The position numbers and the translations under genes are program-made. A stretch of DNA of 41,230 nucleotides from the NCBI GenBank assembly GCA_023701385.1, contig JAMPXC010000028.1:1-41230 (forward strand), written 5' to 3'. Within the stretch, counting starts at the first letter, position 1. Every line of letters starts with the position of its first letter. The notes under the pieces are model-generated. The model did no database searches, was not told the DNA's origin, and saw nothing but the letters and a program-made list of their open reading frames with translations. Shown here in pieces: positions 1 through 41,230 of the stretch. Source of the stretch: Pseudobdellovibrio sp. (GTDB lineage: Bacteria > Bdellovibrionota > Bdellovibrionia > Bdellovibrionales > Bdellovibrionaceae).

Positions 1-54
1 TATTTTGGTAGTTTTAAGACTCACAGATAAACCAGCACGAAATGAGGGTCAACG

Positions 55-909
55 ATGAAGCTACTTAAGGGCCAACCGGTCAGTGAAAAAATCCAAGCAG
101 ATATCAAAGCTGAAATCGCCTCATGGCCACAAAAAGGGTTAGCTCTTCCGCACTTAAGCGTAATTCTGGTGGGTAAAGATCCGGCCAGCGAAGTTTACGT
201 CGGCCATAAAGCTCGTATGTGTGAAACTTTAGGTTTTTCTTCTGAAGTGATTCGGTTAGATGAAAAAATATCACAAAATGATCTGTTAGCTAAAATCGAT
301 GAACTTAATAAAAATTCAAAAGTTGACGGGATTCTAGTTCAACTTCCACTTCCTAAACATATTCATGAACGTACAGCTTTAGAAAAGATTGCTCCAACTA
401 AAGACGTTGATTGTTTAACAAAAACCAATATCGGCTCGATGGTTGTGGGTGATGCGATAGTTAAACCTTGCACACCAGCAGGTATTGTTGAAATTCTAAA
501 ATATTACGATATCAAAATTGCCGGCAAAAAAGTGGCGGTGATTGGTCGCAGTCAAATCGTGGGAACACCGCTGGTGCATTTATTAACGCAAGAAAATGCG
601 ACGGTGACTTTATTCCATTCAAAATCTGAAAGCCTGATGCAAGAAATTAAAACTTTCGACATCGTGTGTGTAGCGATCGGTAAATCCGAATACTTTAAAC
701 AAACTGATTTTAAACAGGGAGCTATCGTGATTGATGTCGGCATTCACCGCGCTGAAGGTCACAAATTAACAGGTGATGTGGTTAAAGCTGTTGAAAACGA
801 CACTTGGCTATCAGCGCAAAGCCCTGTCCCGGGCGGCGTTGGGGTAACAACCATTGCCATGCTTATGCAAAACACTTTACAGGCGTGCAAAGCGCGCCGA
901 CAATCTTAA
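55..909 (+). CDS. folD: Bifunctional methylenetetrahydrofolate dehydrogenase / cyclohydrolase FolD
   Basis: This cytosolic enzyme interconverts 5,10-methylene-, methenyl- and 10-formyl-tetrahydrofolate using NADP, feeding one-carbon units to purine and formyl-Met synthesis. The 284-residue length is normal for the family. The catalytic Tyr and Lys lie in YVGHK (Tyr48, Lys52), the substrate-loop Asp in KDVD (near residue 119), and the dinucleotide-binding GRSQIVG at residues 164-170. The C-terminal PVPGGVGVTTIAML block is also present. A GAGGG Shine-Dalgarno precedes the ATG. The gene ends 5 nt before a gene for a secreted phytase-like protein, so co-transcription is likely. The folate role fits the glycine-cleavage genes elsewhere in the window, although they are not adjacent. 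Confidence 0.97.
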   Translation: MKLLKGQPVSEKIQADIKAEIASWPQKGLALPHLSVILVGKDPASEVYVGHKARMCETLGFSSEVIRLDEKISQNDLLAKIDELNKNSKVDGILVQLPLPKHIHERTALEKIAPTKDVDCLTKTNIGSMVVGDAIVKPCTPAGIVEILKYYDIKIAGKKVAVIGRSQIVGTPLVHLLTQENATVTLFHSKSESLMQEIKTFDIVCVAIGKSEYFKQTDFKQGAIVIDVGIHRAEGHKLTGDVVKAVENDTWLSAQSPVPGGVGVTTIAMLMQNTLQACKARRQS

Positions 910-914
910 AACTT

Positions 915-1931
915 ATGAAACTTTCTGTAGTTCTTTTTTTGTTATTCTTAGCGCTGCCAGTAATGGCGGCTTCTCAGCCGGTAGCACCTAAATTTACCTT
1001 AAAAAAAGTTTGGCAAATTCCAGCGCAAACTAAATTTGAAAATTACACGATCGGTGGTCTTTCGGGTTGCAGTAAATTAGGTGATGAAATTTATTTCGTT
1101 TCTGATGATCGTGGTAACCAAGGACATCCGCGTATTTTAACTTTAAAATATGATTCACAAAAATCAGAATTAAACACAACCGATTTAAAATGGTTACGCG
1201 TAGCTAAGCCTGTAGATAATAAAACTTTTTTAGATATGGAAGGTTTAGCGCGCATTTCACCAGAGCGTATTTTAATTTCGAGTGAAGGTGACTTAAACCA
1301 AAAACCGCGTCAGCCAGTGGCGCTGTTTTGGATCAACGACAAAGGTGAACGTATTGCTGATGTCACTTTACCGCAGAAATTTATTGCCAACGGTACGGGG
1401 TTGCAAATTCGAGGTACGCAAAACAATAAAGGTTTTGAAGGTTTAAGTATGGATGCCGATCTTGGCTTATGGGGCGCTATTTTAGAAGGCCCGTTAGTTC
1501 AAGAGCGCAATAAACTTATTATGATTGAAGGGTCGGCTTCTGGTGGAACGGCCGTTTTAAACGAATGGTCTTATCCAATGCCACAATACATCGGTAACGG
1601 CTTAGGTGCCGAGATGGGTGTAACTGACTTCGTTTACGATAAGAACCAAAACCTGATTGTGATCGAACGTGGGGTGAGTGTTAGCTTAAATGGCTTACAG
1701 TTTGATGTGCAGATGTGTACCGCTCAGAAAGAGCAAAGCTCTAAGTCGATTAAAAGAAGCTGCGCTTATGATTTTGCCACCGATAAGGCCTTAAAAGCCC
1801 AAGTGAAAGAAGTGCAAAATTACGAGGGGATCTGCTGGCTGAATGACCAAAAAACCCAGTTTATGGTCATTAGCGATAATAATTTTTCAAAAACCGATAA
1901 TAACCTTTTTCTTTTATACCAAATCGACTAA
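915..1931 (+). CDS. Secreted esterase-like/phytase-like beta-propeller protein
   Basis: I chose the ATG at 915 because it directly begins a signal peptide (MKLSVVLFLLFLALPVMA, cleavage about residue 18). The frame stays open upstream but only inside folD. The mature protein of about 320 residues has the features of the phytase-like domain family (PF13449-type): GGLSG and VSDDRG near the start, then DMEGLARIS, SSEGD, KGFEGLSMD, and a C-terminal GICWLND / VISDNN repeat. These are acidic blade motifs of a propeller that usually binds metal. The substrate is not known. The context (folD before, rRNA methyltransferase after) gives no pathway. It is probably periplasmic or secreted. Family assignment is by motif recognition only. 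Confidence 0.7.
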   Translation: MKLSVVLFLLFLALPVMAASQPVAPKFTLKKVWQIPAQTKFENYTIGGLSGCSKLGDEIYFVSDDRGNQGHPRILTLKYDSQKSELNTTDLKWLRVAKPVDNKTFLDMEGLARISPERILISSEGDLNQKPRQPVALFWINDKGERIADVTLPQKFIANGTGLQIRGTQNNKGFEGLSMDADLGLWGAILEGPLVQERNKLIMIEGSASGGTAVLNEWSYPMPQYIGNGLGAEMGVTDFVYDKNQNLIVIERGVSVSLNGLQFDVQMCTAQKEQSSKSIKRSCAYDFATDKALKAQVKEVQNYEGICWLNDQKTQFMVISDNNFSKTDNNLFLLYQID

Positions 1932-1937
1932 AAAGAG

Positions 1938-1977
1938 CCTCTTAAAGTTAGTCCTCATGCTGCTGGCATGAAAGAGG
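1938..1977 (+). promoter_or_regulatory. Hairpin pairing the rlmI-like Shine-Dalgarno
   Basis: In the 52-nt gap before the methyltransferase, CCTCTT (1938-1943) can pair with AAGAGG (1972-1977), which is the Shine-Dalgarno of the next gene. CATGC/GCATG (1956-1960 and 1966-1970) forms an inner stem. The RNA could therefore mask its own ribosome binding site. Folding is inferred by eye. Confidence 0.35.
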
Positions 1978-1983
1978 TTTCGT

Positions 1984-3309
1984 GTGAGAATTTGGAAGCT
2001 AAAAAAAGGTTCGGATCAACGTTTGCGCTCGCGCCACCCGTGGGTGTTTTCTAACGAATTAATGGATAGCCCTCGAGGTCTTACGCCCGGTGAATTAGTT
2101 GAAGTGCACGATTACCAAGGTCACTTTATCGCCCGTGGTTACGGTAACCCACATTCGTTAATCGCTTTTCGTGCGATGACCTTTGAATTAAAAGATTTCG
2201 AAATCGGCAGTCCGACTTACGTTTCTTCAAAATTATACACAGCTTGGGAAAAAAGAATTCATTTAGGCTTCCAAGATTCATTCCGCATTTGTTTTTCTGA
2301 AGCTGATTCTTTACCAGGCTTAATTTTAGACCGTTACGTGTTTGAAAAAAATGGCGAACGTTTTCAAGTTTTATCCTACCAGCTTTTAACTTACGGTATG
2401 AATCGTATTTTTGAACAAGCCACCGAGATCTACCAAAAGTTAGTTGAAGGTGTCTTTTCGCAAAAACTTTCTGATATTGATTGGGAACACACGATCTTAC
2501 TTCAACGTAACGATGTGAACATTCGTAAGCTTGAAGGTTTAGAGGTTGAAGAACCTAAGGTGATCTACAACCCGAAAGATATTTCATTAACTGATTTAAC
2601 GATTTTGATCCCGTCTGTAATGGCGACAACGCTGAATACAACAGAGACTTTAAAATTCAACGTGAACTTAATCGAAGGCCAGAAAACGGGTTTCTTTTTA
2701 GATCAAACTCACAATATCCGTTTATTGATTCAGTCTTTAGAAGGTTTAATTCGCGTTAAACAATTCACTAAAGAAAAACCACTTAAGATCGTAGACCTTT
2801 GCTGTTATATGGGTCAGTGGTCAGCACAAGTGGCGTTTTATTTGAATAAAAAAGAAATTCCTTTCGAAGTTTTATTAGTCGATGTTTCTGAATTAGCTTT
2901 AGAAAAAGCCAAAGAAAATTTAAAACAGTACACAAGTAAAGTGACTGTGATGAAGGCCGATGTGCTTAAAGATTTAGGGCCTATTGAATCTAATAGCTTC
3001 GACGTCGTTATTTCTGATCCTCCAGCTTTTGTAAAAAACAAAAAAGATATGGAGTCAGGTCTTCATGGGTACATGAAATTAAATGAACAGGCGTTCCGCA
3101 TCGTAAAAGCAAAAGGCGTTGTCGCTTCATGCACTTGTTCAGGTGTAGTTCAAGTAACAGACTTCAAAAATTCTTTACGTAAATCAATTCTTCGTTCGGG
3201 TAAAAAAGTCCAGCTTATTTGTGAAGGTGGGTTAGGGTGGGATCATCCAAGTCTGATTCAATTCCCTGAAGGTCAGTATTTGAAGATGTTACTGCATAAG
3301 GTCGATTAG
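1984..3309 (+). CDS. rlmI: RlmI-like class I SAM-dependent rRNA (cytosine-5) methyltransferase with PUA domain
   Basis: It probably methylates a cytosine at C5 in 23S rRNA (RlmI family, position 1962 in E. coli), in the cytoplasm. The N-terminal PUA-like domain (about residues 1-75) contains the family HPWVFSNE motif. A central EEhyb-like region follows, then a Rossmann methyltransferase domain with the SAM loop DLCCYMGQWSAQVA (near residue 268), VISDPPAFVKNK (near 344) and the catalytic-Cys segment CTCSG (near 382). At 441 residues it is longer than E. coli RlmI (about 396). The start is GTG at 1984 with AAAGAGG upstream. A strong terminator follows. The exact target base cannot be read from sequence, so the symbol is by family. 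Confidence 0.85.
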   Translation: MRIWKLKKGSDQRLRSRHPWVFSNELMDSPRGLTPGELVEVHDYQGHFIARGYGNPHSLIAFRAMTFELKDFEIGSPTYVSSKLYTAWEKRIHLGFQDSFRICFSEADSLPGLILDRYVFEKNGERFQVLSYQLLTYGMNRIFEQATEIYQKLVEGVFSQKLSDIDWEHTILLQRNDVNIRKLEGLEVEEPKVIYNPKDISLTDLTILIPSVMATTLNTTETLKFNVNLIEGQKTGFFLDQTHNIRLLIQSLEGLIRVKQFTKEKPLKIVDLCCYMGQWSAQVAFYLNKKEIPFEVLLVDVSELALEKAKENLKQYTSKVTVMKADVLKDLGPIESNSFDVVISDPPAFVKNKKDMESGLHGYMKLNEQAFRIVKAKGVVASCTCSGVVQVTDFKNSLRKSILRSGKKVQLICEGGLGWDHPSLIQFPEGQYLKMLLHKVD

Positions 3310-3358
3310 TTTTTTATTTGGCCGCTGCGCTGGTTGTCGCCTTCCTGGGACGGCCTTG

Positions 3359-3389
3359 CTGACGGCATCGTGCCGTCAGACTTTTTTTT
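3359..3389 (+). terminator. Rho-independent terminator after the RlmI-like gene
   Basis: A perfect 9-bp stem, CTGACGGCA / TGCCGTCAG, has a 3-nt TCG loop and is followed by AC and eight Ts. It ends the folD to rlmI-like transcription unit. Confidence 0.9.
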
Positions 3390-3415
3390 AATGATTTTTT
3401 GCGGTTTTTTAATTG

Positions 3416-3544
3416 CTCGGGGTTTCAGTCCACATTGTGGGCCTAAACCCTGAGTGATTAAAGTGCGTCATGATTTGTGTTCGGGAGTTATCTCTTAAAT
3501 AGCGAACGGGGCTCTGTCCTAAGTAGATGACGAAAACCCCGTTC
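3416..3544. other. Structured non-coding stretch with two inverted repeats
   Basis: Between the terminator and the stop of the minus-strand coiled-coil gene there are two long inverted repeats. One is 3416-3425 with 3445-3454 (10 bp including one G-U, with a smaller nested stem). The other is GAACGGGG at 3504-3511 with CCCCGTTC at 3537-3544. On the minus strand neither is followed by a T-run. On the plus strand the second is followed by only four Ts. They may be transcript ends for the minus-strand gene or a small RNA. An open frame here (3409-3639, minus) has no credible start or protein features. Confidence 0.4.
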
Positions 3545-3574
3545 TTTTGAAAACCTAAATTGTAAGTAAGCGAA

Positions 3575-4423
3575 CTATCTTTGGGCGATTTGTGCCTGAG
3601 CTTGTTGGCCTTGTTGTGCTGGGTGGCCTTGAGCTGCAAAGATCTGTTGTTGGAACGCTGTCATCTTGTTGATGTAATCTTTAAGAGCGATGTTTTCTTT
3701 CTTTAAGATTTCTGTTTGTGTTTTTGATTGCTCAAATTGGCCACGCACATTGTCTAATTCAGATTGAATACGGTCGCTATCAAGTTTTAATTCAACGATT
3801 TTGTTTTCAGCTACAGTCATTAAGTGTTTGATTGTCTCAGCTTGTTCTTGGCTATGGCCTTCAACTTCCATCATGCCAGCTTCAAGTTCGTTGATTTTGC
3901 CTTCTAATGTGCTGATCTGCTCTTGTTTTTGTTTGATTTCACCGGCTAAGCCCTGGTTCATTTCTAACAAACGGCCTTTTTCTTTTTGAAAATCGAACTG
4001 AATGTTTTCGTAATTTTCTAAGTACTGTTTACGGTCATCCATTTGAGCTTGAATCGCTTTAGTTTTGATTTCTTGAATCTCTAACTGAAGTTTTAAAGAT
4101 AAATCTAAAGAGCGAGCTAAATCTGTTGAAAGTTTTGAATTGTGGTTTCTTTCTTGGTTTAAAAGATCCGTTAATTCTTTTACTTTCTGAGTTAAATCAG
4201 AATTTGATGTCGTCATTTTCTCTAAAGTTTCGATTTTTAATTTCATATCTTCGTGATTTGAAACCAATTCGATTTGAAAATTTTTCAGTTGGTTTTGCAT
4301 CTTGTCTAATTGAACTACGCGGTCTTTAGAGTTTTTTTGGTCTTCGTCCTGCGATAATTCGTTCAACTTGTGACAAATTTCGTTAAAAATCTTTTCGTGC
4401 TCTGGGATGTTAAGTGTTTCCAT
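3575..4423 (-). CDS. Long coiled-coil protein of unknown function
   Basis: The 282-residue protein has almost continuous heptad-like sequence from about residue 15 to 255, rich in Glu, Lys, Gln and Leu. It has no signal peptide, membrane segment or catalytic motif. The C terminus is Gln/Ala-rich (QQGQQAQAQIAQR). It could be a cytoskeletal or scaffold protein in the cytoplasm, such as an intermediate-filament-like element, but composition alone cannot show this. The start is the ATG at 4423 with GAGGA about 11 nt upstream. It is transcribed away from the envelope operon that starts at 4553, so the 129-nt gap between them should hold divergent promoters. Confidence 0.75.
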   Translation of the reverse strand: METLNIPEHEKIFNEICHKLNELSQDEDQKNSKDRVVQLDKMQNQLKNFQIELVSNHEDMKLKIETLEKMTTSNSDLTQKVKELTDLLNQERNHNSKLSTDLARSLDLSLKLQLEIQEIKTKAIQAQMDDRKQYLENYENIQFDFQKEKGRLLEMNQGLAGEIKQKQEQISTLEGKINELEAGMMEVEGHSQEQAETIKHLMTVAENKIVELKLDSDRIQSELDNVRGQFEQSKTQTEILKKENIALKDYINKMTAFQQQIFAAQGHPAQQGQQAQAQIAQR

Positions 4424-4552
4424 GATGTAAAGTGTCCTCGCTTACAGTACTTTCATCTTATTGAACGACTCACAGGTTGACCATAAGTCCTGTTTTGGTT
4501 TTAAATAATCCAGTACTAGGTCCAGAGAAATAGACAAAGGTTGGTGAATCTT

Positions 4553-5053
4553 ATGTTAAAAAGTCGAGTTTTGACCCTTGTAATTACAGCGGTCTTTTTT
4601 CAAGCTCAGGTTTCGCAAGCACAGAATTCTTTCTTCGAAGTGAAAGAACCACCTCGTGCTGCTGAATATATTTATCGTTCTTCACAAAAAGAATCGTTAA
4701 TCAGCGTTCAACTTTTAGGAGCTGTAAAAAATCCGGGTATTTACTACATTCCACCGCAAACTGATTTACTTAAACTAGTAACTTTAGCAGGTGGAGCTGA
4801 AAACGCAGATCTAACAGAAGTGGTTGTTCGTAAGAATGATCCCTCACAAAAGGGTGTGTACGAGCTTGATCTAAACAAGTTAATGAAATCGACATCTGAA
4901 GTTAAACCGTTTAAATTAGCGCAAGATGATTTCGTTTACGTTCCGAAAAAACAGCCTTGGATCTCAAGTGATATTGCACAGTCGGTGACGATCGTATCGC
5001 TCATCACAAGTATTATTTTAACAAGCATTCTGATTGAGAAAAACTCTGACTAG
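4553..5053 (+). CDS. SLBB-domain periplasmic protein, polysaccharide-export type
   Basis: The start at ATG 4553 begins a clean signal peptide ending SQA at about residue 24. A TTG at 4541 is in frame but weaker. Residues about 48-120 form an SLBB domain: a GAVKNPGIYYIPP strand-turn motif, then LLKLVTLAGGAENAD. SLBB domains occur in Wza-like export proteins and bind polysaccharide or other ligands. The C terminus has one predicted membrane helix (about residues 138-160), unlike classical Wza, and there is no lipobox. The O-antigen-ligase-like gene starts 6 nt downstream, which supports a role in surface polysaccharide assembly. Function is inferred from domain and neighbour. Confidence 0.8.
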   Translation: MLKSRVLTLVITAVFFQAQVSQAQNSFFEVKEPPRAAEYIYRSSQKESLISVQLLGAVKNPGIYYIPPQTDLLKLVTLAGGAENADLTEVVVRKNDPSQKGVYELDLNKLMKSTSEVKPFKLAQDDFVYVPKKQPWISSDIAQSVTIVSLITSIILTSILIEKNSD

Positions 5054-5059
5054 AGTGTC

Positions 5060-6307
5060 ATGTTATTTTTAATCGCACTGATTTTTTTATCGAAGATCTC
5101 TTTAGGATTTATTCCGGGATTCCCTTATCAGGAATCCTTTTTTATTTTTCAAAAGGGGATGCACCCTTTTATTAATATCTTCTTTAACATAATAATTGGT
5201 TCGCTACTGATCATTAAATTTTTCTGGAAGAGCAATCACCACTACTTACAAAACCGTTTCTTTAAGTTTTATCTGTTTATCTTTTGTTTGTACTTGTTGG
5301 CAGTGACAGCGATGCAGGCCGTTCTTAATGAGGCGGCTAACCCGTGGTGGTTACAAATCTCGGCGGCGTTATCGGCGTGTTTTACAGTGGTGTTATTTGC
5401 GCGCGTGATTCCGAGCGAGTTATCAGTGGCTAAATTTATTAACTACACACAAAAGATCTCGGTCTTTCTTTGTTATGTAAGTTTAGTTTTACTTATTATT
5501 GCACCGGCGATGACTTTTAAAGGTGGTCGTTTTATTGGGGTCTTTAAACATATTCCGTATATGGTTACAGTGGCCACTTTAGCGAGTATCTTTTTAATTT
5601 ATGAATTATTCGCTAAAGAGAACTCTCGCCCCCGTAAGATTTATTTATTGGTGAGTGTTGCGGTTTCTATGGTAGCCCTTATTCTTACAGGAACTCGTTC
5701 AGCTTTATTCGCAGTCGTTCTGAGTTACTTCTTAGCGTTTTTATTTTTTCCAGCCAGAAAAGCGGCGAGCCAATTTATTAAAGTGTCGGTGGCCTTTTCA
5801 TTAGTGATTGCGACATTGTTATTTGGCCAATCGGTCAGTAACTACGCGCTTGAAATCGTGCGTGGTGAAAGTGCGGTGGGTTTACGGGCTGCTCAAGACG
5901 GGGTGGCATCACGTTTTAGTGAATTTGAACGTGGTTACGAAAGCTTTTCGAAAAATCCAATTATCGGCCAAGGGTTATTATCTAAGTTTGGTGAAATTAA
6001 CGAAACAGAGGTTGGTCAGTATAACGCGAATAAAGATCCGCATAATATTCTGGTTTCTGCCGGGGTGATCGGTGGTATTGGTTTTATCGCGATCGTTTTT
6101 ATTGGTTTTGCAGGTCTTATTGCAGTTAGCTTTCAAAAACTAAGATCAGCTCCGCCAGAGTTTAAAATATTAGCTATTTATATCTTAACGCACATACCGA
6201 TTCTGTTTATCTATCACGTGCATCTCTCATTAGGCGGTATGGCCGATCGCTTCTATTGGATTGTGATTGGCTATATGTTGATTAATGTGAGAAAACAAAA
6301 CGCATGA
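5060..6307 (+). CDS. O-antigen ligase/polymerase-like membrane protein (WaaL/Wzy type)
   Basis: This 415-residue inner-membrane protein has about ten to twelve hydrophobic segments. The PF04932-type region includes TGTRSALFAVVLS (near residue 213), then a long soluble loop with SKNPIIGQGLL and DPHNILVSAGVIGG, the usual loop motifs of this family. Such enzymes transfer or polymerise undecaprenyl-linked glycans at the periplasmic face. Ligase and polymerase cannot be told apart from sequence alone. The stop overlaps the next start (ATGA at 6304-6307), indicating coupling with the ClC gene. Together with the SLBB gene it forms a three-gene envelope operon. Confidence 0.85.
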   Translation: MLFLIALIFLSKISLGFIPGFPYQESFFIFQKGMHPFINIFFNIIIGSLLIIKFFWKSNHHYLQNRFFKFYLFIFCLYLLAVTAMQAVLNEAANPWWLQISAALSACFTVVLFARVIPSELSVAKFINYTQKISVFLCYVSLVLLIIAPAMTFKGGRFIGVFKHIPYMVTVATLASIFLIYELFAKENSRPRKIYLLVSVAVSMVALILTGTRSALFAVVLSYFLAFLFFPARKAASQFIKVSVAFSLVIATLLFGQSVSNYALEIVRGESAVGLRAAQDGVASRFSEFERGYESFSKNPIIGQGLLSKFGEINETEVGQYNANKDPHNILVSAGVIGGIGFIAIVFIGFAGLIAVSFQKLRSAPPEFKILAIYILTHIPILFIYHVHLSLGGMADRFYWIVIGYMLINVRKQNA

Positions 6308-7533
6308 ACCCATTAAATCTCATTCTGGCGTTACTTCTTGGTGCCGCAGCCGCAGGGCTTAGTTACGGCTTTCAAACCGTTGTGAATCTTTCTGAACAGT
6401 TGCGTCTGGAGTACCCACAGCTTGTTTTAGGTCTTCCGATTTTATTTATTCTTACGATTTTGTTAAAAAAGAAAACTTTGTACTATCCACACAAAGTTAA
6501 AGATCTTCACGAAATGACCGAAGAGAAAAACTTTTTCTGGAACCGTTGGAAAGCGGTTTATCATTTCATAGGTGCAAGTCTTAGCCATATCTTTGGTGCG
6601 AGCGTGGGGCGCGAAGGGGTTATTGTTCTAACGACCACGGGTGTCGCGCGTTTATTTAATTTAAGTCTTAAGTATTGGGGGCCAGTGGCAGCCAGTATCG
6701 GTTTTGCGGCTATCACCGGAAACAAATGGGTCGGTATTATTTTTCTGATCGAAATGTACAGCACTCAGTTTTCACAAAAAGTTTGGACGTTCTTTGGAGC
6801 GTGGGTGGCGGTTTTAATTCTTCAGTCGCTTAAGTTTCCGCATTTACTTTCGGCTGTGACGATTCCAGATAGTGAATCTTGGTTAAAGCGTTTTGTCTTT
6901 ATTTTCGTTTTAGGCATGATTATTGGATATATTTCGCGTTTGTATAAAAAAGGTTATTTCTTCTTATCTGATTTCTTTGCGGCAAAAAATATTATTTGGG
7001 CGATTGCGATGTCTGGAGCCATCGGTTATGCGCTTTACAATACGGATTTGCGCGTCTTACAAAGTTTAAGTTTAGATCTTGTGGAACGTTTTAGTTCAGG
7101 TTCGCTAATGACCGCTTATGATATGCAATTGGTTTTATTAAAAGCCATCTTCACTTTACTGTGTGTTTCGTTAGGATTTTTTGGCGGCGAATATGTACCG
7201 TTAGTTTTAGTGGGTGTGGGTCTTGGGGTAACAGGAGCGCAATTTTACGGCGAAAGTTTATTATTAGGCTCAGTTCTTGGTGCTTTCGCCGTTTTTGCTG
7301 GAGTAACACGTTTAAAATGGACCGCCGTTGTACTTTGCTTAGGGCTTCTTGATTACACGATGTTTATCTGGGTTTATCTTTTCTATTCTGTGGTTCACAG
7401 TTTTTCAGGCGAAAAAAGTATTTACCTGCAACCACGTTTACATAAATTCAATTTTATGAATTTTCAATTCGGTGGCTTTCCGGGGAGCTTTGGTAACGTG
7501 AAAACAACTGAGCGCGATATCGGTGAAGGTTAA
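6304..7533 (+). CDS. ClC-family chloride channel/antiporter
   Basis: This 409-residue polytopic protein has the ClC signature GASVGREGVIV (near residue 100), which contains the gating glutamate. ITGNKWVGIIFLIEM follows, and FFGGEYVPLVLVG (near 295) corresponds to the GGxFxPxL element. The usual proline after GREG is replaced by valine. No C-terminal CBS domains are present. It would move chloride (or fluoride) across the inner membrane, possibly in exchange for protons. The start overlaps the preceding ligase-like gene by 4 nt. The stop interleaves with the stop of the convergent haemoglobin gene (TTAA at 7530-7533). Confidence 0.85.
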   Translation: MNPLNLILALLLGAAAAGLSYGFQTVVNLSEQLRLEYPQLVLGLPILFILTILLKKKTLYYPHKVKDLHEMTEEKNFFWNRWKAVYHFIGASLSHIFGASVGREGVIVLTTTGVARLFNLSLKYWGPVAASIGFAAITGNKWVGIIFLIEMYSTQFSQKVWTFFGAWVAVLILQSLKFPHLLSAVTIPDSESWLKRFVFIFVLGMIIGYISRLYKKGYFFLSDFFAAKNIIWAIAMSGAIGYALYNTDLRVLQSLSLDLVERFSSGSLMTAYDMQLVLLKAIFTLLCVSLGFFGGEYVPLVLVGVGLGVTGAQFYGESLLLGSVLGAFAVFAGVTRLKWTAVVLCLGLLDYTMFIWVYLFYSVVHSFSGEKSIYLQPRLHKFNFMNFQFGGFPGSFGNVKTTERDIGEG

Positions 7534-7928
7534 CCCTGCGGTGGCTGGTTTCGCATGAAATCAGCGATATGAGCAAAACTCTTTTTAAGATCACTCTTTA
7601 ATTGTTCAGAAGGTACAACATCTTCTAAAGCTTTAAACATACAGTAAAGCCATTGATCACGTTCTTTTTCGCCAATCTTAAAAGGCATGTGGCGCATGCG
7701 TAATCTTGGGTGACCGAATTTTTCGATATAAATTTGTGGTCCACCAGACCAGCCCGTTAAAAACATCACTAATTTATCTCTGGCTTCAGTTAAATCAGGA
7801 GCATGTTGATCACGAATATCTTTAACTTCAGGTAAGGTATTCATGTAGTGGTAGAAACGCTCAACAAGTTTTTCGATTGTTTCTTTGCCGCCCAGCTGTT
7901 CGTACAATGTAGTTTCGTCTGTCGACAT
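7530..7928 (-). CDS. Group II truncated haemoglobin (GlbO-like)
   Basis: This 132-residue globin has group II hallmarks: YEQLGG at the start, FYHYM with the B10 tyrosine, then GGPQIYIEKFGHPRLRMRHM carrying the proximal histidine, and DQWLYCM with the G8 tryptophan. It binds haem and oxygen or NO, and probably detoxifies NO or peroxide. I placed the start at ATG 7928, which lies 1 nt after the stop of the CNNM/CBS gene. A longer frame upstream would overlap that gene by 86 nt. The spacing implies translational coupling in a three-gene operon. Confidence 0.92.
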   Translation of the reverse strand: MSTDETTLYEQLGGKETIEKLVERFYHYMNTLPEVKDIRDQHAPDLTEARDKLVMFLTGWSGGPQIYIEKFGHPRLRMRHMPFKIGEKERDQWLYCMFKALEDVVPSEQLKSDLKKSFAHIADFMRNQPPQG

Positions 7929-7929
7929 A

Positions 7930-16095: not shown

Positions 16096-16108
16096 GAAAT
16101 AATTACAG
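16096..16108 (+). repeat. Flanking motif copy 2 (GAAATAATTACAG)
   Basis: It is identical to 15212-15224. It sits in the divergent region between the TIGR02147 gene (starts 16050, minus) and the small secreted protein gene (starts 16209, plus). Confidence 0.5.
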
Positions 16109-16208
16109 AGTTGTCTAGTCTGTTGCTGTAGGCCCTGCGATAGCTAGTGCTTCTACTGGTTGTGGCGTCTGGCGCTGGTCTTGCTGATAAGATCCACGCG
16201 GGGGACCC

Positions 16209-16751
16209 ATGAATCTTAAACAATGCATGATCGTGATCTGTCTTAGTGTGTTCGGACCAATGTCTTGGGGTGCTGGTTATTCTAAACCGCAGATGCCTAA
16301 ACCGCCCATCTTCAAACCGCAACCAGTTAATCCGCCATTTTCAAATGGTAAGGGTGGTGTTTCGATTGGCGGATCAAACGGTGGTTTTAAAAACTGTCAG
16401 CGCATTGTAAATGCAAAATTAAATTCAGCTGATCTTTCTGTTGCAGCGTTTGTTAGCCTTGCTACTGAAGCGAACATCGCTTTAATCAATATTGTTTCTG
16501 CGTCTGATTATTTGAAGCAGCTTTCGAACGAGATTGAACTTGAGCGTCAAGAGAATTTAATTTTATCGGAGATGAATCAGTTTTTAGATTCAATGACTAA
16601 TGGTAACGAGTACAAAGCTATAGAATTAGAACTTGAATGTAATTCATCAAATGAAATCGTATTGCTTCATCAGGAAGATTCGCACCTGACAACAGATGAA
16701 GTCAGTTATCTACGTGAAGCGCTTGAGCTTTTGAAGAGCTATAATTTCTAG
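16209..16751 (+). CDS. Small secreted hypothetical protein with proline-rich N terminus
   Basis: A signal peptide (MNLKQCMIVICLSVFGPMSWG) is followed by a Pro/Lys-rich then Gly-rich linker (residues 22-60). An acidic helical region of about 115 residues follows, with one Cys at about residue 63 and another in LELECNS. No family is recognised. GGGGGA precedes the ATG. It is divergent from the TIGR02147 gene and is the last chromosomal gene before the tRNA-inserted element. An extracellular or periplasmic place is likely. Confidence 0.7.
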   Translation: MNLKQCMIVICLSVFGPMSWGAGYSKPQMPKPPIFKPQPVNPPFSNGKGGVSIGGSNGGFKNCQRIVNAKLNSADLSVAAFVSLATEANIALINIVSASDYLKQLSNEIELERQENLILSEMNQFLDSMTNGNEYKAIELELECNSSNEIVLLHQEDSHLTTDEVSYLREALELLKSYNF

Positions 16752-16778
16752 GATTTTAATTATATAGAAAAATAAAGA

Positions 16779-16799
16779 AACTAAATGGTGCCCAGTGAG
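16779..16799 (+). repeat. Outer partial copy of the tRNA-Leu 3' end
   Basis: These 21 bases equal 25221-25241, the 3' end of tRNA-Leu and the bases just beyond it. The copy lies 75 bp outside the left end of the current element. The 54 bases between the two left copies contain no gene. It is probably a scar of an earlier integration at the same tRNA. Confidence 0.75.
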
Positions 16800-16853
16800 A
16801 CATGAGCGTAGCGACCAACTAACAGTACGACCGAAATGTGAGTGAGTGTAAAC

Positions 16854-16878
16854 GAACTAAATGGTGCCCAGTGAGGGA
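16854..16878 (+). repeat. attL core of the integrative element
   Basis: This 25-bp block is identical to 25220-25244. It includes the last 17 bases of the tRNA-Leu gene (acceptor stem side and CCA, read on the plus strand) and 8 bases beyond it. It marks the left junction of the element. Confidence 0.85.
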
Positions 16879-17030
16879 TTGTTTCCGAATGAAATAGTCA
16901 CTCTTTTAGGCGTTATTGTTTGTTTTCTTAGATTATTGTTTCTTCCCCCAAAATCAATGACTTATGTCATATGTGGTTCAAAAAATAAGCATCGGCTTTT
17001 TTATCTGTTTTTACAGTTTTTTATGGGTTT

Positions 17031-17051
17031 TCACCCAAAATTCACCCAAAA
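17031..17051 (+). repeat. Candidate integrase arm-type sites, left arm
   Basis: Two CACCCAAAA direct repeats are separated by TT. The same 19-bp arrangement recurs at 25148-25166 near the other end, in the same orientation. A related CCCCCAAAATC lies near 16946. Paired short direct repeats near both ends of an element are typical of integrase arm sites. Confidence 0.5.
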
Positions 17052-17140
17052 ACCGAGGCACCTCAAAATCTACAATTCAATAACATAGTTAATCCAAGAC
17101 ATTTGCTTGTCGTACATAAGCGAATCACGGCTTTCCCGTT

Positions 17141-17191
17141 AATCGTGTTTTATGTCGCTCTAATCGTATTTCTCTACGACTGATCGTATTT
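17141..17191 (+). promoter_or_regulatory. Three helically phased ATCGTRTTT repeats, candidate operator
   Basis: AATCGTGTTT (17141-17150), AATCGTATTT (17162-17171) and GATCGTATTT (17182-17191) are spaced 21 and 20 bp apart, about two helical turns. They lie immediately upstream of the XRE gene and are likely bound by that protein. Confidence 0.6.
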
Positions 17192-17229
17192 TTATAAGGG
17201 AAATGTAGAGATCAGACGAAAAGGTATTT

Positions 17230-17541
17230 ATGTCAACTCAGATAGGTAAAGTGTTTTCACAAATTATTAAAGAACGTCGCTATACGCTTAAGGAAATCTC
17301 CAAGGCTACTGGTGTGCCCGCCACAACTTTAGCGGAGTGGCAGGCTAACAGAACGCCTAAAAATCCGAATCAAGTGAAGTCTGTCGCTCAATTCTTAGGA
17401 GTCAGTCTTCATTACTTACTATTCGGTGAAGAAGATTCTCAAGAACCTATTGCTAAAATTATGAAAGAAGATTTTTTTAGCGGCACTTTTGAAATCAATA
17501 TTAAAAGAGTACATACAAATAAAAAAGGCGAGAAGTCTTGA
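17230..17541 (+). CDS. XRE-family HTH regulator, phage-repressor-like
   Basis: In this 103-residue protein the HTH_3 domain occupies residues 1-70 (YTLKEISKATGVPATTLAEW recognition region, then VKSVAQFLGVSLHYLLFG). The C-terminal 35 residues are basic, and there is no LexA-like peptidase domain. It probably represses its own operon through the three repeats upstream. Its TGA overlaps the TTG of the next gene (TTGA at 17538-17541), so it is coupled to the lipoprotein and probably to the NTPase. It may control the whole cargo or the element's lysogeny-like state. Confidence 0.85.
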   Translation: MSTQIGKVFSQIIKERRYTLKEISKATGVPATTLAEWQANRTPKNPNQVKSVAQFLGVSLHYLLFGEEDSQEPIAKIMKEDFFSGTFEINIKRVHTNKKGEKS

Positions 17542-17993
17542 AAAATTTATTTATTTGCTTATTTTTTTTATCGGGCTGTGCAACTGCAAGAGTTTGGGTA
17601 ATTTCGCAGGATGAGGGCGGAGGGGTTATTGGTTATCAAAACTATAATTCCGCATCTGACAATGGCATCAAGATAAAGCAGTTGTTACAGTGTTTAGATC
17701 ATAAAATGACCTACAACCCAATTAGGCAGGGATATTCAGCTCCTACAGCTTATCAAGCATACAATAATGGATACGGTTTTACGACAATCTATCCGCTTGA
17801 TGGGGGATCGTATGAATGGGGTGAGTATCATTATCGGTGCTTATCTAAAATATCTAGCTCAGTTCAAAGTATTACGCCTGAATCTCCATCTCTAAACGAA
17901 TGTAAAAAGACATGTGAGGGCATGAAGAGTCGACGGGAGTTAGCTTATTGGTTAACCATATCAGACTGTGTGAAGAAAATCTGCGAAAGATAA
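17538..17993 (+). CDS. Lipoprotein of unknown function in the KAP operon
   Basis: It starts at TTG 17538, overlapping the XRE stop. A short signal sequence ends in lipobox LSGC (Cys at residue 14). The mature protein (about 138 residues) begins ATARVWVISQDEGGGVIGYQNY, split by a Gly-rich turn. It is rich in Tyr and Gly in the middle and has a C-terminal helical part with CKKTC and CVKKIC pairs that could form disulfides. It is likely anchored in the periplasm or outer membrane. I recognise no family. Being sandwiched between a regulator and a membrane NTPase suggests a shared task. Confidence 0.7.
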   Translation: MKNLFICLFFLSGCATARVWVISQDEGGGVIGYQNYNSASDNGIKIKQLLQCLDHKMTYNPIRQGYSAPTAYQAYNNGYGFTTIYPLDGGSYEWGEYHYRCLSKISSSVQSITPESPSLNECKKTCEGMKSRRELAYWLTISDCVKKICER

Positions 17994-18034
17994 ATTGTTA
18001 TTTGTTAAGTTTCGAGTTCTTGATAAGATCACTC

Positions 18035-19171
18035 ATGCTATTTCTATTTAAATCTATTTTACTAATTTCTGATAAAGAGGATTATCCAAATGCTGTTTCT
18101 CAAATGCCAGGTGAGTGGGAAAAAGCAGCAGAGGAAATAAACGATACGGCCAAATATAAAGGAGAGGTTACTTTTATCATAGGGCCGTGGGGTTCAGGTA
18201 AGAGCACTTTCTTATCTACGTTGTTAGAGCAGAAAAAAACTAAATATAAAAATATCAAGCAGACTAGAAGAATAACGTTAAATACTGCTTCAAATTTGGA
18301 TGAAGTATTTAGCCAATTTGTTCCAGTTTGGATTAAAGTTTTTTATCTAATTGTTACAGTTCTTTTAATTGGGATCTCTCTATTTTATGTGTCGTGGGAC
18401 ACTATTGCCGAGTCCACTTTAAAAAGCCATCCTGCTCTTACAATATTTGCTGGTTTGTTCGCAGTATTTTTTTTAACAAATAAATTTCGACTGTTTTATA
18501 TTTTTTCATCTGGGTTAGATTTAATCACAGGGACAAAATTAGTGATTATTGAAGACTTCGATAGAGGTTCTTTATCTCATGGTGAAATTTATAACTCGAT
18601 GATGTTTCGTTTTAAAATGATAACTTCGTATGTCGTTGCATTGGGATATAGTTCTGAAGAGCAAAAAAACTCGTATGTTGAGACAGCATTAAAGTTAAAC
18701 GCAAAGATTATATTATTTAATTTATCTGAAAATAGTCTTTACGGAATTTTAACTTCTTTCTACTCAAATCCGCCAATGAATGCAGGAGCATGGATACTGA
18801 ATTTTCCGGCAAGAAAAATTATTTCAATTATTGCCAGAATTAACAAACACTCTATAGGTAAGAATGATGCAGAGAAAATTCATATCTTCTTAAAAATTTG
18901 GTTTGATGAGTTGGTTGAAGCCATTAAACTTCAAGACGCGGGTAAGTTAGCTTTTAGTGATAATGGACGATACATAACGTCACATAGTTACCATGAAAGT
19001 AATCAAAGAGACGCGATATATTCTTTTTTAAGATCAATTGATCACGCTAAGATTGCTGCTGCAGGAATTTCTTTCGGCAGTTCAGCTAATGCAGGCTCGG
19101 TGTATATGCATGATTGGCTCGTACAAGGTAAATATACTAATGGGTTAATAGGGCGAGTTGAGCTTATCTAA
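18035..19171 (+). CDS. KAP-type membrane P-loop NTPase
   Basis: With the ATG at 18035 the protein has 378 residues. Walker A is GPWGSGKST (50-58), and Walker B is LVIIEDFDR (169-177), with the DR pair typical of KAP NTPases. Between them lie two hydrophobic helices (about 98-119 and 133-157), the KAP hallmark of membrane segments inserted into the P-loop domain. The C-terminal 200 residues are not recognised. KAP NTPases are membrane-attached STAND-like ATPases often found in defence loci. A TTG at 17948 has a better Shine-Dalgarno (GGGAG) and would add 29 residues overlapping the lipoprotein gene, so the start is unsure. It is AT-rich compared with the host genes. Confidence 0.75.
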   Translation: MLFLFKSILLISDKEDYPNAVSQMPGEWEKAAEEINDTAKYKGEVTFIIGPWGSGKSTFLSTLLEQKKTKYKNIKQTRRITLNTASNLDEVFSQFVPVWIKVFYLIVTVLLIGISLFYVSWDTIAESTLKSHPALTIFAGLFAVFFLTNKFRLFYIFSSGLDLITGTKLVIIEDFDRGSLSHGEIYNSMMFRFKMITSYVVALGYSSEEQKNSYVETALKLNAKIILFNLSENSLYGILTSFYSNPPMNAGAWILNFPARKIISIIARINKHSIGKNDAEKIHIFLKIWFDELVEAIKLQDAGKLAFSDNGRYITSHSYHESNQRDAIYSFLRSIDHAKIAAAGISFGSSANAGSVYMHDWLVQGKYTNGLIGRVELI

Positions 19172-19181
19172 TAACATTTGA

Positions 19182-19760
19182 TCAGCGATTATTTTTTTTA
19201 TTATTTCTACGAAGGATTATGCCAGATTGGGGGCGGAAAATTACAATTGGGCTGTCTTTACAAATGGCTTCAAAAGGTGATTTCTTGATAACTGCGGGTA
19301 AATTATTTGTAGGCGTTGCGGGGGCCTTCACTGGTTCTTTTACGTGTTGTAAAGGTACTGTAGTAAGATCAAATGCTTCTGCTAGAATTTCACGTTCATG
19401 GTTAGTGTTAATCGGAGAGACATGACCATGCATTGAGTTTCTATTAGTAGGGCTATGGTAAACCTTAGCGGTAGCTGTTTCAGTGTGGGCAGCTAAATGC
19501 GTATTAACGCGATCAACTGTGCTGGTTGCAAATCCGATTTTTTTCTCATCACGAAGTTTGCTATATGTCGTAATTAAGTTACTTTCAACTGGTTGGGACT
19601 CGGACAGATCAATTGATACTTCGCCTTTTGGATCAAAGAAAGCTCCTGATAATACTTCTGTTGGTGGGGCCCAATGGGATACCCACCCGAATACTCTTCG
19701 AGTGCAGTGATGGCTAGGATTGGCTAGAGTAACTATTTTGGCTTTTTTACTTGAGCTCAT
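19182..19760 (-). CDS. Hypothetical protein, third gene of the TIGR04255 operon, with an HGH motif
   Basis: The start is ATG 19760, overlapping the preceding gene by 14 nt. The protein has 192 residues. TRRVF (20-24), GAFFDPKGEVSIDL (39-52) and GFATSTVDRV (76-85) come first, then HGHV (111-114) and ILAEAFDL (125-132). The layout (an early SGAFxP..ELSVD motif and a later HaHI/HaHV motif) recalls small uncharacterised proteins that I remember being encoded next to TIGR04255 and WDG-motif proteins. That link is from memory. The C terminus is low in complexity and basic. Its function is unknown. It is convergent with the KAP gene, with a 10-nt gap. Confidence 0.65.
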   Translation of the reverse strand: MSSSKKAKIVTLANPSHHCTRRVFGWVSHWAPPTEVLSGAFFDPKGEVSIDLSESQPVESNLITTYSKLRDEKKIGFATSTVDRVNTHLAAHTETATAKVYHSPTNRNSMHGHVSPINTNHEREILAEAFDLTTVPLQHVKEPVKAPATPTNNLPAVIKKSPFEAICKDSPIVIFRPQSGIILRRNNKKNNR

Positions 19761-20256
19761 TCTGAACAACAGAGATTAGATTCTCAATGGCTGCCGTGCC
19801 TCTTGAGCTACGATTTGTTTTTAAATCCTTAATTGACCACTCAAGTGCTTCTTCGTTTCCTGATACCATATAAAGTGTGATTTTTTTTGTGAGTGTCTTC
19901 CATAAGAGAATAACAGACCCATCAGCATTTGGCGCAATTTCCGGTTGTTTTCTCTCTTCAAATCTTTGAATAAATTCACGACTTAAATCAATAGAAGAGG
20001 GGTTTATCTTTAGGGCTTGGTATGTATCCCATCCATTATCCAGCTTTTCCATTTCCTTCAAGCCAAGGGTAATTCTTTGATTTAATGGGTGCACAGAAAG
20101 GCAATTGGCAGTGTTATCTGCTTTTAAATCTAGATAGAAAAAACTTTCTCCAACGCTAGGAAGTGTTGTGTAGTCCTCAGTAGGCTCAGCATTTAATCGG
20201 AGATACTGTAGCGAGGATTTATTTTGATCTTTTGATACAAGTCCAACATAAGTCAT
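19747..20256 (-). CDS. Hypothetical protein, second gene of the TIGR04255 operon, with GWDxY motif
   Basis: ATG 20256 overlaps the TGA of the upstream gene (ATGA), so I prefer it over ATG 20295. The 169-residue protein has LDNGWDTYQALKINPSS (72-88), then PEIAPNADGSVILLW (105-119). This matches a recurring pattern in uncharacterised proteins (L..gWDGyga.pps, then P.v.P..dG.v.leW). No catalytic residues can be assigned. Neighbouring overlaps of 4 and 14 nt show tight coupling, suggesting that the three products act together or in fixed ratio. Confidence 0.7.
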   Translation of the reverse strand: MTYVGLVSKDQNKSSLQYLRLNAEPTEDYTTLPSVGESFFYLDLKADNTANCLSVHPLNQRITLGLKEMEKLDNGWDTYQALKINPSSIDLSREFIQRFEERKQPEIAPNADGSVILLWKTLTKKITLYMVSGNEEALEWSIKDLKTNRSSRGTAAIENLISVVQNELK

Positions 20257-21023
20257 GACTGAAGCTCGTTTCTTAAATCGTCTGAAATTATCCATGTATA
20301 AACAGCAAAAATTCTGTCGTTTAAACTTTTTAATTCACTCTTAATATCGGCATTTTTTAGCTCAAAATTTAGAGTGTTTTGCATGTCTAAATCTATAACC
20401 AAAATATGGCCGTCTGAGGTAGATTTTGATGCATTTACTGTAACAATTGCTCTTACATTGTCTTTTTCTAAGACATATTTAGTTGCCGCAGATTTAACAG
20501 CTAATGAATCAAATTTATTGTTTTTAAGAGGGGTGAAAATCATTTCATTCGTTCCTGCCCCATTATAACCCGAATCTATAATACCAAGCTCGTTAATTTT
20601 TCTTATACCTAATCTAACAATTTTTTCTATTTTCAAGAATTTGTTTAGCTCAGCGAATGTAGCTAGTGAGCTGTCGCAAAAGCTGTCGAATGAATCGTAT
20701 TTTGTTATAAAAAACACAATTCGATTCTCGAACACTTCGGCGCCAAAAGTACCATCAGCATTACTAAAGTGGGTACTTTCTCTTTTATGTTCGCCTTCGC
20801 TAGATACTTTCATAGCATCATTTTCATTTGTGAACTTGAATTGAGCTTTCATCCCGAATCGAACATTAGCCTTGTCGTTAATATTCGATTTATAAAAAGC
20901 TTCCAACGCCTTCCAGTCTATTTCCCTCGCTGCAAAGCGAATCTCAATAAATGCTTGCTTGATGAAGTGTTTTTTGAAGTTTGTTCGTTGGATTTGCGGG
21001 ATATTGAACATTACAAAAATCAT
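20253..21023 (-). CDS. TIGR04255-family protein
   Basis: The 256-residue protein begins with the family-style segment KKHFIKQAFIEIRFA. It continues with an alternating strand/helix pattern, including RLGIRKINELGIID (the R-x-G-x-R-x-x-N element) and HILVIDLDMQNT, and it ends in a helical LNDRIFAVYTWIISDDL. TIGR04255 proteins are sporadically distributed, often in islands, and have no established activity. The start is ATG 21023 or ATG 21011; neither has a strong Shine-Dalgarno. It is the first gene of the three-gene minus-strand set. It lies 65 nt downstream of another minus-strand gene and could share its promoter. Confidence 0.75.
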   Translation of the reverse strand: MIFVMFNIPQIQRTNFKKHFIKQAFIEIRFAAREIDWKALEAFYKSNINDKANVRFGMKAQFKFTNENDAMKVSSEGEHKRESTHFSNADGTFGAEVFENRIVFFITKYDSFDSFCDSSLATFAELNKFLKIEKIVRLGIRKINELGIIDSGYNGAGTNEMIFTPLKNNKFDSLAVKSAATKYVLEKDNVRAIVTVNASKSTSDGHILVIDLDMQNTLNFELKNADIKSELKSLNDRIFAVYTWIISDDLRNELQS

Positions 21024-21088
21024 ATCATATGCTTTTTCTTAAAATCACGCTTCGCAGCGTAACTGCGACCTAGGTCAAGTAGATTGCA

Positions 21089-21703
21089 TTAGAACATCGT
21101 TTTGGAAGCGGGCAGTCGCTTTTTTGCCACACTTTCTAGCTTGGCTTTAAACCGCCTTCTCTCGTTCATTATGGTGATAATGTCGCTACTGAAATGGTTT
21201 GTATATACCTTGTAAATTGTTTGATAGAAGCTGTCTCCAGTAACTAAGTTTGAAACGAATTTGCCTTTAAGGTTGGTAATGTCCTGTATGATTTTTTCAT
21301 GAATTAAGATGGTAACTTCTTTTGGAGTCTCTTTACCAAGCGTTTCAAGTTCAAAGAATTTTCTTCTTACAATTTCCTTCAAAACTGAGGCTGGTGCATT
21401 TGCATGATATGTAGCTATTCTATCAAGATCATTCTTTAAGTATTTCTTATAGGAACTCTCAATTTCATTAAGTATTGATTTTTGACTACTGTTTAATCCA
21501 ATTTTGTCTCCGAAGCTGCTTTCGCTTGAGGCTAGTAGGTATTTAATCTTCTTGTAGCTCGCCTTGTGTTTTTGAAAAAAACTAATCACTTCTAGTTTGT
21601 TAGGACGCTTTTTTTTAAGCTCTTGTATTAAGAGAAAATAAAGAAAGCTTTCAGGCTGATGAGGATAGGCTTTCAATTCATAATAGTCTTTGAATTCAAA
21701 CAT
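21089..21703 (-). CDS. Helical hypothetical protein upstream of the TIGR04255 operon
   Basis: The 204-residue, lysine-rich, probably all-helical protein opens FEFKDYYELKAYPHQPESF. I recognise no motif, membrane segment or signal peptide. AGGAAA precedes ATG 21703. It is divergent from the first excisionase-like gene. The inverted repeat 21712-21720/21743-21751 lies between them. It may be the first gene of the minus-strand cargo unit, or an independent gene of the element. Confidence 0.65.
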   Translation of the reverse strand: MFEFKDYYELKAYPHQPESFLYFLLIQELKKKRPNKLEVISFFQKHKASYKKIKYLLASSESSFGDKIGLNSSQKSILNEIESSYKKYLKNDLDRIATYHANAPASVLKEIVRRKFFELETLGKETPKEVTILIHEKIIQDITNLKGKFVSNLVTGDSFYQTIYKVYTNHFSSDIITIMNERRRFKAKLESVAKKRLPASKTMF

Positions 21704-21711
21704 GTTTTTAA

Positions 21712-21751
21712 ATTTCCTAAAAATTAAGTAAAAAAGTAATAATTAGGAAAT
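21712..21751. promoter_or_regulatory. Inverted repeat in divergent promoter region
   Basis: ATTTCCTAA (21712-21720) and TTAGGAAAT (21743-21751) form a perfect 9-bp inverted repeat with a 22-bp spacer. It sits between the minus-strand cargo and the plus-strand excisionase/replication genes, where it could switch the two directions. On the minus strand one arm also supplies the AGGAAA Shine-Dalgarno. Confidence 0.4.
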
Positions 21752-21820
21752 ACGGGTTAAACAAGGGAAAAGTGTAAAACAACCTAAGAATATATGGAAG
21801 CCTCTTCAATAGGAGGTTAC

Positions 21821-22105
21821 ATGATAACAAATGTACAAGAAAAAGAGTTTATAGACATCAATCAAGCCTCGGCTCTACTAGGCTTAAAAGTATCGAGAAT
21901 AAGATACGCGATTCGGCACAAGCAAATTCCACTAATTAAAGTTGGAAGGCTTATTCGATTCGACAAAATGCAACTTCAACAATGGGCGGAAAAAATGAGC
22001 CAAATGCCAACACAGACTCCCAGACAACTCGCGCGGGACATATCGCAAGCACGAAAGAAAATGCGAGAAATATACCGTGAACTAGATAAAAGATATGGGC
22101 CTTGA
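21821..22105 (+). CDS. Excisionase/AlpA-like HTH protein
   Basis: I chose ATG 21821 because AGGAGG lies 4 nt before it. ATG 21794 is in frame without one. The 94-residue protein has a MerR/HTH_17-type winged helix (residues 8-55): INQASALLGLKVSRIRYAIR, then KQIPLIKVGRLIRFDKMQLQQW. A basic helical tail follows (QLARDISQARKKMREIYREL). Such proteins act as excisionases or as regulators of integrase in mobile elements. Confidence 0.8.
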   Translation: MITNVQEKEFIDINQASALLGLKVSRIRYAIRHKQIPLIKVGRLIRFDKMQLQQWAEKMSQMPTQTPRQLARDISQARKKMREIYRELDKRYGP

Positions 22106-22180
22106 GTCAATGCAAAAACACTTTTTTGAAAAAAACTTGCCGAAATCGCAACCCCTTAACACTTGGAGAAATTAAACAAT

Positions 22181-22381
22181 ATGGATAAGAAATTATTAAA
22201 CGTGAAAGAAGTCAGTATTCTACTAAATGTAACTACAGGCAGAGTGTATAATTTAGTACATCGCAAGCGTATACCTCATCTAAAATTAAACTCTAGTCTC
22301 AGGTTTGATCCAGAAAAAATAGTCACTTGGTTAGGGCAAAAAGAAGTTGAAAACTCAGGAGACAAAAATGGCCTTTGTTAA
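22181..22381 (+). CDS. Second, shorter excisionase-like HTH_17 protein
   Basis: The 66-residue protein is almost entirely one helix-turn-helix domain (VKEVSILLNVTTGRVYNLVH, then RIPHLKLNSSLRFDPEKIVTWL). It is clearly related in layout to the gene at 21821, which suggests a duplicated regulator and excisionase pair. GGAG stands 11 nt before the ATG. It overlaps the next gene by 14 nt. Confidence 0.78.
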   Translation: MDKKLLNVKEVSILLNVTTGRVYNLVHRKRIPHLKLNSSLRFDPEKIVTWLGQKEVENSGDKNGLC

Positions 22382-22649
22382 TCTTCGCCAAAATCAAGGT
22401 AAAATTACAATAAAAACTGGGCAAGAATTTTTAAGAGAATTAGTTCATCTCGAGCGACAAACGAGACAGTCATTTATTCAGTCAGATAGAGTTACATCTG
22501 CTGATTTTATGAAGAATTGGATCGCTGTCGTCGCACTTATGCTTCGTAAAATTTCATCAATCACTTTAGGTGAAAGTGACTTGGATTATGAAGTCCAAAC
22601 ACCACTTTTTTATTTTTTGAATAACAAAGGGAATAGCAATGACCATTGA
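22368..22649 (+). CDS. Small hypothetical protein of the element's replication operon
   Basis: ATG 22368 follows AGGAG closely. A TTG at 22347 is in frame but less likely. The 93-residue protein is helical in the middle (FLRELVHLERQTRQSF) and ends at the start of the ATPase gene, overlapping it by 11 nt. No family is recognised. It may be an accessory to the downstream DUF3987-like protein. Confidence 0.65.
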   Translation: MAFVNLRQNQGKITIKTGQEFLRELVHLERQTRQSFIQSDRVTSADFMKNWIAVVALMLRKISSITLGESDLDYEVQTPLFYFLNNKGNSNDH

Positions 22650-23865
22650 TTTTACGAATATTGAAACTGGAAATGTAGGTGAGTTTGTAGAAATACTTCA
22701 TCCTTTAGTAGAGTCAAATAAGGAATCAATACTTATTCAATTATTAACTTGTTTCGGAAACTGTATTGGTAGAAGTGCACATTTCAGGGCCGCCGAAGAT
22801 AAGCATTTTGCAAACTTATTCGTTGCTGTGGTCGGTAAAAGCTCAAGAGGGCGAAAAGGTCAGTCGTTAAACTTAATTAAATCGCTTTTCGAGGAAGCTG
22901 ATTCCGAATGGTTCAATGAAAGGGTAAAGAAAGGCTTATCCAGTGGGGAAGGCTTGATTGCTCATATCAGCGATCACACCTTAGTTGACGGGGGTACATC
23001 ACTGGTAAGCGAAACAAAAGACAAACGATTATTGTGTGTCGAGAGTGAGTTTTCATCAGTTTTGAAAGTAGCTCATAGAGAAGGTAATATCCTTTCGCAG
23101 ATACTAAGAGACTCGTGGGATTCGGTTACTTTACAAACTTTGACGAAGAATAATCCCATCAAGGCAACTAACCCAATGGTATCAATTATTGGTCACATTA
23201 CAGATGCTGAGTTAATTAAATTTCTTAGCTCAACAGAAATTGCGAATGGATTGGCTAATAGGTTCATTTTTATTCGTGCCGCGAGTGATAAGCGATTAGC
23301 TAATCCAGAGCCAATCCCTGAAGAGGTGAAGACTTACTTGTCGAATTTGTTAAAGATTGCGATTGGTAAAGCGCGTGAGCGGGGCGTAATGCGATTCAGT
23401 CATGATGGATTGATTTTTTGGGAAGGCTTCTATGAGTCTTTATCAAATGATGATCCGACTATCGTTGGCAGTTTAACAGCCCGTCAAGAAGCACAGGTGA
23501 GGCGATTAGCCATGATCATAGCATTGATGAACGGCAAAGACTTAATAGATGCCGAATCGTTAATATTCGCAGTTAAAATTTTCGACTATTCTATTGAGAC
23601 TTTAAGGGAAATTTACGGCCATTCGTTTGGCGACCCTTTAACGGATAAGATGTTTGACCTGCTCAAATCATCCCCCGATGGTTCAAGCAGGTCTGAGATC
23701 AGTAACTTCTTTGGCAGAAATTATCAAAAAGGTAATTTAGATCGTAGTTTGGAGCTTTTGAAATCTCAAGGACTAATCAAATGCATAAAAAGCCAAAATC
23801 CAGCAGGAGGACGGCCGACTGAACACTGGATTCATTCTGACTTTATAACGAAAGAAACGAACTAA
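22639..23865 (+). CDS. DUF3987/YfjI-like ATPase of mobile elements
   Basis: The 408-residue protein has a variant P-loop, VVGKSSRGRKGQS (near residues 66-78), and an acidic strand RLLCVESEFSSVLK followed by a long helical ILRDSWDSV block. NPMVSIIGHITDAEL and GLANRFIFIRA come next, and then a C-terminal winged-helix-like tail (SRSEISNFFGRN, then LELLKSQGLI). This order matches DUF3987 proteins, found beside primases in phages and satellites and thought to be helicase-like. The missing primase part suggests it may rely on the host or a helper. AAAGGGA precedes the ATG. Confidence 0.7.
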   Translation: MTIDFTNIETGNVGEFVEILHPLVESNKESILIQLLTCFGNCIGRSAHFRAAEDKHFANLFVAVVGKSSRGRKGQSLNLIKSLFEEADSEWFNERVKKGLSSGEGLIAHISDHTLVDGGTSLVSETKDKRLLCVESEFSSVLKVAHREGNILSQILRDSWDSVTLQTLTKNNPIKATNPMVSIIGHITDAELIKFLSSTEIANGLANRFIFIRAASDKRLANPEPIPEEVKTYLSNLLKIAIGKARERGVMRFSHDGLIFWEGFYESLSNDDPTIVGSLTARQEAQVRRLAMIIALMNGKDLIDAESLIFAVKIFDYSIETLREIYGHSFGDPLTDKMFDLLKSSPDGSSRSEISNFFGRNYQKGNLDRSLELLKSQGLIKCIKSQNPAGGRPTEHWIHSDFITKETN

Positions 23866-23929
23866 CCCACTTATTTCGTTTTTTTCGTACGCTCCACACA
23901 AAAACTTGAAACGCTAACATTAAAATTAT

Positions 23930-24015
23930 ACACCTCTGACTATAGCAATGTCGGAACGGCGAAGCTTTGTTCATTGAAAATTGAATAGGTTTAGAGGTGT
24001 CTCTCAAAAGGAGAC
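23930..24015 (+). promoter_or_regulatory. Leader of the integrase gene with inverted repeat and masked Shine-Dalgarno
   Basis: ACACCTCT (23930-23937) and AGAGGTGT (23993-24000) form an 8-bp inverted repeat with a 55-nt loop. Directly after it GTCTC (23999-24003) can pair with GAGAC (24011-24015), which is part of the AAAGGAGA Shine-Dalgarno. Integrase translation may be tuned here. Confidence 0.35.
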
Positions 24016-24019
24016 ATAA

Positions 24020-25180
24020 ATGGAAATTATCAAAGGTAAAAAATCGCTTAAGTATAGAGAATCAATTCGTATTGCAGGAAAAGTTTTAAAAAGCCCACTC
24101 TTCAATCGTAAAACCGACTGTAATCTTTGGTTGGCTGAAAAAAAGGCTGAACGATCAAAGATAAAACTATTCGGTGATCTCGCTAAGTTTCATCAAAAAA
24201 TTTCAATCGTAGAATACGCACAACAGTGGCTCAAAACAAAAGAAGCTCAAGGTGTGTCGCGATCTACATTAAAGAATTATGATAGGTATATTCGTGTACA
24301 TATCATTCCCCACTTTGGCTCGGTGGATTTAAAATCAATTCAAAAGAGTCACGTAGAAGCATTTCAAATAAGTTTGAAGAAAAATCATAACCCTAAAGGT
24401 GTTAATATTATCATTACAGCATTGAAAGGTTTATTTCGAGAAGCAATTAAGGAAGGTTATTTGGTAAGAAGCCCTTGTGAATTTATCAAGGCTATTTCAA
24501 GCGATGATGTCCATGAAGTTTATTGGACAAAGTCTGAAATTGATCAGTTTCTTAGAGCTAACTACCAACATGAATTGTATGAATTATTTTTGGTGGCCTT
24601 AAACACCGGGATGAGAAAAGGGGAGCTCGCAGGATTGTGTTGGGATCGAGTTAATTTCGTGGATAACACTATTACTGTTTCTAGAACTCGAGATAAATAC
24701 GAATTAAAAGAAAGAACCAAGACTAAATTAAAAAGAGTGCTACCAATGAATGAGCTGACAAGAGTAACTTTGTTAAACTTATTCAATAAACGCATTAACG
24801 GAAATAGTTTGGTGTTTCTCAAAAATTCTGGTGAGGCAATAAATCCTCATCATGTTTATCGACAGTTCTATGTCGCGCAAAAGAAAGCAGGATTGAGTAA
24901 TTTCATTCGGTTTCATGATATTCGTCATACTTTCGCTACCCAATACATTATTAACGGCGGCAGCGTATATGATCTTCAGAAGTTCTTAGGACATACAACC
25001 ACAGCCATGACTCAAAGATACGCCCATCATTCGATGGATTATCTGCAGACGGTTATGAAAGGTTTTAGCTTAGGGGAAATCGGTCAAAAGGCAGAAGCTC
25101 TAAAAAGTGATGTTCTAATTTTTAAAAAGACGAATATCGAAGAAAGTACCCAAAATTCACCCAAAATCGTGAATCAGTAA
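24020..25180 (+). CDS. int: Tyrosine site-specific integrase
   Basis: The 386-residue phage-type recombinase has an N-terminal arm-binding region (1-65), a SAM-like core-binding domain (about 66-170: EYAQQWLKTKEAQGVSRST), and a catalytic domain. Catalytic residues are visible: Arg in LNTGMRKGELAGL, His-x-x-Arg in FHDIRHTFA, His in FLGHTT and the nucleophilic Tyr in QRYAHHS. It should insert and, with an excisionase, remove the element at the tRNA-Leu 3' end. The last codons overlap candidate arm sites (25148-25166). The gene ends 47 nt from the tRNA. Confidence 0.95.
   Translation: MEIIKGKKSLKYRESIRIAGKVLKSPLFNRKTDCNLWLAEKKAERSKIKLFGDLAKFHQKISIVEYAQQWLKTKEAQGVSRSTLKNYDRYIRVHIIPHFGSVDLKSIQKSHVEAFQISLKKNHNPKGVNIIITALKGLFREAIKEGYLVRSPCEFIKAISSDDVHEVYWTKSEIDQFLRANYQHELYELFLVALNTGMRKGELAGLCWDRVNFVDNTITVSRTRDKYELKERTKTKLKRVLPMNELTRVTLLNLFNKRINGNSLVFLKNSGEAINPHHVYRQFYVAQKKAGLSNFIRFHDIRHTFATQYIINGGSVYDLQKFLGHTTTAMTQRYAHHSMDYLQTVMKGFSLGEIGQKAEALKSDVLIFKKTNIEESTQNSPKIVNQ
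25148..25166 (+). repeat. Candidate integrase arm-type sites, right arm
   Basis: This 19-bp sequence is identical to 17033-17051 (ACCCAAAA, TT, CACCCAAAA). It lies inside the last codons of the integrase, about 55 bp from the right core. Confidence 0.5.
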
Positions 25181-25219
25181 TCAAAGAACTAAGTTTTACA
25201 GAGGGAAAATTAAGAAAGA

Positions 25220-25244
25220 GAACTAAATGGTGCCCAGTGAGGGA
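25220..25244 (+). repeat. attR core overlapping the tRNA-Leu 3' end
   Basis: It is identical to 16854-16878. The tRNA gene stays intact because the core restores its 3' end. Confidence 0.85.
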
Positions 25245-25314
25245 GTCGAACCCCCATGCCTCGCGGCGCTAGGTTCTAAGCCTAGTGTGTCTGCCAATTC
25301 CACCAACTGGGCAC
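25228..25314 (-). tRNA. tRNA-Leu (anticodon UAG)
   Basis: It is 87 nt with encoded CCA. The acceptor stem GTGCCCAG pairs with CTGGGCAC, and the D-arm (TGGTGGAATTGGCAGACAC) is typical of leucine. The anticodon stem CTAGG/CCTAG has loop CTTAGAA, giving UAG. There is a class II variable arm and a GGTTCGACTCC T-arm. It reads CUA/CUG-type codons. Its 3' end is the insertion site of the element on its left. Confidence 0.97.
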
Positions 25315-25327
25315 AGACGATAACAGA

Positions 25328-25346
25328 GACGGTTAAAGTAACCGTC
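25328..25346 (-). terminator. Perfect hairpin between gcvH and tRNA-Leu
   Basis: GACGGTTA / TAACCGTC is an 8-bp stem with a 3-nt loop, downstream of gcvH on its strand. No long T-run follows, so its terminator role is probable but not certain. It may also separate tRNA processing from the gcv mRNA. Confidence 0.45.
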
Positions 25347-25365
25347 CTGATTTAAAAAGACAATA

Positions 25366-25761
25366 TTATTTTTCGCTGATTAGCTTTTTGTAGTCTGGAG
25401 CGCGCATTAAGTTAGCTAATTCTTTCTCAGAATCCATCTCGATGCGTACTAGCCAGCCGTCATTATTTGGGTCGTCGTTTAAAGATGCAGGATCGTCAAG
25501 TAAAGCCGAGTTTACTTCGATAACTGTGCCTGAAACTGGAGCAAATAAGTCAGAAACCGCTTTAACTGATTCTACAACGCCAAAAGCTTGGTTTTGCGTT
25601 ACTTTTTGTCCTTCTTCTGGAAGGTCAACGTAAACGATTTCACCTAATTGGTCTTGCGCGAACTCAGTAACACCCACAGTTACGATATTCTCGTCAACTT
25701 GAGCCCATTCGTGGTCTTTAGTGTAATAAAAATCTTCAGGAATATGAAATGATGTACCCAT
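25366..25761 (-). CDS. gcvH: Glycine cleavage system H protein
   Basis: This 131-residue lipoyl carrier shuttles the aminomethyl group between the P, T and L proteins. The lipoyl lysine is K67 in GVVESVKAVSDL. DHEWA near the start and the C-terminal NDGWLVRI block are typical of the family. AGGAGC stands before the ATG. It follows gcvT by 13 nt on the same strand, so gcvT-gcvH is an operon. Cytosolic. Confidence 0.96.
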   Translation of the reverse strand: MGTSFHIPEDFYYTKDHEWAQVDENIVTVGVTEFAQDQLGEIVYVDLPEEGQKVTQNQAFGVVESVKAVSDLFAPVSGTVIEVNSALLDDPASLNDDPNNDGWLVRIEMDSEKELANLMRAPDYKKLISEK

Positions 25762-25774
25762 TGGTAGCTCCTAG

Positions 25775-26860
25775 TTACTTAGTAATGAATGGTGTTTTTA
25801 CAACGACAGCTTTAACAAGCTTTCCGCGAATGTCCACGAAAATCTCGGAACCTTCAGTTGAATGCGCAGTTTCAACGTAAGCGATGCCGATCGGTTCATC
25901 AAGAGTCGGAGAATGTGTCCCACTTGTTGTGATTCCGATAGCTTTTCCTGCTGAAGTTTTAATCTCGTAACCTTGGCGAGGAATACCGCGCTCAACGGTT
26001 TTGTAACCGATCAATTTACGTTTTAAGCCTTGTTCTTTAGCCGCAACGATTTGAGCTTTGTTCATGAAATCTTTAGCTTGCGGTTTAATAACCCAGCCAA
26101 GTAAAGCTTCGTAAGGGTTTGTGTTGTCATCGATCTCGTGGCCGTACAAAGAAAACTTCATTTCTGTACGTAAAGAATCGCGCGCGCCTAAACCTACTGG
26201 AACAGCTTTTAATGGATGAGCTAATAAAGCATTCCATAGGGCAGATGTGCCAGCTGTTTCTACGAAAATTTCGCAGCCGGCTTCACCAGTGTAACCTGTT
26301 GTTGCGATCATCACGTTAAAGTTTTGAAATTTAGATTTTTTAATCGTGTTACGAGCCCAAGTGCTTGGTTTGTCATTCGGAAATAAAGCATCGCAAAGTT
26401 CTAAAGCTTTCGGACCTTGCACAGCGATTTGTCCCCATTGCGAAGACTCATCCGTCATGTCAGCGCCAAACTTATTGTGTTTAGTCATCCACGCGAAGTC
26501 TTTATCTTTGTTAGAAGCGTTCACGCAAACTAAGTAGTCAGCGTTTTTTTCTAAACAATAAATGAAGATGTCATCAACTAAGCCACCTTGATCGTTTGGT
26601 AATAAGCTGTAATGCGCTTGTCCGGCTTCTAATTTTGTAACATCGTTTGTTGTTAACCATTGAAGCGTTTCAACTGCCTTCGGGCCTTTAACGCGAATTT
26701 CACCCATGTGTGATACATCAAACAAACCGATGTGGTTACGGCAAGCGTTGTGCTCTTCTTTAAGACCAGTGTACTGAACCGGCATTTGCCAGCCAGCAAA
26801 GTCTACGATACGAGCGCCTAATTTTACGTGATCATCAAATAGGGGAGTTTTTAAAGACAT
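25775..26860 (-). CDS. gcvT: Glycine cleavage system T protein (aminomethyltransferase)
   Basis: It transfers the methylene group from H-protein-bound aminomethyl to tetrahydrofolate and releases ammonia. The start is ATG 26860 with GAGG upstream. A longer frame to 26887 lacks one. The 361-residue protein has KTPLFDDHVKLGARIVDFAGW at the start (family N terminus), GLFDVSHMGEIRVKG, then TGYTGEAGCEIF and the C-terminal folate-binding domain with GARDSLRTEM. Its upstream region is shared with the divergent small membrane protein and the 35-bp repeats. I see no glycine riboswitch there. Confidence 0.96.
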   Translation of the reverse strand: MSLKTPLFDDHVKLGARIVDFAGWQMPVQYTGLKEEHNACRNHIGLFDVSHMGEIRVKGPKAVETLQWLTTNDVTKLEAGQAHYSLLPNDQGGLVDDIFIYCLEKNADYLVCVNASNKDKDFAWMTKHNKFGADMTDESSQWGQIAVQGPKALELCDALFPNDKPSTWARNTIKKSKFQNFNVMIATTGYTGEAGCEIFVETAGTSALWNALLAHPLKAVPVGLGARDSLRTEMKFSLYGHEIDDNTNPYEALLGWVIKPQAKDFMNKAQIVAAKEQGLKRKLIGYKTVERGIPRQGYEIKTSAGKAIGITTSGTHSPTLDEPIGIAYVETAHSTEGSEIFVDIRGKLVKAVVVKTPFITK

Positions 26861-26957
26861 ATTTTTTCCTCGTGCAATGCAGGACAAAGTATCGTGTTAG
26901 CCCTTACTGAATCAAGGTTTTTCGGGTATGATGCATGTAGGACGACCAGGTGGTCGG

Positions 26958-27027
26958 CCCTTTAGAATAAGGTTCGCCGGAGGCGAATCAAACCCTTTAG
27001 AATAAGGTTCGCCGGAGGCGAATCAAA
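26958..27027 (+). repeat. Perfect 35-bp tandem duplication with hairpins
   Basis: Units 26958-26992 and 26993-27027 are identical. Each contains TTCGCC-GGA-GGCGAA, a 6-bp stem with a 3-nt loop (extendable by a G-U pair), and CCTTTAGAATAAGG. The second hairpin holds the GGAGG Shine-Dalgarno of the small protein at 27029. A further hairpin CGACCA/TGGTCG lies just upstream (about 26943-26956). Confidence 0.9.
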
Positions 27028-27028
27028 T

Positions 27029-27187
27029 ATGGAAGACGGTCATTTTCTGTCGTTTGCAACAATCTCGTTAGGGATAGTTCTATTCTTTGTTTTAAGTTTA
27101 GGCGGCGTGTTTATTTATCTGTTTTTGCGCGGCCCACAAGTTGTTCAAGTCGAAGAAAAATCTAATAAGTCCGAAGAACGAATCTAG
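27029..27187 (+). CDS. Small single-pass membrane protein (52 residues)
   Basis: ATG 27029 has GGAGG (27014-27018) 10 nt upstream and runs to TAG 27185-27187. One membrane helix spans about residues 9-33 (TISLGIVLFFVLSLGGVF then IYLFL), followed by an acidic/lysine-rich tail of 19 residues. It is too short for routine gene calling. No family is recognised. It is reminiscent in size and layout of small respiratory-complex or envelope subunits, but nothing proves that. It is divergent from gcvT. Confidence 0.65.
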   Translation: MEDGHFLSFATISLGIVLFFVLSLGGVFIYLFLRGPQVVQVEEKSNKSEERI

Positions 27188-27224
27188 TACAGCATATATT
27201 GATTATAAATCAGCTGAAGCTTTG

Positions 27225-27240
27225 CATAACGATAGTTATG
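27225..27240 (+). promoter_or_regulatory. Inverted repeat over the start of the second HigB gene
   Basis: CATAAC (27225-27230), GATA, GTTATG (27235-27240): the right arm contains the ATG of the toxin gene. It could be an antitoxin operator or an RNA hairpin that hides the start codon. Confidence 0.4.
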
Positions 27241-27576
27241 GCAAAAAATAGTCGAAAAAATAAGCTTCTTGAAAAGTACTCCAATACGGAGTATTGTGGT
27301 GAACAAGTAATCTGGTCTAAAAGGGTTGAAAAACAGCTGGATAAATTGCCGATTAATATATTAGAAAAGTTTTATGACTGGCTAAATGCGATCGCCTTAA
27401 TGGGTATAACTGAAGCGAGAAAGCGCCCTGGGCTTCATGACGAACCTCTTGCAGGAATTAGACAGGGACAGAGATCGGTGAGGCTCAATAAAGCATATCG
27501 AGTTATTTATATAGAATCCGCAAATGGTAAATTTAAAGTTATTCAAGTCATTGAGGTGAATAAACATGACTACTAA
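27238..27576 (+). CDS. higB: HigB/RelE-superfamily toxin, second locus
   Basis: The 112-residue protein (ATG 27238; a TTG at 27199 is in frame) has the HigB layout: VIWSKRVEKQLDKLP, then KRPGLHDEPLAGI, RQGQRSVRLNKAYRVIYIE with the conserved Arg cluster, and a final VIQVIEVNKHDY. It is probably a ribosome-dependent mRNA interferase. The antitoxin gene overlaps it by 11 nt. It is not close in sequence to the HigB at 12493, so it is an independent locus rather than a duplicate. Confidence 0.85.
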   Translation: MAKNSRKNKLLEKYSNTEYCGEQVIWSKRVEKQLDKLPINILEKFYDWLNAIALMGITEARKRPGLHDEPLAGIRQGQRSVRLNKAYRVIYIESANGKFKVIQVIEVNKHDY

Positions 27577-27877
27577 AAAATGGTATGGAATTGAAGATCT
27601 AGAAAAAAAAATCGGCCCATTTACAATGGCTATGTTGTTGCGTTCTTTTCGCACGCGTGAAGAAATCTCACAGGTTGATTTTGCAAAAAAACTAAAAATT
27701 TCCAAAGCCAACTTATGTGATATTGAAAAAGGTCGCAAATTGGTGAGCATTGAACGAGCTGCTAAGTTTGCTAAAATTTTAAAAGATTCCGAGTTGTACT
27801 ATGTTAAAGTAGCTTTAGATGATCAGTTGCGTGCGGCTAATCTGAAGTACGAAGTTTTTATTAAAAAAGCTTCTTAG
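27566..27877 (+). CDS. higA: HigA-like XRE antitoxin, second locus
   Basis: The 103-residue protein has an HTH domain at about residues 33-85 (SQVDFAKKLKISKANLCDIE, then RAAKFAKIL) and a C-terminal extension of about 20 residues. It should bind the toxin and the promoter. Its stop overlaps the stop of the convergent Rsm22-like gene by 4 nt. Confidence 0.88.
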   Translation: MTTKKWYGIEDLEKKIGPFTMAMLLRSFRTREEISQVDFAKKLKISKANLCDIEKGRKLVSIERAAKFAKILKDSELYYVKVALDDQLRAANLKYEVFIKKAS

Positions 27878-28881
27878 TCGTAGCCTTCGATTTTAGCTTT
27901 AATCCTAAGCTCGTTCGATTTTTTCTCAGCATCAGCAGGAAGGGTGATTAATTCTCCGCGTGGAATAGTTTGTTGGTTTTTTTCTTTATGCATCCACGCA
28001 AGGAATTCGCGTTCAGAGGATCTACAAACCAGCTGACGAGTTTTGCCTTTTTCTTCTAACGAATCACCCACGGTGCGCGCTTTATCTTTGATAAAAACAG
28101 GCGGTGGAGTTTTCTTCGCTAAGATATAACTTGTCGTGATGGTTCTGTTTTTGAAAGGCAAATGCTGTTCTGTATCCCAAAACCATTTTGGGGCTGTCAC
28201 ATGAAAACGATCATGGCACCAATCGGTTTTAGACTGCGTTAATAACGGACACGCTTGCTGATGTGTGCAGGGCGCCCAGATGTAATAACCTTTATCAATC
28301 AACTGCTGGCGAAGTTCTGAAAGCTTGCGGCCATCATCTTGCGTTGAAGGTTCTAAAATCATAATTGAATCAAAATCAAAAAAACCATCTGGAAGCTTTT
28401 TCATCTCAGTTAAGCTGTAGGAAAAAACTAATAACGATGTTTTGTAATTAACATCTAAGCCTTTTAATTTTAGCTCATTCGAATATTCAGGATTTTTTAA
28501 ATACTGTTTTAAATCGGTAAAGTTTTTTAAAGCGACAGGGGATTGATCGATTAAAATTTGTTTCTTTAAATTTTGTGGCAGCGTTTGAGATAACGCTAAG
28601 CTCGCCGTGCCTGGGCCTGTGCCCCAGTCTACTGTAGATTCAACACCAGTGAAAAACTCAACTTGTAAGCCACGTTTAACGACGTTTTCGTTACGAATAT
28701 AATTTAATGGTAAGTAGTAATAACGATACGCCTTTTGGCAGTATTCTTTATCCCACGGAGTAAGATCATCAGGATTATTTACGAAGTAGTCAGACAGCGT
28801 TTTAATGAAATCAGCCAGAGTTAAGGTCTTTAACTCTGGCTGATGAATTAGGTCGAAAATTTTAGAATGTGACTCTGACAT
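27874..28881 (-). CDS. Rsm22-family (mitochondrial-ribosome-type) methyltransferase-like protein
   Basis: The 335-residue protein has the SAM-loop VDWGTGPGTASLAL (near residue 84), SIMILEPSTQDDGRKL, and the Cys/His cluster APCTHQQACPLL then DWCHDRFHV. This cluster marks the Rsm22 family and may bind an iron-sulfur cluster. Members are associated with the small ribosomal subunit. The start is ATG 28881. Its stop is convergent with the HigA gene. It follows the NlpC-like lipoprotein gene by 9 nt and may be co-transcribed with it. Confidence 0.85.
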   Translation of the reverse strand: MSESHSKIFDLIHQPELKTLTLADFIKTLSDYFVNNPDDLTPWDKEYCQKAYRYYYLPLNYIRNENVVKRGLQVEFFTGVESTVDWGTGPGTASLALSQTLPQNLKKQILIDQSPVALKNFTDLKQYLKNPEYSNELKLKGLDVNYKTSLLVFSYSLTEMKKLPDGFFDFDSIMILEPSTQDDGRKLSELRQQLIDKGYYIWAPCTHQQACPLLTQSKTDWCHDRFHVTAPKWFWDTEQHLPFKNRTITTSYILAKKTPPPVFIKDKARTVGDSLEEKGKTRQLVCRSSEREFLAWMHKEKNQQTIPRGELITLPADAEKKSNELRIKAKIEGYD

Positions 28882-28890
28882 TCTTTTATA

Positions 28891-30414
28891 TTACTGCATA
28901 CATTGGCTAACGCAACTTTGATATGCCATTTGGATTCTTGGCGATAAACATTCTGCTGTGCCTTTGTGACGTAAAACACCATATGTTGAGCTAGGAGTCG
29001 CTACGTTTTTGCCGCCAAAGTAAGCTTGGCAAGCTGCTTTTGCAAAACCTAAGAATGCTGTCGTCATTTTTGAAGACTCACGTAAGTAATCTTTAGCGAT
29101 ATACTTATTTAAACCAATACCACCTTTAGATGGAGAAGATTGGCTGACAGAGAAATCAAAGTAAGACGTTGTCATTGAATTACAATCGCTAGCTGATTTT
29201 AAACGTTTTAATCCGAATGGGTCAGCACCCACTTTATCAACGATCACCACATGACCACTTACACCCACGATGTCGCCTGGTTTAATAGACGCTGTTGGAG
29301 TCATTGTTGCGTTGCTAAAACATGTAAAACCTGAACTAGCCGCATTGATAAATTTTGATGAATTCTGACGAATATAAACCGCTTTATTTTCTACACCTGG
29401 TTTATAACGTAAACCACCGGCTGCAATCGAAGCTGAAACGTAAGCTGAACAGTCAACACCTAAAGCTGAAGTTCCTGAACCTGCATTTTTAGAGAAGTCG
29501 ATAATGTTATTCGCAACTGAAGCAGATCCACCGTAATCATAGATTAACGGATTACTTCTTACGTTGAAGCAACCAGCTTGGGCACCGCCCGCAACCTTAA
29601 TATAAGGATGTGTGTTTTGAACCGAGCTTAAGCTAGCTACACGGCGTTTTCCGCCAATACCATCTTCATGTGTACCGTAACGTTCGATACCTTGTGCGTC
29701 TGGTGTTGCAGCAGATACTTCTGGAATTTCTAACACCGCACAGCTTTGGTAAGCCGTAGCTAATACGTTATGTGAACCCACGATAACATTCTTTTGAGAA
29801 ACCGCTGCTGGCGCATCAGAGATATTGCCAGGATCAGTTGTTCCGCCTGTAGAACCTGTTGAGGTGCCTGGATCAACTGTTGTTGGATCGCCTGGCTCTT
29901 CAGTTTCACCAGTTGTTGGAGAACTTGTACCACATTGTACATCTAGCTCTTTAACTGATTGATCAACTTGGGCAAACGCTTTAGCGCTGACTTGATTAAG
30001 TTGAACGTTTTCTGGAGTAGAAACGTCTTCCATTTCCATTTCGATAATTGTTTGTAAGTGTTCTTTGGCTGTTTTTGCTTGTTTTAATTCAGCCGCTTTT
30101 TCGATGAGAACTTTATATAAGTTAGAAATATTTTGTTTTAATGTTGCAACCGCTTCCGGATTATCAATTTTTTGGTTCAAAGCAATCGCATCGATTTTTT
30201 CTGCTAAAGCAGAGGAAAATTCTGATAACTGCGGAGCATCTTGTTCGTTATCTAAGTAGTCGTACATTGAATCGTACACTTTACTTTTAAAGCTATCACA
30301 ACCAATGGCTTCAGCGGCCTTTTGGCTTGCCCCTTCCACACTCGACTTGCCTTTCATACAGCCTGTCGTAATCACAATTGAAGAAAGTAAAATGGATTTA
30401 TAAATGAATTTCAT
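28891..30414 (-). CDS. Lipoprotein with NlpC/P60-like peptidase domain
   Basis: ATG 30414 has AGAGGA upstream. The lipobox is ITTGC (Cys19). Residues about 25-160 are helical and acidic. A Thr/Gly/Pro/Asp linker (about 165-200) leads to a C-terminal domain. In it LGVDCSAYVSA (Cys near 322) and KPGDIVGVSGHVVIVDKV (His near 388) match the catalytic Cys and His of NlpC/P60 cell-wall peptidases. Such enzymes cut D-Glu-DAP bonds. Here it would sit on the periplasmic face or the cell surface. Many extra cysteines suggest disulfides. A role in prey or self wall remodelling is inference. 30415-30574 has no gene and no clear terminator. Confidence 0.78.
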   Translation of the reverse strand: MKFIYKSILLSSIVITTGCMKGKSSVEGASQKAAEAIGCDSFKSKVYDSMYDYLDNEQDAPQLSEFSSALAEKIDAIALNQKIDNPEAVATLKQNISNLYKVLIEKAAELKQAKTAKEHLQTIIEMEMEDVSTPENVQLNQVSAKAFAQVDQSVKELDVQCGTSSPTTGETEEPGDPTTVDPGTSTGSTGGTTDPGNISDAPAAVSQKNVIVGSHNVLATAYQSCAVLEIPEVSAATPDAQGIERYGTHEDGIGGKRRVASLSSVQNTHPYIKVAGGAQAGCFNVRSNPLIYDYGGSASVANNIIDFSKNAGSGTSALGVDCSAYVSASIAAGGLRYKPGVENKAVYIRQNSSKFINAASSGFTCFSNATMTPTASIKPGDIVGVSGHVVIVDKVGADPFGLKRLKSASDCNSMTTSYFDFSVSQSSPSKGGIGLNKYIAKDYLRESSKMTTAFLGFAKAACQAYFGGKNVATPSSTYGVLRHKGTAECLSPRIQMAYQSCVSQCMQ

Positions 30415-30574
30415 GTTGAGTCCTCTTTTTCGCAAAGGCTCTATCGGTGCGGTTTTCCCGCAACTGTAGAGGCGTTAAATTTGTAGAAAATTTAGACGGA
30501 GAAAGAGAAAATATAGGTTAGAAACAACATTGAATTGTCTCTGAAATGTCGATGAATTTTACAGGACTTTAGGC

Positions 30575-31534
30575 TTAAGGAAGCTCGATCTTAGTCATGC
30601 AATCAGAGTGATCGCACGTCTCGGGATTCGCAACTTTTGGTAAATAAATATGAATGTTTTTTCCGCGCGGACTCCAACGTATGGGGTGATGAACGCGGAT
30701 ATGTGAAAAAATAGCGTGCACTTCTTTATCTAAACTAGCAGCGATGTGCGCGACCCCAGTCGAGGGCGCAATTATTTTTTCAGAATAATTTAAAATTTCT
30801 AAAAGTTCGCTGAAATTTAATTTACTTTGTAGCCATTTAACTTGGCTGTGGTTTAGGTAAACTTTTTTTATTTGATCAAGATAAGGTTCGTCAGCATCGG
30901 TTCCGGTGATCACAATGAGACGATTCAATTTAATTTGTTTATCAATATATTCGATGTATTTTTGTTGGGGCCAGTTCAGTGCTGAACCCATCATACCTGG
31001 ATGAACCACGATGTAATTCGGTGATAAACCAAATTTTTCTAACGTCGCTGTTGATTGTGGTTTTTTAAATTTAAAATAAATTTCTTTCGGATTTTGTGTC
31101 AGTGGCCCCGTGATTTTTTCAACCAGTTCAAGATTGTATTCAAATTCGTGCTTAATCGCACGAGAACGCTTTTGGCGCACACCTTCGTTTAAAAACAGAA
31201 AGCTGTGCCACTGGCTTAAAACGCCGATGCGGTGGCGAATACGCGCTTTAAAAAGCTCGTAGTTAATCCACCACGGGCACTGAAAACTAACAGCGTAATC
31301 AAAATTATTTTCTTCAAGAAGTTTTGCGAAGATTTTGCGAGATTCTTCAGGTTTGGATTTATCTAATTCGATAAACTTACGTTTTTTCTCACCGAAGTTT
31401 ACGATGTTGCCCATGCCCTTTTGTACGACCCAAGTCACATCATGCGCGCTCTGATCCAAAACTTGATCTGTCGGTAAGGTACAGATCAAGTCGCCAATTT
31501 TATCTAAGCGGATCAGAACGATTTTCTTTTTCAT
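30575..31534 (-). CDS. Glycosyltransferase family 9 (heptosyltransferase-like)
   Basis: The 319-residue protein opens with the GT9 N terminus IVLIRLDKIGDLICTLPT. It has a middle YIVVHPGMMGSALNWPQQKY and the C-terminal donor-binding block SEKIIAPSTGVAHIAASL. GT9 enzymes add heptose or related sugars to the inner core of LPS at the cytoplasmic face of the inner membrane. It lies downstream of gcvP with a 36-nt gap but has no functional link to it. Confidence 0.92.
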   Translation of the reverse strand: MKKKIVLIRLDKIGDLICTLPTDQVLDQSAHDVTWVVQKGMGNIVNFGEKKRKFIELDKSKPEESRKIFAKLLEENNFDYAVSFQCPWWINYELFKARIRHRIGVLSQWHSFLFLNEGVRQKRSRAIKHEFEYNLELVEKITGPLTQNPKEIYFKFKKPQSTATLEKFGLSPNYIVVHPGMMGSALNWPQQKYIEYIDKQIKLNRLIVITGTDADEPYLDQIKKVYLNHSQVKWLQSKLNFSELLEILNYSEKIIAPSTGVAHIAASLDKEVHAIFSHIRVHHPIRWSPRGKNIHIYLPKVANPETCDHSDCMTKIELP

Positions 31535-31570
31535 ATCAAATATAAGTGTAGCAAAAAAGGCCTGGCACTT

Positions 31571-34426
31571 TTATTGGTAAGAATCTAACGGAGGGCAAGA
31601 GCACACGATGTTTTTATCACCGTAAGCATTGTCTACGCGTCCAACTGGTGGCCAGTATTTGTTTGTTTTAACCCATGAAGCCGGATAAGCCGCTACTTCA
31701 CGTGTGTACTTGTGATTCCACTCTGTCGCGAGTAACGCTTCAGCCGTGTGCGGAGCATTTCTGATCACGTCAGGACAAGCATCTGCTTCTTTGCGGATTT
31801 GAATCATCGCTTCACAGAAACGGTCTAACTCACGTTTTGATTCTGATTCTGTGGGTTCGATCATTAATGTTCCGATCACCGGCCAAGACATTGTCGGTGC
31901 GTGAAAGCCAAAATCCATTAAACGTTTAGCGATATCATTTACATCAATCTCATGCGATTTTTTAAGCGGACGAATATCGATAATACATTCGTGCGCCACT
32001 AAACCTTCTTTGCCTTTGTAAACGATCGGGTAGTGCGGCGCTAATTTTTTTGCGATATAGTTCGCGGATAAAATCGAAGTCATTGTCGCTTGTTTTAAAC
32101 CTGCGGCACCCATCATGGTGATGTAGCTCCAGCTGATTGGTAAAATCGAAGCTGAACCCCATGGTGCGCTTGTTGTAGCGCTTACGCCAGTTGCTGGGCC
32201 CGCTTCTTTAACTAAAGAATGCTTCGGAAGATACGGAGCTAAGTGAGCACCCACACCGATCGGACCAACACCAGGACCGCCACCACCGTGAGGAATCGCA
32301 AATGTTTTATGTAAGTTCATGTGCGAAACATCTGGTCCGAATTTACCTGGTTGAGCAACGCCTACTAATGCATTTAAGTTTGCGCCATCCATATAAACTT
32401 GGCCGCCGTTTTTGTGAATCACTTCACAAATTTCAGTGATCGCTTCTTCAAAGATACCGTGAGTTGATGGGTAAGTAACCATCATCGCCGCTAATTTGTC
32501 TTTGTGAAGTTCTGCTTTAGCTTTTAAGTCAGCTAAATCAACGTTACCGTTTTCGTCACAAGCCGTTACCACAACTTGAAAGCCAGCTAAAGCTGCTGAC
32601 GCTGGATTTGTTCCGTGCGCCGAAGAAGGAATTAAACACACGTTTCTGTGTGATTCATTTCTAGCTTTAAAGTATTCACGAATAACTAAAAGACCTGCGT
32701 ATTCACCTTGGGCGCCAGAGTTTGGCTGTAATGAAACTGCGGCAAAACCAGTGATCGCGCAAAGTTTAGCTTCTAAGTCTTTAATTAATTTTTGGTAACC
32801 TTGTGTTTGATGGCTTGGAGCAAACGGATGAATTTTGTTAATTTCAGGCCATGAAACCGGAATAAGTTCTGTGGCTGCATTTAACTTCATCGTGCAAGAT
32901 CCAAGTGGAATCATTGAGTGAGTTAAAGTCACATCTTTATTTTGTAATTGGTAGATGTATCTCATTAACTCTGTTTCTGAGTGGTATTTGTTGAAAGTGG
33001 CGTGAGTCATGAAATCAGAAGTTCTTACGAACTCTTTGTTCCATTGATTTTTTAAACCAGCTTCAAGATCAGCTAATTTGAAAGACAAAGCTTGGCCACC
33101 GTTGAAAGCCGTTAATAAATCTTCGATTAACTGGTGATTACAAGTTTCGTTGATCGAAAAACCAACGCCATCGTTGTAAGCGCGTAAGTTGATTTCTAAT
33201 TTTTCTGCAGCTGCAACAATCGAAGCAGTTTTATCAGTTTTGATTTTTACAGTGTCGAAGAATTGTGTCGTTGTTGTTTTAAAACCAATTTTTTCTAAAC
33301 CAGCCACTGCTAATTGAGTTAAACGGTGAGTACGTAATGCGATTTTCTTTAAACCGTTTGGACCGTGGTAAACACCGTACATCGCAGCCATGTTCGCTAG
33401 TAACACTTGCGCAGTACAAATATTTGAAGTCGCTTTTTCACGGCGAATATGTTGTTCGCGTGTTTGTAAAGTTAAACGTAAAGCTTTCTTCCCATGAGAA
33501 TCTACAGAAACACCTACTAAACGGCCTGGGAAAGAACGTTTATAAGCATCTTTTGTAGCTAAGAAAGCAGCGTGAGGGCCACCAAATCCTAATGGTACAC
33601 CGAAACGTTGAGAATTACCTACAACGATGTCAGCTCCCCATTCACCTGGAGGAGTAAGTAATGTTAACGCTAATAAATCAGCCGAAGCCACAGCTAAAGC
33701 GCCATGATCGTGAAGTTTAGCAGTGATCGCTTTGTAATCTTCAACAGTACCTTCAGTTGTCGGGTATTGGAAAATCGCTGCAAAGATTTCTTTTTTGAAA
33801 TCGTAAGTTACAGGATCAGCAATAATCATTTCTAAACCTAACGGTTCAGAGCGAGTTTTTAAAACTTCAAGCACATGCGGGTGAGCTTGTGGGTGAACCA
33901 CGAAAGTATTGCAGTCTTTTTTCTTACATAATGAATGGGCCATCACTAAGGCTTCAGCAGCAGCTGTACCTTCATCAAGTAACGAAGCATTTGAAATTTC
34001 CATACCTGTAAGATCAGTGATCATTGTTTGGAAGTTTAATAAACTTTCTAAACGACCTTGAGAAATTTCAGGTTGGTAAGGCGTGTAAGCTGTGTACCAT
34101 ACTGGGTTTTCAAAAACGTTACGTAAAATCGGCGACGGTGTGATTGTGTCGTGAAAACCGATACCGATTAAACTTCTGAAAACTTTATTTTCAGAAACTG
34201 TTTTTTTCAGTTGAGCTAGAATTTCAAATTCAGAAATTCCATCGCCTACATTTAATTTGGCGTTTGAAAAAATAGTTTTCGGAACAACTTTAGTCATCAG
34301 TTCTTCAAAGTTTGAAAAACCAAGTGTCTGAAGCATCTCTTGTTGTTCGGCAGGAGTAGGGCCAATGTGACGGCCTGTAAATTCCGAGTTCGTGTTAAGG
34401 GAAGAAAGTGACGTGTTTAAATCCAT
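31571..34426 (-). CDS. gcvP: Glycine dehydrogenase (decarboxylating), P protein
   Basis: This single-chain P protein of about 951 residues decarboxylates glycine with PLP and passes the aminomethyl group to GcvH. It opens with FTGRHIGPT. The C-terminal half has the PLP lysine in [16 protein letters not shown] (near residue 703), preceded by the [11 protein letters not shown] aspartate block. The two halves are fused, as in E. coli. ATG 34426 follows GGGGG closely; an in-frame ATG at 34438 adds 4 residues. It is on the same strand as gcvT-gcvH but separated by unrelated genes, so it must have its own promoter. Confidence 0.96.
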
Positions 34427-34637
34427 GAAAGCCCCCATGTCATTGTTCGGGGCTTACGCTAGCACGAAGGTCTAGAAAAGGCAAAAATGACGGGGTCTTT
34501 GCGCAGTTGTACTTGGACATGAGTGCAACATAAATAAGCACTAATTTTGATAAATATGCAAATTAATGTGGGATTATATTATATCAGCGAAAGTTTTCCT
34601 TCGCACGCATGGGAAATCTGGCAACCAAGTCAGCATT

Positions 34638-34674
34638 TAACCAAAGCTATGAATTTTAGGGATAGCTTTGGTTA
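34638..34674 (-). terminator. Long perfect hairpin after the H1-like gene
   Basis: A 13-bp perfect stem (AACCAAAGCTAT / ATAGCTTTGGTT plus one pair) with an 11-nt loop lies 15 nt downstream of the H1-like stop on its strand. No T-run follows, so it may stop, process or stabilise the mRNA. The rest of 34439-34637 has no gene. It probably holds the gcvP promoter, and there is a minor 5-bp hairpin near 34588. Confidence 0.5.
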
Positions 34675-34689
34675 TCGTAGGCTTTAAAA

Positions 34690-35109
34690 TTATTTTCTAA
34701 CAGCTTTTTTTCTAGCTTTACGAACCGCAGGTTTCGCTTTCGTTTTTGCTTTAGAAGCTTTTTTAGCTGTTTTTACGCCGTATTCAGCCGCTTTAGCTTT
34801 GATCGCTTTTTCGATCTTAGCGCGTTGAGCTTCGGCTTTCTTTTTGTAAGAAGCTAAGTTCTTTTCTACGTCAGTCGCAGATTTTTTAACTTGCGTTACA
34901 ACTTTATGAACTTCTTTTTGTAACTCATTTTCTGCAGCCACAACTTTTTTAGCTAAGTCTTTGTATTTCTTAACCGCTTGGTCAGCTGAAAGCTTTTGAA
35001 TTTTTGTTTGTAAATCGTGAGTCACTGATTGAACGTCAGCGATCACTTTTTTTACGTTTTTTTGTTCAGAAAGTTTTTGAACGATCTTTTGAATATTAGT
35101 AAGAGCCAT
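34690..35109 (-). CDS. Histone H1-like basic protein with coiled-coil N terminus
   Basis: In this 139-residue protein, residues 1-90 are helical and heptad-like. Residues 90-139 are Lys/Ala/Arg-rich (KTAKKASKAKTKAKPAVRKARKKAVRK in pieces), like the tail of bacterial H1-like proteins. It probably binds DNA and compacts the nucleoid, which would suit a predator with attack-phase cells. A phasin-like role for the N-terminal part cannot be excluded. AGGAGA precedes the ATG. It is monocistronic, with a strong hairpin behind it. Confidence 0.78.
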   Translation of the reverse strand: MALTNIQKIVQKLSEQKNVKKVIADVQSVTHDLQTKIQKLSADQAVKKYKDLAKKVVAAENELQKEVHKVVTQVKKSATDVEKNLASYKKKAEAQRAKIEKAIKAKAAEYGVKTAKKASKAKTKAKPAVRKARKKAVRK

Positions 35110-35169
35110 AATCTTTCTCCTAATTTGTATATCGTATATAAACCTATTCTAACTTAAATACAAAAGCAT

Positions 35170-36489
35170 TTACAGAGTAAAATTAAAATTCTTAATCAAG
35201 GCACCCGGTGTCTTGAAAGCGCCAAGTTCGCGTTTTAAGTAAGTCATCGTACTTACGAAAACTGAAGACTCTTTTGTCAGTTCAACCAAGTTGTCGCCAA
35301 AGATATTATAAATCGACTCGTCAAAGCGTAAGTCTTGAATAGGACCGACGATTTCGCCATTCTCTACGTAAAAACAAGCAAAGCGAGTCATCCCTGTCAT
35401 ACGCGCTGTCTGCACGTCTGAGTAGTTGATGTAGTGAAGGTTAGATAAGTAGAGTCCTTGACCTAACTTTGACAATGCGTCCTTCTCAGCTAGAGTGCCG
35501 GCTCTAACATCTAGACTACGCGGAGCTTCTGAAACGTCAGCAAAGTTTGTTTCAATATTGTACTCTTTGGCTGTCGCCGTACTTGTTAATAACGATTTTA
35601 ATTCGCCATTTTCGATTAAGTTAACTTTGTTCGGGCTTAATTCGCCCACTGAATTAAAAAGCGGTGATAAACCTAAATCAAAATTTTCAGTCATTGAAAA
35701 CTTCGGAGATAATTTTAATTCTTTATCTTTTAATTTTTTTAACGGGGCATAACCTTTATTGAAATTACCTTGGCTTAATGAACCGTAGCTCATTGTTCCT
35801 AAGATTTCGGCCATAGCCATTGGTTCTAGATACACATCGTGTTTACCACGGGGGATCGTTTGCATCGGGCGGTTTAAAAGATTTAGTTTGTTTTTTGTGG
35901 CTTGGGCTTGCGCTTGAAATTCAGGGAGTGAGAATTTTTCAGCGGAATAATAACCTTTAGCTGCTTTTGGCCCGTTGTATAACGAATAATCTAAGAAGAA
36001 ATAATCTGTTTCAAAGAAATGAAATTGTCCTTCAGAGTTAATCGAAGCTTGTCTTAACGGGCCAGAGCACCAGAAACCAGCAAGGTCAGTGTCTTTGTAA
36101 GTTTCATAGATTAAACCTGGAACTTCAGAATCAGCCGGGCGGTCTACTTTTTTGAAAGTTTCAGATGTCCCATTGTTTTTTAACGCGATAAATTGCGGGT
36201 GCGGGTCCATTTGCATAAGCTGCACACGCGCATCATCAAGTAAGTGTTTGGCACTTTGCAGATCGTGTTCAAGATGCATCGTTAAGTTAAAGCGCATTTT
36301 TAACGAACGTTGTTCTTTGTTAAATTGCAAAGTCACTTCGTGCTGGTGTACCGATGTGTTCTGGCGAACTTTACTTTGTGAAAAGCGTAAGAACGTTGAA
36401 TCTTCAGAATGTAAGAATAAACCTAACTGTTCACCGGATTTTAAGCCTGAAAATAATTCTTCAGAGAATTTTTTGATATAAGTCTTCAT
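35170..36489 (-). CDS. pmbA: TldE/PmbA-family protein, partner of TldD
   Basis: The 439-residue protein has the TldD/PmbA fold but lacks the HExxxH zinc motif, as expected for the TldE/PmbA subunit. It has a C-terminal TARMTGMTRFACFYVENGEIVGPI block typical of the family. With TldD it makes a metalloprotease that degrades unfolded or leader peptides. The gene starts 3 nt after the tldD stop, so the two are coupled. The symbol follows family usage. Confidence 0.88.
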   Translation of the reverse strand: MKTYIKKFSEELFSGLKSGEQLGLFLHSEDSTFLRFSQSKVRQNTSVHQHEVTLQFNKEQRSLKMRFNLTMHLEHDLQSAKHLLDDARVQLMQMDPHPQFIALKNNGTSETFKKVDRPADSEVPGLIYETYKDTDLAGFWCSGPLRQASINSEGQFHFFETDYFFLDYSLYNGPKAAKGYYSAEKFSLPEFQAQAQATKNKLNLLNRPMQTIPRGKHDVYLEPMAMAEILGTMSYGSLSQGNFNKGYAPLKKLKDKELKLSPKFSMTENFDLGLSPLFNSVGELSPNKVNLIENGELKSLLTSTATAKEYNIETNFADVSEAPRSLDVRAGTLAEKDALSKLGQGLYLSNLHYINYSDVQTARMTGMTRFACFYVENGEIVGPIQDLRFDESIYNIFGDNLVELTKESSVFVSTMTYLKRELGAFKTPGALIKNFNFTL

Positions 36490-36492
36490 AAA

Positions 36493-37965
36493 TTAACCAC
36501 CAAAGATTTCAATGTTGTTAAATAAAGCGTAAGGCGATGAATGGCCTACGCGGATAACTTGGCTTGGTTCGCCTTTACCGCAGTAAGGTGATCCGTAAGT
36601 TTCTACCGTGTTGTTTGCGGTGAGTGCTTTTAAACTTTTCCAGAAAGGAACAGTGATACCACGGTAGTTAGGATTTTTTAATGTTCCGACAACTTTGCCG
36701 TTTTTAACTTGTTTTGCGATCTCACAACCGAACTGGAATTTACGGCGGTAATCATCAATTGACCAAGAGCGGTTGGCGTACATAATCACGCCGTTTTCAA
36801 CTTCTGAAATCATTTGTTCGAGTGAATGAGATCCGCCTTCAAGATTGATGTTGGCCATACGATCAATCGGGGCACGATTCCATGAGCTTGAACGAGAATT
36901 GGCAACACCTGAGATTTGGCTTCTGTACTGGCTCTCTAAGCTACCTAAACCTGCTTGTAAGATACCATCTTTGATTAAATATTTTCTCTCAGCCGGATTT
37001 CCCACTTCATCAAATGCGTAGCTGGCCATTTCATTTGAAGCTGTTGGATCAAATACCACATTCATGATTTTGCTTCCGTACTCTAATGATCCGAAATCCT
37101 GCGGTTGAACAAAACTCCAACCAGCGAAATTTCTTTCATCACCTAAGATGCGGTCTAATTCAAGCGGGTGACCGATTGATTCGTGGATCTGTAATAACAT
37201 TTGATCCGGAGCTAAAATCACATCACAGGTTTCAGTCGGGCAGTTAGGCGCTGTTAATAGTTCTAAAGCTTCAGCTGAAGTTTGTTCGCATTCTGCTAAT
37301 GTTCTATCTATATCAAAAAACTCAGAACCGATTTGTAAACAGATACCACGGCCACCGTGTAACGAACGTGTTTGTGTTTCAGCGCCATCTTGAGCTGTGG
37401 CCGAGAAAGCGCTGACGATAATATTAAAATCCTGTTCAAAGTTAGCACCTTGAGAAGACATATACTTTTGACGGCACTCAATCACCATCGCTTCAGCAGA
37501 AGCTGTGATGATTTTGTCATTTACTTTTAATTTTAACGATGTCTTTTTTAAGAAATCATAAATCTGTGCGGCAGATAATTGATCAAGACCTGTTTGGCGT
37601 TGTGATTTAAATTGGCCAATGGATTTAGGGCGAACTGACATATCAAACTTCGCCACTGGGTATTTAGAACTTACACCCGTCATTTTTTCAGCCGCAGCGA
37701 AAGCTTTTGCAATTCCATCTGGAGTTAATTCACAAGTAGCACCGTAACCGATATGGCCATCTTTCATGATTTCAATTAACACGCCGATATCGTGGAATGT
37801 GTGCATCATGTCTGGTTTACCGTTACGAACAGTAAAGTCGCGTGTTGTTTCAGAAATCATTTTAAAAGCGACAAAGTCAGCTTTGTTTTTGTAATGGTTA
37901 AACTGTTGTTCGAATAAGGATCCAAAACGTTTTGGTAATTCTTGTGATAGAGATAGTGTTTGCAT
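36493..37965 (-). CDS. tldD: TldD-family zinc metalloprotease
   Basis: The 490-residue protein has the catalytic HESIGHPLELDRILG (HExxxH at about residues 257-262) and a C-terminal Cys-containing segment (SPYCGKGEPSQVIRVGHSSP). It forms the active subunit of the TldD/TldE complex in the cytosol. It heads the operon and is divergent from epmA, with 29 nt between the starts, so both promoters must be packed into or overlap that gap. Confidence 0.92.
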   Translation of the reverse strand: MQTLSLSQELPKRFGSLFEQQFNHYKNKADFVAFKMISETTRDFTVRNGKPDMMHTFHDIGVLIEIMKDGHIGYGATCELTPDGIAKAFAAAEKMTGVSSKYPVAKFDMSVRPKSIGQFKSQRQTGLDQLSAAQIYDFLKKTSLKLKVNDKIITASAEAMVIECRQKYMSSQGANFEQDFNIIVSAFSATAQDGAETQTRSLHGGRGICLQIGSEFFDIDRTLAECEQTSAEALELLTAPNCPTETCDVILAPDQMLLQIHESIGHPLELDRILGDERNFAGWSFVQPQDFGSLEYGSKIMNVVFDPTASNEMASYAFDEVGNPAERKYLIKDGILQAGLGSLESQYRSQISGVANSRSSSWNRAPIDRMANINLEGGSHSLEQMISEVENGVIMYANRSWSIDDYRRKFQFGCEIAKQVKNGKVVGTLKNPNYRGITVPFWKSLKALTANNTVETYGSPYCGKGEPSQVIRVGHSSPYALFNNIEIFGG

Positions 37966-37994
37966 AGACTCACTTTATAAGTCATCTTTTATCA

Positions 37995-39200
37995 ATGAGC
38001 AAAACAAGAGATGAATATCTTCTGAAACACTGGACGGCATACCCAGATTGTCCACGGGGGTTTCTTCAGTATGGCCGAGTGCATCAGCTGCGCGTGGGAG
38101 TAAACAACGTTACTACTTACAAAGCTAAAGATGCACCTCAGTTTACCGGAGCAGATGTTTTAGCTGACGGGGATTTAATTGCTCTTATGCCATCGGCTCA
38201 GTTTGTACTTTTGGCGCCCAATTATACAAACCGCCCTGGGTTTTATAAAGCTGAAGATGATCCTTGGTTACGTAAGAAAAACTTTTTCGAATATCAAAAC
38301 TTTATCCGCGATTTTTTTAAAGAAAAACGCTTTTTAGAAGTTAAAACGCCCACTCTGGTTGAATGCCCGGGAACAGAACCCAGTTTAGATGTTTTTGAAA
38401 CAGAATTTGTTTTAGGTTCAAAAACTAAAAAATATTTTTTACCGACATCACCAGAACTGCATCTTAAAAAATTATTAAGCATGGGGGCTGAGCGTATTTT
38501 TGAAATTGCCCCGGTGTTTCGTAACAATGAAAAAACGGAACGCCATAATCATGAGTTTTTAATGCTTGAGTGGTATCGTTCAATGTCATACTTAGCCAAT
38601 ATCAAGCATGACATGATCGAGCTTGTTGAATACTTAGCGGATAAGCTGCGTGTTGAACGTCCGAAAGAAGTTTTAACTTATTCAATTCCGGATCTGTTTA
38701 AAACTTACTGTAACTTTGATTTTAACCCCACAACGACCGCCGAAGAATTAAAAGCCTTAGCGCATACTCTTAATGTCGACGTGCAAAGTGCCACAACGAT
38801 TGATGATTATTTCTATTTAATCTTTATGGAAAAGATCGAAAACAAATGGCCGCAAGACCGTTTAGTTTTTGTCGAAAAATACCCTCCTTACCAAGCCGCT
38901 TTAGCTCGTATAGATAAAGATGGCTGGGCAGAGCGTTTTGAAGCGTACTGGAAAGGGTTAGAACTTGCGAATGCGTTTCATGAACTTAATAATCCTACTG
39001 TGCAAAGAGAGCGCGCGCTTGAAGACTTAGAAAAAAAGAAACTTTTAGGGAAAAATTCTGTCACTCTGGATGAAGAATTTTTCCGGTCGTTAGAGTACGG
39101 AATGCCTCCGAGCGCAGGTATTGCTTTAGGCGTTGAACGCCTTTACATGGCTCTTAAAAACGTCAACAGAATTGACAGTCTTGTTGATTATTCATCTTGA
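37995..39200 (+). CDS. epmA: EpmA-like EF-P lysyl ligase (GenX/PoxA) with N-terminal extension
   Basis: This class II lysyl-tRNA-synthetase paralogue attaches (R)-beta-lysine to elongation factor P in homologues. The catalytic core has PTLVECPGTEPSLD, YFLPTSPELHLKKLL, motif 2 APVFRNNEKTERHNHEFLMLEWYR and motif 3 GIALGVERLYMAL. It lacks a full tRNA anticodon-binding domain. At 401 residues it has about 75 extra N-terminal residues compared with E. coli EpmA (about 325), a beta-rich stretch (FLQYGRVHQLRVGVNN) that may be a remnant OB fold. No epmB or efp is in this window. Confidence 0.88.
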   Translation: MSKTRDEYLLKHWTAYPDCPRGFLQYGRVHQLRVGVNNVTTYKAKDAPQFTGADVLADGDLIALMPSAQFVLLAPNYTNRPGFYKAEDDPWLRKKNFFEYQNFIRDFFKEKRFLEVKTPTLVECPGTEPSLDVFETEFVLGSKTKKYFLPTSPELHLKKLLSMGAERIFEIAPVFRNNEKTERHNHEFLMLEWYRSMSYLANIKHDMIELVEYLADKLRVERPKEVLTYSIPDLFKTYCNFDFNPTTTAEELKALAHTLNVDVQSATTIDDYFYLIFMEKIENKWPQDRLVFVEKYPPYQAALARIDKDGWAERFEAYWKGLELANAFHELNNPTVQRERALEDLEKKKLLGKNSVTLDEEFFRSLEYGMPPSAGIALGVERLYMALKNVNRIDSLVDYSS

Positions 39201-39326
39201 TCATTTTCCTATGGAAAGTGACCGGAATTGTCGCTAAAAGTAGTTCCACATTAGTTATTAAAAGACGGTTAAGACTGTCATGGGGGCTGGTTGAAAGAAA
39301 CCAGTGCACTACCAAGGGGACTTGTT

Positions 39327-40241
39327 ATGAAAACATCTATTAAGCAAAAGGGTTGGGGAACTTTAAGTTTGCTTATTATGGTGGTCATGATCAGTGCATG
39401 CGCTGAAAAAAAGAAACCAGCGCATGCTACTGAGTCGGATTTCGATTATTTTTCTCAAGAATGTAATCCAGGACACAGAAGCGGTATTGTTGGCGGTAAA
39501 GCGGTTAAAGCTTACGAGGCTGACTCTAATCGTTCAGTGTTATTAATCTGGGAAGACGCTAAAGGTGGACAACATCTTTGCTCATCAACTTTAATTGCCG
39601 ATCAAACATTATTAACAGCAGCCCATTGTGTGAATGAAGCCGTAAAAATGCAGGCGGTGTTTTACACGGATGTGACTTGTGAGAGCGGTTACACCCGCAG
39701 CCAACATGCGGTTGCTGTTGATAAAATGCTTCATCACCCTGAATACCAAACTGATATTTCAAAACTAAGTGTTTTTGATGAAAATATTGATCTGGCTTTA
39801 GTGCATTTAGCCCGTAAAGCTCCAGAGCGCTTTCCGATTTTTAAAATTTCAACGAATCCAGAGCAATTAAATTCAGATTTATTGTTATACGGTTACGGTG
39901 TTACAGGAACTTTTGAAAAAGATCCGATGTTACTTAGAAAAACTGTGATTAAACGTACTGATGCGAATAATGAACCTAATATCATGTTTAACAGCAAAGC
40001 TTTATTCATTGATCAACAATCAGGAACTGGTCTATGCAATGGTGATTCCGGTGGTGCAGGTTTAATGGATGATAACGGTGAACTTGTTGTTGTCTCTGTA
40101 AATTCAGAAGTTTTTAATGGTAATGAATTTGATACTTCAACTGATCTTTGCGCACGCCATTCAAAATCAATCGTGGTGCATCATTATCTTGAAAGTTGGA
40201 TTATTCCAACGATGGCTCAATGGGGCCAAAATCTTAAGTAG
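39327..40241 (+). CDS. Trypsin-like (S1) serine protease lipoprotein
   Basis: I placed the start at ATG 39327 behind AAGGGGA, giving a lipobox ISAC (Cys25). The S1 domain follows: IVGGKA (near 53), LTAAHC with the catalytic His (near 98), NIDLALVHL with Asp (near 154), and CNGDSGGAGL with Ser (near 240). The 304-residue protease would be lipid-anchored in the envelope or surface. Bdellovibrio-type genomes have many such proteases, used on prey. An upstream in-frame start at 39291 lacks a Shine-Dalgarno. The gap 39201-39326 contains two short hairpins. Confidence 0.92.
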   Translation: MKTSIKQKGWGTLSLLIMVVMISACAEKKKPAHATESDFDYFSQECNPGHRSGIVGGKAVKAYEADSNRSVLLIWEDAKGGQHLCSSTLIADQTLLTAAHCVNEAVKMQAVFYTDVTCESGYTRSQHAVAVDKMLHHPEYQTDISKLSVFDENIDLALVHLARKAPERFPIFKISTNPEQLNSDLLLYGYGVTGTFEKDPMLLRKTVIKRTDANNEPNIMFNSKALFIDQQSGTGLCNGDSGGAGLMDDNGELVVVSVNSEVFNGNEFDTSTDLCARHSKSIVVHHYLESWIIPTMAQWGQNLK

Positions 40242-40270
40242 TTAATATCCAAAACAGTTTAATGGACCTC

Positions 40271-40323
40271 GACCTTTGTATTGAAAAATGCAGGTTTAAG
40301 GTCCTAATTTCAATACAAAGGTC
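40271..40323 (+). terminator. Perfect 16-bp inverted repeat after the protease gene
   Basis: GACCTTTGTATTGAAA (40271-40286) and TTTCAATACAAAGGTC (40308-40323) are perfect arms with a 21-nt loop. The position suits transcription termination or mRNA end protection, but no T-run follows. GGTCTAGTTT also occurs twice (40320-40329, 40342-40351). Confidence 0.5.
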
Positions 40324-40364
40324 TAGTTTGTTATAGACGATGGTCTAGTTTTACTCGACCAGAC

Positions 40365-40391
40365 TAAAGTGATTCCTAGACTAGCCGAAAG
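40365..40391 (+). promoter_or_regulatory. Sigma-28 (FliA) promoter of the flagellin gene
   Basis: TAAAGTGA (40365-40372), 11-bp spacer, GCCGAAAG (40384-40391), against the sigma-28 consensus TAAAGTTT-N11-GCCGATAA. Transcription would start near 40398, giving a leader of about 150 nt. Confidence 0.85.
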
Positions 40392-40517
40392 GATAACCAA
40401 GCAAACGACGCGAGACTTATGAAAGTTGTTGTTCGGAGAATCCTTGGTGAAGTGACTGTCCCTAGGTATTTGATGATGAGCCAGCTGAAGTAAGTGCAGG
40501 GTCACCAACACGTACAA

Positions 40518-40534
40518 GAACTACAGAGTAGTTC
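40518..40534 (+). promoter_or_regulatory. Hairpin just before the flagellin Shine-Dalgarno
   Basis: GAACTAC-AGA-GTAGTTC is a 7-bp perfect stem with a 3-nt loop, directly followed by AAAAAAGGG and the ATG at 40551. Further upstream GGTGA/TCACC and CCCT/AGGG can also pair (about 40444-40506), so the whole leader is structured. Confidence 0.5.
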
Positions 40535-40550
40535 AGAAAAAAGGGTTATC

Positions 40551-41230
40551 ATGGGTTTAAGGATTTCAACAAACGTAGCTTCGATTAATGCACAAAGAGT
40601 AATGGGTGGTAACACTCGTGAAATGCAGAAATCAATGGCGCAATTATCAACAGGTTCTCGTATCACTAAATCAGGTGATGACGCTGCCGGTTTAGCGATC
40701 TCTGAAAATTTAAAATCAACAATTCGTTCATACGGTCAAGCATCACGTAATGCTAATGACGGTATCTCGATGATTCAAACAGCTGAGCAAGCGATGGGTG
40801 AAGTATCAAATATCTTAACTCGCGTGCGTGAGTTAGGTGTTCAAGCTTCTTCTGATACAATCGGTGATGCTGAGCGCGGTTTCATTCAATCTGAGGTTGA
40901 TGCTCTTAAAGCTGAGGTTCAACGTGTGGCTGAATCTACATCTTTCGGTTCTCGTAAATTATTAGACGGAACTGGTGGCGTTTACGATATCCATGTCGGT
41001 ACTTCTGCAAATCCTTCAACTGACTGGATCGGTTATGATGCAGGCCAAACAAATGTAACGACGGATGCATTAGGTATCGCCTCTTTAGACTTTACAAATA
41101 AACAAGGTGCTCGTGACGGTTTATCGGCTTTAGATACAGCTCAGTTACAAGTCAACGGTTCACGCGCTAACTTAGGTGCTTTACAAAATCGTTTAACTTC
41201 AACAACTGACGTTATCGGTACAATGGTTGA
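40551..41230 (+). CDS. fliC: Flagellin, 5' part (runs off the window)
   Basis: ATG 40551 has AAGGG upstream. The N terminus is classic flagellin D0/D1: GLRISTNVASINAQR, then STGSRITKSGDDAAGLAISE and NANDGISMIQTAEQAMGEVSN, split by function into helices. The variable region is very short, as the C-terminal D1/D0 sequence (LSALDTAQLQVNGSRANLGALQNRL) already appears near residue 205. So the whole protein should be near 270-280 residues, like other Bdellovibrio flagellins. The filament subunit is exported by the flagellar type III system. The stop is outside the window. Confidence 0.97.
   Translation, partial: MGLRISTNVASINAQRVMGGNTREMQKSMAQLSTGSRITKSGDDAAGLAISENLKSTIRSYGQASRNANDGISMIQTAEQAMGEVSNILTRVRELGVQASSDTIGDAERGFIQSEVDALKAEVQRVAESTSFGSRKLLDGTGGVYDIHVGTSANPSTDWIGYDAGQTNVTTDALGIASLDFTNKQGARDGLSALDTAQLQVNGSRANLGALQNRLTSTTDVIGTMV

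Follow-up and report, generated by a model that had tools for sequence, protein, structure and literature searches.

Three coupled genes carried by a small integrative element of Pseudobdellovibrio sp. are proposed here to form a tripartite toxin-antitoxin-like module that most likely serves as abortive anti-phage cargo of that element, in which the third protein (P3) is the toxin, the second (P2) the antitoxin and the first (P1, of the TIGR04255 family) the third component. A probability of about 0.58 is given to this reading, in which the toxic protein, the binding, the trigger and the outcome are all inferred. In the window, which is the whole 41,230-nt stretch of DNA that was analysed, the cassette consists of the following genes:

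20253..21023, minus strand: P1, first cassette gene, TIGR04255 family (longest open reading frame; NCBIfam TIGR04255, 67.1 bits)
19747..20256, minus strand: P2, proposed antitoxin with the motifs GWDxY / P-I-P-DG-V-W (matches the C-terminal portion of PADLOC PDC-M32A, E 7e-7; conserved family in the alignment)
19182..19760, minus strand: P3, SGAFxP / HGHV protein, proposed toxin (conserved family in the alignment)

All three open reading frames are intact, without any internal stop, and are transcribed in the order P1-P2-P3. P1 and P2 overlap by 4 nt (ATGA, within which P2 starts) and P2 and P3 by 14 nt, which is the strict coupling that a preliminary description of this DNA had reported. The motifs that it had named are also found, GWDxY / P..P..DG.V...W in P2 as NGWDTYQA and PEIAPNADGSVILLW, and SGAFxP / HGHV in P3 as SGAFFDP and MHGHV. 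Judged from its homologues in L015 and L016, which begin with MLNI, P1 probably starts at 21011 and not at 21023, where the longest open reading frame begins.

The three-gene arrangement recurs widely. GTDB was scanned with a DNA motif of P2 (GWDGY[GD]AxP), which is blind to P1 and P3, and 57 loci were found, 46 of which were verified by a local P2 profile. P1 lies upstream in 35/46 and P3 downstream in 35/46; 30 loci are complete, five contain P1-P2 and five P2-P3, always in the same order and on the same strand, and part of the incomplete loci are truncated by the edge of the contig or locus. The most frequent junction between P1 and P2 is the 4-nt ATGA overlap. The 46 loci span at least nine phyla, with Pseudomonadota, Bdellovibrionota, Planctomycetota, Verrucomicrobiota, Acidobacteriota, Nitrospirota, Bacteroidota, Ignavibacteria/Chlorobi and Cyanobacteria among the taxa represented, together with others. 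Within the phylum of the window, relatives of P2 and P3 adjoin 10 of the 19 TIGR04255 genes, the window counted. Chance is far from sufficient to explain the arrangement, as 30 of 46 independently found P2 loci are complete whereas TIGR04255 itself is confined to 18 of 291 genomes in this phylum. The preliminary description had held the three families to be neighbours in other bacteria and had named absent co-occurrence as its refutation; the co-occurrence is present, and the test did not refute it. The cassette is a real, widespread and uncharacterised three-gene bacterial unit. Searches of plasmids by tblastn with P1, P2, P3, one relative and an HMM consensus gave no matches, since the divergence within these families exceeds what a search with single sequences can bridge.

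P1 covers model positions 2-251 of 252 of TIGR04255 at a score above the curated cut-off of 30 and is thus a member of this NCBIfam subfamily, which is annotated as "sporadically distributed" and for which NCBI offers only a name. The family is absent from 14 well-known control genomes, and the sporadic distribution claimed beforehand is evident from these counts. TIGR04255 is not mentioned in the literature searched, from which preprints and most subscription journals were excluded, and an earlier description is possible. Nor was any experiment on a cassette member found in that literature, in agreement with the earlier statement that the three families have no known function. A housekeeping or regulatory function, unrelated to defence and found on islands by chance, could be defended on this lack of experiments; it is very improbable given the sporadic occurrence of TIGR04255, the mobile context and the exchange of toxins described below.

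The roles within the cassette were inferred from what follows TIGR04255 in other genomes. TIGR04255 genes were taken in three groups irrespective of P2, the window and the P2-selected genomes were omitted, and the genes downstream of the 60 remaining loci were classified. The P2 and P3 profiles had been partly trained on the first group, while the second and third groups are independent. A pair of P2-P3 type lies downstream in 27/60 (18 with both proteins, nine with only one recognised by profile). In other loci the third gene encodes an unnamed protein, called QDCDL here after its motif (S/T)Q(D/S)CD(L/I) (10/60), a VapC/FitB-like PIN protein (7/60), an HNH protein (3/60; two by pattern and L019 by reading) or a MazF/PemK protein (1/60), and the remainder are other or unclear. 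Since the PIN and QDCDL profiles derive from these same loci, the identity of the proteins is founded on external checks. By sequence search of the PDB, the third gene of L193 matches six MazF/PemK chains (E 0.006-0.0095), that of L203 matches VapC (E 3.6e-4), that of L215 FitB (E 0.008), that of L201 the PIN protein PAE0151 (E 0.005) and that of L004, weakly, retron HNH/PtuB proteins (E 0.4). The same search lent no support to HicA-like and Xre-like readings of L204 and L195, respectively.

In these exchanged cassettes TIGR04255 comes first, a small variable protein unrelated to P2 second and the toxin third. It is this placement from which P3 is inferred to be a toxin, P2 its antitoxin and TIGR04255 a shared third component; toxicity and neutralisation are themselves inferences. 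P2 and P3 also have the layout of a type II toxin-antitoxin pair, in which the antitoxin usually comes first, being small, coupled, co-directional and adjacent in 35/46 loci, and the suggestion of a toxin-antitoxin-like module made in the preliminary description gains support from the small gene and PIN, MazF/PemK or HNH gene that TIGR04255 precedes elsewhere, with function still inferred. The QDCDL protein is a candidate for a further toxin family (L008, L011, L180, L194, L195, L197, L200, L205, L206 and L212, each with TIGR04255, a small gene and then the QDCDL gene). An HTH-looking segment was seen in the small gene of L195 and L206, and also of L202.

The same exchange would suit a defence system without toxin and antitoxin, in which P1 recognises a phage product and P2 and P3 together make up an effector or a complex that modifies nucleic acids, without P2 neutralising P3. 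A sensor with swappable effectors fits the exchange of downstream genes and the P1-P2 fusion described below too, and the cassette occupies a slot for defence cargo. Several of the exchanged third genes are, however, classical toxins (MazF and VapC/FitB-like PIN proteins) that require an antitoxin, and the small gene that precedes them is placed as an antitoxin would be; we consider this alternative unlikely.

The toxin-antitoxin-like reading can be compared with toxin-antitoxin-chaperone (TAC) systems, in which a SecB-like protein serves HigBA, HicAB and MqsRA pairs (PMC5105189) or CmdTA. Like the cassette, the HigBA, HicAB and MqsRA systems and CmdTAC, an abortive anti-phage module (PMC11618068), consist of three coupled genes and combine one third component with varied toxin-antitoxin families. 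That trait, a third component common to different toxin-antitoxin families, is met by TIGR04255, which precedes P2-P3, PIN, MazF, HNH and QDCDL genes. The cassette differs in that its third component is TIGR04255 and is encoded first, and in that its antitoxin and toxin families are distinct. Homology to SecB was not detected: no SecB chain occurs among the PDB sequence matches of P1 or among the fold matches listed, and a distant kinship is not excluded. VapBC/FitAB and MazEF are related to the cassette by position, their toxins occupying the same slot behind TIGR04255 in other genomes, whereas neither P2 nor P3 resembles them in sequence.

Several loci bear on the relation of P2 to its neighbours. 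In one genome (L096/L117) P1 and P2 are naturally fused into a single 414-aa protein that is followed by P3, which argues for a physical P1-P2 complex; L087, one of the seemingly incomplete loci, is on inspection a fused, complete copy of the cassette. Akkermansia carries P2-P3 alone, with TIGR04255 absent from the genome of L061, while in L029 a different 194-aa protein stands in place of P1. Together, the Akkermansia pairs and the L029 locus indicate that P2-P3 is the core pair and that the first gene is exchangeable. The fusion and the pairs without TIGR04255 agree with the assignment of toxin, antitoxin and third component.

Profile searches of the two small proteins, as the preliminary description had proposed, matched neither P2 nor P3 to any Pfam, NCBIfam or PHROG family, and P2 has no recognisable kinship to any known antitoxin. 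P2 does match residues 257-346 of the 375-residue PADLOC profile PDC-M32A. Two further readings of the middle protein were not borne out. The N-terminus of the Akkermansia P2 looks like a ribbon-helix-helix, which Pfam did not confirm. A hydrophobic segment of the kind associated with chaperone addiction was considered as a hallmark of the middle protein, and was rejected as such: it is strong in only 3% of P2 proteins and 19% of the other middle proteins, the corresponding figures for third genes and P1 being 10% and 5%.

PDC-M32 is a computational phage-defence candidate, found in the literature searched only as a bare annotation in one paper. Its M32A resembles P2 over its C-terminal part only, and its N-terminal part differs from the TIGR04255 that one would look for there. 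Neither TIGR04255 proteins, P1 included, nor the natural TIGR04255-P2 fusion match M32A within positions 1-256, and the idea that M32A is itself such a fusion is ruled out, as a real fusion fails to match it. M32B is weakly matched by the P3 relative of L003 (E 0.018) and is not matched by the P3 of the window. By these profile comparisons, the cassette is not PDC-M32 as PADLOC defines it, since a full-length M32A match is absent and only positions 257-346 are found, in the separate P2 protein; P2 is nevertheless a relative of part of PDC-M32, and P3 probably is likewise, the two systems being distant cousins.

Conserved residues of P3 in the alignment are R21, P44, S49 and H111. Its structural model is of moderate confidence (pLDDT 64.9; about 75 in the core), the tail after residue 135 is unreliable, and Foldseek found nothing with it. 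In a second fold comparison the best six matches were 6ede, 1s21, 9gco, 7ppo, 6b12 and 7rt7, all weak (Z 4.6-2.7). We take these proteins (Tpt1, AvrPphF/HopF, TreX, SdeA, Tne2 and RhsP2) to belong to the ADP-ribosyltransferase superfamily, and an ADP-ribosyltransferase-like fold of P3 is no more than a weak lead from a predicted model. An identification of P3 as a RES toxin (PF08808) was rejected, with a profile-profile probability of 0.1%. The ADP-ribosyltransferase lead is noteworthy because the toxin of the tripartite anti-phage system CmdTAC is an mRNA ADP-ribosyltransferase (PMC11618068).

The AlphaFold2 model of P1 is more confident (pLDDT 82.5, pTM 0.80), and Foldseek gave no significant match to it. 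In the second fold comparison TATA-binding proteins came top (Z 8.0 over 162 residues at 4.3 A), tied with guanidino kinases. Because of this tie, the matches are read solely as a two-lobed arrangement, and the modelled likeness may reflect nothing beyond that common arrangement. For the protein that replaces P1 in L029 there is a weak match to DUF1779 "TATA-box binding" (E 0.017), a small hint that is concordant with the fold match of P1. No chaperone of any kind is among the P1 fold matches listed.

The preliminary description had also placed the cassette on an island, and the island is a mobile element of about 8.4 kb at a tRNA-Leu gene, with the following features:

16854..16878: left attachment repeat, 25 bp that exactly repeat the 3' end of tRNA-Leu and its flank
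17230..17541, plus strand: HTH repressor of the element (Pfam HTH_3, E 3e-6)
21794-22105 and 22163-22381, plus strand: two AlpA-like excisionase/regulator genes (sequence reading; similarity in sibling elements)
22639..23865, plus strand: primase/helicase-like protein (phrog_5311, E 7e-19; homologues mark sibling elements)
24020..25180, plus strand: tyrosine-recombinase-like integrase (read from the sequence; sibling elements have homologues)
25220..25244: right attachment repeat, which overlaps tRNA-Leu at its 3' end
25228-25312, minus strand: tRNA-Leu

The attachment repeats, at 16854 and 25220, delimit an element that contains the integrase, the primase/helicase-like gene, the two AlpA-like genes and the HTH repressor, with the cassette in its middle on the strand opposite to these genes. 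An additional 21-bp copy of the repeat at 16779-16799, 75 bp beyond the left end of the element, suggests that this tRNA-Leu received another insertion, either earlier or in tandem. Convergent with the cassette lies a gene (17948-19171, plus strand) for a P-loop protein of 407 aa, which appears to have two membrane segments and has only weak PifA/KAP-like matches; it is possibly a second cargo gene. Outside the element, two HigB/RelE-like + HTH pairs (12216-12795 and 27199-27877), recognised by reading alone, resemble ordinary type II toxin-antitoxin systems, and 13366-15120 encodes a secreted-looking protein with cysteine-rich repeats around FGVE(S/V)Y in its C-terminal part.

Sibling elements, recognised by homologues of the primase, were found in 10 of 281 genomes of this phylum. 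Their cargo, located beside the same HTH gene or elsewhere within the element, includes a retron in L135 (reverse transcriptase and deoxyribosyltransferase effector), the type IV restriction enzyme Mrr (L131, E 2e-95), a RelA/SpoT protein of 950 aa (L134; PDC-S33) and, in L129, an HSDR_N-like protein. The same HTH gene adjoins the cassette in L106 and L108, and its homologue adjoins other cargo in sibling elements. The preliminary description had suggested a defence module, and such cargo sustains the suggestion, with protection against phage inferred. In other phyla the cassette is found near genes for type III methylase, UvrD-type helicase, SoFic, AbiEii, Panacea antitoxin and HSDR_N. Random control sites also give matches to generic PADLOC models, so the enrichment of the neighbourhood outside this phylum can be stated only qualitatively. 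The cassette adjoins a RelE-like gene and a UvrD helicase gene in L038, L047 and L049 and lies directly downstream of an apparent type III methylase gene in L038 and L049; a restriction locus may thus enclose it in these three cases.

The mobile setting raises the question of addiction, namely that a tripartite toxin-antitoxin module was selected for retention of the element and not for phage defence. The cassette rides an element with an intact integrase and attachment repeats, toxin-antitoxin pairs are classical stabilisers, and P2-P3 and P1-P2-P3 are also found in prophage-like viral contigs. Many copies in other phyla nevertheless lie in ordinary chromosomal settings or near restriction genes, and in sibling elements the same slot is filled by dedicated defence genes. 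We regard selection for retention alone as doubtful, though still credible.

Viral contigs gave no confirmed match in close-profile scans; the GWDGY DNA motif succeeded instead, and a second motif scan found 23 loci, all with P2. P1 and/or P3 lie beside P2 in at least seven of them (L137, L138, L142, L144, L145, L150 and L156). In the remaining sixteen (L036, L037, L139-L141, L143, L146-L149, L151-L155 and L157), P2 stands alone, the profiles recognising neither P1 nor P3 in its vicinity; the proteins are mostly of 110-170 aa, and some of the contigs are of 186, 210, 424 and 597 kb. In a P2 tree, built from a short alignment and with supports unexamined, the stand-alone phage copies fall into several groups, some among cassette copies. 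It is possible that they are counter-defence antitoxins that silence the module, silencing being inferred.

Based on the abortive anti-phage reading, we propose that P2 would hold the toxin P3 in check and that P1, fused to P2 in some genomes, would bind P2 and either stabilise it or report infection. A phage product or stress may then disturb the P1-P2 complex, upon which P2 would be lost, P3 freed and growth stopped. The enzyme activity of P3 and the role of P1 are inferred. A broader proposal, which we put forward only tentatively and as short of probable, is that TIGR04255 is the shared third component of tripartite toxin-antitoxin systems that form an undescribed, non-SecB superfamily and whose toxins come from at least five families (P3, PIN, MazF, HNH and QDCDL). 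P3 and P2 would then be new families of toxin and antitoxin, respectively, and the stand-alone phage P2 proteins counter-defence antitoxins directed against these systems.

These results give a testable role to three protein families without described function, of which TIGR04255 is spread across many phyla, and the cassettes, being small and self-contained, can be tested directly in laboratory E. coli. The stand-alone P2 genes of phages suggest an arms race around the cassette, and the findings point to a second, SecB-independent lineage of three-part toxin-antitoxin systems.
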